Shown here: positions 1 through 64,000 of the stretch, piece by piece
How positions within the stretch are numbered: the first letter of the stretch is position 1
Layout: each line of letters opens with the position of its first letter
Origin: Prasinococcaceae sp. CCMP 1430
Lineage: Eukaryota > Prasinodermophyta > Palmophyllophyceae > Prasinococcales > Prasinococcaceae
Length of the DNA stretch: 64,000 nucleotides
Assembly: GCA_013416795.1 (NCBI GenBank)
Contig: RQSC01000001.1
Span: 160,781 to 224,780 of the forward strand
Reading direction: 5' to 3'
Notes under the pieces: generated by a model
Told to the model about the DNA's origin: nothing
Databases searched by the model: none
Seen by the model: the letters and a program-made list of their open reading frames with translations, nothing else
Made by a program: the position numbers and the translations under genes

Positions 1-363
1 GCGGATCGCGGGGGCCTCGTGCGTGCTCGAGCATGCGGTGCGGCGGCGCGGCGACCGCGCGCGTCGTCGCCCCCGCGGCTTGCTCCGCGCGCAGAATGCA
101 TTGTCGCCCCTGCGGCGCGCCGAGCTGGGCGCCGGGCACTGCAGCTGTCGCGCACCGCGGGGCCGCGGCGTCTGTCCCTGCGGGCGCGTGGCGATCGGGC
201 GCCGCGCGCGCCGCCGCCATCGATGCCCCCCCCCTCCTTGCCGCTGCCAGCACGCTCTCTCCCCAGCGTCTCGCTTCCGTTGCTGACGGTCCGCTCCGCC
301 GCGCCTCGTGGGCACCCGCTCCTACGCATCCCCTGCGCGCGCGCTCGCCCCGGTCCCGAGCAG
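1..363. other. Probable RPS13 intron / upstream region
   Basis: No coding sequence that I can support. It precedes a clear 3' splice acceptor at 361-363 and most likely contains intron 1 of RPS13 and possibly its 5' exon. Confidence 0.4.
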
Positions 364-796
364 GAAGGGCATCAGCAAGTCGGCGCGCCCGTACAAGCGC
401 ACGCCGCCGGGCTGGCTCAAGGTGACCGCCCAGGAGGTGACCGACCACATGTGCAAGCTGGCGAAGAAGGGCATGACCCCCTCGCAGATCGGCGTGGTGC
501 TCCGTGACTCGCACGGCATCGCGCAGGTGCGCTCGGTGACCGGCAACAAGATCCTGCGCATCCTCAAGGGCAACGGCCTCGCCCCGGACCTCCCGGAGGA
601 CCTGTACCACCTCATCAAGAAGGCCGTGTCGATCCGCAAGCACCTGGAGCGCAACCGCAAGGACACCGATGCCAAGTTCCACCTCATTCTCGTGGAGTCG
701 CGCATCCACCGCCTCGCGCGCTACTACAAGCAGACGCGCAAGGTCCCGCCGACCTTCAAGTACGAGTCCGCGACCGCCAGTACCCTGGTGGCCTAA
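364..796 (+). CDS. RPS13: 40S ribosomal protein S13 (uS15), 3' exon
   Basis: Small-subunit ribosomal protein that helps organise the central domain of 18S rRNA. The 143 residues encoded here run from [15 protein letters not shown] to the stop and match the eukaryotic uS15 family over the whole length, including [23 protein letters not shown] and the basic C-terminal helices. Family members have only 7-8 residues before KGIS. An acceptor (cccgagCAG) ends at 363 and leaves one base to complete a split codon, so the short first exon (normally MGRMHxxG) should lie upstream. I do not find it between 1 and 360, so it is either left of the window or too short to recognise. The in-frame residues before 364 do not look like uS15. 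Confidence 0.93.
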
Positions 797-939
797 GCGT
801 CGACCACCGCTGCTGCGCTGCCGGTGAGCTTTAATACCTTTCTCACCCCACACCCGCCCACGCGTCCGCCCAGCGCCCTACCGCATGTGCTCCGCACACG
901 TCGCAGGAACCAGAAAGCGGCCGGTCGAGGCGGGTACTG

Positions 940-2799
940 TTACGTCTGCGCGGCGGCGCGCGGCGCCCACAGGCGCGAGAGCTGTCCTCTCAAAAGCGCG
1001 TTCATGCCGCGCGGCGGTTGCGGCTGCGCCTCGGAGTCCTGCTCCCCGCTGTTGTCCCTCGCGCCCCCTGCTCCGGTCGGGGGCGTCGCCTCCGTGGCCG
1101 GCGCGCCTTCTGCGGCCCTCCGCGCTCCCTCGCCCGCCTCCTGTCGGTCGCCGTCTGCGTCGACCGCGTGCGCCTCCGGCGCAACATCCTTCGCCCGCCC
1201 CGCCGCGGGCGCGGGCGACGGCCGCCACTGCTGCTGCTGCTGCAGCGCCTGCAGCGCCTGCTCGGACCTGGTCGGCTTGAGCATCTTCATGAAGCCGCGC
1301 AGCTGCTGCCCCCCCTGGCCGAGCCACAGCCTCGGGCCCTTCACCTCCGCCCCCACGAGGCTCTCGATCTGTACCCTGTAGGCCGCCTTCATATCCACCA
1401 TCTGGTCGGCGAGATCGTCGGCTCGCTCGGTGGCCTCGCCGAGCAGTTCGAGCGCGGTGTCGTGGCGCGCCCGCAGCACCTCGAGGTCGCGACGCGCGGC
1501 GGCCGCGGCAGCCTCAGCGTCGCGCGCCTCCTCCTGCGCCTTGAGCGCCGCCTCCATGGCCGCGTCCGCTGCGCGGCCGGCGGACGCCGCTGTCGCCTCG
1601 AGCACCTGCTGCTGCTGCTGGTCGGCCTGCGCCGCGGGCGCGATCGGCTGTGCGGGCTCCTGCTGCCGCGCCGGCCTCGCGGCGAGCTGCTCGCGCAGGT
1701 CCTGGCAGCGCGCGTCGGCCGCCGCAGCGGCGTCGGTGGCAGCGTCGCGCTCCTCCTTGAGCCGCGCCGCCTTCGTGAGCAGCTCCGCGGCAGCGGTTTT
1801 CGCCTCGTTGGCCTCGCGGCGCGCCGCCGTGCGCTCGGATCGAGCGGCCGCGAGCGCCGCTGCGGCGCGCTCGGCCACGGAGCACGCGTCCTCGAGGCGG
1901 AAGCGCACCGACTCGAGGTCGCGCTCGGCAGCGCCGCGCGCGGCGAGCGCAGTCGACAGCTTCTCGCGTAGCGCGCGCTGGCGCTCGGCGCCCTCGGACG
2001 CCTCGCGCGCGGCGCGGCTGCGCGCCTGGGCGAGCTGCATGCGCAGCGCCTCCGCCTCCATCAGTCCCGGCGCGGCGTCGGTCTGGTGCTCCGCCTGCGT
2101 CTGTCGCAGCGCGCCCTCCGCCGCGCGCGCGCGCTCCTCCGCCGCGCGCACCTCACCGCGTAGCGCCTCATCCGCCGCGCCCCTTCGGGTGTCGGCCGCT
2201 GCCGCCTCGGCCTCGAGCGCCGCGAGCTGGCGCGACAGCGCGTGCTCGCGCGCCTCGGTCTCGCGAAGCGCCGCGGAAAACTTGGAGGCGCGCTCCCGGT
2301 CTGCCTCGGCGGCGGCATCGGCGCGCTCGGCGCGCGCGCGGTGCGACTCGCACTCCTCCTTGAGCGCCGCGAATGCCGCCTGGGCGCCCGTGCCGCTCGC
2401 GCCCCCGCTGCCGCCTCCGCCCCCGCCGCCGCCCTCCGCTCGCGCGATCTTCACATCGAGCTCGAGCTCGGCCACTCGCGTCTTGAGCGCGTCGCATGCG
2501 TCGCGGGCAGCTCGCGCGTCCGCGTTGGCGGCCTCGAGCGCGTCCCCGAGGTCGTCTGCGGCGTCCCTTGCCTCGTCACGCGCGGCACGCGCCGTGTTTG
2601 TCGCCGCCTCGGCCTCCTGCAGCCGCTCGCGGAACTCGTCGCGCAGCGCGGCCAGCTGCTCGCGCGCGGAGCCCTCCCCGTCGCCGTCGGCCCCGCCGCC
2701 GCGCGCGCGCGCGCGCAGCGCCGCGTTCTCCTCGAGCGCGGTCGCGTGCGCCGCCTGCAGCGCGAGAAGTTTTCGCTCGAGCTCGTCGTCGGCCGCCAT
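940..2799 (-). CDS. Coiled-coil protein, function unknown
   Basis: A 619-residue single-exon protein starting MAADDELERKLL. I chose the ATG at 2799 because the upstream in-frame residues are short and unlike the rest. Residues from about 5 to 480 are almost continuous heptad-like A/E/R/L sequence, typical of a long parallel coiled coil, interrupted near residue 145 by a run of glycines. The last about 130 residues (after a QQQQQ tract) are acidic, P/G/A-rich and probably disordered. There is a short conserved-looking segment LWLGQGGQQLRGFMKMLKP at the end of the coil. It resembles golgins, centrosomal or myosin-tail-like proteins in composition only; there is no GRIP or other diagnostic domain I can identify, so no function is assigned. 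Confidence 0.7.
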   Translation of the reverse strand: MAADDELERKLLALQAAHATALEENAALRARARGGGADGDGEGSAREQLAALRDEFRERLQEAEAATNTARAARDEARDAADDLGDALEAANADARAARDACDALKTRVAELELDVKIARAEGGGGGGGGSGGASGTGAQAAFAALKEECESHRARAERADAAAEADRERASKFSAALRETEAREHALSRQLAALEAEAAAADTRRGAADEALRGEVRAAEERARAAEGALRQTQAEHQTDAAPGLMEAEALRMQLAQARSRAAREASEGAERQRALREKLSTALAARGAAERDLESVRFRLEDACSVAERAAAALAAARSERTAARREANEAKTAAAELLTKAARLKEERDAATDAAAAADARCQDLREQLAARPARQQEPAQPIAPAAQADQQQQQVLEATAASAGRAADAAMEAALKAQEEARDAEAAAAAARRDLEVLRARHDTALELLGEATERADDLADQMVDMKAAYRVQIESLVGAEVKGPRLWLGQGGQQLRGFMKMLKPTRSEQALQALQQQQQWRPSPAPAAGRAKDVAPEAHAVDADGDRQEAGEGARRAAEGAPATEATPPTGAGGARDNSGEQDSEAQPQPPRGMNALLRGQLSRLWAPRAAAQT

Positions 2800-3437
2800 C
2801 GCCTCCCCTCGCGACCAGCGGCTCCCACACACACACCGCCACCTGCAGCCCGCACGTTTTTTTCCCCTCGCTCGCTCCCGCTCTGCAACGGCCCGGCGCG
2901 CCCGCGCACCGAGGGTCCGTAGAGGGGAGTGGGCCTGGCGAGGGAAGGCGACGCGGAGGCTGCGCTACGCGATGGCGCACCGGAGGACGGGCGAACACCC
3001 CCCTGCCGCCTCGTCCGCTCCCAGCCCGGCCCCGCAGCGCCGCGCGGCGGCGGGCCGCGCGCGCGCTCTGGCGCCCGGCGCATGCTCGCTGCGCGTCGCA
3101 CTCAAACGTGTGAAAAATGCAATGCCGCGAATACAATGTGACGACCATTCAGGAAGGCGCCAGTGCACGGTGGCATGAGCTTGCGTGGCGTGGCGCTGGC
3201 GGCGGCGGACACGGTGGCAGTCGCCGTAGCGGCAGCGATGGGGGTGGCGGTGGCGACCGCGGCGGCGCAGGTGGCGGCGGTGGCGGCGTCCCGGCGTGCG
3301 GGGCGTGCGACGGCACGGCCAGCAAGCGGTTTATGCGAGCTTCGCACAGCGTGGCGCAGCGCCGCCCCGAATGCGCCTGCCATATACCCTCTCCTTTACA
3401 CGGCGCGCGCAGTGTACACCTCAACGCGAAGGCTATT
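2800..3437. other. Intergenic region, simple GGC-rich repeats
   Basis: Lies between the start of the coiled-coil gene and the 3' end of the SDR gene. It holds the promoter of the former and the terminator of the latter, plus a stretch of imperfect ggcggtggc repeats around 3190-3300. Open frames here are short and compositionally driven; none is supported. Confidence 0.5.
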
Positions 3438-4406
3438 TCAGGCGTCGACAAGGGCCTCGGATGCTTCCCAGACAGCTGCGGCAAGCGCGTCGTCGCGCGA
3501 GAGATCGCTGGGGTCCGCGGGCGCGCAGTCGACGAAGTAGCCGCCGCTCTCGCCCTCGACCTCGTCGGAGGAGGCGAGATATATGTGCGTCAGCGCCCCC
3601 TCCTCAACGGTCTTCGCCCGAGCCATCGTGAACCAGAGCAAAGCGCGCTTGAATGGACGCTCGTACCACGCCACCCCGTCCGTGATGTATCGACCGAGGT
3701 CCGTCGCAACGAGCCCGGGACAGAGGGCGTTGGCCGTCACGTGCGCGCCCTCGGCCTCGAGCCGACGCGCGAGCTCGCGCGTGAACAGTACGTTGGCCGC
3801 TTTCGAGTTGGCGTACGCGCCGAACGGGGTGTACTCCTCCATGGGCTCGCCCAGCTTCGCAGGGTCCAGTTCCTTGCACGATGCGTGGATCGCCGAGGAG
3901 ACCACCACCACGCGCGCTGGCGACTCGGGCGTGCCCGCCGCGCGCAGCGCCGGCAGCAGCTCGCGCACCAGCAGGTGGTGTCCGAGATGATTGACCCCCA
4001 TCTGGGCGTCGAAGCCATCCTTCGTGAGCCGCCCTTGAGGCGTCGCCATGATGCCCGCGTTGTTTACCAGCACGTCCACAGGTGCCGCGCCCACGCGCTG
4101 CGCAAACGCCCGAACGGATGCGAGGTCGCTGAGGTCGAGCTCCTCGACATCGACCGAGACGTTTGTCGCCGCCCCGGCAGCCGCTACGGCGGCCCGCGCC
4201 TCGGCACCCTTGGCGGCGTCTCGGCAGCCCAACACGACGTCGTAGCCGCGCTCCGCCAGCACGACGGCCGTGCGCAGACCCAGACCGCCGCTGCCGCCCG
4301 TGATCACCGCGCGCTTCTTCTGCCCCTCGCCCCCGCTCGCGCTTGCTGCGCCCGCCGCACGCCCGCGCGGCGCCGCTCGTTGCGACCGGCGCGCAAGCGA
4401 TCGCAC
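3438..4406 (-). CDS. Short-chain dehydrogenase/reductase (retinol dehydrogenase/Tic32-like)
   Basis: NAD(P)-dependent oxidoreductase of the classical SDR family. The Rossmann glycine motif TGGSGGLG is at about residues 36-43, the structural NNAG motif near 113, the catalytic serine in VVVSSAIH near 168, and the catalytic YANSK (YxxxK) near 200. The C-terminal region (PGLVATDLGRYI and onward) matches the retinol-dehydrogenase/WWOX/Tic32/protochlorophyllide-reductase-like group; the substrate cannot be told. The sequence before residue 30 is Ala/Arg-rich and could be an organelle leader. Oddity: there is no in-frame ATG upstream of the Rossmann motif, and none anywhere on this strand between the internal GIMATP codon and about 4735. 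The true start must be a non-AUG codon, a distant exon, or hidden by an assembly error. 4406 marks a GTG and is a placeholder. Confidence 0.85.
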   Translation of the reverse strand: MRSLARRSQRAAPRGRAAGAASASGGEGQKKRAVITGGSGGLGLRTAVVLAERGYDVVLGCRDAAKGAEARAAVAAAGAATNVSVDVEELDLSDLASVRAFAQRVGAAPVDVLVNNAGIMATPQGRLTKDGFDAQMGVNHLGHHLLVRELLPALRAAGTPESPARVVVVSSAIHASCKELDPAKLGEPMEEYTPFGAYANSKAANVLFTRELARRLEAEGAHVTANALCPGLVATDLGRYITDGVAWYERPFKRALLWFTMARAKTVEEGALTHIYLASSDEVEGESGGYFVDCAPADPSDLSRDDALAAAVWEASEALVDA

Positions 4407-4439
4407 GATCGCTCGCGCCCGCAGGCGCAGGCGCGCGCG

Positions 4440-6612
4440 ATGCCGTCGCTGCCGGTGTTCGCGTACGGCGGCGCCTCGGTGGACGCCGCGCCGACGGTGA
4501 AGGAGGCGGGCGGGCGTGAGCGACAGCAGCAGCGCCCGCCGCAGCGTCGAGTCGGAGGCGGCGATTCAGGCAGTGGCAGTGGCGGGGACGCAGGCGGCGG
4601 CGGCGCAGAGGCCACCCAGGGGGGCGCGCGGCCCTCCGCGTCGAAGACGGCGCTCGCCGCCGCCGAGGCGCTGCTCGCCGGCGTGCGCTCGGACGACGCG
4701 GTCGCAGAGCTGGTTGGTGCGGTCGACGAGCGCGCATACGCGATGGCAGTGCGCGAACGGGCGCACGAGGGGCGCTGTGGCTGGGCAGCGTGCGAGCAGC
4801 CGCTACCCGAGCTCCCGCGGGACAGGAAGGTGCGCGATCGCGGCCGCCGCCTCCCCACCAACCCCACGCCCCACGCCTGGACGCCGGCGTAGCCGCGTCG
4901 CTCGCTCGCCGTGCCCCGAACCCGCACTGACGTGCGCCGTGCTCGCGCCGCGCGCTGATGTGGTTTGCAGGAGGGAGGCTACCGCGTGAGTCTGCGCGAG
5001 AAGGCCGTGTACCGCAACGAGCGGGCGACGTTTTGCAACGCGCGCTGCGCGCTGGCATCGGCGCGCACGCTGCGCGCGGTGCGCGCGGCCGACGCGCGGC
5101 GCGATCAGATGGATGAGCTCTTCGCCAGCGCAGCCGGCGCGGCGGCGCGCGCGCCAGCGGCGGCCAAAGGTGGCGTGCCTGCTGTGGGTTACGGGAGCGA
5201 CGGTGGCGCACGGAAGCCCCCGAGCGCTTCCAAGCCTAGCAGGGCAAGCCGGGCCTGCGGCGAGGGGGGGAAGGGGGCGGTGCCGCACGCTGCTGGCAGC
5301 GGTGGTGACCGCAGCGGCGGCGAGTCGCCCGTCGCTTCGGGCGTCGTCGAGAAGACGCCCGCGGCAATGTACGCTGAGCGCGCGGCCGCGGCTGAGGAGG
5401 CCGCAATGGCTGCGGGTGCCCGCCTCGGCCGCGGACACCATGGCGCGGTGGAGGGATACGTGCCCCTGAGCGCGGCGGGCGGCAGCGCGGCGTCACACGC
5501 TGTGGCCACTCGGTCCACGCCAAGCGAGCAGGGAGCACAGGCGGAGAAGGACGGGACCGGGGGCGCCGATGCTCCGGACAAGCGGCTGCAGTCGACGCCG
5601 ACGCCGCCGTCGCCGCCGGCACCGCTGTCGCAGCAGCTGCCGCCGCAGCAGCCCAGCGGCTCGGACGCGGATGTCACGGCCGTGGGTGTCGCCACCATCG
5701 AGCTGGAGGAGGACCCCGAGGGCGGCTCACCAACGGCGTTCATGACCATGATGACCGGCGGCGGCGTAGGGGCAGGAGCGGGCGATGCTGACGGTGGCAG
5801 CGACGGGGGTGAATCCGACGAGGACTATGCCTCCGACGACGACGCGCATGGGTCTGTAGGCGGCGCCGCAGGCGACGCTGGCGACGACGACGGCCCCGCG
5901 GGTGCGCGAGCGAAGATGTGGTGGGACCCGGGCACCGCATCCGAGCGTGAGGCGCGGGCGTCACTGGGGCGCGTTGGCTTTACGGCCCTGTGGGTCGCAA
6001 CGCAGGAATGGGCGGCGGGCGGCGGCGGCGACACGGCGCGCGTGGGGCCACTGGCGGTGGCGGGCGAAGAGCTTCCGCCCCCCCGCGCGCGCACGCCTGC
6101 GGGAGCGGAGTTGGCAAAGGCGATGGCAGCTGGCGTGAGGTAGGCTGCGCTGGCGTGCGGTGGGCGCCGCCGCTGTGCCGTGCGTGCTCGACGTGGGGGG
6201 CGCGTAGCAGGAGCGCCGTGCTGACCCGGCGCTTCGCTTTCGTGCGCTTGCGCATTGCAGCCGCGCGCTCCCCCCGCTCCTGGCATCCCTGCGGCTACCA
6301 CAGCCGCGCGCGCAGCTCGAGCAGCGCGTGGGAATGCTGCTAGCCGCACTGAATCACGCGTCCCCGCTGCCAGCCCTCGGCTCGCGCGATTGGTCGCTGG
6401 TGGCGGCGCTGTTGACGCACGCCGTGTGCATTGCTGGCTCTGCCGACGAGCGCGGCAGGGGCGTGCTCGACGCGCTGCACGCCTCCGAGGCGTTCGCGCA
6501 CGCCACCTCGGAGAGCCCGCTTGGCGCGGACGGGCGGTACAGGCTGCTGCTGCAAGAGCTCGTCGGCGACGAGGTGGCCGCCAGCGCGTGCGCTGCAGCC
6601 GGCCAGCCGTAA
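4440..6612 (+). CDS. RPAP2: RPAP2/Rtr1-type RNA polymerase II CTD phosphatase, three exons
   Basis: Predicted atypical phosphatase acting on Ser5-phosphorylated Pol II CTD and involved in Pol II assembly/import. Exons 4440-4829, 4971-6139 and 6261-6612 (636 aa), joined with introns 4830-4970 (GTGCGC...TTGCAG, phase 0) and 6140-6260 (GTAGGC...TTGCAG, phase 2). The zinc finger spans the first junction: CGWAACEQPL in exon 1 and VYRNERATFCNARC in exon 2, i.e. the Cx4C...FCxxxC signature of the Rtr1 family. The middle is a long acidic, G/S/P-rich disordered region with many D/E residues (about 420-500). Exon 3 gives a helical C terminus (LLAALNHASPLPALGSRDW...). The ATG at 4440 gives a plausible MPSLPVFAYGG start. 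The gene runs head-to-head with the SDR gene. Confidence 0.85.
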
Positions 6613-6734
6613 TCTCGGGGCGAGGGGTCAGTGAGCGGGGCACATGCGTGCGATTCGGTTGAGATGCCAGGCACTGCCGTCGCGGCAGTGCGCGTATTAC
6701 AGATTGCATGCGCCCGACCAATGCGTTCTATGGC

Positions 6735-7715
6735 TCATTTAGGCAGCGCCTGCTGAGATCGCTCCGCCCAGGCCCCCGGCCGGAGCGGCGGTTGTCTGTA
6801 CATGGACGCGCCGGCAACGCACACCACCAGCGCGAGGGTCCCCTGCGGCGACGCGTGCCGCGACCACATGAGCAGGTTGAACCCCACCGTCGCCAACTTG
6901 CACGCAACTCCGATGACGGTGAACGTCAGCGCGCTCACGTGCTCTCGCAAGAGAAAGCCCGCGAAAGAAATGCCGCAGCCCACGACGCAGCTGGAAAGCA
7001 CCGGCAGCGCGACCTGCGGATTGAGCAGGGATACGCGGCTCTGTCCGTGGTATGCGCCCCACTCTCCCTGGGACGCCACGAACAGCGCCGCGGGGACAAG
7101 GCTGAGCGTGTTTTGGTAGTAGACGCGCCCCCACGTCGTGAGCTCCGGCCCGCGGCTCACGACGTGCTTGAGCACCAGCTGATCGGCCACCATGAAGGCC
7201 CAGTAGCACGCCGCCCAGAGCCACCTGGCCACGCGCAGCTTCGACTCCGCGCGCGCGTACATGACCGACCCCGCGAGCACCATCCCCAGGCTGAACCACG
7301 TCCGGAGCCCTGGGAGCTCGCGCTGCATGAAGAGCCAGTCGCCCAGGGCGACGGCGAGCGGCAGGGAGCTCCGGACGACGATGATGGTGTCCACGTTGAG
7401 GTCACGCAGCGCCATGAGCGACGTGAAGAGCGTGCCGAAAAACACGAGCACCGCCTTGATGAAGCCGCGCACCTTTTTCCTCTCGAGGCTGTTCACCCGC
7501 AGGTAGCCCAGCTTGCCCAGCACCCACGGCACGCCCGCCGACGCGGCGAGCTGCATGCAGAGCAGCATGTTCGGAAACGGAAACGCCACGACGGCCACTT
7601 TGTTTGAGATGAGCATGGTCGCCGAGCACGCGCAGTAGAACGCGACGGCGGCAACGGCGACGTTTCTGCCCGCAGCCGCGTCGCCGCCCTCGCGCAGCGC
7701 GGCCGCGGCCGCCAT
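6735..7715 (-). CDS. Nucleotide-sugar transporter (GDP-mannose transporter-like, DMT superfamily)
   Basis: Predicted 326-residue polytopic membrane protein of the TPT/NST family, most like Golgi GDP-mannose transporters (Vrg4/GONST). Starting at the ATG at 7715, the protein has about ten hydrophobic segments, the first being VAAVAFYCACSATMLISNK, whose trailing NK is typical of the family. The segment RDLNVDTIIVVRSSLPLAVA fits the conserved fourth/fifth helix, and GVACKLATVGFNLLMW aligns with the region holding the GALNK motif of GDP-mannose carriers, though here the core is GVACK, so substrate specificity is uncertain. The C-terminal tail is short and cytosolic. It converges on RPAP2 with a 122-nt gap. 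Upstream in-frame codons add a low-complexity tail and were excluded. Confidence 0.85.
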   Translation of the reverse strand: MAAAAALREGGDAAAGRNVAVAAVAFYCACSATMLISNKVAVVAFPFPNMLLCMQLAASAGVPWVLGKLGYLRVNSLERKKVRGFIKAVLVFFGTLFTSLMALRDLNVDTIIVVRSSLPLAVALGDWLFMQRELPGLRTWFSLGMVLAGSVMYARAESKLRVARWLWAACYWAFMVADQLVLKHVVSRGPELTTWGRVYYQNTLSLVPAALFVASQGEWGAYHGQSRVSLLNPQVALPVLSSCVVGCGISFAGFLLREHVSALTFTVIGVACKLATVGFNLLMWSRHASPQGTLALVVCVAGASMYRQPPLRPGAWAERSQQALPK

Positions 7716-8195
7716 CTCGCGCGCGCTCTCCTCTGCCCCTCCCCACCTCCCACCGGCGCGCTCCGCCGCGCCGCCGCGGCGCTGTGGCGCCGCGCGCCCG
7801 CAAATATCTGCCAGATCATCAACGATGCATCTTTCCTGTATTAAAAAAAAAAAAAAGACGGGCAACGCTGGAGGGCAACGGATTGAGACGTTTTCTGTGT
7901 TGCCGTTCCTCCCGAAAAAAAAACTTCCGGATTCGGCGGGTTTGCGCGCATGCGGCTGTGGTGCGCGTCGGCGCCGCCTTCCCATGTCGGGGAGGGCAGG
8001 GACTGCGAGAGGGCGAGCGCGCGCGCGCGGGCGGGCTTGCTGGCGGCGCTGGCGCCGTGTGCTGTCTGCTGTGCTGTGTGCGAGGACTCGGCTCGGACTT
8101 GTGTGTTGTGTCGCATGTTACCTGTATAGTTTGGGGGGGAGGCGTTGAGGGCTTCAGCGGGGGGGGATGTCCCATGGGGGCGTGCGAAAGACTCC
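7716..8195. other. Intergenic region with A-tracts
   Basis: Spacer between the transporter start and the Tudor-SN stop, both on the minus strand. It has a 14-A tract at 7843-7856 and a 9-A tract at 7915-7923, so T-tracts on the minus strand, possibly promoter or polyadenylation-related elements. No gene seen. Confidence 0.5.
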
Positions 8196-11100
8196 TCACA
8201 AGTCATCGTCGCTGCCCGCGTCACCGTAGACCCACATGGCGCGACGCGCGCGCTTGGCCTGCTCCTGGTGCTCGAGCAGCGCCTCCTTGACCTTGGGCCG
8301 CCGCCGCAGAGCGCGCTCGTCCACGCGCGCGAGGCCCGCCTGCAGCAGCGCGGCGTTGACGGTCGGCTCCTCGCCCTCGGCAGCCTCCTCCTCCTCCTCG
8401 ATCTCGCCCTCGTCGTCGGCATCCTCCTTAGGCTTGGACGGCGACGCGGCGGCGGCGGCCTCGGAGAGCGTCACGCGCAGCAGCGTGCCGCGACCCTGGC
8501 GCGCGCGGCTCAGCCCGGCGTCGACTGCCCTCTGGCGGTCCTCCACGACGCACTTGAGCTCCTTGCCCATCGTCAAGTCGGCTACGAGCTGCGCGGCCTC
8601 GTGGCCGTAGTCCTCCTCGAGCGAGGGCACCTTGAGCGCGTCCAGCACGGCCGGCTGCGCCAGCGGCGGCACGGACACTGCCGAGGCCGGCAGCGGCGCG
8701 AGGCGCGACGCTGGGAGTTTCTCGGAGTTTCCAAAGTCTATGAAGAAGCACTCGTACGCCGCGGGATCCCCTCCGGCGGCGAGGGCCGCCTTGTCGACGC
8801 GGTCGATCGCCACGCGGTACCACTGATCATCTGCCGTAAAGCGCCCGGCGCAGGTCGCCCCTGCGGCGGGCGCAAAACCCTCCGATGCGGAGAGCTTCGC
8901 GAGGCCCTCCGACACGGCCGCCACGTCGGCGGCGTGTTTGCCGTCGGTCTCGCCACCGGCCGGGCCCTCGAGACGCAGGTAGCACATGCTGCCCGACACG
9001 AGCTCCATCACGTGCGCCTTGTACGCTTGCGGGCCCTTTGTGCGCTCGGTCTCGGCCGCCTTCGCCGCCGCCGCCTCGGCGGCCGACTCGTCGGTCCAAT
9101 TCTCCCACATGCCGAGGCGCTTCTCCTTGGCGGCGGCCTCGAGCCCAGCCAGCACCGGGTCACGGCGCGACTCGGGGCCCACGAGCCGGCAGAGGCCGGC
9201 CTTGACGAGGCCTGCCGACACGCTGCTGCCCGAGCGCGCCTGCCCCGAGGCCGCGGCACCCTTGCTGCTCGCCTGCTGCTTGCTGAGTACCTCGACCGTG
9301 CCCAGGAACGTGCCTGTCTTGTCTGCGCCCTCGACCGAGACAAGCACGTCGCGCTGCATCGCCAACTTGCGAGCGAGCATGAGCGCCTCGTTGCTGCCCT
9401 TTTCGCCCCTGGCCGGCGCGCGCACCCCGGCGAGCGCCACGATGAAGACGCAGCTCTCGCGCTCGCAGCGAACCTTCAGCCTGTGCGCCGAGATCACGTG
9501 ATCCACGACGCACGGCAGCTTGCCCGCGCGCTGCAGGAACGGAAGGAACGAGCGGCTCTGCTGCGAGCCCGCGCTGGACATATCGTTGATGCGCTCCGGC
9601 GCCTGCTCCTTGCTGGACCACACGCCCTTCTTCCCCTTCTTTGCGCGATCCTGCGCCGTGAGCAGCGCCTCATAGTGCGACGAGCGCTCGTCGTCCCCGC
9701 GGTGGTTGATGACCGTCGCAAGGCCGCGCATCACCGCCATCTCGGCGACGTTGGCACCGCCCTGCTGCGCGCCGTTGGAGTCCTCCTTGGCGCCGCCACT
9801 CTTCAGGGTGATGGTGGCGTACGTCATCGTGCGCTCCTCGCTCGCGCTCTCCGTCTTGCCGGGAACGGCCGCATCCTTGTTGCCCCCCACCTTGCGGGTG
9901 TACTCGATGTCCACCTTGACCGGCCCCACGCCGATGAGCCGCGTCCGCAGGAACTCCTTGGCCTCCTTCCCGTGTGGCTGCCCAACGTCGCCCTCCTTGC
10001 GCGGGTTGCCGACGCGCGGCGCGCGGATCGACGCCAGTGCGACGCGCGCCTCGGCCCCAGTGGCAGGGTCGCGGATTGACACCATGTCGCCGCTGACGAC
10101 CTCCGCGACCTCGGCCATGAAGGACCTTCTGCTCCCGAAGGCCCCACCGCCTGCGGCCGCGGCCGCGGCCTGCGGTGGCGCGTACGCCTTCCACAGGCCG
10201 AGGCGGCCGGCCTTGGCGGTACGCTCCGACGAGCGCAGGCGCTCACGCCGCAGCGGCTGCAGCATGGCCGCCGACCACTCGGCGATCTTGCCGAGGCCAG
10301 CGCCCAGCACCTGCTGCGCCAGCCCCGTCGCGTGCTCCTTGCCGCATCCACTGCCAGCTCCCTCGGCAAACAGCAGCGTCGCCAGGAGGTTGTCGTACTT
10401 GTCGACGCCCTCGGGCACGATGGTCACGTCGCGCTGCAGGACGCGCGACTCGACGAAGTGCTTGGCCTCGGGGGCGAGCGGCTCCGGCGCCGTGGCCTCC
10501 CTGCCGCCCTCCTTGGCGCCGTCCTTAGCACCCTCCTCCCCGCCTTCGCCAGAGGTGGCGGGACGCGCCTTGCGCCCCATGGAAGGCGCCTGCACTCCGG
10601 CCAGGTACACCATCTGGCTCTGGAAGCCCGGCAGCAGCGTCACGCGCATGCAGCCAGCGTTGACCACCGACTCGACGATCGCCTTGATGGGCTTCGCGCC
10701 TTCGGGCGCATCGGACCCCGCGCACGCGGCCTTTGCGTCGAACGGGGCCGGCTTGCCGCGCACGGCCTTCTGCTTAGCGGCCTGGTCTTTGGTGTGCATG
10801 CCCACCCCCGCCGCGATCGCCTTCGCCTCGGCGGCGGCCAGCTGGTCGTACATCGGCGACTGGTGGGAGGGCGATGCGGGGTTCGCCGCGCGCACCTTCG
10901 CGAGGCCGCGCTGTACCAGGTGCATGGCGGCACTCTCCTGCCCGACGAACACCGTGCCGAACTCGCGATTGATGGACGGCACCGCATAGTCGACCTTGAA
11001 GGTCACCTCCTTGCCTATGCAGAGCTCGCGCAGGGCCTCGCGGGCCTCCCAGGCGTACGGCTCATCCGACGAGCCACCGTCGCGCCGGCCCTGCGAGCAA

Positions 11101-11423
11101 GCGAGTAGCCGAGCGGGCGGGCGCGGGTGGGGCACGAGGCACGCAGGCCATTGCGCGTGCGTCGGGCGTCAGCTAGACTGGCGCGGCGAGCGCGGCGGCG
11201 CGCGCGGCGGCCGCGCCCGAGCGGTGCACCACTGTTTTAGGGCAAGTCGGAGCAGCAGCAGGCGAAAAAGCGGCGGGCGGCGACGCACCAGCCTGGGCGC
11301 GACGAGGCTGGAGAGTGTGATCTGCTTCTCCGGCGGCAGCGCGGCTCCCGTCGATCCCGCGATCAGTAGGCAGTCGCCGCTGACCACCCCCTTCACCACG
11401 CCCTTGAGCCACCCCGACGCCAT
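8196..11423 (-). CDS. SND1: Tudor-SN / SND1 (staphylococcal nuclease domain protein), two exons
   Basis: Multifunctional RNA-binding protein (splicing, stress granules, RNA decay). Exon 1 is 11289-11423 (MASGWLKGVVKGVVSGDC...VAPRL) and exon 2 is 8196-11090; intron 11091-11288 begins GTGCGT and ends CTCGCAG, phase 0, rejoining the hallmark APRL-GRRDGGSSDEPYAW. The 1009-residue protein has four N-terminal SN-like OB-folds (roughly residues 1-170, 190-350, 365-530, 550-690), a Tudor domain (ADDQWYRVAIDRVD ... ECFFIDFGNSEKL, about 780-850) and a split fifth SN domain ending in an acidic insert and YGDAGSDDDL. Length and order match the family (about 900-1000 aa). The SN nuclease active-site residues are normally degenerate in this family, so a nuclease role should not be assumed. 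Confidence 0.96.
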
Positions 11424-11711
11424 CCCGCGCCCGCAGGGGGCCGCGCCGCGCGCGCCGGTTTGCGCGCCCGTTCCGATCGGCGCCGCCGGATCGCCGCGCT
11501 TCGGCGGGCGCGGATTGAGTGTGATTGATTCCCGCCAGATGACATGGAGGAAGAGGGGATGTGCAGACGTGATGTGCAGCGCGCGGCAGTCCGCGCCCTC
11601 AGTATTCGGGTTTATAATAGGGTTATAGATTCAATCCAGATGCATTTTGATCAAGTAGAGAGAACACATTGTATCCCTAAGAGTTTCTCAAACCCAAACC
11701 TCGTTGTCACT

Positions 11712-11818
11712 GTCACGGTGCCCGAGTGGTTAAGGGGACGGTCTTGAAATTCGGCCCGGGTCGAAATGCACGCAAACCGTTGGCTTCGGCCGCGCGAGTT
11801 CAAATCTCGTCCGTGACG
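11712..11818 (+). tRNA. tRNA-Ser(UGA) with a 26-nt anticodon-loop intron
   Basis: A complete class II tRNA. The acceptor stem GTCACGG (11712-11718) pairs with CCGTGAC (11811-11817), discriminator G at 11818. The D arm reads CCGAGTGGTTAAGGGG. The anticodon stem ACGGT (11738-11742) pairs with ACCGT (11776-11780), loop CT-TGA-A..A, anticodon TGA at 11745-11747. An intron of about 26 nt (11749-11774) sits one base 3' of the anticodon, the canonical position for nuclear tRNA introns. A long variable arm (TGGCTTCGGCC) and T arm GCGAGTTCAAATCTCGT (B box) follow. No CCA is encoded, as expected for a nuclear gene. Confidence 0.95.
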
Positions 11819-11819
11819 A

Positions 11820-11828
11820 TTTTTTTTT
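11820..11828 (+). terminator. RNA polymerase III terminator
   Basis: Nine consecutive T residues start two bases after the tRNA-Ser discriminator, the expected Pol III stop signal. Confidence 0.9.
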
Positions 11829-12038
11829 CGCTTGCTCGCAATGCAAACCTTTGCAAGCACGTGCCCAGGGTTTTTTTCCCCTTCCCCGACCAACCGAATC
11901 TGGCGCGTCGACGCGCCGGGGGAACGGACGGACGGCTGCTGTCCGTGTTCCACCCTACATCCCCCGCCCCCGCTCGCCGCCACACCTCGCCCTGCCGCGC
12001 GCGCGCTCGCCGGGCGCGCCGCTCGCGCGCCGCTCAAG

Positions 12039-12974
12039 ATGGGCGCCGGCGATGGTGGCTACGCGGCCTTGCCCTCCGTCGCGGGCATGGCGCCGCCGTT
12101 GGCGTCGGGCGCCGCGCTCACGGGGGCGCCCGCCGTCGCGGAGATGGTCGCGCCAGGACAGGCGCCGCCCATGAGCGCGGCGCCGTCGTCGGCGGACTTC
12201 CTGCAGAACATGGACGGCCTCTTCGTCCGCCAGAACCTGGAGCTCGCCGAGGCGCTGACGGGCTGCGAGGTCAAGAACCGCTACACGCTGACGCCCATCC
12301 CGCTCGGTCACCCGGACCCGACGCCGCCCGAGTGGGTGCAGTCCTTCAAGCAGCAGGCGCAGCTCGCGCCGCTCCTCAACGCCAGGGAGGACTCGGAGTG
12401 CTTCGAGCGCATCTGCTGCCCGCTCTTCCGGGGCTTCACGATGCCCTTCCTGGACGCCACCGGGCGCAACTTCATCACCATCGAGCGGCCGTTCCACTGC
12501 GACCCGTGCTACGCGCCGCCGTGCTGCACGTGCGCGACGCAGGCGCTCGTCGTGCGCGACGCGTCGGGTGCCGTGCTCAGCACGGCGGCCGAGCAGAGCT
12601 ACACCCCGTGCGGCGCCCAGTGCTGCAGCCATCCCTGCGAGCGCCGCTTCGACACGATGGACGCCTCCGGCAACAAGCTCTACACCCTCAAGGTCAACGA
12701 GTGCGGGAGCAGCCGCGGCTCCAACTGCTTCGCGCCGAGCTGCTGCAACGAGAACTACGACGTCGACGTCGTGGACGCCGCGGGACACCTCGTCTCCACC
12801 AGCACGTACGTCTTCCCGGGCTGCAACTGCGCGGGCCTCACCGAGATGACCAACGCCCTCGTCCGCTTCCCGCCCAACGCGACGACGGAGCAGAGGGCCG
12901 CGCTGCTCGGCGGCATGTACCTGGTCGAGTTCGCGCACATGGAGCTCCGCAAGCAGCAGAACAACAACAACTGA
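12039..12974 (+). CDS. Phospholipid scramblase-family protein
   Basis: A 311-residue protein of the scramblase (LOR/tubby-like beta barrel) family, named for calcium-activated bidirectional lipid movement, although many members have other roles. I chose ATG 12039 (MGAGDGGYAAL) because upstream in-frame sequence is the tRNA locus. After an Ala/Pro-rich N terminus (1-50), the barrel contains the family's repeated pattern: ECFERICCPLFRGFTMPFLD, then ERPFHCDPCYAPPCCTC (cysteine cluster), CGAQCCSHPCERRFDTMD and SCCNENYDVDVVDAAGHL. The protein is very rich in Cys pairs, some of which are palmitoylation sites in animal scramblases. The usual C-terminal single TM helix is not evident; it ends RKQQNNNN. 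Single exon. Confidence 0.8.
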   Translation: MGAGDGGYAALPSVAGMAPPLASGAALTGAPAVAEMVAPGQAPPMSAAPSSADFLQNMDGLFVRQNLELAEALTGCEVKNRYTLTPIPLGHPDPTPPEWVQSFKQQAQLAPLLNAREDSECFERICCPLFRGFTMPFLDATGRNFITIERPFHCDPCYAPPCCTCATQALVVRDASGAVLSTAAEQSYTPCGAQCCSHPCERRFDTMDASGNKLYTLKVNECGSSRGSNCFAPSCCNENYDVDVVDAAGHLVSTSTYVFPGCNCAGLTEMTNALVRFPPNATTEQRAALLGGMYLVEFAHMELRKQQNNNN

Positions 12975-13207
12975 TCGCAGCCCTGCCCCGAGCCAGCTCG
13001 CCGCCGCGGCGGCCTGCCGCGCCGTCCCGCCACGCGCGAGCGCGCCCGCGCCGCGCGTCGCGGTGCGGGCACCGCCAGTACAGACAAGATGCGTTACATT
13101 TCGTCGCACGCGCCGCCGCCGCGCACCGCACGGGCGCGCGGTCAGAGGGGGCGGGCCCGCGGGCGAGCTTGTGCGCTGGCCCTCGCCGAGCTCTCCTGGC
13201 CGGCGGG

Positions 13208-13783
13208 CTAGCTGGGCACTCGGTGGTACAGAATGTCGTAGTGGCCGGGTCGGTAGAGCAGCGTCACGCGGGGCTCGGCGCCCGCGACGCTCTCTGGCAC
13301 GAACTCGAGCGCGTTGGGCTCCGCTCCCTCGCCGCCCAGCGTCGACGCGTCGAGATACAGCACGCGCAGCGGCAGGCCGAGCGCGTCGCTGAGCGCGACG
13401 ATCGCCGGGTGGTCGCTCTCCTCGCCCATGGCCTCCGTCCTGTTTCTGTACTGACCGAACGTCAGCGACTCCCCGCCCTCCATCGCCGCCACCGCCACGA
13501 AGGGCTCGAAGTGGCCCTCCCGCCGCGCCATCTCGCAGCTCGCGAGCATGCGCAGGAACATGACCACCTGGTTCGAGACCATGTCCTCGGTGAAGTGCGC
13601 GAGCAGCAGCGGGAGCGGCAGCTCGCCCTTCGCGATCTGGTCCACCCACTCGCTGAGCATCTCCAGCTGATCCTCGAAGACGATCTCGGAATAGCCCACC
13701 GCAGTCATGCTCGCCTTGCAGCCGGCCAGCACGGACGCCAGGCGAGCGCACTCCTTCTCGCGGTCGGCCGCGCTCAAGAGCGA
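13208..13783 (-). CDS. Otubain-type ubiquitin thioesterase (OTUB1-like), 3' exon only
   Basis: C-terminal 191 residues of a peptidase C65 deubiquitinase. Recognisable blocks are FEDQLEMLSEWVDQI, NQVVMFLRMLASCEMARR, ESDHPAIVALSDALGLPLRVLYLD and the catalytic-histidine block VTLLYRPGHYDILYH, which is the most conserved part of the family. A good acceptor (cacgccCCAG) precedes 13783 in the correct frame, so the exon starts there. The catalytic aspartate-cysteine block (DGNCFxRA) that must precede it is absent from the sequence up to 13944. It therefore belongs in the adjoining 458-N assembly gap, or has been lost. Gene is 5' incomplete. Confidence 0.85.
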   Translation of the reverse strand, partial: SLLSAADREKECARLASVLAGCKASMTAVGYSEIVFEDQLEMLSEWVDQIAKGELPLPLLLAHFTEDMVSNQVVMFLRMLASCEMARREGHFEPFVAVAAMEGGESLTFGQYRNRTEAMGEESDHPAIVALSDALGLPLRVLYLDASTLGGEGAEPNALEFVPESVAGAEPRVTLLYRPGHYDILYHRVPS

Positions 13784-13944
13784 CTGGGGCGTGGGCGCGG
13801 CAGCACGCCGGTAGGGACGAGCCATCCACCCGGGCGGCCGCGCGCGACCGCAGCGGCAGGAGAAGCGGCAGGAGAAGCGGCGGCCGTCAGCCCCCCCGCC
13901 GCCGGAGGCGCGGCGGCCGCGCACGACGCCCGCCGTTGCGGCAC

Positions 13945-14402
13945 NNNNNNNNNNNNNNNNNNNNNNNNNNNNNNNNNNNNNNNNNNNNNNNNNNNNNNNN
14001 NNNNNNNNNNNNNNNNNNNNNNNNNNNNNNNNNNNNNNNNNNNNNNNNNNNNNNNNNNNNNNNNNNNNNNNNNNNNNNNNNNNNNNNNNNNNNNNNNNNN
14101 NNNNNNNNNNNNNNNNNNNNNNNNNNNNNNNNNNNNNNNNNNNNNNNNNNNNNNNNNNNNNNNNNNNNNNNNNNNNNNNNNNNNNNNNNNNNNNNNNNNN
14201 NNNNNNNNNNNNNNNNNNNNNNNNNNNNNNNNNNNNNNNNNNNNNNNNNNNNNNNNNNNNNNNNNNNNNNNNNNNNNNNNNNNNNNNNNNNNNNNNNNNN
14301 NNNNNNNNNNNNNNNNNNNNNNNNNNNNNNNNNNNNNNNNNNNNNNNNNNNNNNNNNNNNNNNNNNNNNNNNNNNNNNNNNNNNNNNNNNNNNNNNNNNN
14401 NN
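13945..14402. other. Assembly gap (458 N)
   Basis: Run of unknown bases. By context it should contain the 5' exon(s) of the otubain gene and the shared upstream region of the thioesterase gene that begins at 14427. Confidence 0.99.
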
Positions 14403-14426
14403 GCCGCGGGGCGCCGGGCGCGGGCG

Positions 14427-14987
14427 ATGGCATCCACGTCGGGCGCTCCGCCGGCCGGTGCGAATCGCGGCGGCGGGCGCCGCGACTGCCCAGCCCCGAC
14501 CGCCGAGGAGGGCGAGCGCCGAGCGCGCAACTTCATGCGCCTGCTCACCGAGGGCGACGGCTTCGACCGCGTGCTGCGAGCGCTCGAGCCCCTGGCGTGC
14601 CCGCAGCCTGGCGCCGTGCGCGCCGCGTTCACCGTCGCCCGCGAGCACACAAACCGGTACGGGACGCTCCACGGGGGCCTCCAGGCCACGCTTGTCGACG
14701 TGGTCGGCACCGCGGCGCTCGTAACGCTTCCGTGGCAGAGCGTCGGCGGCGTCACCACCGACCTGAGCGTGAGCTGCCTCGCTGGCGTCGCGCTCGGTGA
14801 GCGCGTCATCGTCGATGCCGAGGTGCTGCATGAGGGCAAGCAGCTCGCGTGCGTCCGCGTGCGCCTTTCCCGCCAGCGCGACGGAAAGCTGTGCATGGAG
14901 GGACGACACAGCAAGTACGTGGCGTACCGCTTGGGGGCATCCGGCGCGAGCAAGCGGCTCGCCGAGGGGCCGAGGTCGAATCTCTAG
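14427..14987 (+). CDS. Hotdog-fold acyl-CoA thioesterase (ACOT13/PaaI-like)
   Basis: A 186-residue single-domain hotdog protein predicted to hydrolyse acyl-CoA thioesters. Residues about 68-180 carry the fold: AFTVAREHTNRYGTLHGGLQATLVDVVGTAAL holds the N...GxLHGG active-site motif (Asn and the HGG turn) and the following helix with the catalytic acidic residue. The strands are GGVTTDLSVSCLAGVALGE, VIVDAEVLHEGKQLACVRVRL and KYVAYRL. The N-terminal 30 residues are G/A/R-rich and could be a targeting leader or disordered. The ATG at 14427 lies only 24 nt after the gap, so an upstream exon cannot be excluded. Human ACOT13 is the nearest family analogue by motif pattern. Confidence 0.88.
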   Translation: MASTSGAPPAGANRGGGRRDCPAPTAEEGERRARNFMRLLTEGDGFDRVLRALEPLACPQPGAVRAAFTVAREHTNRYGTLHGGLQATLVDVVGTAALVTLPWQSVGGVTTDLSVSCLAGVALGERVIVDAEVLHEGKQLACVRVRLSRQRDGKLCMEGRHSKYVAYRLGASGASKRLAEGPRSNL

Positions 14988-15345
14988 TGCTTCGGTGGGG
15001 GCGTGCGCCGGGCTGCACGCGTGGCGCCGCGCTGTCCTCGCGCTCGCGCTCGCGCGCAGGGCGCCTCCGTGCCCGCGCTCACACGGTGGCTCGTCGGGCT
15101 CGCGCTCATCATACGCTGGAGCCATAGACCCTATCTGCAGTAACATAATATATAAACCCTTATTGTGTTTGGGTTCAAGGCGCAGCGCTCGGGCGCGGGG
15201 ACGCCCTCGCGCGCCGAAGCGTCACACGTCGCACCGAAGCGTCACCGCCGCGCCGCGGGCGCACTGCGCGGGGGAGGCCGCCCGCGATGGTGCTGGACTA
15301 CAGCCGCTTCGACCAGGTCTGCGTGCGCGCTGAAATCGGCGGCGC

Positions 15346-15705
15346 GGAGGAGCGCTTTCACGGACGAAATTGCGTTCCGCATGGCGCAGGCCATGCTCGA
15401 GCTGCGACCGCGTCCCACTGCCTTCCTCGCCGGGTCCATGATGACGGCTCTCGGTATCTTCCGTGCCATCCGCCAGGCTGGGCTGACTCTGGGTCGGGAA
15501 GTGTCGATGATCGCACATGACGACGTCTTCCCCTACCTGAACGCCGACAACATGTATCCGTCCATGTCCACGACGCGCTCCTCGATCCGCCAGGCCGGCG
15601 CGCGCATCGCTGGGTCGCGCGCGGGCGGCGCAGGCGGCACCGCGACTGTTCTCGACGCGGGGCTCGCCGAGGTGAGGGCGCGGCTTGCGAACCATGCGCG
15701 CAGCT
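15346..15705 (+). pseudogene. LacI/PurR-type ligand-binding domain fragment (bacterial-like)
   Basis: About 110 codons in one frame resemble the C-terminal lobe of bacterial LacI-family repressors. The run FTDEIAFRMAQAMLE - RPRPTAFLAGSMMTALGIFRAIR - AGLTLGREVSMIAHDDV - PSMSTTRSSIRQAGARIA has the family order: the RPTA strand, the xALGxxRAxxxAG helix, the VSxIxxDD strand, and the TTxxSSIRxAGxRIA helix. The DNA-binding helix-turn-helix and the N-terminal lobe are missing, and no in-frame ATG precedes the match. The frame closes at about 15153 upstream. Most likely a decayed horizontally acquired fragment, but it can also be spliced in silico onto the following SGNH hydrolase (exons 15287-15316, 15390-15671, 15760 onward, all phase 0). 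LacI proteins are not expected in eukaryotes. Confidence 0.6.
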
Positions 15706-17280
15706 GTGCGGGGGGAGGGAGGATGGGCGCTGACGCTGAACCATCCATTGGTCCCTCAGGAGGGCCGCCTCGCTGGCGGCGTAAACCTGCACGCACTCCG
15801 AGACGCGCCGCGAGCGTCGGTCGACAACATCATGGCGCGCCGCAGCGGCCTGCCGCGATTCGCGCGCCTGCTCGACGGGTGGCGCTCAAAGCACGGACGC
15901 AAGCCGCGAGTGTGCTACTGCGGCGGCTCCATCACCGCGCAGCGCTCCGGATGGCGGCCGCGCGTGCACGCGTGGCTCAGCCACGAGCACCGGCCAAGTC
16001 AGGAAGCGGGGGACATGACCATGATCAACACATCGGTTGGCAACGTGGGATCGAAGGTGATGGCATTCCTCACGGACGAGTGGATGACCGAGCACTCCCC
16101 CGATGTGGTCTTCATCGAGACTGTGGTGAACGATGGTGACTCGCTGCTCGAGGACGGCGAGCCCGAGGCGGTGCGGCGCGCGCTCGAGGGGGTCGTGCGC
16201 AGGCTCCGCACCAAGCTTCCCGAGGTTGAGATCGTGTTCGTGTACATGCTGCTGCGCGACGACATCCCCGCGCAAAGGCGCACGGGCACCAAGGCGTGGG
16301 CCGACGGGTGCGTTCGTGGCGCGGCAGCGGTGTATCACCGCGATGCGGTCGCCATCCACGACGCTGTTGCGGACCACTACGGGTGCCCGTCGATCAGCCT
16401 CATAAAGGCGCTACGCGGCGTGGCAAGCGGCACGCTAGACCGGCTCTTTCGCGATGACTGCCACCACAGCGGCGCCGGCGCCGCGCTGGTGTCGTGCGTG
16501 GTAGGTCGCTGCCTGCAGAGCATGCTCGGGAGCGCTCGCTCGCAGCTTGAGCCTCCGCTGCCATCAGTGCCGCCGCCGCTCGATGCGAGGCTATGGAGCG
16601 GCGGAAGCGCGCTGCGCTTGGCGGAGGCGCAAGTGGCGTTTGCGGCGGGCCGACGGGAGGCCCACCACACGCGACGAGACCGGGACCCCATCACGGGCAA
16701 GTCGGACGAGTGGTGGCTGCTCTCGCCCGGCGACGTTCTCACGCTGCACTTCTCCGGCAACGCCATCGGGGTGCTCACGCACCTCGGCCCGGACGCTGGC
16801 GTCGTCGAGGGCGAGATCGTGCTCGAGAATGGCGGAACCGTGCCCGTGCGCCGCAACCTCTTTGACTGTTGGTGCTACTATTATCGTCTCGGCGTGATCA
16901 TCCTCGCCGAGGGCCTGCCACCGGGCTCGCACATGCTCAGAGCGTGGCTGTCACCATCGCCGCCGGACCGGAGCGTGCTCAAGCGCCCACTGCCGCGCGG
17001 GGGCGGGGCGGTGCAGGGCGAGCTCAAGCTCTGGATCTCGTACTACCTGGTCATGGCCGCCTCGTGGGTGGACTCGAGCCGCACCATCGCCGCCTTCCCC
17101 AGCAACGACGCCAGCAGTAGCGCGAGCGTGAACGCGGGGAGCGGCCGCTTCGGTGCCGACGAAAAGGTCGAGCTCGTGGCCCCGCCGCGACACGAGGACG
17201 ATAGCGGTGCGCGCCCGCGGCCGTCGCGAGCGCAATGCCTGGAAGACATCGACGAAGACTCCGCCGATGAAACTACCTAG
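15694..17280 (+). CDS. SGNH/GDSL-type hydrolase, bacterial-like
   Basis: Predicted secreted or cytosolic esterase/lipase/carbohydrate deacetylase with the SGNH fold. Block I is VCYCGGSITAQRSGW (nucleophile Ser in GGSIT), block III is VFIETVVNDGD (Asn in the ND pair), and block V is RDDCHHSGAGAAL (Asp and His of DxxH). GGSIT in place of GDS is typical of bacterial carbohydrate-acting members. A second, beta-rich region of about 200 residues follows (GDVLTLHFSGNAIGVLTHLGPDAG... and YYYRLGVIILAEGLPPGSHMLRAWL), which looks like an appended jelly-roll module. The C terminus is acidic. The start is uncertain: ATG 15694, ATG 15832 (MARRSGLPRF), or an upstream exon joined at 15760 after a CCCTCAG acceptor. 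It converges with QueH at 34 nt. Confidence 0.75.
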   Translation: MRAAVRGEGGWALTLNHPLVPQEGRLAGGVNLHALRDAPRASVDNIMARRSGLPRFARLLDGWRSKHGRKPRVCYCGGSITAQRSGWRPRVHAWLSHEHRPSQEAGDMTMINTSVGNVGSKVMAFLTDEWMTEHSPDVVFIETVVNDGDSLLEDGEPEAVRRALEGVVRRLRTKLPEVEIVFVYMLLRDDIPAQRRTGTKAWADGCVRGAAAVYHRDAVAIHDAVADHYGCPSISLIKALRGVASGTLDRLFRDDCHHSGAGAALVSCVVGRCLQSMLGSARSQLEPPLPSVPPPLDARLWSGGSALRLAEAQVAFAAGRREAHHTRRDRDPITGKSDEWWLLSPGDVLTLHFSGNAIGVLTHLGPDAGVVEGEIVLENGGTVPVRRNLFDCWCYYYRLGVIILAEGLPPGSHMLRAWLSPSPPDRSVLKRPLPRGGGAVQGELKLWISYYLVMAASWVDSSRTIAAFPSNDASSSASVNAGSGRFGADEKVELVAPPRHEDDSGARPRPSRAQCLEDIDEDSADETT

Positions 17281-17314
17281 CTAGAAAGCTCTAGCGCTCA
17301 CCACCTGTGACTGG

Positions 17315-18574
17315 TCACCACGTCGGTACGTTCCGCGCGTCGAGCCTCTGGTGAAACTGTTCCCTCGCCCGCTCATTGAGCAAGCCCCCGCCGGCTGCAT
17401 CGCGGAAGAAGGCGTCGACCACCTCCTGGCTTTCCTCGGCGGCGTCCGCCTCGGCGTCCTCGAAGTAGCGCGTGCCCACGCCCGCCGTCTCGCCGCCGAT
17501 GCGCACGGGCGGCAGGCCCTCGCGCGCGCGATGCGCATTGGAGTCGCGCAGGCTGTGCACGCAGCCGCAGTACTCTTGTTTGTAGAAGCGCTGCTCGGCG
17601 CTGATTTCGTACTTGCGCAAGGTCATCGCATCCGTCTGCCAGTCGTAGAGCCAGTAGACGGGCGGCGGGCGCGCGTCGCCGCGCGCCTCGGCCGCCTCGG
17701 CGAAACGCGCGGCGGCGCGCACGCCCGCCTCGTCGACCTGCGCCGCCGACTTCCAGCGGCTCGTCGCGTTGGTCGTCGCCACCGCGCCGAAGCCATGGCG
17801 CGCTGCGTACTGGATCGTGCGCTCCATGCGCATGTCGAAGCACATCGAGCACCTTGCTCCACGCTCAGGGTCGAGCTCCATCCCCTCGGCGCGCGCGTGC
17901 CACTCAGCCGTGTCGTAGTCCGCGTCGACGAAGTCGATTCCCAACTCTGCAGCGTAGCGTTTGTTCTCCTCCTTGCGGATGACGTACTCGCGCCGCGGAT
18001 GGATGTTGGGGTTGTAGAAGAAGATGGTCACGTCTATGCCCTTGTCTTGCATCTCGCCGATCATCGCGCCACTATAGGTGCGCGTCGGCGCGAGAATGCC
18101 GAGCGCGCAGGGGCGAAGAGGGGGGTGGGGGGCGCGTCAGAGGTCGCGGGCGTCCGCGAGCGCGTTGCGCATGCGTGCAAGCTCAGGTGCTTTGCTCAGA
18201 GCTACCAACGCGCGCCGCAGCGCGGCACGGTTGGCGCCGGCAACTCGTACCTGCATGGCGCGCAGCACGAGTGCAGCAGCACGCGCTGCGCGGCACCGCA
18301 GCGCGTCGGCGCGCGGCGCAGTGGGCGGCGTCAGCACAACGAGGCTGTGCAACGAGGCGCGTTCCGGCCCTCGACGCCGCAAGCTCTACCCCACGCACAC
18401 CAAGCGTACCTTCACCCCCTCGGGCGGCTCCTCGCCCGAGTGGCAGCCACGCGGCACCGGGCCGCCAGCCGCTTCCGCAGCGCGGCGCTCGCAGGCTGTG
18501 CTGTCGTCGTACGCGATGCGAAGTGGCCCAGCTGGGATGCCGCCGCCCATGCGCCGCGGCACCCCAAGGCTCAT
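17315..18574 (-). CDS. queH: Epoxyqueuosine reductase QueH, three exons
   Basis: Predicted to catalyse the last step of queuosine synthesis in tRNA (epoxyqueuosine to queuosine) with an Fe-S cluster, independent of cobalamin. Exons in coding order: 18410-18574, 18251-18285 (35 nt) and 17315-18071, 318 aa. Introns: 18286-18409 (GTACGC...GCGCAG, phase 0) and 18072-18250 (GTACGA...CTATAG, phase 2). The microexon encodes RVLLHSCCAPC; exon 3 resumes SGAMIGEM...IDVTIFFYNPNIHPRREY, then ERGARCSMCFDMRM (CxxC), TTNATSRWKS and YKQEYCGCVHSLRDS. The four cysteine motifs and the NPNIHP loop are the full QueH signature. Start at ATG 18574 (or 18550). De novo queuosine synthesis is regarded as bacterial; eukaryotes usually salvage queuine, so acquisition by transfer or plastid use is inferred. 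Confidence 0.9.
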
Positions 18575-18890
18575 ACGCGTGCACGCACACACCAGGCGCG
18601 GCAAGCGCGGCGGCGGGCGCGCCGCGCGCGCCGCGCCTCGTGTGGCGACGGCGAATGGGGGCGGCCGCCGGAGCGACTGCAACCAAAAAATAAACAAGTT
18701 TCTCAAGTTTTACACCACCAGCAAGAGCGATTGGTAGACAATGGAAATCAACAGCGTGCGCGTGCGGCGCTCGTCGCTCGTCGCACGTGCACACGCACGC
18801 GCGACATCCCCCGCGGCGCCCCACTCACACAAAACAGCCGCCTGTGCGGCCAGCAACAATGCCGAGCTGACACGGCCCGACGACACCCCC
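18575..18890. other. Intergenic region
   Basis: Upstream of QueH and downstream of the front-end desaturase. Contains AT-rich patches (aaaaaataaacaag near 18685). No gene recognised. Confidence 0.4.
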
Positions 18891-20105
18891 TCACGCCTGG
18901 CCGACCCTGTACAGCAGCTTGAAGTTCTGCTTGATGATGTCAGTCGTGCTCGAGATCCTGTACTCGAGAGTGTCCTGGCCCTCGGCCCACGCCTGCAGGA
19001 GCGGCCTGAGCTTGTGCAGCTTGTACCTGGGCATGGTGGGGAACAAGTGATGCTCCAGCTGGACGTCCATGCCGCCCCAGAGCATGGTCTCCCACCACGG
19101 CCCGCACGCGGCGTCGCGCGTGGAGCGGAACTGCATGTCCACGTACTCGCCGCGGTCGGTCATGATCTCCTCGCTCTGGTGGGTGGCGCTCACGATGGAG
19201 CCGCACAGGAAGCCGCCCAGCAGCACCGAACTAATGGCCACGGGCAGCGGCAGGCAGCCGAACAGCCAGATGTACTGCAGCGCCAGCGCGGCGAGCTCGC
19301 CCTTGTCCTTCCTGTTCCACGCGAAGATGACGGAATCCAGGCGCCACATGAGGAAGGTGACCGAGTAGAGGGGGTACCCGTAGATGTGCTGAAAGCGGCG
19401 CAGCGGGTTTGGGTCCGGCCGGCCCGTCTCCTTGGGGCTCTGCAGGTACAGGAAGGGCTCACTCATTATGTCGTCGTCGCAGCCGTCCACGTTGGTGAAC
19501 GAGTGGTGCATGTTGTGCTTGTAGCTCCACCACTCGCCCGAGAAGCCGTTGGTGAGCGCCCCGAAGTTGCGCATGGCCGTGCACCACTTTCCGCGCCCGT
19601 GCACGTAGTCGTGCGCCAGCCAGCCCGCCTGCTCCATGCCCACGCCCAGCAGGCACGCGGCCAACACGGGGTGGCCCGCGTTGGCGGCGAGCTGCCCGCC
19701 CACGTACAGCGCGAGCGTGCGAACGAGTATCTGCGCCTCCTGCCACCACACCCGCTCGAACCAGCCGTCCTTCTCGAGCTTCTCGCGGAACTCGGCGAAG
19801 TCCTTGCACGCCCTGGCGGTCTCGGCGTCCGGCAGGAATTGCCGCTCGGCGGCGGGCGGGTCGCACTTGGGCAGCTTGGCGAGGCGCCGCACGGCCTCGT
19901 CGGCGCCGTTGGCGCCGTTGGAGTGCAGCGCGTAGAAGACGCTCGTGGCGTCGCGCCCGTTCATGAGCTTGATGAACATGGCTCCGCCCGGATGCGCCTT
20001 CGCCCAGCCGCTGACGTCGTACCACTGCCCGTCGATGCGCATGGTGAGCGTGGACGTGTCGCCCAGGTCGACCTTGGGCGCCCCGATGCCGACGACGCTG
20101 ATCAT
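18891..20105 (-). CDS. Front-end fatty acyl desaturase with fused cytochrome b5 domain
   Basis: Membrane desaturase that inserts a double bond between an existing one and the carboxyl end, using its own cytochrome b5 domain. Heme-binding HPGG lies in DVSGWAKAHPGGAMF (about residue 37-40 from ATG 20105). Three histidine boxes follow: HDYVH, HNMHH and QLEHH, the last with the Q that marks front-end enzymes. The segments between are hydrophobic, fitting the usual four TM helices. SGEWWSYKHNMHHSFTNV and EHHLFPTMPRYKL are characteristic. Regioselectivity (delta-4/5/6/8) cannot be read from sequence alone. The reading frame stays open 5' of 20105 with an Arg/Ala-rich stretch (to about 20258) but no ATG, so an N-terminal (plastid?) leader encoded partly on another exon is likely; an acceptor GCGCAG sits just before GAGCCCGACG. 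Confidence 0.92.
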   Translation of the reverse strand: MISVVGIGAPKVDLGDTSTLTMRIDGQWYDVSGWAKAHPGGAMFIKLMNGRDATSVFYALHSNGANGADEAVRRLAKLPKCDPPAAERQFLPDAETARACKDFAEFREKLEKDGWFERVWWQEAQILVRTLALYVGGQLAANAGHPVLAACLLGVGMEQAGWLAHDYVHGRGKWCTAMRNFGALTNGFSGEWWSYKHNMHHSFTNVDGCDDDIMSEPFLYLQSPKETGRPDPNPLRRFQHIYGYPLYSVTFLMWRLDSVIFAWNRKDKGELAALALQYIWLFGCLPLPVAISSVLLGGFLCGSIVSATHQSEEIMTDRGEYVDMQFRSTRDAACGPWWETMLWGGMDVQLEHHLFPTMPRYKLHKLRPLLQAWAEGQDTLEYRISSTTDIIKQNFKLLYRVGQA

Positions 20106-20769
20106 CTCGGCCGCGTCGGGCTCCTGCGCGGGCGCCGCCACGGCCGCCACCCGCCGCCCGCGCGCCCCACCCGGCCTGCGCGCGGCCACGCGCGCGCCGC
20201 GCTGCGCGCGGACGCGCGCGGGCCACAAGCGCGAGGATCGCGTTGCGAATTGCGCCTTTTAGGTTTATTTTCAAAAGGGTCTGTTATGCACAGCTTCGCG
20301 CATGCGCTGCGATGGAGCGCCCCGCGGGACCACGCGCCCGCCTGGAAATCGGCCGGCCGGCGTTCGAGTTTGGGTTTCGCCGCGCGCGCGCACTGAGTGG
20401 CTGCGCCGAAAAACGCGATCCAAAGCGGCCCGGCGGCCCGGCGCCCACAACTAATCGCACGCGGCTGAACTACCCACGGGAGAGCATTTCGATGCTCGAA
20501 ACGGGTGCGACCGCGGGACCGCGGCCCCGCCCTGAGCGGCGCGGCGCGTGCGTGGATTGGGTTAGGGTCGCGCATTCGATGCCTTCAAAACAACGCAATG
20601 ATCGCATGGGCGATTGTTGGGGTTTGTACGAGACAAACTGTGCATTGATATTATATTAGGGTTTGCAATTTGCCCGCCGGCACAGCGCGTGGCGCCGGCG
20701 CGCATGGCGTGACTGGGCGCAGGCGGGTGCGCAGGCTCGGCGCTGCGGCTTTGGGAGGGCTCCGCCTTG
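20106..20769. other. Intergenic / 5' region of desaturase
   Basis: Probably includes the desaturase leader exon or 5' UTR and its promoter, and the 3' UTR of the Nudix gene. AT content rises between 20560 and 20670 (tgatattatattagggtttg). No further gene supported. Confidence 0.4.
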
Positions 20770-21453
20770 CTAGGTGAGGCGCTGCTCGTGGCGCCACCTC
20801 GCGAGCACTTGGCGCCCGACGGGTGTCACGCCCTCGAGGTCGGCGCAGGCCTCCTCGATGGGCACCCAGCGCGCCCACTGCACCTCCTCGGCCTGCGGCG
20901 TGAGCGCCGAGCGCATGCGGTCGGGCACGGCCGCCTCGAGCACGCACGCGAACACGTGGCACGAGTCGTCCTCGTACTCGAAGACGCCACCCCCAGCGCC
21001 GACGCGACGCAGTGAGAGCTCATCGGCCGTCGTGCCGCGCGGCAGGCCGAGCTCCTCCGTCAGCTCGCGTAACGCAGTGTCTTCGTACCCCTCGTACTCG
21101 CCTGGCGCTGGCTGCTGGCCAGCCAGGCCAGTGCCCGTGCAGACGCCGGCGACGCACACCTCGAGCATGCCGGGGTACAGGTCCTTCGACTCGGAGCGCC
21201 GCTGCACGAGCATGTGCGCGCGAGCCTCGTCGAGCACCACGCAGTACGCGCCGCGTCCGAGCAGCCGCTTCGACACCGTCTCGCGCCGCCCCACGAGCCG
21301 CACGACGGCGTTTTTTTCGTCGACTATCACGCACAGCTCCTCGCGCGCGCCCGTTGCCGCCGCCGCTGCCGGCCGCCGCGCCCGTCGACGCGCATGCGCG
21401 CGCAGTGCCGCCGCCGCCGCTGCCGGACGCGCCATTCTCCCGGCCCACGTCAT
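20770..21453 (-). CDS. Nudix hydrolase (YfcD/IPP-isomerase-like)
   Basis: A 227-residue Nudix protein. The Nudix box is complete: GYEDTALRELTEELGL fits Gx5Ex7REUxEExGU with all catalytic glutamates. The sequence before it, VDEKNAVVRLVGRRETVSKRLLGRGAYCVVLDE...LVQRRSESKDLYPGMLEVCVAGVCTG, resembles the IPP-isomerase/YfcD subgroup, whose substrate range is wide, so the substrate is not assigned. The first about 35 residues from ATG 21453 (MTWAGRMARPAAAAAALRAH...) are Ala/Arg-rich without acids, as in organelle targeting peptides. It is divergently arranged with the Prp17 gene over about 350 nt. Confidence 0.85.
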   Translation of the reverse strand: MTWAGRMARPAAAAAALRAHARRRARRPAAAAATGAREELCVIVDEKNAVVRLVGRRETVSKRLLGRGAYCVVLDEARAHMLVQRRSESKDLYPGMLEVCVAGVCTGTGLAGQQPAPGEYEGYEDTALRELTEELGLPRGTTADELSLRRVGAGGGVFEYEDDSCHVFACVLEAAVPDRMRSALTPQAEEVQWARWVPIEEACADLEGVTPVGRQVLARWRHEQRLT

Positions 21454-21805
21454 CACCAGCGCTGGGACCCCGCCCGCGCGCTCTGTGGCACGCCCCCCCC
21501 GCCCCGAGGACGAGTGGTCAGGCGCGAATGCTTGCACCGATGCGATGCAAAGGGTTCAAAACAGGAGTGTTTGGGGTCGCTTGTCTATGGGGTTTGAATC
21601 CGCACCAAAAATGTGTTCTCGTACCTCGTAGGGCGCGGTGCGGTGGCGGCTGCGGCGTTGCGCGGAGCTCCAACAAGGGGGGCGCCGCCACTCCGCGCGC
21701 GAGCGGCGCGTGGCGCCTGCTCGGGGGAGGGTATCGACGGAGGGTATCGGAGAGCGACCGCCGGTGCCGGGTCGCTTTCCTCCCCTTCATCGCCCGCCCT
21801 GCAGA
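21454..21805. promoter_or_regulatory. Shared divergent promoter region (Nudix / Prp17)
   Basis: The only sequence between two oppositely oriented start codons, so it must hold both 5' UTRs and promoters. No specific element recognised. Confidence 0.5.
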
Positions 21806-23602
21806 ATGGATGCGCTCGCAGGGTATGGCTCGGGTAGTGACAGCGACGGCGCGCCACCGCCACAGCGGCAGCAACAGCAGCAGCAGGCGCACGACCCGAC
21901 CCTGGTGATTGCGGCGCTTGCGAGCAAGGGCGCGTCGCACGCCATCGTGGCGGCGCCGCCCGTCGCCGCGGCACTCGCCGGCGGCGGTGGCGCAAGCGCG
22001 GGCGCGGTCGGCGCGCGCTTCGTGAGCCCGCACGCGGCGACTGTCTCGCACAACCCAACCGTCGCGGAGATGTACACCGCGGTTGAGGGGCCGGCGAACG
22101 CCGGGATGGCAGCGCCGGCGGTGCTGGCCGCCAACGCACGCAACCACATGGGGGGGCACGTCGAGATGGCTGGCGTCACTGCGGCCGCCTTCGACGCACA
22201 GATGTACGGCACCGCGCCGGACAACGTGAGCGCGCCCGTCGCGCCGGCGGCGGTGCCCGGCGCGATCGCGCACATGCCGCCGCCTGGAGCGGCGGTGGCG
22301 GCAGCGGGGGTGCAGGGGTCAACAGAAGGCTTGCGCGCGGGGGGGACAAAGCGCAAGGCAGACGGAAGCGCGGCCAACCCATGGTTTGCGAAGCTCGCGT
22401 CCTCGCAGCGCGCACTGACCGCCGAGCAGGAGGACGCACAGAAGCGCATGATCGAGCGGCGCGCGGCGGCGCAGGAGGCCGCCAAGGCCGCGCGCGAGGC
22501 TGCGCGCGAGGAAGAGGAGGGCGGTGGTGGGAATGGCTCCGTTGACCCGGCAGACCTACCAGCTGCGTCGGAGACGTCCACGTGGCACGGCAAGGACCTC
22601 GTGGACTACCAGGGGCGCAGCTGGCTCGCCCCGGCGGGCGATGCGAAGCGCCAAGCGGGCGAGCAGTGCTACGTGCCCAAGCGCTTGGTGCACACGTACG
22701 CCGGGCACAAGAAGGGCGTCAACGCTGTCCGTTTCTTCCCGGGCTCGGGCCACCTGCTGCTCTCCGCATCGATGGACGGCGACGTGAAAATTTGGGATGT
22801 GATGGGCAACCGGCGCGTGATGCGCACGTACAGCGCGCACAGCGCGGCCGTGCGCGACATACAGTTCGGCGCGGACGGCAGCGCGTTCGTGTCCGCAGCG
22901 TACGACCGAAACGTGCGTCTGTGGGACACCGAGACGGGTGCCGTGACGGCCACGTTCCGCAACGGCAAGATTCCGTACTGCGCGGTGATCCACCCCGACG
23001 CCGACAAGCAGAACATTGTGCTGACCGGCATGGGTGACAACAAGATCTACCAGTGGGACACGCGCACTGGCAACGTCGAGCAGGAGTACGACTACCACCT
23101 GGCCCCCGTCAACAGCATCACCTTCATCGACGACAACCGCCGCTTTGTGTCATCGTCCGACGACAAGACGCTGCGCGTGTGGGACTACGGCGTGCCCATC
23201 CAAATCAAGCTCATCGCCGAGCCCGGCATGATGTCCATGCCCTCCGTGGCCTTGCACCCTGGCAAGAAGTGGTTCTGCTGCCAGAGCCTCGACAACACCA
23301 TCGTCACCTACGGGGCGCGCGACCGCTTCATGAAGAACAACAAGAAGATCTTTCGCGGCCACAACAATGCTGGCTACGCGTGTCAGGTGTCGTTCTCGCA
23401 CGACGGCAAGTACGTTCTCTCGGGCGACGGCGAGGGCAGGGCCTACATCTGGGACTTCAAGACGGGCAGGTACGTCAAGAACCTCAAGGCGCACGACGGC
23501 GTGTGCCTCGGCGCGACGTGGCACCCCATCAACACGTCGACCATCGCGACGTGCGGCTGGGGCACCAAGGCCAGCCCAGGCACTATCAAACTCTGGGACT
23601 GA
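21806..23602 (+). CDS. CDC40: Pre-mRNA-processing factor 17 (Prp17/CDC40), WD40 protein
   Basis: Second-step splicing factor. The 598-residue protein starts MDALAGYGSGSDSDG, a typical Prp17 opening. A polyQ tract follows, then the motif NPTVAEMYTAVEGPANAG (conserved in this family), NPWFAKLA, a charged helix with alternating Ala/Glu/Arg, and WHGKDLVDYQGRSWL just before the WD repeats. Seven WD40 repeats fill residues about 290-598: YAGHKKGVNAVRFFPGSGH, YSAHSAAVRDIQF, FRNGKIPYCAVIHPD, YDYHLAPVNSITF, PSVALHPGKKWFCC, FRGHNNAGYACQVSFS and LKAHDGVCLGATWHP, ending in TIKLWD. Length and architecture match the family. Single exon. No ambiguity about identity. Confidence 0.96.
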   Translation: MDALAGYGSGSDSDGAPPPQRQQQQQQAHDPTLVIAALASKGASHAIVAAPPVAAALAGGGGASAGAVGARFVSPHAATVSHNPTVAEMYTAVEGPANAGMAAPAVLAANARNHMGGHVEMAGVTAAAFDAQMYGTAPDNVSAPVAPAAVPGAIAHMPPPGAAVAAAGVQGSTEGLRAGGTKRKADGSAANPWFAKLASSQRALTAEQEDAQKRMIERRAAAQEAAKAAREAAREEEEGGGGNGSVDPADLPAASETSTWHGKDLVDYQGRSWLAPAGDAKRQAGEQCYVPKRLVHTYAGHKKGVNAVRFFPGSGHLLLSASMDGDVKIWDVMGNRRVMRTYSAHSAAVRDIQFGADGSAFVSAAYDRNVRLWDTETGAVTATFRNGKIPYCAVIHPDADKQNIVLTGMGDNKIYQWDTRTGNVEQEYDYHLAPVNSITFIDDNRRFVSSSDDKTLRVWDYGVPIQIKLIAEPGMMSMPSVALHPGKKWFCCQSLDNTIVTYGARDRFMKNNKKIFRGHNNAGYACQVSFSHDGKYVLSGDGEGRAYIWDFKTGRYVKNLKAHDGVCLGATWHPINTSTIATCGWGTKASPGTIKLWD

Positions 23603-23741
23603 TCGACGGACTCCAAGAGCGTGCCGTCCTTGCACACAGGCCACACACACCCTCTCATAATATTGCAAGCTTGCACAGCCACCTACCGCGGCGTGCGCGC
23701 GCGGGCGCGTGTCTGTCCTCTCGCTGGCTCGCTGGTTCGGC

Positions 23742-23791
23742 TGTGTGTGTGTGCGTATGTGTGTGCGTATGTGTGTGTGTGTGTGTGTGTG
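23742..23791. repeat. (GT)n microsatellite
   Basis: About 50 nt of alternating GT with two GTGCGTAT interruptions, located in the leader of the next gene. Confidence 0.95.
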
Positions 23792-23899
23792 CTTGCTGGC
23801 GAATTGCGATGCACTGCCGCTCCTACCGCTGCCGCCACACTGCGTGCGCTGCGGGCGCGCGCGCGCGCACGCGCAGAGAACGCATGTGACGCGGGCGCG

Positions 23900-25792
23900 A
23901 TGGACGCCGGCCGTGAGGCGCGATGCGAGCAGGCGGAGGCAGGGGGCCCACTCGAGCTCTTTCCGCCGTGGGCAGTCGCGCGCGTCGCGGAAGCGCTGTG
24001 CGAGGCCGGGGCGCTGCGCACGGTGGTACGGATGGCGCTCGTGCACACGTCGTGGCGCGAGCCCGTCAGGGAGGCATGGGCGAGACACGTGCTCGATGTG
24101 ACTGGCGCTGGTGCGGCGGTCGACGCTCTGTACGAGCGGGGCGGCCATTGCGGGCCGCCCGCGGACTGCGCCCGCGTGGGTGAACGCGGGCGCGAGCTCT
24201 CTGACGACGGCCTCCACATTTCTCACCGGCAAGCATCCACCACATGTGGGGCAGACTGCCTGTCGTCACTCTCGTCGCGCCAACCGCAGCTTTGGCACCT
24301 CCTGCTGCTGCGAGCCACGGCTGCATCTATTGCGGCGAACGCGAGTCACCTGCGCTGGGCTGTCGCCGTCGCGCCGCCCACCGCCCGCCGCGACGGCGGG
24401 CGAGCGCCGGTGCGCGTGGAGGGAGTGCTGAAGCGCTGCTCGCTCGGGGGTGCCTCTGTCGAGCTGGAGTATGCCTTCCCGGGCTGGCACGAATTGGCCG
24501 CGCGCGAGCGCACAGAAAGTGAGGGCGCCGATGCGCGCACTCCCCTCTGCCTGCCGGGCGCCCCACCTGCAGGGGACCTGCGCATGCCCGCATGGCTGGC
24601 GGACGAGCTACCCACGCGAGCGCCAATGCCATGGTGCGGGTACCCCGCGCGCGCCACGACGCTGGCGAACGCGTCGCTCCACTGCAGCGATGAGGCGCTT
24701 AGCGCGGTCGAGGTGACTGCCATGGCGTTCGGGGCGCTCGAGTACTGTGCTTCCCCTGGGTCGGAGTTCAACCTGCGGCAGGCGCATGTGCGAGGAGTCT
24801 GGTTTGAGCCACCCGACGCGGACGGGGGGGACCTCCGCGCCACCGTATACCTGCATGCGAACGAGTGCCTGCCTCGCGCCACGGACTGCGACGAGAGGGC
24901 ACGAGTCGAGACGGAGCGCGTTCGCGAGCTCATGGAGCTGCCGGCCGCAGCCCCCGGCGTGTCCAAGTCCTCCCACAGCCTTCTGTGCAGCGGCGCGGCG
25001 CTCGGCGCGTTCTCAAGGGCGCTGTGCTTGACGCTGGACGCGTGGGGGGTCGATGGCGACCACAGGGCTTCGTTCTTCTTATCTCTCGCTACGTCAGATT
25101 GCGACATCTGCGGCTGGGGAAGTGATGGCGAGCACGCGCGCTGGCGCCACGCTGCCGCCGTGGGCAGTTTTGCACGCCTGTGCGGCACGGCGCACTCTGA
25201 GGCGGGCGAGGCCCGCACGTCTCCCGTGATGTCGTGGCCCACCAGTGCAACGCAACCGAGGTCCGCGGGTGACACGAGTGGATGGGCACGCGGGAGCGAG
25301 CAGGGCTTTGCCTCCCAACTTCCGTTCGCGCGCGTGCCGGTCACGTGCGACGGTGGCACCGATTACGAGCTTGTCGAGGGCGAGGGGGTATGGTCGCTCC
25401 TGTGTCAGCTCATGGACAGCGCTACGTACTTCGACTTGGCTGTCTTCAAAGAGGGCGTGGCCGGTCCTGTGCTGTGCAGATCGCGATGCGAGTGCTGGTC
25501 GAGGTCGCACGAGTACACCAGGTACACGATGGACAAGACACGCCTGCGCGATACGTTCGTCCATTGCTCGCGCACGACCGACGCCGAGATCGTGCGCGAA
25601 TTTTCGCTGCCGTTCATCCCCGGGGACGACTGGGGTGTGCTATTCGACCCGCACGAGCCCACCTGCGATGCCTGGGCCGCGCGCGCCCTTCAAAACAATG
25701 CGCTCGACCTGATCGAGTACCGCACGCGAGAAAGCGGCTCTGATGAGAGCAGCACGCGCTATGGCGTCCTGCTGCGCCTCGAGGCACGATGA
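23900..25792 (+). CDS. Unrecognised protein with F-box-like N terminus
   Basis: A 630-residue protein from ATG 23900. Residues about 17-62 (LELFPPWAVARVAEALCEAGALRTVVRMALVHTSWREPVREAW) have the hydrophobic pattern of an F-box (L-P-x-x-V...hxxxhxxVCxxWR), but the match is weak. The remainder is globular in composition, with many Cys, Trp and acidic residues: NLRQAHVRGVWFEPPDADGGDLRATVYLHA, GDDWGVLFDPHEPTCDAWAARALQNNALDLIEYRT. I know no family with this pattern. The upstream in-frame extension crosses the GT microsatellite and is rejected as coding. If the F-box reading is right, it would be an SCF substrate adaptor, but this is conjecture. Codon usage matches neighbours. Confidence 0.6.
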   Translation: MDAGREARCEQAEAGGPLELFPPWAVARVAEALCEAGALRTVVRMALVHTSWREPVREAWARHVLDVTGAGAAVDALYERGGHCGPPADCARVGERGRELSDDGLHISHRQASTTCGADCLSSLSSRQPQLWHLLLLRATAASIAANASHLRWAVAVAPPTARRDGGRAPVRVEGVLKRCSLGGASVELEYAFPGWHELAARERTESEGADARTPLCLPGAPPAGDLRMPAWLADELPTRAPMPWCGYPARATTLANASLHCSDEALSAVEVTAMAFGALEYCASPGSEFNLRQAHVRGVWFEPPDADGGDLRATVYLHANECLPRATDCDERARVETERVRELMELPAAAPGVSKSSHSLLCSGAALGAFSRALCLTLDAWGVDGDHRASFFLSLATSDCDICGWGSDGEHARWRHAAAVGSFARLCGTAHSEAGEARTSPVMSWPTSATQPRSAGDTSGWARGSEQGFASQLPFARVPVTCDGGTDYELVEGEGVWSLLCQLMDSATYFDLAVFKEGVAGPVLCRSRCECWSRSHEYTRYTMDKTRLRDTFVHCSRTTDAEIVREFSLPFIPGDDWGVLFDPHEPTCDAWAARALQNNALDLIEYRTRESGSDESSTRYGVLLRLEAR

Positions 25793-25843
25793 CTCGCGTG
25801 CGCGCGGCCTTCTCCTCGCCAACGCTGGCAGCAAGGGGTACGC

Positions 25844-25865
25844 GGGGGGGGGGGGGGGGGGGGGG
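25844..25865. repeat. Poly-G homopolymer (22 nt)
   Basis: Uninterrupted G run in the spacer (25793-26060) between two convergent genes. Length may be unreliable in the assembly. Nothing else seen in this spacer. Confidence 0.9.
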
Positions 25866-26060
25866 TGGCCAAATACTATAACGCCGAGCGCGGCGAGTAC
25901 GGCGCATTCGGCGCCGTAGCGCAGCAGCTGTGCCCAAACGTCAATAGTACTACGGAGCACGTTAATGAGCGTACAACCGTGCGCGTCCACCTCTATAGGG
26001 AGTTCGACGGCGCTACGATGCTCGCAGCTTTGAGTTCGCCGTGGGGACGCTGCGGGCCTT

Positions 26061-28148
26061 CTACACGGAGACGGACACCGCCTGCGTCCCCGGACATGAC
26101 AGGTCGTCACTCTCCGAGTCGTTCCCGTCTGCTACGACTGGGTCGGTCCTGCCTTCGTCCTCGCCGGCAGCTTTGGCGGCACGTTCGTTGGCAAGTCGTT
26201 GGTCGTTGGCAAGCCTTTCTTCTCGCGCCGCGCGCCGCGCCTTGACGGACGCACCCGCCCTGCTGCCGCGCCGGCGTCGGCGACGCTGCGGCGGCATGAA
26301 GCCCATCATCACGCCGTTCGCGCCCATCTGCGTTTGCAAGAGGAAAATCTCCTCTGGAGACGGCGGAGGCGGCGCGCACGGGCCCGGGCTTCCCTTGCCA
26401 TTAGCAGCGGACTCGACGCCCGCGACCGATGAGGCTGGGGGGGGCGAATACGCACCCCCGCCGCTCGTGGCGAGCATCGTGGCATCGAGCGCGGAGCCGT
26501 CATTGCCACGGCCGGCTTGCGACGACGCGCCCCGGAAGTGCGCAGCGGCCAACGCCACGTAAGGGTTGTACATGACTGCGGCGGCTGTGGCGCCCGGCGC
26601 AATCATGCTCATCCCAGGATGATACGCCCCATGCATGCCCGGCGGCACGCCCCAGTAGTAGTGCTGCGAGATGGCGTGCTGATGGTGCGCCTGGAGTGCA
26701 GCTGCCATTGCGGCGGACGCCGCCGCCGTAGAGGCCGCCTCTGGTGGATCGGTCGCGATCCCAGGCGCTGCGCTACTTGCGCCCTCTTCGTCGGGCATAC
26801 GCGACTGACGATGGCCGTTCTCAGTGGGCGGCAGTGGGTCCGGTCCGACGATGCTGCTACCGGGCTGCGTCGACGACTGCGAAAGCGCCGGCTCCAGCGA
26901 CCGCGCCGTCTGGCTCTTGGTTGCGCATGGCACGCGCTGCCCACTTCCGTTGGGCGCACCGCCACCGCGCATCCGGTGGGGCGCGGCCGCGTCGTTGCTG
27001 GGTGGGGGTGGCCGCGTGGCAGCTTTCACTGCGTTCCGTCCGGCTCTGCCTGCCATAGCCGCCGCTGCTGCAGCGGTCGCCGCGGCCGCGGCCGCGGCGG
27101 TCACAGCCACCGCTTCGTTGCCACTGCTACCATCCGAGCTATATCTGAGGCTCGAGGCGCGCGTGGACACGAACGGCGCGGAGGACGCGGTAAGCTTTGT
27201 CCTGCTGCCTTTGCCCGATGAGGCGCCCGGCCGAGGGCCAGGCGATGCGCTATCCACGCGCTGCCGGGTGTGGTGGTGGCTACCGCCGTTGCTCTGCGGG
27301 CGATGGTATGGCGGCGAGTCAAAGTAGTACCTCGCCGTCTCCTCTGCCGACTTGGAGAGCGACTGTGGACTGTCGGCAGAGAGGTCCAGCGCGCTGAGCA
27401 GGTTGTGCGTGGGCGTGAACAGACCGGACGGCAGTCGAGATATAGAAACGCGCCGAGAGAGCGAACGCAGCAGCGAACCCGTGCCTGAGGGGGCGTTGCA
27501 AGTCACCTCTGCCTCAGACGACGAGCTGCCATACATGCCCGTGCCCTCCCTTGCCCCCGCCACTGACACGGGCGTAGACGACACGGCCGGGGGCGTCTCA
27601 GCGGATGCGTCGGGCACGCCGCTCCGTGCGCGCATTATTCGCACGCGCAGCGGACTGCCGAGACTGGCCCCACCCGCACGGGCTGTGCCAGCTAGGCCCG
27701 TCGGCGATGCGCCCGAGCCGCCACCGTTGACGACGCGGCTGTAGCCCACCTCGCTCGCGATGACGTCGGCACGATGCCGGCGTGGCGCGAAACTGAGCTC
27801 GCTGTCACTGGCAGCCGCGACGCCCCACCGCGGGTCGCCCATCCCGCCCGCGCCGCCAAGCCCCTCCTTGAGCAGCATCTCCTCCTCCTCTTCCGCCTCG
27901 CGCGTGACTTCTGCGATGAGCGCTTCGAAGCGTGGCAGCGACGCCGACGATATGGTCGGCTCGAGCGATCGTGCGCTCACGGAGGTTGCCGAGGCGGAGG
28001 CGGTGGGGTTCGCATTCACGGCAGCAGGCGGGGGGGGAGGCGCAGCAGCACGCCGCCGTCGTGGAGTCGCGGAACTACCACCCTGACCCCCCGCCGCCCC
28101 CGCGCCGCTCGCGCCACCCACGTCAGGATGCTGCTTCGCCATCGTCAT
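26061..28148 (-). CDS. Large low-complexity (Ser/Ala/Pro-rich) protein, unknown
   Basis: A 695-residue protein if started at ATG 28148 (MTMAKQHPDVGG); the same frame is open to another ATG at 28658, giving 865 aa, but the added N terminus is irregular. Mostly disordered: Pro/Ala-rich start, one likely helix FEALIAEVTREAEEEEEMLLKEGL near residue 80, poly-Ala runs around 360, and a Met/Tyr/His-rich stretch HHQHAISQHYYWGVPPGMHG. There is a basic RRRRRRGSRAGASVKARRAAREER segment near the C terminus that could act as a nuclear localisation signal. The serine-rich SLLRSLSRRVSISRLPSG has several basophilic-kinase consensus sites. No domain recognised; a nuclear or RNA-granule regulator is possible but not shown. 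Confidence 0.6.
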   Translation of the reverse strand: MTMAKQHPDVGGASGAGAAGGQGGSSATPRRRRAAAPPPPPAAVNANPTASASATSVSARSLEPTISSASLPRFEALIAEVTREAEEEEEMLLKEGLGGAGGMGDPRWGVAAASDSELSFAPRRHRADVIASEVGYSRVVNGGGSGASPTGLAGTARAGGASLGSPLRVRIMRARSGVPDASAETPPAVSSTPVSVAGAREGTGMYGSSSSEAEVTCNAPSGTGSLLRSLSRRVSISRLPSGLFTPTHNLLSALDLSADSPQSLSKSAEETARYYFDSPPYHRPQSNGGSHHHTRQRVDSASPGPRPGASSGKGSRTKLTASSAPFVSTRASSLRYSSDGSSGNEAVAVTAAAAAAATAAAAAAMAGRAGRNAVKAATRPPPPSNDAAAPHRMRGGGAPNGSGQRVPCATKSQTARSLEPALSQSSTQPGSSIVGPDPLPPTENGHRQSRMPDEEGASSAAPGIATDPPEAASTAAASAAMAAALQAHHQHAISQHYYWGVPPGMHGAYHPGMSMIAPGATAAAVMYNPYVALAAAHFRGASSQAGRGNDGSALDATMLATSGGGAYSPPPASSVAGVESAANGKGSPGPCAPPPPSPEEIFLLQTQMGANGVMMGFMPPQRRRRRRGSRAGASVKARRAAREERLANDQRLANERAAKAAGEDEGRTDPVVADGNDSESDDLSCPGTQAVSVSV

Positions 28149-29318
28149 GCGCCCTTGCGGTATGGCCCCCGTCTCCGGCGTTGGGTCGACAGGTTCTATG
28201 GCTGCAGAAGTGGCTGAGCGCGCTGCGGACCGATATGGGAACGCACTGCGAGCGAGGCGCTCGTGCAGCTCCCCAGCCCGCTGCACGCGCGTCGGGCGGC
28301 TCCTGGCCCACGAGCGCGAGCTCTTCTCGAAGGTGGCCGGCCAGTTCGGGCACCCTCGCGCGAGTGCCGCGCCTGAACGTCTTTTTTTCTTTTTGTTCCC
28401 GCCGCGCGCGGGAATTTCGAGCCTGTTGACAGCGGCGGCGCCGCCGGACGCACCAGCGCCGCTATCATGGCATACGAGGACACCGAAATGCTTATGTCCC
28501 TCCCCGCGCGGCCCTTGCCCACGCACCCCAGCCCGAGGGTGCGGCGTGCGTGTCGCGCGCTGCCCTCGGCCGCAACGCGCGCATGCAACAATGACTGGAT
28601 GCTGTTGCGCGAAGATACTTGCACCAAGAATTCCAATTGCACGCAGAAATGCCCTCATCCCCCTGCCGTCTTTCCTCCCTCGGAAGAGGTCAACGGCGCT
28701 GCCGCCCGCTCGGGCACACGCCCGACGCAGGCCACCGCCAATACCGACGGTGGTTGGCCGCTGCAGCCGTGCCCTGCGCGGCTCGTGAGCGGGTAGGGGG
28801 CGTCGGGAAGCCCGGAATGAGTGACAACGTTTTCCATGATCGGGTCAAAACGGCAGCGGGGGACCCGGAGTGCTCCTTGTTCTGGGTACGACATCCTGAT
28901 ACCAAGCCCGCGCTCCGGCGGCCGGCGGGGCCGGGCCCTTGAGGGGCCGGCACTGGCGCCTTGGGCTCTAATTAACCCTCAAAACCCTTTTTCGACAAGA
29001 ATGGCTTGGACGTCGCGCCCGCACCACGAGCCTTGCAGGGCGCCAGACCACGCGCGGTGCGCGCCCATCGCACGTGACACGGCCGCCGCTGCAAGCAGCA
29101 TCCACCGCGGCTGGGGGCCGCCTTCGGCCGAGGCGAGCGTCGCCGAGCCTCGCCGTGGCCGCCCGCGCGCGCGACGGCCTGCGGCGAGGGCGCAGCGGCG
29201 GCGGCACGGCATCGCTGCGGCCTTCGTTCGCGTACTGCATCCGCGCGCCGAAATAATAATAACTGACATTGCGGCAGCAGCGGCTCGCACCGGTGCGTGC
29301 TCGACGCAGCCAGCGGTG
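28149..29318. other. Intergenic region upstream of two divergent genes
   Basis: Sits between the low-complexity gene (minus) and the CBS gene (plus). Somewhat lower GC around 28480-28660 and 28820-29000. It may include an N-terminal extension of the former (in-frame ATG 28658). No other gene or RNA that I can support. Confidence 0.4.
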
Positions 29319-31015
29319 ATGTCTGCCGCCCCGCATGCGGCCGAGGGGACGGGGACGCCGGCCACCGCCTCGGCGCCCGCCGCCTTCAGTAATATGGGGG
29401 GCATGAGCGTGCAAGATTTCTTGCGCGAGTACAAGGTGCGACCGCGCGTTCGCTCGCGCACTCGCGCGTGCACGCCATTGCGCGTCCTCGCGCTGACTCG
29501 GTCGGTCTGGTGGACGTGAGCGCACGTGCCTAGTCGGGGATGGACACTACCGCGGCGGGCGATGGCTCGGCGGCGTGGGAGGGCGCCGCGTCGCAGGTCG
29601 CCGTCATCGAACACAACATGACTGTTGATGATCTCGTCAAAGTGTTTGCCACCCGCCGCATCCTATCGGCGCCGCTGGTGGTGCGCGAGGACGCTGGCGG
29701 TGTGCTCGAGGACCCGCTGGACGCCGAGGGCGGCGCGGCGTACGCGCGGGAGCAGTCGCTGCTGCAGCCAGCCTACCGCATGCTCGGATGGATCAGCATC
29801 GGAGATGTCGTGCGCGCTCTTGTCCAAGACGAGCAGGCGGAGCGCGCGAAACTTTCCGAGACGAGCGGCGGCACGAACGAGCAGCCGCACAGGTTCGTGC
29901 TCGACAGAATGGCAATGCTCGCGCGGCTGGCGCACGCCTTCATCGCGCGCAAGGCCATCACGCTGGGCACGACGACCGATGGAGACGTCGCATACGCGGG
30001 GTATACCGCGTCGATGGGCATGGTCGATCTCGTCAAAAATGGTCTGCTGCGCAAGCCGCCGACCGCGCCGTGCCACCGCATCGCCGTCTTCGCGCCCAAT
30101 GGAGAGGTGCAGGCAGTCATCAGCCAGTCCGACGTCGTGCGTTATCTCGCCGGGGGATCCGATCGCGTGGGCGCCAACGCGCATCGCTCGCTGGAGCAGC
30201 TCGGTCAGTGCGGCGCGGCAGCGAACAATCGCGCCCCGCCATGCGCCCGCGATGACCAGCGCGGCCAAAACGTGCGACCGTAGGTTGACGCGCCCGCATT
30301 TCGCCTCGCGTGCCGCCCCATTCGCTGACTCAGCGCGAACGACACGCAGGCCTCGTGCCGGAATCCAGCACTGCCACCGCGCCCCTGCCGCTGGTTTCGG
30401 TGCCGTCCGACATGGCCGCTGTCGACGCATTCGCCACCATGGAGAAGAAGGGCGTCTCAGGCGCTGCCGTCGTGGACAGCATGACCGGCTGCCTGGCTGG
30501 TAACGTGAGCGAGAGCGATCTGAGGGGGCTGTCGGCAGGTGAGGGCGCTTGACAGGCAGGTCCGCGCTCGTAGCGCTCAAGAATGCGTGTCTCGCGAGGG
30601 CGTTGCCAGCTCGGTGCGGCTGGTGCGCGCGCACCCATCGCGCGACGTCTGACCCCCACGTGCTGGCGCGCTCCTCTCCCGGCGTGCGCCAGACCACTTC
30701 TCTGCCCTCGCTTTGCCTGTCGCCGAGTTTCTCGTCCTCAAGCACGCGTCCTTCGCCTCCACAGCCATGGAGATGGACGAGGGCTTTTACCTCCACACGA
30801 CCGGCGCATCCGTGGACTCGTTGAACGACCCATACGCGCGCCATCTGGCGAGCCGGAGGCCACCCTTGTGTTGCCGCCCAGACTGGTCGTTGATGCAGGC
30901 CATCCGCACCTTGGCCGAGCGGCGCGTGCACAGGCTCTGGTCTGTAGACCACAACGGGGTGCCGACAGCCTGTGTGTCGCTTTCGGACGTGATTTCTGCC
31001 GCCCTGGGGTGCTGA
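29319..31015 (+). CDS. Four-exon CBS-domain protein (SNF4/AMPK-gamma-like)
   Basis: Predicted energy-sensing or regulatory protein with four CBS motifs (two Bateman modules) that would bind adenine nucleotides. Exons 29319-29435, 29534-30203, 30350-30538 and 30693-31015; introns have GTGCGA, GTCAGT and GTGAGG donors with AG acceptors and compatible phases 0, 1, 1. Exon 2 could instead begin at 29597 after a CGCAG acceptor. Blocks: MSVQDFLREYK; VAVIEHNMTVDDLVKVFATRRILSAPLVV (CBS1); HRIAVFAPNGEVQAVISQSDVVRYL (CBS2); LVSVPSDMAAVDAFATMEKKGVSGAAVVD...ESDLRGLSA (CBS3); HFSALALPVAEFL and WSLMQAIRTLAERRVHRLWSVD...SLSDVISAAL (CBS4). The join GLSA-D-HFSALALPVAEFL reproduces the conserved linker of SNF4-like plant/algal proteins. 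About 432 aa. Confidence 0.83.
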
Positions 31016-31999
31016 TGCGCACACAGGCGCGATGGCGCGCGCGCACGCGACGCGCGCGCACGAAGACTCTACCTAGGAGCGAAGATGAGTAACATCGAGC
31101 ACTGGCAGGCACGACATACCATGGGCGAGCGAGGATGCTGTTGTAGACGGGCGTCCGCGGGGTGCCGTCGCAGCCACGCGCGAGGGTGCGTGTCAGCAGC
31201 GCTGCCACGCACGAGGCACGGCAGAGGGCGCCCCGCGCTCGCGAGGTTGGGAATGTTCGCCCACGCATGGGATAAGATCTCGCGCCGGTATGACTCAAAC
31301 GGCAACCACGAGGAGGATCGACAGCAGAAACCTGCTGCGTCAGGCCTCCGCCAGATTGGTGTTCTTAAGACGACGCTTTGGGTGTGGCATAGCTCGAGCG
31401 CTCCCCTCGAGGGTGCTGCTCTCGCGCGGCCAATTGTCGCGCACTGCACACACGCACGCGCGCCTCTCACGACAACATGCGCACGCGCGCGCGCACGCAC
31501 ACGCCCTCGCGCCACACGCCCCCGCGCCCCTGCCTCGGCGGCTGCGCGCGGCGGCCGCGGCGGCTAGGGCAACGGCGCCGGCCCTCGCCCTCCCAAAACC
31601 CAGCGGCAGCCACTCGCAGACGACCTCCCGAAAGCCGGCTCCCTCCCCCCCCCACCCAGCCCCTGCTGCACTCCACGCACGTCCACGCTCTCCTGCGACC
31701 CTTCCCCGCTCCCACACGCCCGCGCGCCCCGCACCTGTGGGAGGCAGACCGCGCGCGGCGCGCACGCGCAGTGTGCCGCGCGAGCAGCCACGTGCGTGGA
31801 AACGCGCAGCCACCTCACACGCGGCGAAAGCGAACGCAGAATTCGCATCACGGGCAGCCATTCCCTTTGATGGCTCCCAAGCAATCCGATCCCGAAACCG
31901 AAACACGTCATGCCGGCGGGGGACGGAGGAGCGCGTGGGCGGGAGGAAGCGAGTGCTGGCTTACCACGTACTACCGGAAGCCGCGCCGCGCCATGCGCG
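31016..31999. other. Convergent intergenic region
   Basis: Nearly 1 kb between the stops of the CBS gene and the VOC gene. Rich in CA/CG dinucleotide repeats (31440-31520) and C-tracts. Probably 3' UTRs; no gene recognised. Confidence 0.4.
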
Positions 32000-33380
32000 T
32001 CACAGGCTCGCTTCGAAGGCGTCCACGCCGCTGAGCGCCACGCCGAGTAAGCGCGCTGCGTCGGACTCGCCCTCGGCTGCCTCCGCGCCGTCCGCGCCCA
32101 GCGCGCACAGCCCCGCGAAGAGGTCCGGGCCGTCGCCGACGCGGTGCTCCCTGTCCTCGGGGCACAGCAGCAGCGCGGTAGTGTCCTTGTCGCCGCCCCA
32201 GCGCAGCGAAACACTGCCTGCGGGCGGCGCCGGGCGATACTGCGCGCCTGGCTCGTTGGCGCCGCCGCGCTTGGTAGGCGTGGCCTCCATGCCGAGCGAG
32301 GTGAGCGCACGCGTGGCCGCCGGCACATCGCGCACCTGTGGCAGAGACAACAGGCGGCGGGGGGATTCGTCAGTCTGTCGTGCTCGATGACGCGCGCGTG
32401 CGCACTCGCGTGCGCACTCTCGCTCGTCACACGCCGAGTCGAGTCGGCGCGCGTCGCGCGCGCATGGCAAAAGCTCCTCACCGTGAGAGCCACCTGCTCG
32501 ATGGGGTCCCGCCTGCGCCCCACGTACGAGTTGACCACCAGGCCGAAGGCGGTGCGCGTCTGCAGCCAGCCGTAAGTGTAAAGGAACTCGCACTTGTACG
32601 TGTCCAGCACGCTCAGGCGAAGCGGCTTTGCGAGCAGCAGCTGAATGTGGCGGAGCGACACCCCGCCTGCGGAGACTCCCGCGTTGCTGCCGCTCGCCTT
32701 CACGAGCTCTATGGCAAAGTGCCCGCCGTTGTCGGCGCCGAAAGGCTCGTCGCCGTACGAAAGCAGCGAGCGTTCCGGTGTCTCGAGCAGCACGCCCATT
32801 GCGTAGCCCTCCTTGAGCGCCTGCGTGGCCACGCCGACATCGTCCACGCGCAGCGTCACGCGCTTGAGGAAGCGCTCCTCGCCAGCTGCGCGCGTGAGCG
32901 CGACCGTCGAGCGAAGCACCGTCAGCAAGGGCTCCCACGCACGCGTGGCGACGGCACGCACGAGCGCGGCGCGCACGCGATCCCGCGTCTCTTACCGTCA
33001 ATGCGCTTCTTAGCCTGCTCACAGTACACCGCGTTGTCCTCGATGGCCTTGATCTCCGCCTTGAGGTTGCGGATCTCCGCCTCAAGGACGGAGTCCTCCT
33101 GACCGCGCTGCGCGGCACCCGACGCGATGTCCTGCTCGCGCTCCTTCTGCTGATCTAGCAAGACGAGCAGGTCGAACTCTCTCTGCTGGGCCAGCGCAGA
33201 CGCCGCCGCTGCCCGCCGCGCGGGCGACGTGCACAGGCCCAGCGCGAGCAGCGCAAGCTGGAAGTCGCGCCGACCAGCGGCGCCCGTCGCGCCCGCACCC
33301 GTGCCTGCAGCGAAGGCAGTGAAGAAAGGCGTACGCCGAGGCTTCTTCGACGCGAAGCCGGCGCGCAAGCGGGCACCCAT
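32000..33380 (-). CDS. Vicinal-oxygen-chelate (glyoxalase-like) protein with coiled-coil leader, three exons
   Basis: Exons in coding order: 32996-33380, 32482-32885 and 32000-32335 (374 aa). Introns: 32886-32995 (GTAAGA...GCGCAG, phase 1) and 32336-32481 (GTGAGG...CCACAG, phase 0). The N terminus (MGARLRAGFASKKPRR... then a hydrophobic FQLALLALGLC) looks like a bipartite organelle leader. A coiled coil follows (QQKEREQDI...LEAEIRNLKAEIKAIEDN), then two beta-alpha-beta VOC modules: FLKRVTLRVDDVGVATQALKEGYAMGVLLE ... HFAIELVKAS and IEQVALTVRDVPAATRALTSLGMEATPT. The pattern is that of glyoxalase I/extradiol-dioxygenase-fold proteins, but the usual metal-binding H and E residues are not obvious at the expected positions. 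Enzymatic activity is therefore uncertain. A plastid location is inferred. Confidence 0.72.
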
Positions 33381-34975
33381 CAAAAAGCTAAAAACGCGGA
33401 CTTTCAACAAATTCGTTCCCGCAGTATCTCAAAAGTCCGCATGGGCGCGTGCGTTCCATCCTCCGCCCGCGTTCCCGGACCCGATTCCGTCCGCGCGCCG
33501 CCCCGCCCGCGCCCGCGCATCTCGGGGCGCGGCTTCCGCATTTTGCGGGAAACGCCCGGAACGCGACCGCGCGGATGGCGCGAAACCGCGGAGGACGCGC
33601 GCTGCCGAAGCCGGAAGATCGCTCGACGGACGCACGCGCGTGCGCATGCGCGCGGCACCTGCCGCCAACGCAATTTATTTCACTTCAATTTGGAGCCATG
33701 TACGTGAAAAGATATCTGCAATATGGACTTGATATCCGCGATGGGCACATTTTCGAGCAACCGCGAAAAAAAGTTGGGAAGTCTCCGCGCCGCAGGGCCC
33801 CCCGCTGCGAAGGAGGTTAGGGTTGAAAATTTGGGTTGTGTACGCGGAAGGTAGGGTTCAAATTCGCAACGCCGCTCCTATTTGGGGTGACGCAGAACGA
33901 ACCCGAACCCCGAGGAAGGAAGGGGAGGGACGTGAATAGTAACTTCGCAGCGTTTGGCGGATTTTTACAGACCCTACGTTCGGCGAGCTGCTTTTGGGCC
34001 GCGGGGGGGGGGCGCGACGCCGGGGGGCGCGGCGGGTGCGCGGCGCACCGCATGTTGACGTCGTTTGCGACGGAGAAAGGCGTATTTCGTTCCCGTTTTA
34101 CGCGCCCGCGCCGGCCACGATACGTAACATTTACAACATCTGCGTTAAATGTACGTAATAATTTTAGATGAGTGCTTCGATTTTACAACGCGGTGCAAAT
34201 ATGCCGGTTTTTGCCGGTGTTTCGGGCGCCGCGTTCGGGGAACGCGCGCGCCCGCGCCGCGGCCGCCATCTCCCGCCCGCCCCTGCTGCAACCCGAAGCA
34301 ACCCGATGCCGTCCGCCCCCCTGCTCGCCCGCCCGCTCGCTCGCCTCTCCCGCGCCCGCCCGCTGTGTGGCGCGCCGCGGCGCCGCGATCCAAAAGCAAC
34401 AGCAGGCCCTGACGACGAAAACCCTCGTTGCATCAAGCTCTCAGAAAGCATTCAAATGTAACCACGGGAGCGCAGTCCGAACTCTGTGCCCCCAAGCTTG
34501 CTGTATGATGGTACGTTCGCATGCAACATGCAAAGCGCCTGGCGCCTGGGCGTCTGCGTCGGCGTCCGATGATGGCGTCTAGCTAGACCCTGTCAATCCA
34601 CACACCCTAATTGGACGGTGCAAGGCTCCTTGCCTCCCAGGCCCTCCTGGCTCCTATGCCCGGATGCGGCCGCGGGCGAGAGCGCCAGAGCGCAGCGTGG
34701 CGCAGCAGCGGGACGCCGGGCTCGGCACGTCGGCGCGGGGATCGTGGGCTCTGCAGCATGGACGAGTGCGCACCGACATCCGACAAATCATACAGTATGT
34801 TACATTTTTGTACAGCGTACACAGAGCAGTCGGGGTAAGGGGGCGCGGTGTGGCGTACGCGGTTGCCCAGCTGTGCATCAACGCGTGGAGCCTCTCGGTC
34901 GGGGACGATAACTCCTCGCGCACTGAGATGCAGAAATGCGTCTGCGTTGGAGCCTGCGAGGAGGCGGCGCAGCCA
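33381..34975. other. Intergenic region with AT-richer island
   Basis: About 1.6 kb between two minus-strand genes. From 33660 to about 34200 the sequence is visibly AT-richer than the rest of the window (for example gatatctgcaatatggac, tacgtaataattttag), with short open frames on both strands. I recognise no protein, tRNA or transposase. Could hold a degraded mobile element or a non-coding RNA. Confidence 0.4.
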
Positions 34976-37900
34976 TCACGCGGGGGCGAACGCTATGGGC
35001 TCAACCCTGAACAATGCCCTGGCGGCGCCGATGATGCTCACTACCGCCGCGGCCTCCTCCTGGTCGCGTTCAAAGCTGCGCGTTCCAAGCTCCATTCCCT
35101 CCTCGAGCAGGCGCTTGCGCCGGCGCGCATGCCTGCTGGCGGCCTGCGAGGTTTGCTTGGCTTGCGCGGCAGACACGTGCATCTGCGCCGCCTCGAATCG
35201 TGCAGCCTCGCGCGCACTCGCGGTCGCGTGCCCTCCCTCGAGCACCACCCGTACGGCCTCGCTCGCGCGCAGCTCGCTGCTGACTTGCTCAACGCGAATG
35301 CAGTACTGGCCCATCGACTCGTGCAGCTCCGCCACCTCTCGACGCGCGACGCTGGCCATCCCAAGCGCCGCGCGCACGAGGTCAGCGGCTTCCTTACCCT
35401 CCTGCGTACGGAGGCACTCTGCCTCGCGCAAGGCCTGATCCATCTTCGCCATTTCCTCCACCGCGGCCTCGAGCGCCGACTTCCAGCAGAGAGCCTCATT
35501 CGTGGCGTCGCGAGCGAAATGCGATGCCACGTACTCGGCGCGCGCCGCGATAGCGCGGGACTTCTCCCTTTGGCTCGCGTTGCTTTTCGTTGCAGCCTCC
35601 ATCTCGCTCAACTGCCGCCGCACGCGCCCCAGCGCCTCACGCTGCCCGGCGTTCGACTCGTTCGCGCTCTTTAGTTTGGCCTCGGAGGCGCTTAGCAGCG
35701 ACTGCGTGTGCGCAAGAGCATCGTTCGTGTCTCGAAGGTCCCTGGAGGCAGCCTCGCCCTTCTCCCGCGACTCGGCCAGGGCAGCCTTGGCATGGACGAG
35801 CTCCCTCTCAGCCTTGTCTGCCCGGGCTTTCTGCTCACGCTCCCTGGCGAAGATGGCGTCCCTCTCGCGACGTGCATCGCGCATGGCAGCCGAGCGTGCG
35901 TTCGCCGCACGCTCGCCTGCGCGGTCTACAGCCGCGCGTGCTTCCGCGAGCGCCGCTTCACTGCGCGCGGCACGCGTGGCCTCCTCCTCGGCACGTTGCG
36001 CAAGGCTGCTGGCCAGATGCGAGGCCTTCGCGCGGTCCTCGGCACGCCCGGCCGAGAGTGCTGCACAGCGCTCCTCGAGGGATGCAATCGTCTCGAGAGC
36101 CGTGCGCAGCTCTGCGCGCGACTCATCGAGAGTCTTCTCGAGTGCTTGCGCCTCGGCGCGCACATTCTGCAGCATACTTTGCGCCTCTGTTGCGAGGGTC
36201 TCGGAGCCCTCCAAGCGCTCTCGCACGTCGCGCTCAGCGGCGAGCGCGCGCTCCTCCGCCTCGAACATGTCCGACTCATGTGCCGCGCGCGTTGCAGACA
36301 TTTTAGCCACAGCCATGGCGGTGTCTGCCTCAGCTTCGGCCACACGCGCCTCAGCCTCAGCTGAGACCACCGCTAGACGCGCCTCCAATGCGGCCAGCGA
36401 GGCCTTCAGCTCCTCGCGCGCAGCGAGGAGCTCGCTGCGCGGCAAACCCTCACTGCCAGCGAGCTCGGCCTGCAACGCAGCGTGCGTGTGCTCCAGCTCC
36501 ACGCGCGCGGCCTCCCTCTCGGATGCTGTACGTTTGCAGCTCGCTCGCAATGCCTCGCACTCAGCTTGCGACTGACTGAGCGCAACCTCAGCTGCGGCCG
36601 TGCGCGCAGCGGCTGCCTCTGTTGTCGTCAGGCGGCTGCGGAGATCGCTGGCAGTGGCGGTACTGGTCTGGAGCTTTGCGCGCGCCTCGTCCGCGTCGCG
36701 CGACGCGGCGGCGGTGGCGCGCTCGGCGCTCTCAACGAGCGTGACGGCCGACTGCACCTCATCCCTCGCGCGCTCGAGGTCTGTTGCATTTTCCCTCGCC
36801 AAACTCTGCGCAGCCCTCAGCTCCACCTCGAGCCTTGCCGCGCGTGCAGTGGCCTCCGACGCGCGCGCGCTCGCAGCCTCGATCTCTTTGCGAGCGGCGG
36901 CAGCGTTTTCTTCTGCTCGCGACGCGGCAGCCTCGGCCGCCACGCGCGCGCCGCGTTGATCCTCGAGCTCGCGCTCCGCCTTCGTCGCGCGGTCGGCCAC
37001 CTGCGCCGCCTTCACGCGCATCTCCCCCGCTTTCTGTTTGCTCTCCGCCAGCTCCCGGCGCAGCTGTGCCGCCTCGTCGCGTGCGGTTTGCGTCGCTGTC
37101 ACTTGGCGGCTCGCCGAGGCGCTCGCACTTTTCAGCTCGGACGCTGCAGCGGAGTAGCGCGCCTCCAGCTTCGCGCGTGCGCTTTGCGCCGCATCCCTAT
37201 CTGAAACGACCTCCGCCACGCGTGCGACCAAGTCTTCGAGTGCCTCGGCGGGCTGGCGCTTGCGACGACGTGCTGCTGGAGAGGGTTGCATGCTGTTGGG
37301 CAGGGGCGCGCACGCGCTGCTGTCAGCGCACTCGCGTGCGCAAGAACGTGCGCACTCGCGCGCGCACTCTTTCGCACCTGCTCCCCGACGCGGTCTTCGA
37401 CCCGGCCTCAGGCACCATCACGGCCTCGAGCGCCGCCACACTCTTGGCAATGACCTCCAACTGCGCATTGAGCTGCTCGGCGCTGCCCGCGCCCTTTTTT
37501 TCGCGCAACGCCGCCTCGCGGAGCCCCTCGGCAGCCTCTAGCCGCTGCGCCGCGCGCTCCTCCTGCAGGCGCAGAGCGGCGCGCATGGCCTGGATCTCCT
37601 CGTCCAAACCCTCCATTTGCCTCGCGCGCGACTCGGACGACGCCTCGTCGCGCGCGCCGCCGCTCTGCGTGGCGCGCGGCGCTGCTAGCGGGGTTTGCAC
37701 GGGGTCGTCCCCGCCCTCCGCCGGCGCCGCATAAGCCGGCGGCAGTGCCGCGGAGGGCGTCTGTTTAAGCGCCACCGCTGCGCCGGCGTGCGCGCGTGGA
37801 ATGCCCGCGAGGTCGAGCCATGGCGGGACCACCGGCGGCGGCGGCGGGCTGGTGTCGTCGAGGTCCAGCGGCGTGCGGGCGACAGCCGCTCGCGCGCCCG

Positions 37901-38072
37901 CAGCTCGCGGGCCAGGAGTGGTGCGCACGGGATCAATTGCTTCAGCTCGCGAGGTCGCGGTGCGCGTGAAGAGCGCGGCCGAGGCCCTGCCTACGCGCTC
38001 CAGCACCGGCTGCGACATGGCGTCCGGCTCTGCCGCGGCGTCCCACTCGGCCGGCCGCCGCCGAGCGCGCAT
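34976..38072 (-). CDS. Long coiled-coil protein, two exons, function unknown
   Basis: Exon 1 ends at 37378 and exon 2 is 34976-37292, with an 85-nt intron (GTGCGA...CAACAG, phase 2). The protein is about 1000 residues. The exon 2 part (770 residues) is nearly all heptad-rich A/E/R/L/S sequence, an extended coiled coil like those of myosin tails, SMC arms or centrosomal proteins. The exon 1 part begins Arg/Pro/Gln-rich and disordered, then has a short coil (MEGLDEEIQAMRAALRLQEERAAQRLEAAEG). The C terminus ends in a non-coiled AAAVVSIIGAARALFRVEPIAFAPA. No ATP-binding or other catalytic motif is visible. The 5' end is uncertain: 38072 is the first in-frame ATG, but the frame is open and protein-like to about 38456, and an ATG at 38460 could be spliced to it. 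Confidence 0.7.
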
Positions 38073-39370
38073 CCGCCCCGCGGCGCGCTCCGTGTCCCTC
38101 TCCCGCTGTCGTCCGGGCAACTTGGTCGTCCTGCGATCCTGCTGCGTCTGTGGCTGCGCCTGCTGCTGCTGGTGCGTGGGCGGGAGCACGCTCGGCTCGT
38201 ACGAGATCCTCGCGCGCTCCTTTGCGCTCTGCTGCCGCGGCGCGGCCTGCGCCCCCGCGCCGCGAGCGTCCTGGCGACGCGCGTGGATCGGTGCGTCGAC
38301 TGCGTCCCCATCGGAGGCCTGCGCCCCTTCGCTGGCCCCCCACGCCTGCGTAGGCAGCGCGATCCCACCGCCTTGCCGCGCGGCGGCTGCCGTTCCCCCC
38401 GCCGCCCCTGCGGACGGGCCGTCGCGGCCCGCAGCCAAGTCACGCGCGCTCGCGACTCATGGCGCGTCGGGCGCGCGCCCTCGCCGGTAGGCAGCGATGG
38501 CGCGCAGCGGCCCAGCCCACGCCGCGCGGCGACTCGCGCCGCGCGGCGTCTGGCGACGTCCCTCCCCCCGTCCGTTCCCCCCGCTGCAGTCCCCGCTGCC
38601 CGCGCAGGCGTCGGTTGCAGCCGAGCGAGGCGGTGCGTTCGAAGTCCCGCCAAAAAATAATGGGTCAGAAATCAAAATCAAAAAGATGGAAGGTGTCCGT
38701 TGCCACCCGACCGACCAAGCATCTGGCATCTGGCCAGTCTCCGATTGGCTGGCTGGCTCGGGGCGGCGGGGGGCGCTCTGCGCCCCGACCAGCCAGGTCA
38801 ATTCCGGAGCGACACGATTGCAGTTCCGGAATGTGGCTGCAATTGCAAATTGCAATTGGCTATCGTGACTCTCGTTGGATTGGGGGGACGCCGGGAGGGG
38901 GGGGGGGGGCGCCGCAGCACGCGCGCGCGCGTGCGGGGCGCCCACCCGTTCCGGCGGCGTCCGCATTCGGGTCGCGCTCTGCATTTTTTGACGTTGACAC
39001 AGAGGCTTTATTTGCGGAAAGGGCCAACATGTGCCTTCCGCGCGTTCCCCGGGGCGCGCGGGCGCGCCACGCGGCCAGGCTGTGCGGCGGCCGCGTGTCC
39101 CGCCCGTGGGGCAGGACGCGGGCGCGCCCCTGCGCGTGTGGATGGGACGGCTCATGCGCGCCGATCGCCGCGCTGAGCGGGCGCGGCGCAGGCGCGGGCG
39201 CAAGCGCGGGCGGTGCGGCTCGTTCAAATGCGCTCATTTGCTCGCGTGTGCTCGCGCACTGAGAAGGAGACGGACAGACGGCGGGGACGTCGACGGCAAG
39301 GACTCCGGAGCGCCACGCTCGCCAGCGCGTGCGCCGCGAGCGATGCGAGCGACGCATAGGCGCGCTGGGT
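38073..39370. other. Divergent upstream region (coiled-coil gene / DES1)
   Basis: Includes the probable 5' coding part of the coiled-coil gene (to 38456) and the shared promoter region. Contains a run of G (38891-38910). No independent gene supported. Confidence 0.4.
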
Positions 39371-39488
39371 ATGCGTGGGGAGCGTCGGCTTTCGCGCTCG
39401 GACTCGTTTCGCGCAGGCCGCCGCTCCTCATCCGCAACCCGCCGTGCTGACGCGCGCTTCGCCCACCGGGCCTCGCTCGCGCGTCCCG

Positions 39489-39540
<52 letters not shown>

Positions 39541-40585
39541 TGTCCCGCGGCGCCCCCCCCCCCCCCGGCCCTCCTCCACGCCCCCACACTCTCCTTGTCC
39601 CCGAACGCGCAGGGTGGACGATGAGGAGCCGCACGCGATCCGCCGCAAGGCCATTCTTAAGGCCCACCCCGAGGTGCGCGAGCTGTTCGGCCCCGACTGG
39701 ACGACGTGCCCCAAGGCGTTGGGCGTCGTGGCAATGCAGGCGGCCATCGGCAGCTACCTGTCACAGCGCGAGGCCAGCATGCTGCAGATCGTGGCGGTGA
39801 TCTACCTCGTGGGCGCGTTCGCGTCGCAGCACCTCGCGCTCGCCATCCACGAGATCTCACACAACCTGTGCTTCGACGGCCAGGCGCCAAACAAGCTCAT
39901 GGGCATCTTGGCCAACCTCGGCATGGGCGTGCCGTTCTCGACGCTCTTCCAGAAATACCACATGGACCACCACCGCTACCAGGGGCACTGGGGCATCGAC
40001 TCGGACGTGCCGTCGGTGGCGGAGGCCAAGCTGGTGGGCACAAATACCATCTTCAAGCTGGTCTTCATCAACCTGCAGATCCTCGGGTACGCCCTGCGCC
40101 CGATGTTCGTCGAGGCCAAGCCCTTCGATGCGTGGCTTGCCCTCAATTGGGCGGCGGTGGTGGGCTTCGACGCGGCGCTGGTGCACTTTGCGGGGTGGCG
40201 GGCGTTCACGTACATCCTGCTCTCCACGGTCATCGGCGCGGGCCTGCATCCCATCGCGGGCCACTTCATCTCGGAGCACTACACCTTCGAGAAGGGCGCG
40301 CCGTCGCAGGAGACGTACTCGTACTACGGCCCGCTCAACTTCTTCGTGTACAACGTGGGCTACCACAACGAGCACCACGACTTCCCACGCGTGCCCGGCA
40401 GCAGGCTCGCCAAGCTGAAGGCCATCGCCCCGGAGTTCTACGACAACCTGCACTGCCACAAGAGCTGGACCGTCGTGCTCCTCCGCTACATCTTCGACAG
40501 CGAGGTGGGCCCGTTCTCGCGCGTGGTGCGCAAGCCCGCGCAGAGGCGCGGCAAGGCGCTCGTCACCGTCGCCAAGGCCGACTAG
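39371..40585 (+). CDS. DEGS1: Sphingolipid delta-4 desaturase (dihydroceramide desaturase DES1)
   Basis: ER membrane enzyme introducing the 4,5-trans double bond of sphingosine-type bases. The conserved part starts at PHAIRRKAILKAHPEVRELFG. Histidine boxes are HEISHN, YHMDHHRYQG and GYHNEHHDFP; SYYGPLNFFVYNVGYHNEHHDFP is diagnostic for DES1. Hydrophobic segments between boxes fit the family. The 5' end is ambiguous. The frame from ATG 39371 (MRGERRLSRSD) runs unspliced through the poly-C tract as poly-Pro. Alternatively an acceptor (acgcgCAG) at 39612 joins a short first exon to G-GTGGAC (VDDEEPHAIRRK), the usual family layout, where W precedes V. I could not find a convincing first exon. The part from 39613 onward is secure. 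Confidence 0.9.
39494..39566. repeat. Poly-C tracts (47 and 14 nt) with a duplicated flank
   Basis: Two C homopolymers separated by tgtcccgcggcg; the sequence gtcccgcggcgcc also precedes the first tract, so the unit is tandemly duplicated. Prone to polymerase slippage and assembly error. Confidence 0.9.
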
Positions 40586-42318
40586 GCCATCTCTTGATCC
40601 GTCTCGAGCGGCAGCGGCCACCGCCGCTGCCGAGAGCGCGCGTCCGCATGTGTACTCCCACCTGCCGCGCCGTGCGGCGCCGTGTAATTATTTGATATTT
40701 TGGGTGCCTCGCCCACGCGCAGGGCGAGCGCGCGCCTCGCGCGTGTGTGGGCATCGCACGCACACGCGGGGACGAGTGAGGCGCAGATCATACCCACCGC
40801 GTCGCGCGCAGTCGCGCGGCTGGTGGCGGCACGGTTGAGGCGGGCTGTGCCTGCGAGGGCCGCCGCGAGGGAAGGGGGAAAACGAAATTATGTAGACCCT
40901 CCATAGTTTTGGAACCTCAAATATCGATGGCACACACAGTTGAGGTTTGCACCCACGAGATCGAAGGACGAGGGACCGACTGATCGAGCCACGCAATGGT
41001 CTCGCGCGTGCGGCGCGAGCGCGCCCCTCCACCGAGGGACCGAGGCCTGCCTCCGTTCCGCCAGTCGCCGGCGCGGGCCGGGCCGGGAGCGTTGCCGCTC
41101 GCAGCTCGGCCCCTGGCTGGCTAGCTGGCGAGAGGGGTTTCTTCGCCAGCGAGGGCTCCCCCGTCTCGGGGCCGCCTTGCTCCTTCCTCCGTTCTGCCCG
41201 CAGGCACAGCTGCGCCAGCTGGTCCTATCGAGGGTCCGGTAAAAACACGTTGCCCTGAGCCGCTGTGCCCAGCTCCTGGTTGGCCAGCGGCGGTGGAGCA
41301 GGCTGGGCACCGCGCCCCGGCATGGATGGTGGCGCTGCCCGCCCAGCCAGAGCACGTTTATTGTTCCCTCGTGCGTTTCTCCCTGCCCCGACCGATGCCC
41401 GGGCCGTGCCGCGTCCGCGCGCGCGCCCGCTCCTCGCTCGTCGGCGTCGGTCGGCCGTCCGTCAGCGTCATCCGCCCCTTCGGCGTCGGCGCGTGCGATC
41501 GCGATTGCGCTTATCGGCGCGCGGCGGCCGCGCGAGCGAACTGATGGCGGAGCGGAGCCGAAGATCTTTTGCACGCGCGCGCGCGGCGCCAGATCGCGGG
41601 CCCGCGGCAATCAAAACCAAGGCGGGGGCACCCGGCGCGCGCCGAGGGGGCGCCGCCGCAAGCCCGCGCGGGGGAGGGGGCGCACCGACGCCGCGGCGGG
41701 AACGCACACGTAAACCCAAACCGAACGCGACGCCAAACGGACGGAGGCGCAAAGGGGAAAACCAAAAAGAGCACCAAACGCAAACCCGAAACCCGAATGA
41801 CGGAAGGGAGAGGGCAGGGGGGGCGGCCCACTGGAGCATATCTGCGCGCGCGGGCGAGCGGGCGAGCGCGGGTGAGCGGACAGGGGCAGACGGGTGGGGG
41901 GGGGAAGGGGGGGCAAGGGGGGGGAGGAGGGGGCTGGAAAACGGTGCCACTCCGATAGAATTGAGAGCACACACACGTGCGTCGCGCGCGGGCGCGAGCG
42001 AGCGCGCGAGCGCGCGCGTGAGGGCGAGCGAGCGTGAGGGAGCGAGGGCGAGGAAGGGGGCCGCGTCGCGCGCGCTGGCGCTGTTATCGAACGCGTGCGA
42101 GCGTGTGCCCCCGCAGCGCCGCCGACCACGCAGCGCCGCGGGCGCCGCAATAGCGCCGCTGCCGTAGCCGCTGCCCGCGGCGGCGAGCGTGCCCCCGTTG
42201 CTGTTGGGATGCCGCTTGAAGCGCCTCGAGAGGCCCGCTCGCTGACGCACCGGCCCTGCGCCCTGCTACGCCGCGGGCGCCGCCACTCGCCGCGCCGCCT
42301 CAGCAGCCCTCTGCAGTC
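40586..42318. other. Intergenic region with strong inverted repeats and GA-rich tracts
   Basis: 1.7 kb between DES1 and the LHC gene. Between 41075 and 41310 there are several perfect stems: GAGCG/CGCTC with a TTGC loop (41087-41100), GCTGGCGA/TCGCCAGC (41124-41150), and GTGCCCAG plus CCTG / CAGG plus CTGGGCAC (41265-41310). From 41620 to 42060 there are G-runs and gagcgagcg repeats. No protein family recognised in any frame. May hold a structured non-coding RNA. Confidence 0.4.
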
Positions 42319-43321
42319 ATGTTCGCCGCCAGCACCCGCGTGTCGCGCGTGGCCGCCTCCATGGCGACCAAGAAGGTCCAGAAGAAGAAGGCCAAGGCGA
42401 CGCCCGCCGGCGGCCTGTCGCCCGTCGTTGACGAGGACTACCAGGGCTACGTGTTCGGCCTCTACCCCGAGTGGGGTACGTACCCGGGCTCGGGCGATGA
42501 GGTCCCGGGCATCCCCTTCGAGGAGGCCAAGAACGCCGAGCGGTGCGTGCGCGCGCGCGCGCAGGCGCCGGCGCGGGCGCGTCCGTGGGCATGGACGCGT
42601 CGACGTCCGCACGCGCGGGCGCGAGCGCGAGCGCGTCCACAGGCGCGGGCGAGCCCGCGCGATGCGCTGCAATCGGCGCTGGGCGCGGAATCGGATAGTG
42701 CGCCCGAACGCCCTCAACGGCCCCGTGCGCGTGGGAGCGCGCAACGCGTCGCTGACTCCAGCTGCGGCGCACCTCGCACGCGCCCCATCTGCACCCCCTC
42801 CGCCCGCTCGCCTGCCTGCCCCCGTTCACCGCAGCGAGGTGATCCACGGCCGCTTCGCCATGCTGGGCGTGACCGGCGCGTGGGCGCAGGAGAACCTGGG
42901 CGAGGGCCCGTGGTTCGACGCTGGCGCCGCGTGCACGCCGTCGGCGTGCGAGATCAACTACCTCGGCCAGGAGGCGTTCGGCAACACGCCCAACGCGTTC
43001 GCGATCATTGTCGTCGTCGAGATTCTCACCTTCGGCTACGCCGAGGCTCTGCGCACGGGCGTGGTGGACTCTGCCTTCCCGGAGCTCACCCAGGGCGACG
43101 CGTACCCTGGCGGCCGCTTCGACCCCCTCAACCAGCTGGGGATGGACAACCTGGAGGAGCTCAAGCTCAAGGAGCTCAAGCACTGCCGCCTGGCCATGTT
43201 CGCGTGGCTCGGCCTCATCGCGCAGGCCGCCGCCACCAAGCAGGGCCCGATCGCCAACTGGTCGGCGCACGTCTCGGACCCCGCTGCCGTCAACATCGTC
43301 AGCGTCTTCCAGAACCGCTAA
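42319..43321 (+). CDS. Light-harvesting chlorophyll-binding protein (LHC/FCP superfamily), two exons
   Basis: Thylakoid antenna protein, 236 aa. Exons 42319-42542 and 42835-43321; intron 42543-42834 (GTGCGT...CCGCAG, phase 2) splits the Arg codon of NAER-SEVIHGRFAML, giving NAERSE... The first chlorophyll-binding helix is EVIHGRFAMLGVTGAWAQE (ExxHxRxAM) and the third is ELKLKELKHCRLAMFAWLGLIAQ (ExxxxRxAM pattern). The middle helix is NAFAIIVVVEILTFGYAEALR. FDPLN precedes helix 3 as usual. The N-terminal about 30 residues (MFAASTRVSRVAAS...KKVQKKKAKA) form a short transit peptide; no clear ER signal sequence is seen. Subgroup (Lhcf, Lhcr, Lhca-like) not assigned. Confidence 0.92.
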
Positions 43322-44028
43322 GCGATTTTTTGGTGCGCCTCGTACGCGCTGCGTCGGCGCGACCTTCGCGCCGCGCAACCAAGATGCCTCGCCTCGATCG
43401 CAAGGCAGGAGGCACTGGCGCACGCGCGGCCGTTGCCGTGCGCGAGTTGTAACAAGTTTGCGAGTGGATGGAGAAGACGGGAGGGCGTGCGCGTGTGCGC
43501 ATGCGGCGCTGTGCGTGCGTGCGGACGGACGGGCTGGCTGGCGGGCGCGCAGGCGTGCGCGGGGCTGCGCGCGCAGCGTTGCTGCGGAGCACGAGGGACG
43601 CGAGCGCAGCGGCCAGGGCCGCATGGGCGGGCACGACCGCCAACCCAAATATATAGGGTATGAAGTCCGTTTTTGGGGATGCAGAGTGGCACGCAGAACT
43701 CTTTTTGCGAGCACAGGGTTTGTGTGTATGTCGAGCTCCGGTGCTACGCTGGCACCGAATTCCACCGTGGATGGATGGATGTTGAAAAGGGGCAGCGAAG
43801 CGCGGCTGCGCCACTGTGCGTTTTCGCTCCCCGCCCGCCACCGCGGGGCTGGGGGGGGGGGGAGGGGCGGACCCCTCCCCCGCCGTCGAAGGTGCAGGGC
43901 GAGGACTAGGCGGGTCGCAGGTGGCGATCGCGCGCGAGATCGAGCCTGTCCGCGCGCGCGATCGCCCGTGCGGCGTGGCGTGCCCCGCGCGCGCGAGAAA
44001 GACAGACAGAGCTCTTCGCGGCGACGAG
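43322..44028. other. Intergenic region
   Basis: 3' UTR of the LHC gene and upstream region of VPS54, both on the plus strand. Contains a G-tract near 43851. No gene recognised. Confidence 0.4.
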
Positions 44029-47000
44029 ATGGCGCCGCTGCCGGGTGCCCAGGCAGCGGCCGGCGGGCATGGCGCGTCGGCCGCCACGGCGAGCGCCGCG
44101 GCGTCCTCGGCGGGCGTGGCGCGCGAGCGGTACTCCGCGGGCCAGAGCTTGTCGGCTGTTCTCTCCGCACCTCCCAGCATGGGCTCGGACGCTGGCTCCG
44201 GCTGGTACGAGTGGGGCACGTCGGTCGCTGGCGCGATGTACGAGAGCGCGTACGGGTACGCGTATGGCGGTGCGAGCGAGGACGCAGTACCGCCGCTCGC
44301 GCCGGGCGTGCTGCCTGAGGTGCGCCGAGAAGAGTTCGAGCCCTACCTGCAGCGGTACGCCGAGGTGTACCGGCGCCATGCGCTCGCGTCGAACGCGCTC
44401 GCCGCGCGCGACAGCCGTGCGCGCACGGGCGCGCGACAGGGCGCGCAGGGCGCTGGGCTCGTCGCGTGCATGCGCGCTGTGCCCGAGCTCTTCTTCGCCG
44501 AGGACTTCAACCTGGGAGCTCCGGGAACTTTTGCCGCTATCTGCCCCGAGTACAGCGTGCCTGGCAGCCTCGTGCTGCAGGAGCGCCTGAGTCACCACTT
44601 GGACTTCATCGAGCAGCACCTGCTCGCAGAGATCGAGGCGCGGTCGGGCTCATTCTTCGACGCGCTGGGCGCGCTCCAGGGTCTCGGCGAGGCCGTTCGC
44701 GAGGGGCGCGAGCAGGCGACGCGCTGCCGCGCGGGTCAGGCGCTGCTGGCGGAGAGGTTGTGCGGCTGCGCTGTGCGCGTGCGCGCTCTGCAGCGCGAGC
44801 GAGAGAATGCGGCCAGCGCGCTGCGCTTGCTCGAGCTGGTGGGCGAGGTCGCTGCGGCGGCCGACGCGCTGCCCATGCTGCTGCAGGGGGGTGACTACAT
44901 GGGCGTGCTGGACCTGGTGGAAGACGTTCAAGGCGTCGTGGTGCGCGAACAGCTCACGGGCGTCGCCGCGCTGCGAAGCCTGCCCGGAAAGCTCGGCGAC
45001 GCGGTCGCTGAGGCCGACAAGGCCATGACTGACGAGCTCGTGCGCGCAGCGACCGGGGCGGCTGCCCTGGGCGCGGGCGCCTGGGCGGCCGGGGCGGCGG
45101 CGGCCGCCGCCGAGTTACGCGCGGGTGGACACAGCGTTCCTGCGGAGCTCTCGCGCGCCGCGGCGGAGGAGGCCGCGGCCGCGGCGGACAAGGCACTCGG
45201 CGCGATGGACTTTGCCGAGGCGAGCGGTACCGGGAGTGAGGACGCGGCGCTTCAGGCGGAGCTCCTGCCGCTTGTGGTGGGTCTCATGCGGTCGGGCAAA
45301 CTCGCTGAGGCTCTGGTGTCGCTGAAGGTCGCGATGGCGACCGAAACGAAGGCGGCAATCAAGTCCGCGATCGCGTTCGTCCTCCCCATGCTCCTCACCA
45401 CCGGCGACGAGGACAGCGCCGGGCTGGACGAGGAGCCGCTGGGCAGTGCGGCGGAGACAGGGGGGGAGGCGCTCTCGCTGGCCGAGAAGCTGCGAGCGCT
45501 CCTGCCGGCGCGCTTCAGCGCGCTGCTGCGGGCCGTCACGGCGACGGTGGGGGTGCTGCTGTGGAGGGCTCGCACCGTCGGCGCTGCGGTGGAGGCAGCG
45601 TACACCGCAGCGCAGCTTCGGCGGGAGGAGGAAGCGAAACAGAGGGAGCGCGCCGAGCAGCTGGCGCGGCAGCAAGGGTCGGCAGAGGCTGAGGGTAGAA
45701 GCGTAGACGGCGGCCAAGAGGGCAGCGGCGGTGGTGCCGAGGCTGGCGGAGAGTCCTCGCCTCAGTCGTCTGGTGCGCAGCCGGATCGCGAATGGTCCGA
45801 TGCGCGGGAGGAGGCGAAGCGCGAGTGCGCGGCGATCGCTGCCGCGGTGGCCGACGCCGCGGAGGCCCGCTGGGCGAGGCTGCTGGGCGTACGTGCCGCG
45901 GAGCACGCTCGCCTACCGCTTGCGTCGCTGGCATCGCTCGCCTCTGCAGCGCACTCGTTCATGTCGAAGGCTGAGGCGGCGCGAGGGCGTCCGTGCTACT
46001 CACTGCGCGGCACAGTGCAGAGCCAATGCGCGACGTGGCTCGACACGCTCGCCGCCAACGCGGAGAGCAAGCTTGCTGCGCTGCTCGACGCGGAGACGTG
46101 GGTGGCCGTAGCCACGCCTGTCGAGCTGGGCGGCATAGCCGCATCGCTCGTCGGCTCTTCGGCTGACGGCGTCAGCACGAGCGGTGGCGAGGGCAATGGT
46201 GATGGCGGCGACGCCAACGATGAGTGTGGCGCGCTCTCGCGTGCGGGCGACGCGCCAAGCGGCGGCGGACCCCTCAACGGTAGCAACGGCGCCAGCAATG
46301 GCGGCGAGGCCAAATTCGTCGAGGTGGGCGGCGTGCGATACCACCTCGTGCGCTCGGCGCTCGCGGCGGCGCAGTCGATGCGCGCGCTGCTGGACGCGGC
46401 CTCGGCCATGCCGCAGCTCGCGCCGGAGGTACCGAGCCGCATCGCGTCGCTGATGCGCTCATTCAACGCCCGCTCCTGCAAGCTGGTGCTTGGCGCCGGT
46501 GCGCTTCGGACTGCTGGCCTCAAGTCGATCACTGCCAAGCACCTCGCAATGGCCTCGCAGGCGCTCACATTCTTTCTCGCGGCGCTGCAGACCGTGTCCA
46601 GCGCGACGCGCTCCTCCCTTGCGGGGCCGCGTGGCACTGTCGCCGTGAACGAGCTCGAGCGGGTCGCAGGCGACATGACCAAGCACCGCGCGGAGATCTA
46701 CACCAAGCTTCAGACAATAATGCGCGAGCGCCTCGAGGTGCACGCGCGTAGGCTACCCGAGCTGCAGGCGGCCTGGGCGGCGCCGACGCGGGCGGTGCCC
46801 GCTGACGACGAGCCCCCCTCGGCGTTCGCCGGGTCGGTGATAAAGGAGGTGGGCGTCCTCCACCGCGTGCTCTCGCCCGTGCTCACCGAGGACGAGATGC
46901 GTGCCGTCTTCGGCCGGGTGGCGACGAGCCTATCGGCGCGCGCGGCGGAGCTGCTCAAGGCGCTTTCCACGCGCGCTCTCGGCGAGGGCGTCGACTTGGA

Positions 47001-47136
47001 CAAGGCGGCCCACAGAACCAGGGTGGCGGCGTACGCTGCAGTGGACGCGCGCGCCGTCCGCACGTCCCTGAGCGCGCTCCCGGGCGCTGAGGCCGCATGC
47101 GCGCCGCTGGAGGCCTTCGGAGTGCGCGCGCCGTGA
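44029..47136 (+). CDS. VPS54: VPS54, GARP complex subunit
   Basis: Subunit of the Golgi-associated retrograde protein tethering complex, which captures endosome-derived vesicles at the trans-Golgi. The 1035-residue single-exon protein starts at ATG 44029. Family blocks: VPELFFAEDFNLGAPGTFAAICP (the conserved PxxFF motif), then LQERLSHHLDFIEQHLLAEIEARSGSFFDALGALQ and DYMGVLDLVEDVQ in the N-terminal coiled-coil part. The Vps54-like C-terminal domain contains ASQALTFFLAALQTV and MTKHRAEIYTKLQTIMRERLEVH (the helical region bearing the wobbler site in mouse). Central region (about residues 530-600) is Q/E/G-rich and disordered, and another Gly-rich linker lies near 740. Length is close to the family norm. 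Confidence 0.93.
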   Translation: MAPLPGAQAAAGGHGASAATASAAASSAGVARERYSAGQSLSAVLSAPPSMGSDAGSGWYEWGTSVAGAMYESAYGYAYGGASEDAVPPLAPGVLPEVRREEFEPYLQRYAEVYRRHALASNALAARDSRARTGARQGAQGAGLVACMRAVPELFFAEDFNLGAPGTFAAICPEYSVPGSLVLQERLSHHLDFIEQHLLAEIEARSGSFFDALGALQGLGEAVREGREQATRCRAGQALLAERLCGCAVRVRALQRERENAASALRLLELVGEVAAAADALPMLLQGGDYMGVLDLVEDVQGVVVREQLTGVAALRSLPGKLGDAVAEADKAMTDELVRAATGAAALGAGAWAAGAAAAAAELRAGGHSVPAELSRAAAEEAAAAADKALGAMDFAEASGTGSEDAALQAELLPLVVGLMRSGKLAEALVSLKVAMATETKAAIKSAIAFVLPMLLTTGDEDSAGLDEEPLGSAAETGGEALSLAEKLRALLPARFSALLRAVTATVGVLLWRARTVGAAVEAAYTAAQLRREEEAKQRERAEQLARQQGSAEAEGRSVDGGQEGSGGGAEAGGESSPQSSGAQPDREWSDAREEAKRECAAIAAAVADAAEARWARLLGVRAAEHARLPLASLASLASAAHSFMSKAEAARGRPCYSLRGTVQSQCATWLDTLAANAESKLAALLDAETWVAVATPVELGGIAASLVGSSADGVSTSGGEGNGDGGDANDECGALSRAGDAPSGGGPLNGSNGASNGGEAKFVEVGGVRYHLVRSALAAAQSMRALLDAASAMPQLAPEVPSRIASLMRSFNARSCKLVLGAGALRTAGLKSITAKHLAMASQALTFFLAALQTVSSATRSSLAGPRGTVAVNELERVAGDMTKHRAEIYTKLQTIMRERLEVHARRLPELQAAWAAPTRAVPADDEPPSAFAGSVIKEVGVLHRVLSPVLTEDEMRAVFGRVATSLSARAAELLKALSTRALGEGVDLDKAAHRTRVAAYAAVDARAVRTSLSALPGAEAACAPLEAFGVRAP

Positions 47137-47372
47137 CTGCTGCGCGGGGCCGTGCGAAAGCGTCTGCTGGTGCCACCACCACCACTACTAATACAGGTAC
47201 TCTTTACCGCGGACGCTGGCGCCGCGCCGCGTCGTGCTGTCCCCACTCGCGCCGGCGAGCGCCCCACTCTCGAAGGCGGGGGCTCGCATGCGCTTCGCGA
47301 GGGCGTGCCTCTCTTCCTGCTCATCCACGTCTCGGCGCCCATGACTCGTGCGTGTGCGCTAGAAGACGGTGC

Positions 47373-49243
47373 CTACTTGGAGGGCCACAGGAGCGCGCGA
47401 TCGTACGCCGCGTCCGCGCCTGGCCCACGCACAAATGCAGTCGCCAGGCGCTGCGCAACGCCTGCCAGCAGCCACGCGATCGCCGCGGTGGCGAATAGCA
47501 CGGACGCGAGGCTGGGTCGTGCCTTGGCCTGCGCCACCGCCGCCCCGAGCGCCGCCAGAGGTGCGGTGACACGCAGCACCCTATGAATCAAAAGGGCACC
47601 ACGCATGGTCTTCTGGCAGCTGGCACACATGCGCGTGTGGCTGGTCCAGCGGTCGAAGACTTCGTGTACCTCGGCCGATGCGCCTGGCGCGAAGGGAACG
47701 TCACCGCCACCGAACTTGTCCAGCCAACGGCGCAGCGCACGCACGCCACTGTCGGCCACACTGGGCAGGCGCGTCACGCTCTTTGGCCCGCCGGCTCGGT
47801 CTTCGGCTTGCATCATCAGCAGGTCTTGCGTCACGAGCTTGAAATTTTGCAAGTGAAAGAGCGCGATCACCAGGTGACCGAGGCCCGCAAACGGACCTGA
47901 CGTCGGCGGCGACGGCACGACCTTGCCGTCACCGAAGGCGAATGTGCCAACCACGCGCGTGACGCGAGGGCTGGCCGGGACGAAGAAGATGTGCGCCTTC
48001 ATGGTGCCCTTGCCGTCCGCATCCGCGTACTCCGTCGTCACGCTGCAGGGCGCGCGGAAGGTGCGCACGCCCGTGGCAGGCTGCCGCGTGACCGAGTACG
48101 AGTCGTGGCGCATCCGCAGGCCGCCCGCATCCATGGACTCGAGATTGTACGCGGTCATCGGTGAGGCGCGCTCCGGCGAAAATTTGCCGATGCCCTCGTG
48201 GAGGAACTCCGCATGGCATGGATCGAGCCCATTCGAGACGAAGGCCCACCACGACGCTGGCGACTCGGCGATGGTGACTACGCCGTTTTCGAAGGCGCCT
48301 GCAGCCCAACTGGGCATGGCATCGCCCGGCGGCGGTGCGGCGGCTGCCTCCGCGCTGGCGCCCTTGCCTGCACTGCCCCAGGCGAACAGCATGCCGTGTG
48401 CGACAGTCGTCGGCCGCAGGGTGCTGCTCAATCCGCAGGGCGCGGGGGGGCCGCCCATCGGCAGCGAGGCGCACGCACCGGCACCGTCGAACGCCCACCC
48501 GTGGTACCTGCACACAAGCTTGCCATCCTGCGCGTTGCGAGTGCCAAGAGAGAGCGGCGCAGAGCGATGCGGACACGCGTCGTCGGCCACCCGCCACCCG
48601 AGGGCGTTGTCCTCCTCCTCCGTCGGCTGTTTCGCGTCAGGAGCACTCTGCCAGACCACGAGTGACTTGCCCAGCAGCTCCCAGCGGCTGGGAGCGCTCG
48701 CGTCGAGATTGCGCAACGGGGCGATCGGGTACCAAGCTCGCTCCCAGTCGAAGCTGCGGCAATAGACGTCCAACACCGACGAGCACGTGGAGCGGACGCG
48801 TCAGAGAGGAAGCGGTGCAAGAGCGGAAGGGCGGGGCACGACGGCTGTTACGCGCTGCCGAAGCGACGACAGATCCGCGCTTGCCAGACAGGCAGAGACA
48901 CGCGCCGCGGCGACCAACGCGGCGATCGCACCCGAGCGCGCGCGCAGCAGGGGCGGCAGTAGACGAGGACGGACCTCTGTGGAGGGGCCGCTACCTTGCT
49001 GGCAACTTCCTGCGCGCCGCGCGCGCTGCGCGTGGCTGCCGCCTTGGTGCGCCGCCGCCAGCGGCGCGCCTGCGCAGGCGCCGCGGGCGATGGGGGAACC
49101 GGTGCGCTGCGCGGCCGGCCGAAGCCGGCGCGCAGCATCGTGCGGCGTGCGGCGGTCTTGCGATCACAGGCACCGAACGTCTCGAGGCACAGAGCGCTCT
49201 TCAAGCTGATGGGGGCCCGCGCGGCGCACCCTGCGCCGTGCAT
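47373..49243 (-). CDS. Rieske iron-sulfur oxygenase of the PAO/TIC55/CAO family, two exons
   Basis: Predicted plastid envelope or thylakoid mono-oxygenase. Exon 1 is 48975-49243 and exon 2 is 47373-48753; the intron begins GTCCGT and ends TTGCCGCAG, phase 2, giving PPQ-SFDWERAWYPIAPL. The Rieske cluster ligands are CPHRSAPL and CRYHGW (CxH...CxxH). The mononuclear iron motif DPCHAEFLH (DxxHx4H) follows. The C-terminal CxxC of pheophorbide-a-oxygenase relatives is in RWTSHTRMCASCQKTM, and two hydrophobic segments anchor the C terminus (LRVTAPLAALGAAVAQ and VLFATAAIAWLLAG). Exon 1 is a basic leader, with ATG 49243 or 49138. The family includes PAO (chlorophyll breakdown), TIC55, CAO and PTC52; PAO-like is my best guess, not proven. 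Confidence 0.85.
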
Positions 49244-49879
49244 ACGTTGTGCTGCTGCCGACCGCAGGCGGCCCGGGGTCAGCGGGCGCAGACGTCGCGA
49301 CCGCCGTTTTTTTTTTTGGAACCATCCTGTCTCACGTTACGTCTTCAACACCCCCACCGCTCCGTGCCTGCACGCGTGGAGTGGCGATGGTCCTCCGTGG
49401 CAACACGGACTTTTCGGATTTAGGACTTTTCCGAGCGCTTTTTTTGGGGGACGAACACGTTTCCTAACTGTCGTCGCACTCATTGATCAGTGAATGATTG
49501 CAATCCTTCGCAAAACTTGACTCACCCCTCGCCACGCTCGTGCACCTGGGCGTGTCGAGCGCGCACTGACAGGCGAGCGAGAGCCTGGAGGGGGCACGAG
49601 CAGCGAGAGTGTGCGGAAGACGAACAGGAGGGGCCGCGCACGCGCTGTCGGTGCTCGATGCGAGTGATGAACGTGCTTGTGAACGTGCTTGTGAACGTGC
49701 CAGCCTACTCTAAATCTCGCTGCAATGGGGATGGCGCCCCGCACCCTCTGAAGCTCGCTCTGCGGCAGCTACAAATACCGCAACGATCGGCGCCCGCGCG
49801 GCCGGGACCGTTGCGCGACACGCCGGCTCTCGCGAGCGGTACCAGCCTGTTTGCTCGAAGAGTACCCCGTCGGTGTGCC
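49244..49879. other. Intergenic region with small tandem repeat
   Basis: Between the oxygenase start and the PLGG1 stop (both minus strand). Contains a T-tract (49308-49318) and three copies of a 12-nt unit gtgaacgtgctt near 49668-49700. No gene recognised. Confidence 0.5.
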
Positions 49880-51397
49880 TCATGCGTACCCAGCAAGCGC
49901 GAGCAGCACCGACCGGAACGGCGCGATAGATACGAGCAGCACGGCGACGGCTCCGCCGAGCGCGAAGGTGGTCGAGGCGAACGCCGACGCCTCTGCCTCA
50001 CCGCGCGCCGCGAGTCCGAGCGTCCCCGCACCGTGGCTCGACGCTCCGGCTGCCACCCCGCGCGCAAGCTGCGACCGGATGCCCAGCACGTCGAGCAGCG
50101 GCGGCAGGACGCAGACGCCCAGGATGCCGGTCACGACGCACGCGGCACAGGCCAGGCCGGGCGAGACGCCCAGGGCGTTCGCAATCTCGACCGCGAAGCG
50201 CGACATGTTGTGCTTGGCGAGGGTGGCCATGCCGACCGCCTCGGAGAGGCCGAACACGCGCGCCATCAGCGCGCCCGTGGCCATGGCCATCGGCACGCCC
50301 ACGACGAGCCCCGCCAGCAGCGGCACCACGTTGGCGCTGAGCGCCTTGCGGCTGTAGTAGGCGCTCAGGCTGCACGCGACGATGCTCGGCGTGACCATCC
50401 ACAGAAGCGCCGCACCGGCACTGCGCATGTAAAGCTCCACGGCGCTCGCCCCGCCCGACGCCAGAAGACTGATGGCCACGATGGCGCCCGAGATGAGTGT
50501 GGGAAAGAGGCCGCCCAGCACGGGCACGCGCTGCGCGGCGCGGTACACCGCCACGGTGCCCATCAGGCGCAGCGGCACGACCAGGCTCGCGCGTGTCGCC
50601 GCGGCTATGCCCCCGCGCAGCGCCGCCCTTCGAAGGAGCAGGAAGGGGCCGCCCAATAAAAAGCTCACGGCGACGCACGTGCCGAGGCTGAAGACGCTGT
50701 CCAGAAGCGAGATGGCGCCACTCGGGCAGGCCGACAGCTCCGCCTCCTCCTCCTTTTCCTCGCTCGAAGTGCTCTCGGTCGCCTCGCTGGCAGCCCGCCC
50801 GGTGGCCATGTTCTCGGCAATGCTCACCGTCCACGCGGTTGCAGTGGTCACGACCAGCCAGCTTGCCGCGCAGGCCGCCAGGCCCCTCACGAGCTCCGCG
50901 CCGGGGGGCAGGCCTGACGTGAAGAGCAGCACGATGTACGGCACGAAGATCAGGCCCGTATAGCGCTCCAGCACTGAGTGCGCCGGCTCCAGCGCCTTGG
51001 ACACCGCCTTGGCCATCTTCGCGGGTGCTACCATCAACGCTGCAGTCGCCAGGATGAAGCCCGCCACTGCGGGGGGGAGCTCGAGGCCGAGGACGTTGAA
51101 GAGGCCACCGGACACAAGGGCCACAGCCTCGAGCGCCAGGACGCCTGCCCCGGCCACCAGGACTACTCGGCCATCCTCGACGAGCTTGTTGGGCGGCGGC
51201 TCGTCCGAGGGGGAGCGCGGCAGCGACGCGCCCTCCGCCGACGCTCGCGCGCACGCGCGGCGCGTGGTCGGCCNGGGGGCGGGGGACGGGCGTCGTCGGC
51301 GGCGTCGGCGCGTGCCGCGCCTGCTGCGCGCCGCTCCGCGCGTGGCCTCGAGGCCGAAAGGTCGGAAGCACTGCCGCTGACTCAGCGGGAGAGGCAT
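49880..51397 (-). CDS. PLGG1: Plastidal glycolate/glycerate translocator (PLGG1; LrgA-LrgB fusion)
   Basis: Inner-envelope transporter that exchanges glycolate and glycerate in photorespiration. The 505-residue protein starts MPLPLSQRQCFRPFG (ATG 51397), with an Arg-rich leader to about residue 60. The LrgA-like half has four hydrophobic helices (VLVAGAGVLALEAVALVSGGLFNVLG ... YTGLIFVPYIVLLFTSGLPPGAELVRGL). After an acidic linker (STSSEEKEEEAEL), the LrgB half has MVTPSIVACSLSAYY, GLSEAVGMATLAKHNMSRFAVEIANALG and the LrgB signature GASSHGAGTLGLAARGEAEASAFASTTFALGG. Order and length agree with plant PLGG1. One ambiguous base (51274) leaves one residue of the leader undefined. Confidence 0.88.
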   Translation of the reverse strand: MPLPLSQRQCFRPFGLEATRGAARSRRGTRRRRRRRPSPAPXPTTRRACARASAEGASLPRSPSDEPPPNKLVEDGRVVLVAGAGVLALEAVALVSGGLFNVLGLELPPAVAGFILATAALMVAPAKMAKAVSKALEPAHSVLERYTGLIFVPYIVLLFTSGLPPGAELVRGLAACAASWLVVTTATAWTVSIAENMATGRAASEATESTSSEEKEEEAELSACPSGAISLLDSVFSLGTCVAVSFLLGGPFLLLRRAALRGGIAAATRASLVVPLRLMGTVAVYRAAQRVPVLGGLFPTLISGAIVAISLLASGGASAVELYMRSAGAALLWMVTPSIVACSLSAYYSRKALSANVVPLLAGLVVGVPMAMATGALMARVFGLSEAVGMATLAKHNMSRFAVEIANALGVSPGLACAACVVTGILGVCVLPPLLDVLGIRSQLARGVAAGASSHGAGTLGLAARGEAEASAFASTTFALGGAVAVLLVSIAPFRSVLLALAGYA

Positions 51398-51844
51398 TCG
51401 GCTTCGTCTTCGGCGCGAAAAAGATCCGAAAAAATATCGCGAAAGCGGGTCCGCGCGAGCGGCGAGAGCCGCGCGCACCACCCACCAAGGGAGGAGACGC
51501 CCTTCGATCGAAACGAAGGTCGAGGCGAAGCCTTCGGAGCGAGTGAAAAGGAAACCCTCTTTATGTGTGTTGGCCTCATTCGCGCCGCGGCGGCGGGGCG
51601 CAGGGCATCGACGGGCCGCAGCAATTGTCAGCTCGCCGCCAGCGCACGCGCGCGCGCGCGCGGAGCACGCCGCCGTTGCGACCTCCCGCGAGCCTATGGC
51701 GTGCTCGACGAGGGCGAGGAGGAGGCCATGTTCCAGGGGCCTGGCGCCAGTCGGCGCGGTGGAAGCGCGGCGCGCCGTGCAGCGAGCGTGCGCGCGTACG
51801 CACCAAGGTGTGCACGCGCGTGCCGCCACGTGCCTCCACTGGCG
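51398..51844. promoter_or_regulatory. Shared divergent promoter region (PLGG1 / mTERF-like)
   Basis: Only sequence between the two start codons. No recognisable element; long open frames here are compositional. Confidence 0.45.
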
Positions 51845-53140
51845 ATGATGCTTCGCCGGCTGGTGCGGGCGGGCGTCGGTGCTGCGGCAGCTGCGGGCGC
51901 TGCTGCCAACGGGGCCGCGAGCGCGCTTGGGAGCGCGCGCTCGCCTGGGCGTGTGCCGCGCATGGAGGCGGCGGCCGGCCAGCACGTCGCGGGCTCGGCC
52001 GCTTCCTCAGAGGGCCCCGGCCCCGCCGGCGCCTTCGGGATCCGTGCGTTGGCATGCCTCGGACCCTCGGACGCGCTGCGCACGGAGCTGCAGCGCGCTC
52101 TCCCAGGCGTGGATGCCGTGCGCCTCATCGCGCGAGCGCCCGCGCTGCGCGCGATCTCGCTGGCGGCCCTCGAGGAGCGCCTCTGTGCGCTGCGACAAAC
52201 GTTCCCCCCTGGTGCCGACATTCGCGAGTTGGTGGAACGCGCACCCGCTCTGCTCACCCGCGACCCCAAGCATCTCACTGAGACTTTCCACGAGCTGCAG
52301 CTAATCCTGGAGATGGACAAATTCTTCAAAGAGTGGGAGGACGGCTCAGTGGGCAGCCATGCCACCAGTGACGACGTGCCCTACTACGGCGACGGCCAGA
52401 GGACGCTCGACGTGGGCATGGAGGAGTACACGCGCCAAATGATTGAGCTGTGGCCCCGGCTGCTCACGCTGACTCGCACGCAGATCAGCGCGAACGTGGA
52501 GGGCATTTGGGAGCTCAGGCAGCACAAGGACGCCGCCGCGGTATACGTGCAGTGGCCGCCAGGGGAGCTCGAGCAGCTGGCTGAATATCTCATACGTGCG
52601 TGAGACCATGTCGCGCACACCGCCGCTGCCATGCCCCTCGGCGCTCGGGGTCACACGCGCGCCACCGACGTGCCCCCGCGACGCGTGCTGACACGGGCAA
52701 GCGACCACGCACGCGCTACCCTCGCGATGCGGATGACGGCAGACACGCCCGAAGACGCTGTGAGGACCAACTTCAGGGAGATCGCCAAGAGGCTTGGCTC
52801 CGAGGACGCGGCGGTGCGAGTGGCGTACTCACGGCCGGAGCTGCTCTTGACAACCGATGGCCCCACCCTCCAGCGCAAACTTTACCGCCTGAGCGAGGTC
52901 GCTGCCAGCGTGCCGCAATGGAAGCGCGTGGCGAGCCGCGAGTGGGCCGCCGGCGACGGTGACATTGATGTGCTGCTCACGCGGTGCAGTGCACGCATCG
53001 AGCGCTGCGCGCGTGTCGCCGAGGCGTATGGGGCGTGCGACGTCGGCCATAGCATGCTCGCGATCTGCCAGATGGACGAGGATGATTTCGCGAGCGCTTA
53101 TCCGCTCGCGGCCGCACCCGCGCGCGCCGAGGCCAAGTGA
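51845..53140 (+). CDS. mTERF-like organelle protein, two exons
   Basis: Exons 51845-52595 and 52743-53140 (382 aa); the intron is GTGCGT...CGGCAG, phase 1, giving AEYLI-H-TPEDAVRTNFREIAKRL. The start MMLRRLVRAGVGAAAAAG is Ala/Arg-rich without acids, a likely mitochondrial or plastid leader. Helical repeats of mTERF type appear, each with a Leu-x3-hydrophobic-Pro-x-Leu pattern: VRLIARAPALRAISLAALEERLCAL, IRELVERAPALLTRDPKHLTETFHEL, MIELWPRLLTLTRTQISANV and VRVAYSRPELLLTTDGPTLQRKLYRL. Such proteins bind organelle nucleic acid and affect transcription or translation. The assignment rests on this repeat pattern and is moderate. Its stop is 29 nt from the stop of the convergent SAP-ankyrin gene. 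Confidence 0.68.
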
Positions 53141-53169
53141 GCAACGCTCTCCCTCGCCAGACGTTGTGA

Positions 53170-56100
53170 TTAATTAAGATACATCAGATTATCGCCCATG
53201 TCGCTGTCGGAGGCCGAGTCGTCCGCCATGCGGCCCACGCCCCCAGCGCCCTTGGTGCCTGAGGCGCGGGAGGCCCTTCCGCTGCCTCGTCCCGCCGCGG
53301 CGGTGGTGACACTGCGCACGAGCTCCGCCATGGGACCGATCGGCGTGCCCCCAGCCTCGATGGGCGTCTGTCCGGCCTTGTTCTTCAACGAGGTGTTCGC
53401 GCCCTTGGAGATGAGGTAATCAGCCACCTCGAAGTACGAGTACGCAAAGGCGTAGTGAAGCGCAGTGTTGCCATGTTTGTTGGCGGCATTGACGTCGACT
53501 CCACCGCGCAGCGCGGCGCGGCAGGCGCGCTTGCGATTGTTCTGCGAGGCGACGATGAGTGGCGTGTTGAGGAATCTGTCACGCACGCCTGCTGCATCGG
53601 TGTCGACCTCAGCAAGGAGCATCGCCAGCTCGTCCTGACGGCCGTGTCGCGCGGCGGAGAAGATGCGCGTAGAGACCTTCCCGGGCATGGCGCTTGATTG
53701 CGCCGATACCTCCGACGGCGGTGCCTCAGGCGCGGCTCGGTCTCTGCGACGCGAACTCCGCTCGCGCGCGTTCTCCAAAGCGGGCGACTGCGAGCTGGCA
53801 GCAGCTGCTCTAGCAATCGACGTGGCACGCCTGCGGCTGCCCTTGCCACCACCGCCGCTGCGGGACTCGTACCGTCGTCGCTCCTCCTTTGCACTCTTGG
53901 CCGTCTCTTCCTCCGAAGTGTGCGCGTCGCTGCTGTCGCTCGACAGGCGCCGAGCGCGCGCACTCTTGGAGGCGACAGAGCTCTCCCACTCTCGCGCCGA
54001 TTTCTGAGCCTCTGCGAACGCGGAGGCATCGCCCACGCCCGACTCTGGCCCAGCGCGAGCGTAGTCCGCCGCGGCCTGAAGGTAGAACGCCTCCCTCGCG
54101 GCCCCCGTGGCATTCTGCCTCGCGCTCGCACGCGCGGTGAGCGCCTCCTTTGCACGCTCGGCGACCACCTTCCCCTCCTTTTCCCACATGTTGCGCTCCT
54201 GCTCGATCTCCTTGACCTGCTCCGCGAGCGCGCGCGCGTGGCGCTCGCTCTCGTCGCGGCGGCGCTGCAGTGCGTTGAGCTTCCCCACGAGCGCCGTCTC
54301 CTTCGACCTCGCCTGTCGCTTTGCCCGCTCCATGCGCGAGATCTCATCACGCAATGCCGCCGCACGCGGGGTCTCTTCGTTGTCGTGGCCAGCGCCATCG
54401 GGATGGCGTGCGGGCTGCGGCGCGGCGCTGCCATCCCTGGCACGCTCGCGGTTCCACCCGTGCTCTCTGTCCCCATGCCTGTGCATGTCCCCCTTCTCGC
54501 GGCCTCGTCGACGACGCTCGGCACCCTGGTCACGCAAGCGCCCATATTCACGTTCGCCCTCGTGAGGTGGCTCTTGCGCCCGACGAATGCCCTCCTCGAC
54601 CGCCTCCTTGCTTGCGCGCATGGCGCGCAGTTTCTGCATGAGAGGGAGTTCCTTGAGCTCCGCCAATCGCTTTCGCTTCCCGTCGGGTGTCGGCGGAGTC
54701 GCTTCCGACTCGGATTCGGACGCCGCGGGCGAGGCCGCGTCGCGCTGGCCCCTGCTGCTTGCGCCTGCCGACCTGCGGCTCCTGGTATTGCGCGAGGGCC
54801 GTGTGGTACGCCTACTCGACTGCGAGCGCGGCGGCACACGCCTGTCGCCGCTCCCGCCACCCTGATCCTCACGTGACGCCGCCATTGCGATCTTCATCTG
54901 CTCTATGTATGAAGTGCCATCGCCGAAGGTGTCCATGTCACTTTCGAGGTCACTCGAAGATATGGGGGAGCTTCTCTCCGGCGACTCCCTGTCGCTCTGG
55001 TCGTCCTCGCGGTCCCTGTGATCAGGATTGGCCGCGCGCAACCAAGCGCGAATGACCGCCGCACTGGCACTGCTCACCATCATGCCTATGCCGCAGTCGT
55101 AAAGGAGCTGCCAGTGGCCCATCTCGCGCAGCTTGGAGCCCATCACGTCGTTCACGCGGCGCAGCTCGTTGCGCAGCTCCTCGGCCTCGCGGCCGTACCG
55201 CCGCAGCCCACCCTCGGCGGCCTCCAGCTGTATCCTGAAGCCAATAGCTTGGTCGTCGGCGATGAGCGCCGCCTCGACGCTCTCGTCGAGCTCGCGCTCG
55301 AGTTCGGCGACCCTCTTGGAAAGGGCGGCCTCGTTTTGTACCGACGCGTCGAAGGGAGCATCGGCGGTAGCCGCGGCCTTGTGCGCGGCAGCAGCGTCCG
55401 CAGACGCGTAACGCTGTGGCCGGGAGCCGTTGGGGGCTGAGGCGCCCACACCAGTGGTCGACATCACCGGTGTCGCATCCGCGGTGTCCGCGGCGTCCGC
55501 GACGACAGCAGTCGCAGCGGCTACGGCCACACTTGGCTGCATCGGTGCTTGGTCGGACGCTACGGATCCCGGTGCGACACTGGCCATCGCCTTCTCTAGC
55601 TCCGGGCCGACCTCTCGCGTGGTCCCACCTGCGGAGGCCGTGCGCCCCTCAGCAGCGCTCGGGCCACCGTGCGCGCGATCGGGCCGGGACGGCTTCTGCG
55701 CGCTCTCAGCAGCCTCGCAGAGCGCCTCCAGCTCGGCGCGCTCGACTGCGCCATTCAGCCCGATGCCCCGCTCCTCCAGGAACTCCTTGAGCTCGAGCAC
55801 TTTCATGGACTTGAAGTCCCCGCGTTTCGGCGACGGCGCCCACGGAGGTGTCACGGACGCCGCCTGCGGCGGCTCGCGCACGCCAAGCAACTGTCTCTCA
55901 GAGCCCAGCCCGGGCGCCGACGTGAGGGGAGGCGCCGCGGCGGAGTCCCGTGGCGGCTCGCTCGGGGTCCCTCCCAGCTCCCCTCCACGGCGTTCTTTGC
56001 CGCGCGTCGCGACGGCCTCCTTCCAGCTGCCGCTGCGGTACGCACCTCCGCCACTGTCGCTGGACGCGCGCGCTCCTTTGAAAGGCGCCTTCGCAGAAGC

Positions 56101-56283
56101 AGCAAGTGCAGCATCGGCGCTCGAGCCGAAGGAGCCGAAAGCGTCCGCACGCGGCTTCTGCGGCGGCCTCAGGTCCGCAGCGTGCTCCAGGGCCGCAGCG
56201 TGCTCCCCCAGCGGAGCGTAGTCCTTGGCCGCTGCCTTCTTTGCGCGCCTCGCCGCCTTGCGCCGCGAGTACGCCGCGCCCAT
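53170..56283 (-). CDS. SAP-like / coiled-coil / ankyrin-repeat protein with N-myristoylation-type start
   Basis: A 1037-residue single-exon protein. The N terminus MGAAYSRRKAARRAKK fits the N-myristoylation consensus (Gly2, Ser6, basic cluster), suggesting membrane tethering. Residues about 155-190 (KSMKVLELKEFLEERGIGLNGAVERAELEALCEAA) look like a SAP motif. A coiled coil follows (SKRVAELERELDESVEAALIADDQ ... EAEELRNELRRVND), then a long charged, Arg/Ser/Glu-rich region with a second coil near 640-720. C-terminal ankyrin repeats are STRIFSAARHGRQDELAMLLAE, LNTPLIVASQNNRKRACRAALRGG, HGNTALHYAFAYSYFEVADYLISKGANT and GQTPIEAGGTPIG. I know no family with this full combination; a signalling or scaffold role is inferred only. 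Confidence 0.8.
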   Translation of the reverse strand: MGAAYSRRKAARRAKKAAAKDYAPLGEHAAALEHAADLRPPQKPRADAFGSFGSSADAALAASAKAPFKGARASSDSGGGAYRSGSWKEAVATRGKERRGGELGGTPSEPPRDSAAAPPLTSAPGLGSERQLLGVREPPQAASVTPPWAPSPKRGDFKSMKVLELKEFLEERGIGLNGAVERAELEALCEAAESAQKPSRPDRAHGGPSAAEGRTASAGGTTREVGPELEKAMASVAPGSVASDQAPMQPSVAVAAATAVVADAADTADATPVMSTTGVGASAPNGSRPQRYASADAAAAHKAAATADAPFDASVQNEAALSKRVAELERELDESVEAALIADDQAIGFRIQLEAAEGGLRRYGREAEELRNELRRVNDVMGSKLREMGHWQLLYDCGIGMMVSSASAAVIRAWLRAANPDHRDREDDQSDRESPERSSPISSSDLESDMDTFGDGTSYIEQMKIAMAASREDQGGGSGDRRVPPRSQSSRRTTRPSRNTRSRRSAGASSRGQRDAASPAASESESEATPPTPDGKRKRLAELKELPLMQKLRAMRASKEAVEEGIRRAQEPPHEGEREYGRLRDQGAERRRRGREKGDMHRHGDREHGWNRERARDGSAAPQPARHPDGAGHDNEETPRAAALRDEISRMERAKRQARSKETALVGKLNALQRRRDESERHARALAEQVKEIEQERNMWEKEGKVVAERAKEALTARASARQNATGAAREAFYLQAAADYARAGPESGVGDASAFAEAQKSAREWESSVASKSARARRLSSDSSDAHTSEEETAKSAKEERRRYESRSGGGGKGSRRRATSIARAAAASSQSPALENARERSSRRRDRAAPEAPPSEVSAQSSAMPGKVSTRIFSAARHGRQDELAMLLAEVDTDAAGVRDRFLNTPLIVASQNNRKRACRAALRGGVDVNAANKHGNTALHYAFAYSYFEVADYLISKGANTSLKNKAGQTPIEAGGTPIGPMAELVRSVTTAAAGRGSGRASRASGTKGAGGVGRMADDSASDSDMGDNLMYLN

Positions 56284-56878
56284 CTTGGGACGTTCGCCGC
56301 CCCGTCCGACTCACCGCGCGTCAAGCCGACGCCTTCCAATCATCGCCCCCCCCACACCCACACCCACCCCACCACCACCACCACACACGCACTCACTGCT
56401 GGCGGAGCGCTGCGCAGCAGCGACGGACGGCACCTGCTCGCGCAGCTTCTGCGCGCGCGAGCGGCCCGCGCCAGGCAGCGGCGCCCGCACGCGCGCCAAA
56501 GCAAGAGACAGCCTTGCGAGCCACGCACAAGCAGCGCTCGAGCGGCGCTCGAGCCACGTGCGTTGTGCCCGCCCCCCCCACCTTGTGCCTCCTCCCGCCC
56601 AGCCCCCCTCCCCGCTCCCCCGTGTCCCCCCTGTGAAAAACACCGACTCCAACAGTCCCTTTTTGCTCCAGTCGGTTTCGATGGGCGCCCGCCCGATGTC
56701 TGCGATCCAGCGCCGAGCGCGCCAGGGCGCGCACACCGCGTGCACCTGCCGGCGCGCCTGCCCGTGCCCCTCCCCCAGCTCCGACCCCCGGGGTTGAGGG
56801 AGGGGTGCGGGTGACGCATCGTTGGACGGAGTCGTCCCTCCAGGCTCACTCGCTCTCTCCTTTGCTCTCCCCGCGGCG
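56284..56878. promoter_or_regulatory. Shared divergent promoter region (SAP-ankyrin / GT)
   Basis: About 600 nt between divergent start codons, with CCACC/CACCACCAC repeats near 56345-56390. No gene recognised. Confidence 0.45.
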
Positions 56879-58444
56879 ATGGAGGCGGCAGCGGACGGGG
56901 CCGGGTGGGCGAAGGGTGCGCTCCTTGCACGCGCCTGCCGGCTCGCACAGCTGCAGGCGTGTGCGACGTGCGCGGCGCTGTGCGCGCTTTGGGCAGCGGC
57001 GGCTGCACGCAGGCGGATGGGCGCGGAGGAGGTCCTTTGGGCGCAGGAGCGGGCGCGCGAAGGCGCGCGCGAAGGGGCCCGGCGCGAGTATCCGGCCGTG
57101 TCTGTCGTCGTGCCCACGCGCGGGGTTGGCTCGAGCGAACACGCGCTGCGAAACCTGCTCGCGCAGCTCCGCATGGGCTACGACGGGCCTGTCGAGTTCC
57201 TCTTTGGCGTGGAGGACGATGAAGCCCCCGAGTGCGCCGAGCTTGCGGCCGTCGCCGCGCAGCACGCGCCGCTCGATCGACCTGTCACCGTCGTCCCGGC
57301 CGGGGCGGCCGTACGGACGTCGCAGAAGATAGCAAACCAGCTGGCGTGTCTCGAGAGAGTGTCCGCCGGCTCCGAGTACGTGCTCTTTCTCGACGACGAC
57401 ATGGCTCCCGCGAGTGGGCTGCTAGCGGCGCTGGTGGACGCGATGGACGCCGCGCCAGAGGCGCTTCTCGCGACCGGCTTCCCGTTCGACGTGCCAGTGC
57501 GTCCGCAGAGCTCCGCGCGGGACATTTCCGATCGGGGCGCACTCGCCCGCGCCCTCTGCACGCTGGCTCAGCACGCCACGATGTGGCACCATCTGCCGCT
57601 ACTGGTACCGTTCTCACTCTTCGGCCGTGGGCATTTCGTGTGGGGGGGTTGCATGCTCTTCCGCGCGCCCGAGCTCGCACGCGACGCACATGGCATTGTG
57701 TCGGCGTGGAGAGACGGCGGCTACTCGGTGCGTGCTGAGTGCGCCCGCCTAAAACCTGCACGCCCGTGCGCAAGCGGTTCGCAACACCCCATTCTGACGA
57801 GAGGGAGGTTGCGCGTGCACGCGTGTTGCTGCGCGCACCACCAGGATGACCTGGTAGCGGCTGCGACCTCCGTCGCCGCGAGGCGACCGGTGCTGTCGCC
57901 GGCGGCCGCATTTTTCCCGCAGCGCCTCGAGGCAAACACGACGCTCGGATCGTACTGGAACTACCTGCGGCGGCAGCTTTACGTGCTCTTCATGTACGCT
58001 TACGACGATGGCGATAGGTACAAGAACCGCGTCATGGCAACCGTGTACGCGTATCTCTCCGCGACTCTATTCGCTGGGGAGGCGTGCGCCATGGCGGCCG
58101 TCGCGCGAGCGCTCGCACGCGCGCTGTGTGGCGGCTATGTCGTGGCTGGCGTGGACACCGCAGATGCGTGGCTGTCCGCCGTGACGCTCTTGCTCGGCTT
58201 CGCCTTGGCGCACGAAGCGTGCTCGCTCACGCGCAAGCTCGCGGGCCTGAGCAACGCGCTCTCGCCGGAGTCGCCCACAGATACGTCGGCGCTGTCGCTC
58301 GCCGCGATGGTCGCAGCGATGGCACTCAATCAGGCGGCGCTGCCGCTCGCCATGGTCTACACGGCGCTGTCGCCTGCGGTCGTGTGGGGCGGGCGGAGGT
58401 ACCGACGGCGCAGAGGCAAGGTGCACACCATCGACGTGCTGTGA
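56879..58444 (+). CDS. Ceramide glucosyltransferase-like glycosyltransferase (GT21), two exons
   Basis: Predicted to add glucose to ceramide at the Golgi/ER. Exons 56879-57727 and 57845-58444 (482 aa); the intron 57728-57844 (GTGCGT...CACCAG) is 117 nt, phase 0 and free of stops. Splicing gives DGGYS-DDLVAAATSVAARR, the expected family sequence. The GT motifs are D1 in LFGVEDDEAPE, D2 in VLFLDDDMAP, D3 in GGYSDDLVAA and RRQLYVLF in place of (Q/R)xxRW. The first segment (AQLQACATCAALCALWAAAAA) is an N-terminal membrane anchor, and C-terminal TM helices follow (AATVYAYLSATLFAGEA..., AWLSAVTLLLGFALAHEA, MVAAMALNQAALPLAMVY). Acceptor lipid is inferred from family. Confidence 0.85.
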   Translation: MEAAADGAGWAKGALLARACRLAQLQACATCAALCALWAAAAARRRMGAEEVLWAQERAREGAREGARREYPAVSVVVPTRGVGSSEHALRNLLAQLRMGYDGPVEFLFGVEDDEAPECAELAAVAAQHAPLDRPVTVVPAGAAVRTSQKIANQLACLERVSAGSEYVLFLDDDMAPASGLLAALVDAMDAAPEALLATGFPFDVPVRPQSSARDISDRGALARALCTLAQHATMWHHLPLLVPFSLFGRGHFVWGGCMLFRAPELARDAHGIVSAWRDGGYSVRAECARLKPARPCASGSQHPILTRGRLRVHACCCAHHQDDLVAAATSVAARRPVLSPAAAFFPQRLEANTTLGSYWNYLRRQLYVLFMYAYDDGDRYKNRVMATVYAYLSATLFAGEACAMAAVARALARALCGGYVVAGVDTADAWLSAVTLLLGFALAHEACSLTRKLAGLSNALSPESPTDTSALSLAAMVAAMALNQAALPLAMVYTALSPAVVWGGRRYRRRRGKVHTIDVL

Positions 58445-58685
58445 GCACATGCACCCGTCCGCGCCCAGCGCGCGCATGGGACATGTAAATAATAAACGGC
58501 GACGGCGGCCCCCGCCGTCTGTATTATTATCCCGAGCTGCCGCCTGTAATCGGCGCGCACCGGCGGCGGCGAGCGGCGACGCGCGAGGAAGAAGGCGCCG
58601 GCTCTCGGACGCGCCGCTGCGAGCGCCGGGGCGCCCGCGAGCGCCGACACCGTGCCCGCCGGGCCTGCATGCGTCGGCAGCGCCC

Positions 58686-58985
58686 TCAGTCGTCGTCCGT
58701 GAGCAGGTGGTCCAGTTTCTGGATTGGCTTGAGCTTGTAGCCCTTCATCTCGGCCTTGGCAGCGTCGGCCTGCTTCTTCGCAGCGAGCTCCAGCGAAAAC
58801 ATCGCGCGTTTGGTGCCCACGTGGGCCGTCTCGACGTCCTGCTCCACTTCGCGCTTGATGTCGTCGTACTCCTTGAGACCAGTCTGCATATACCCCAGCC
58901 CGACCGAGCCGAGCACGATGAGCGACAGGAACGGGACGCCCGCGCGCAGGAACTCCTTCCCCGTTTGGCCAGCGGGAGCCGACAT
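58686..58985 (-). CDS. COX16: COX16-like cytochrome c oxidase assembly protein
   Basis: A 99-residue mitochondrial inner-membrane protein needed for complex IV assembly. One TM helix, AGVPFLSLIVLGSVGLGYM, is preceded by the basic KEFLR and matches the family's GxPFlxliVxGSxxL core. The rest (LKEYDDIKREVEQDVETAHVGTKRAMFSLELAAKK) is the usual charged intermembrane-space helix. The length equals typical COX16 (about 100-130 aa). Start ATG 58985; single exon. Divergent from the P450 gene. Confidence 0.75.
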   Translation of the reverse strand: MSAPAGQTGKEFLRAGVPFLSLIVLGSVGLGYMQTGLKEYDDIKREVEQDVETAHVGTKRAMFSLELAAKKQADAAKAEMKGYKLKPIQKLDHLLTDDD

Positions 58986-59535
58986 CGTGCCTGGCGCCGC
59001 GGTGGCGCCGCAACCCCTTCAGCACCGCAGCGGGCACGCTCCCCCCAGCACCTCACTCTCGCCCCGCGCAACGAGTGCGCGGCGCGAAGGCTGCTGGCGG
59101 CGGTGGCGGCGGCAGGCGCTGCCGCCGCGCTGCGCCGCGCCACGCTGCGCGCGTTCTCGCCTCGCGCTTGCGCTTGCCGCGCTTCACACCACCCGTATGC
59201 GCGCCGCGCGCGCCTAGTGCCACCCCCCAAACGGCCACCCTGTCCGCCCCCCTCCCCGCACTCCCCGCCCAAGGCCCACCCGCGTTGACGCCCCCACCGC
59301 GCTGCGGGAGCCTGAATTTGCGCATTGCGGCATTTCCGACGGAGCAGTTCCGGAAAAGGGAAGATGCGCCGCCGCCGCCCCCCGCGCGCATCCGCGCGCT
59401 CAGCGCGCGCTCGGCTCTCTCGCCAGCGCGCGGGCGTCCACCTCAATCGGAACGCCTTCCGCGGCGCCCACTGCGCGCGAAATCGTAATTGGAAAACGTC
59501 GGAATGCGACGCGGTTTTCGAGCGCCAGCGTGTGG
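58986..59535. promoter_or_regulatory. Shared divergent promoter region (COX16 / P450)
   Basis: 550 nt between divergent start codons, with an AT-richer patch at 59310-59370. No gene recognised. Confidence 0.4.
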
Positions 59536-61251
59536 ATGGGGCCGCGGCGGCGTGCGCATGGCGTCCCGACCGTTCCGTGCACCCGGGTGGGAGCGGAGGG
59601 GGGGGAGGGGTCGGCAGCGGCGGACGGGCGCCGCGGCGGATGTGGCGCTCTGAGCGTACCGTGTGCGCTCGCGCTCGCGCTCGCGCTCGCAGTGACGGCG
59701 GCGTGCGCGGCAGCCGCGCTGACAGCGGCGGAGGCGGCGATCGCGGGTCTATTCTCCGCCGCGCGCCAGGCCGCCGCCGTGCGTGGCATCCCCAAGGCGG
59801 CCGGCTCGCTGCCGCTGCTGGGACACACCGTGCTGCTCGCGCGGGAGCACGGCCGCGCGTGGGAGATCTTCAAGGAGGCCGTGCACAGCAAAGGCCCGGT
59901 GGCGCGCGTGCGCATCGGACTGCAGCACCTGCTCATCGTGTGCGAGCCGAAGCTCTTGAAGCAGGTCATGAACACCGGCACAACCGACGCCGCGCGCCGC
60001 CACTACGAGAAAGACCGCGACTTCAGCTACAAGCCCTTCATGGGAATCCTCGGCAGGGGGCTGGTGACGTCCGAGGGGCAGCACTGGCGCAGGCAGCGCA
60101 ACCTGGTCATGAAAGCCTTCCGCGTGGACATCCTCGACGAGATCGTCGGCGTCGGCGCGCGCGCGGCCGGCGCGCTCTGCGCCAAGCTGGACGCGGGCTA
60201 CACGAGCACGGGCACGCACATCGGGCTCAGCGAGGAGTTCCGCCACCTCACCCTTCGCGTCATCGTCAGCGCGCTCCTCGACCTCGACCACGCAGAGAGC
60301 GATCGCGTGTTTCCCGTGCTCTATCTGCCCATCATGGAGGAGGCCAATGCGCGCACCGTGCGAGTATGGAGGCCTTTCCTCCCCACCTACGACAACTTCA
60401 TGTTCAACTATAGGAACTACAAGCTCAACGCGTACGTCAAGGACATCATCTCGCGTCGGTGGGCGGAGCGCCGTGCGCGGAGGGGTGCGCAGCGCGAGCG
60501 CTATGACATCCTCGAGAAGGTGCTAGACGCCACCGCCAAGCGCCTGTCGTCGTCAGCGGCGAGCGCGGCCCGCCTACCGGCGGCAGAGTTGCAGCAGCTG
60601 GCGAGCGAGTTCAAAACCTTCGTCCTGGCGGGCCACGAGACCAGCGCAGCTCTGCTCACGTGGGCTCTGCACGAGCTCACAAAACCCGAGCACGCGCACA
60701 TCCTCGCGCGCGTGCGCGCGGAGGCCAACGCAACCTTCGGGACGGATGGACCCGAGGCGGCCCTGCGGCGCGCCGAGGAGAAGTCGTGCGCCACGGCGAT
60801 CAGGGAGGGATCGATGGACTACACACTGGCGGTGCTCAAGGAGACGCTTCGCTTGCACACGGTGGTGCCCGTGGTGACCCGCACGTGCGTGAAGGACGAC
60901 GTGCTGGGCGGGTATGCGATACCGCGCGGCGCAACCATCGTGCTGGGGCTGGAGGCGTGCCATCACTCGCCGGACGTGTGGCCCGACCCGCTCACTTTCA
61001 ACCCGGGCAATTTCTACGGCAAATCAGGAAAGGACATCCCCGAGTTCACCTTCGTCCCTTTCATCGACGGCGTGCGCAACTGCCTGGGCCAGCACTTGGC
61101 GCTCCTGGAGGTGCGCGCGGTGCTGGGCCTCCTCGTGCAGCGCTACGACTTCACGCCTGCGACGGACATGGAGGGCGAGCGAGCAAGTGCGGTCATCCCA
61201 ATCGCGCCCAAGTATGGCATGCGCATGTTCGTCACGCCGTGCGCACGATGA
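59536..61251 (+). CDS. Cytochrome P450 monooxygenase
   Basis: Single-exon P450 of 571 residues from ATG 59536. An N-terminal membrane anchor (ALSVPCALALALALAVTAACAAAAL) is followed by PKAAGSLPLLGHT (proline-rich hinge). The C-helix WxxxR is in HWRRQRNLVMKAF, the I-helix oxygen-activation motif is AGHETSAALLTW, the K-helix ExxR is KETLRLH, and the heme loop FIDGVRNCLGQHLALLE carries the axial Cys (FxxGxRxCxG). This general pattern is nearest CYP4/CYP97-like clans, but substrate and family number cannot be given. The stretch between anchor start and residue 50 is Arg/Gly-rich, possibly a leader. Confidence 0.92.
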   Translation: MGPRRRAHGVPTVPCTRVGAEGGEGSAAADGRRGGCGALSVPCALALALALAVTAACAAAALTAAEAAIAGLFSAARQAAAVRGIPKAAGSLPLLGHTVLLAREHGRAWEIFKEAVHSKGPVARVRIGLQHLLIVCEPKLLKQVMNTGTTDAARRHYEKDRDFSYKPFMGILGRGLVTSEGQHWRRQRNLVMKAFRVDILDEIVGVGARAAGALCAKLDAGYTSTGTHIGLSEEFRHLTLRVIVSALLDLDHAESDRVFPVLYLPIMEEANARTVRVWRPFLPTYDNFMFNYRNYKLNAYVKDIISRRWAERRARRGAQRERYDILEKVLDATAKRLSSSAASAARLPAAELQQLASEFKTFVLAGHETSAALLTWALHELTKPEHAHILARVRAEANATFGTDGPEAALRRAEEKSCATAIREGSMDYTLAVLKETLRLHTVVPVVTRTCVKDDVLGGYAIPRGATIVLGLEACHHSPDVWPDPLTFNPGNFYGKSGKDIPEFTFVPFIDGVRNCLGQHLALLEVRAVLGLLVQRYDFTPATDMEGERASAVIPIAPKYGMRMFVTPCAR

Positions 61252-62276
61252 GGGACCCCGCCGGCTGGTCCGCCGCGAGGACCTGTAAGATTCCTCACTA
61301 CTGTACCATGGTGGCTAGCTAGCGCTCGGAGCCCGTCCACATCAAACCCTCCCCACCACCACCACCGTGCGCCCTGCGCACTCCGCGCCGCCCAGCCCAC
61401 CCCTGCGGATGGCGCGCCGCGCCAGCTCCGCCCCTGCGTGCGTGGTCGCCTGGCGACACATCCGAAGGCGCCGGGCGGCAGCGCCCGCCCCGCCCCACGC
61501 GAAGCGGATGAAGCGGACGAAGCGGGCGCGGATCCGCGCCGCACGCGGCGCGCTCCGTCAGGGCCGGCCCACCGGCCGGGGGCCCGCCGCCACGGCAGAG
61601 CAGCAGCGAACATGCGTCACGAGACTCGCCTCACCAACGCCAGAGCACAGCCGTCGAGCGACGCGGAGCAGGTTTTCATCAAAACGAAAGGGGATGGTGG
61701 GGGCACGACGGTGTCCTGCTGATCAGCTCTCGCCGCGGCAGAATCGCCTGCAGCACGCGCGGCGCGTTTTTTCGCGCGCGCTTCCGCGGCGGCGCGCAGG
61801 CCGAGCGCGCCGCCAACCTCCAACGCTCCCTTCCCTCCCTCTTTCCGATGCTTGCGTCGGCGCTCCTCCCACGCCCCGCTCGCGCCGTGCCTCCGATCCC
61901 TCGGCCTTGCCTGGCCCCCGTGCGCCACGCCGCGCCACCTTGCACGGGGCTGTGCCGATGCCGGCGCGGCGGCACAACAGCCACGCCGGTCAACGCGCAA
62001 TTCCTGCTCTGCTGCCTCTTAGCGGGGAATGCAGGGGGCGCGGTGCCACAACGCGCTCGGCGGTCACGCGACAGGCGGGGTGGGTGGTCGTGGTCGAGCG
62101 CGGGAGTGAGCGTCGGCGCGGTCGACCGAGCGGGCCAGCGCGCGCGCGCCGCGCGCGCGCGGCCCCCCCGCTGCCGCGAGACAGTGCGCGCGCGCGCGTG
62201 CACAGGTGCGGGTGGGCGTGGTGAGCTCAATCGGCTGCGCACTCGGGCACTAAAGACGTCGTGCGGGCTCGGCTCA
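61252..62276. other. Intergenic region upstream of PP2C
   Basis: About 1 kb between the P450 stop and the PP2C start. Frames are open through much of it because of base composition; no domain recognised. A 5' extension of PP2C from 61848 is formally possible. Confidence 0.4.
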
Positions 62277-63356
62277 ATGGCCGCGTCCGTTGCTCGCTAC
62301 TTCCGCGCGGCGGAGGGCAGCAACGGCGCGGCGAATCCCACAAACGGACCAGGAAACCCGGTCGAGATGATGGCGGTGCAGCAGCCGCAGACGGAGCTCG
62401 CGGTCCGCATGTCCGCTAAGGACAACTCGGACGCGGTGGCAACGCGCGGGGGGGGGGCGCCGGACGTGCACGTCGGCGTGCAGACCTCCATCGGCAGGCG
62501 AGCAACAAACGAGGACAGGCACGCCGTGCAGCAGCAGGCCGGGACGGCGGGGGCGCCGCTGTGGCTCTCCGAGGCGACCTTCGTGGGCGTGTACGACGGC
62601 CACGGCGGTGCGCAGTGCGCGCAGTACTGCAAGGAGGAGCTGCACGCCGCTCTTGCAAGAGAAACCGGCGACCGGCCGACCGCAGGGGAGCTGAGGGAGG
62701 GGCTCGCCCGTGCGTTCGGCAAGACGGACAGCGCGTTCCTCGACATGGCCGAGGGGAGCAACTGCCGCGCAGGGACGACGGCGGTCGTGGCGGTCGTCAC
62801 TGACTCCGCGCTGGCGGTGGCGCACGTGGGAGACTCGCGCGCGCTCGCCGTCTACGCCGACACGACCGCCGAGTTCCTGACAATAGACCACAAGCCGAGT
62901 CGCCCCGACGAGCAACGGCGCATAGAGTCAGCCGGTGGGGAGGTGGTCAAACGCCAGCCGGTGTGGCGCGTGTCGACGAAGGGCGCCTCAGACTGGCAGA
63001 CGCGCTGCCGCACCGGGCGCGTCGCGTTCAACGAGCAGCCGCCGGTGCTGCTTGCCGTGAGCCGCGCGTTCGGCAACAAGGACCTGAAGCGCCCCAAGGA
63101 GATCGTGACGGCCGTGCCGGAGACCAAAGTGTGGGCGCTCGACGCGCTCGAGAAACCAAGCTTCGTCGTGCTGTGCACGGATGGCGTGTGGGACGTACTC
63201 TCCGCGGAGCGTGTCGCGGAGCACTGCCTCCGAGCGATGGAAATCGCAGGCGGCCCGTGCGCATCAGCCGCCAAGGACGCCGCCGCGACCATCGTCGCCG
63301 ACGCCGAATCGAACGGCTCGATGGACAATTGTACCGCCGCCGTGTGCATCCTGTGA
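62277..63356 (+). CDS. PP2C-type (PPM) serine/threonine phosphatase
   Basis: Metal-dependent phosphatase of 359 residues (ATG 62277, MAASVARYFRAAEG). All PPM motifs are present in order: GRRATNEDRHAV (metal-binding Glu-Asp), FVGVYDGHGGAQ (DGHGG metal site), GTTAVVAVV, VAHVGDSRALAV, DHKPSRPDEQRRIESAGG, LLAVSRAFGNKDLK, VLCTDGVWDVLS (DGxWD) and DNCTAAV (DN metal site). The 60-residue N terminus is Asn/Ala-rich, without a kinase or other domain. A catalytically active enzyme is expected; the pathway is unknown. Single exon. Confidence 0.95.
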   Translation: MAASVARYFRAAEGSNGAANPTNGPGNPVEMMAVQQPQTELAVRMSAKDNSDAVATRGGGAPDVHVGVQTSIGRRATNEDRHAVQQQAGTAGAPLWLSEATFVGVYDGHGGAQCAQYCKEELHAALARETGDRPTAGELREGLARAFGKTDSAFLDMAEGSNCRAGTTAVVAVVTDSALAVAHVGDSRALAVYADTTAEFLTIDHKPSRPDEQRRIESAGGEVVKRQPVWRVSTKGASDWQTRCRTGRVAFNEQPPVLLAVSRAFGNKDLKRPKEIVTAVPETKVWALDALEKPSFVVLCTDGVWDVLSAERVAEHCLRAMEIAGGPCASAAKDAAATIVADAESNGSMDNCTAAVCIL

Positions 63357-63673
63357 TGCGCCAGGGGCCATCAGTGCATATGCAATGGCCAGCCGCTTGT
63401 AGCGCGCCGAGGGCAGCCGGCGGCGCGAGGTACCCGCGTCGCCATGAGATGTAGCTAGTCGCTGCCTGGCCTCGACGAGGCACCACCTGCCCCGGTGCTT
63501 CCCCCGCTTTTCCCCCTTGTAAACGATCCGACGAAGTGTATCTAACGGCGACGTGGTACGACACCTCATTCACCACCACAACGAGCGTCGGCGCGCTTTA
63601 CTCCCGCCGCGCGGGTGTGGTGATGCCGCGTCGCGAACTTGCGGTGAATGCAAGCAGCTGCAGTATTACTAGC
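63357..63673. other. Convergent intergenic region
   Basis: Between the stops of PP2C and the coiled-coil/Nup54-like gene. No feature recognised. Confidence 0.4.
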
Positions 63674-64000
63674 TCAGACTGCGCGCGCCTTGGTCGCGGC
63701 CTTCGCCGCCTCAGCCTCGAGCACCCCGAGGTCGCGCTTTGCGTCGTGCATGGCCCTGTTGAGTCGTTGCAACGCCTCGGTCTGCTGCGCAAGCACGCTC
63801 ATGAGCTGCTCGGAGGAGGCGTCATCTAGCCTCGGCCCAGCTGCGCCTGCGGCACCGGCGGCGCCGTTGGCTACCCCCGCGCGCATTGCGGCAGACGCGG
63901 AGAGCTCCTCGAGTCGCAGCGCGAGCCCGCCCTTGCGCGCGCCTGCGGGCACGTCCCGTTGCAGCGCCTCGATCCTCGCGAGGAGCGCGCGCTCCTCGTC
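63674..64000 (-). CDS. C-terminal part of a probable Nup54 nucleoporin (runs off the window)
   Basis: The frame is open from the stop at 63674 to the window end (about 108 residues), so the gene continues to the right. The sequence EERALLARIEALQRDV...GGLALRLEELSASAAM, then SSEQLMSVLAQQTEALQRLNRAMHDAKRDLGVLEAE, has the same layout as the end of Nup54 (L-D-x-IQxxL, G-x-LNELxSxxR, then IxxxLxxQxEGLxxLxxxxKxDLxDIxxxE), which forms the coiled coil of the central channel Nup62-Nup58-Nup54 complex. Other coiled-coil proteins could look similar over so short a length, so the name is tentative. The missing part should contain FG repeats if it is Nup54. Confidence 0.5.
   Translation of the reverse strand, partial: DEERALLARIEALQRDVPAGARKGGLALRLEELSASAAMRAGVANGAAGAAGAAGPRLDDASSEQLMSVLAQQTEALQRLNRAMHDAKRDLGVLEAEAAKAATKARAV

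Follow-up and report, generated by a model that had tools for sequence, protein, structure and literature searches.

The 64,000-nucleotide stretch of contig RQSC01000001.1 from Prasinococcaceae sp. CCMP 1430 that we analyzed (the window) carries, on the minus strand at 18574-17315, a gene for a protein of the QueH family. The gene has three exons and a spliced product of 318 aa. Its features, in the order of reading, are given below.

18575..18676, minus strand: possible further coding sequence, unproven; 34 codons that precede the modelled ATG in the same frame, rich in Arg and lacking acidic residues
18410..18574, minus strand: exon 1, codons 1-55, from ATG to AAG followed by gtacgc; ends PPEGVK
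18286..18409, minus strand: intron 1, 124 nt, gtacgc...gcgcag, GT-AG, phase 0
18251..18285, minus strand: microexon, 35 nt, encoding RVLLHSCCAPC and carrying the first two bases of the Ser codon that follows
18267-18253, minus strand: CCAPC within the microexon, residues 62-66 of the spliced protein
18072..18250, minus strand: intron 2, 179 nt, gtacga...ctatag, GT-AG, phase 2
17315..18071, minus strand: exon 3, with the remaining catalytic domain, the C-terminal extension and the stop; 152.6 bits to PF02677
17840..17854, minus strand: RCSMC, second cysteine motif, residues 140-144 of the spliced protein
17561..17572, minus strand: YCGC, third cysteine motif, residues 234-237 of the spliced protein
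17318..17560, minus strand: the 81 residues after YCGC, comprising the end of the bacterial-type core and then the eukaryotic extension with AEESQEVVDAFF, ending Pro-Thr-Trp

Upstream on the same strand lies a cytochrome b5/fatty-acid desaturase gene (18891-20258, minus). A GDSL-type lipase/hydrolase open frame on the opposite strand (15676-17280, plus) ends 34 bases from the QueH stop codon. The window also holds a chlorophyll a/b-binding domain in a 427-aa open frame (42038-43321, plus) and an Rfam tRNA (11712-11818, plus) that is long enough, at 107 nt, to suggest an intron; no tRNA was called there by ARAGORN run in bacterial mode.

How well is this gene model founded? We tried combinations of GT and AG sites in the interval 18470-18040, requiring each intron to measure 40 nt or more. 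Twenty of the three-exon models obtained are open and contain HSCCAPC, and every one of these uses the acceptor at 18285. The conserved CAPCSGAM is produced by five of them, which share donor 18251 and acceptor 18071 and have five different first donors. We chose the donor at 18410 among the five by homology to P0099 of Chaetoceros debilis, which has identical letters at the exon 1/microexon junction PPEGVKRVLLHSCC (PPEGVK followed by RVLLHSCC). All 18 aligned rows, the window protein among them, agree in the Ser whose codon is interrupted by intron 2 and in the surrounding LLHSCCAPC-S-GAM. Seven open single-intron models were also found, and these lose CCAPC. The three-exon model is supported by homology, its exact start being less sure than the rest: translation could begin at the ATG at 18574, at the alternative ATG at 18550, or in a further 5' exon. 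The initial annotation had placed the catalytic cysteine motif on a 35-nt microexon, and the coordinates, the splice signals and the match of both junctions to homologues bear this out. Its reading of two GT-AG introns with matching phases also stands, the frame being kept across both.

The same annotation proposed that regulated inclusion of the microexon could switch the enzyme on and off. The 35 nt are not a multiple of three, they hold CCAPC, and skipping them (18410 joined to 18071) leaves an exon 3 frame that stops after 55 codons (ORF 17904-18071). However, short exons often break the frame when skipped, and nothing beyond the length and the early stop lies behind the idea. We consider such a switch very unlikely.

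The relatives of the window protein

The spliced protein matches PF02677 with 182.4 bits (cut-off, 23.5) over profile positions 1-174 of 175, against 153.1 bits for the exon-3 frame alone, a difference from which we conclude that the QueH match is not due to chance. It contains the three cysteine motifs expected of QueH (CC-A-P-C/D, RC-x-x-C, and YCGC), in the forms CCAPC, RCSMC, and YCGC that had been read from the spliced sequence at the outset. Across the 18 aligned rows these motifs do not vary, and neither does much of the core. No NCBIfam family was returned for the spliced protein at E <= 0.001; a profile search matched the Thermotoga QueH structures with E values of 8e-25 to 5e-23. The AlphaFold model of a relative, P0017 (mean pLDDT, 80.6), superposes on 7lc5 at 1.7 Å, with a TM-score by target of 0.90. 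The fold of T. maritima QueH is thereby predicted for this relative rather than for the window protein itself. In bacteria, QueH carries out the final step of queuosine formation in tRNA. From its family, the window QueH is predicted to reduce epoxyqueuosine in tRNA and to contain an iron-sulfur cluster.

Our protein search, over about 5.8 billion proteins, found 5615 relatives among 7995 scored candidates, of which the best 120 were listed. Twenty-four of these 120 are named for a eukaryote or derive from transcriptome or genome collections of eukaryotes. They include oomycetes (Aphanomyces, Saprolegnia, and Thraustotheca), diatoms (Thalassiosira, Skeletonema, Seminavis, Chaetoceros, and a Bacillariaceae MAG), a dinoflagellate (Polarella), and unnamed other eukaryotes. 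The other 96 lack a eukaryote tag and are called eukaryotic-type by their sequence and tail only. Several eukaryotic entries of UniRef are already named epoxyqueuosine reductase. A near-identical environmental protein, P0001, differs by one residue, by eye, and is intact over most of exon 3. For comparison with bacteria we took the best 80 of 580 matches obtained when genome contigs were scanned with an alignment as the query; a scan of genome contigs with the single query P0004 gave no relatives. A viral scan gave 132 loci, the best 80 of which are all 53-56% identical to the query.

A first tree of 76 rows was built from the window protein, 34 chosen eukaryotic-type rows and 41 of the best 80 bacterial loci. 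The eukaryotic-type proteins form one side of a branch with support of 100/99, and the window protein pairs with the environmental P0002, to which it is 83% identical over the tree columns. When the tail was removed and all of the best 80 bacterial loci were included, the eukaryotic-type proteins still formed one side (SH-aLRT, 100) in a tree made by a quick method, with six long branches flagged. Judged by sequence, the window protein belongs to one little-described eukaryotic branch of the QueH family.

Could the gene be a bacterial contaminant or a mis-assembled insert? An identity of 46-55% to the nearest bacterial loci (best 80 of 580) would speak for this, but the gene has two introns and a eukaryotic-type extension, it falls in the eukaryotic branch, and the window also holds the cytochrome b5/fatty-acid desaturase and chlorophyll-binding protein genes. 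Because of the tree and the introns, we regard contamination as refuted. The phylogeny against bacteria, which had been set as the test of this point, groups the window protein with eukaryotes. The first claim of the initial annotation, a spliced QueH in a nuclear genome, is thus confirmed by the introns and the eukaryotic branch, for a gene that is apparently intact and in a photosynthetic eukaryote. The finding is less exceptional than it was made out to be there, since QueH occurs in several protist groups.

We also considered a chlamydial origin of eukaryotic QueH. None of the other bacterial loci (best 80 of 580) has a tail as long as that of the QueH of Simkania sp. (L090). This tail includes a eukaryotic-like DESEEAVTNFF stretch, and the protein adjoins the eukaryotic rows when the tail columns are kept in the tree (99/81). 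In the tree without the tail, no well-supported set containing it is smaller than one of 35 eukaryotic and 12 bacterial rows, and the Simkania branch is among those flagged for their length. Matches were found in 5 of the 232 genomes of Simkania's phylum, and among those five the long tail occurs in Simkania alone. Its queA and queH lie side by side (genome G001, C71:11785-13588), and its QueA has the second lowest score of 12 other QueA proteins against each of two eukaryotic-type QueA. By hit lists rather than by a tree, eukaryotic-type QueA looks nearest to Bacteroidota. We do not claim a chlamydial origin.

The C-terminal tryptophan and the cellular site

In the nearest bacterial QueH proteins (best 80 of 580), YCGC is followed by 28-59 residues (median, 33), and none of the 80 ends in Trp or Phe. 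The corresponding length is 72-114 residues (median, 94) in 126 Trp-ending eukaryotic-type proteins, and 81 in the window protein. Of 130 QueH and fusion proteins, 128 contain the pattern EE..V..FF. The terminal Trp occurs in 118 of the best 120 hits of 5615, the exceptions being P0049 and P0110. Among 127 Trp-ending proteins (hits and fusions together), 123 close with Asn-Trp and 4 with Thr-Trp; Asn-Asn-Trp is the end of 117. The window protein ends Pro-Thr-Trp, as does its nearest relative P0002, instead of the Asn-Asn-Trp of the QueH of oomycetes, diatoms, and dinoflagellates. In the P0017 model the block of the last 13 residues has a pLDDT of 53, which is consistent with a loose tail, notwithstanding a short helix drawn at 288-291.

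What could this tail do? A C-terminal Trp has been described, in the accessible part of one study, as a hallmark of cytosolic rather than organellar Fe-S proteins: neither Trp nor Phe terminates any of 164 Fe-S proteins of mitochondria or plastids, and of 248 bacterial and archaeal ones two end in Trp and ten in Phe (PMC10623007). Most of the binding comes from the Trp with its carboxylate, and the penultimate position tolerated Ala, Val, Leu, and, less well, Lys, according to the accessible part of a second study (PMC13082141). CIA clients with a TCR motif end in [LIM]-[DES]-[WF], and of this the window protein has the C-terminal Trp or Phe. Neither its Pro-Thr-Trp nor the Asn-Asn-Trp ends fit the consensus [LIM]-[DES]-[WF], and we do not file it as a TCR client because it lacks [LIM] at -2 and [DES] at -1. 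The Asn at -1 of the relatives also varies far less than one would expect of a tolerant position. Still, the conservation of the C-terminal Trp suggests that it helps to recruit the cytosolic Fe-S machinery (CIA), and the Asn-Trp tail may work like a CIA signal.

The N-termini bear on the same question. We called an N-terminus presequence-like if its first 25 residues held no acidic and at least three basic residues. Ten of the 130 QueH and fusion proteins fit this rule, and judged by this end of the protein some relatives look mitochondrial. Nine of the ten nevertheless end in Asn-Trp, and the Trp is therefore no marker of a cytosolic location. The modelled N-terminus of the window protein departs from the rule only through two Asp at 23-24. 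The 34 Arg-rich codons ahead of it, which follow an acceptor-like AG (18678-18677), may encode a portion of a targeting peptide. The window protein is probably cytosolic, with the upstream Arg-rich stretch leaving organelle targeting possible.

Queuosine genes in the assembly and the source of the substrate

Eukaryotes are, to our knowledge, described as strictly dependent on queuine salvage. Which partners does this alga have? The assembly measures 24.5 Mb in 145 contigs, its completeness is not established, and partner genes were sought in it by six-frame searches. Its 22 matches to the chlorophyll a/b-binding family indicate a photosynthetic organism. The assembly has a complete queuine salvage set, QTRT1, QTRT2, and QNG1. 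QTRT1 (contig C79) has its best PDB matches to catalytic subunit 1, with 380 bits against 256 for the top match called simply queuine tRNA-ribosyltransferase, and the PDB matches of QTRT2 (C8) are accessory subunit 2; these are the only two TGT loci found. QTRT1 also passes the NCBIfam cut-off for bacterial Tgt (350 versus 306.75 bits), and a bacterial-like TGT role is formally conceivable for it, the assignment being by matches rather than by a TGT tree. QNG1 occurs on C72 (L005) and C84 (L006) in copies 99.96% identical over 2568 bases, which represent a recent duplication or unmerged haplotypes.

The initial annotation had envisaged queuosine synthesis in this alga, a claim that the assembly does not sustain: it has QTRT1, QTRT2, and QNG1, and six-frame searches of it with Pfam models found no QueF, QueC, QueG, or YhhQ and no QueA candidate. 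The five models gave matches in 7 to 12 of 14 control genomes, all prokaryotic (9 of 14 for QueA). An environmental QueA protein, P0122, found no QueA in the assembly either, as a protein query run without a control, whose empty outcome proves nothing by itself. QueH is the one member of the de novo pathway found, with QueC, QueF, and QueA not found and QueD and QueE outside the search. The alga seems, from its sequence, to keep QueH without QueA, the enzyme that ordinarily supplies its substrate.

We tentatively propose, at somewhat less than even chances, that in this alga the eukaryotic-type QueH reduces salvaged epoxyqueuosine to queuosine, acting downstream of salvage in the cytosol. As an iron-sulfur enzyme that needs no B12, QueH would act on the wobble base of tRNAs with GUN anticodons and reduce the epoxide of epoxyqueuosine there, to give queuosine. 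If QueA is truly absent, the alga would have to obtain the substrate from its surroundings or from ingested bacteria. Salvaged queuosine or epoxyqueuosine nucleotides would have their base released by QNG1. The transglycosylase QTRT1/QTRT2 would then insert this base, in the epoxy form too, into tRNA, where QueH would turn whatever carries the epoxide into queuosine. For this, both the eukaryotic transglycosylase and QNG1 would have to accept the epoxy form. The supply of substrate by salvage, the cytosolic site, and the recruitment of the Fe-S machinery by the Trp are weaker parts of this proposal. It comes close to the epoxyqueuosine repair that had been offered as the alternative to synthesis.

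The main rival supposes that the alga has a QueA that we missed, through a gap in the assembly or because introns break the gene too much for it to be found, and that QueA and QueH make tRNA queuosine from salvaged preQ1, perhaps in an organelle. At least 28 QueA-QueH fusions are among the matches listed, including P0246 of Diacronema lutheri and two, P0258 and P0262, from a eukaryote set; 25 of the 28 end in Asn-Trp, and the QueH halves fall in the eukaryotic branch for the nine that we placed in the tree. Stand-alone QueA occurs in Heterosigma, a pelagophyte, Amorphochlora, and Thalassionema nitzschioides. A presequence-like stretch possibly precedes the window protein, and Chloropicon has a predicted mitochondrial set of bacterial-like TGT, QueA, and QueG, in the accessible part of the study that describes it (PMC12301720). 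Against all this, two queries did not find QueA in the assembly, which also yielded no third TGT locus, no YhhQ, and no QueF. We see this rival as a serious possibility, if a doubtful one. Three further proteins (P0254, P0260, and P0263) fuse QueA to a FolD-type folate enzyme (PF02882; P0254 also has PF00763) and hold a pterin carbinolamine dehydratase (PF01329) as well.

QueH could also be a relic, or could have moved out of queuosine metabolism to another 7-deazaguanine or epoxide. This would agree with the lack of a detected epoxyqueuosine-making enzyme in the genome and with a eukaryotic branch that has its own conserved extension. Yet the cysteine motifs do not vary, nor does much of the core, the fusions with QueA link this branch to epoxyqueuosine, and the near-identical P0001 has kept most of exon 3 intact, so that we judge this explanation improbable.

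A eukaryotic QueH that is spread over several protist groups, in some cases as a fusion with QueA and in this alga apparently lacking QueA, would mean that the last chemical step of queuosine formation runs inside many algae and oomycetes without B12; QueG is B12-dependent. A question arises: is epoxyqueuosine itself a salvaged micronutrient? One could speculate further, against the balance of probability, that a distinct eukaryotic QueH family of single origin lets protists use epoxyqueuosine as a nutrient. QueA-less algae would import precursors in the epoxy form that bacteria release, add them to tRNA by means of the ordinary eukaryotic transglycosylase, and finish the modification independently of B12, and Asn-Trp would be a new variant of the cytosolic Fe-S delivery signal. 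The conserved Asn-Trp tail bears in any case on how Fe-S enzymes of bacterial origin get their clusters in eukaryotes.

Comparison with known systems

No title or abstract opening in our literature listings, some of them partial, concerned eukaryotic QueH. An exception to strict salvage was found in a 2025 study, which proposes a mitochondrial QueA/QueG route for Chloropicon and describes bacterial-type QueA, QueG, and TGT in mitochondria of Chloropicon and red algae (Galdieria); in its main text, "queh" occurs 0 times and a "QueG/H" passage concerns Chlamydia trachomatis (PMC12301720). As far as that text extends, those algae and ours have in common late, bacterial-type steps of queuosine formation, and differ in that Chloropicon and Galdieria use QueG, possess QueA, and are predicted to run the pathway in mitochondria (PMC12301720). 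The QueH halves of the QueA-QueH fusions lie in the same branch as the window protein where tested, whereas the latter is stand-alone in a genome where no QueA was found.

Bacterial QueH, as known from Thermotoga maritima (7lc5, 7lc7, 9d86, 9dco, and 9deu), shares with the window protein the domain and the three cysteine motifs. The window QueH differs from it in its introns, its N-terminal extension, and a longer C terminus ending in Trp. The last residue of its CCAPC is Cys, where Thermotoga QueH reads CCAPD; this Asp is the residue replaced in the D13N mutant (9dco). The QueH proteins of oomycetes, diatoms, and dinoflagellates have both the branch and the extension in common with the window QueH.
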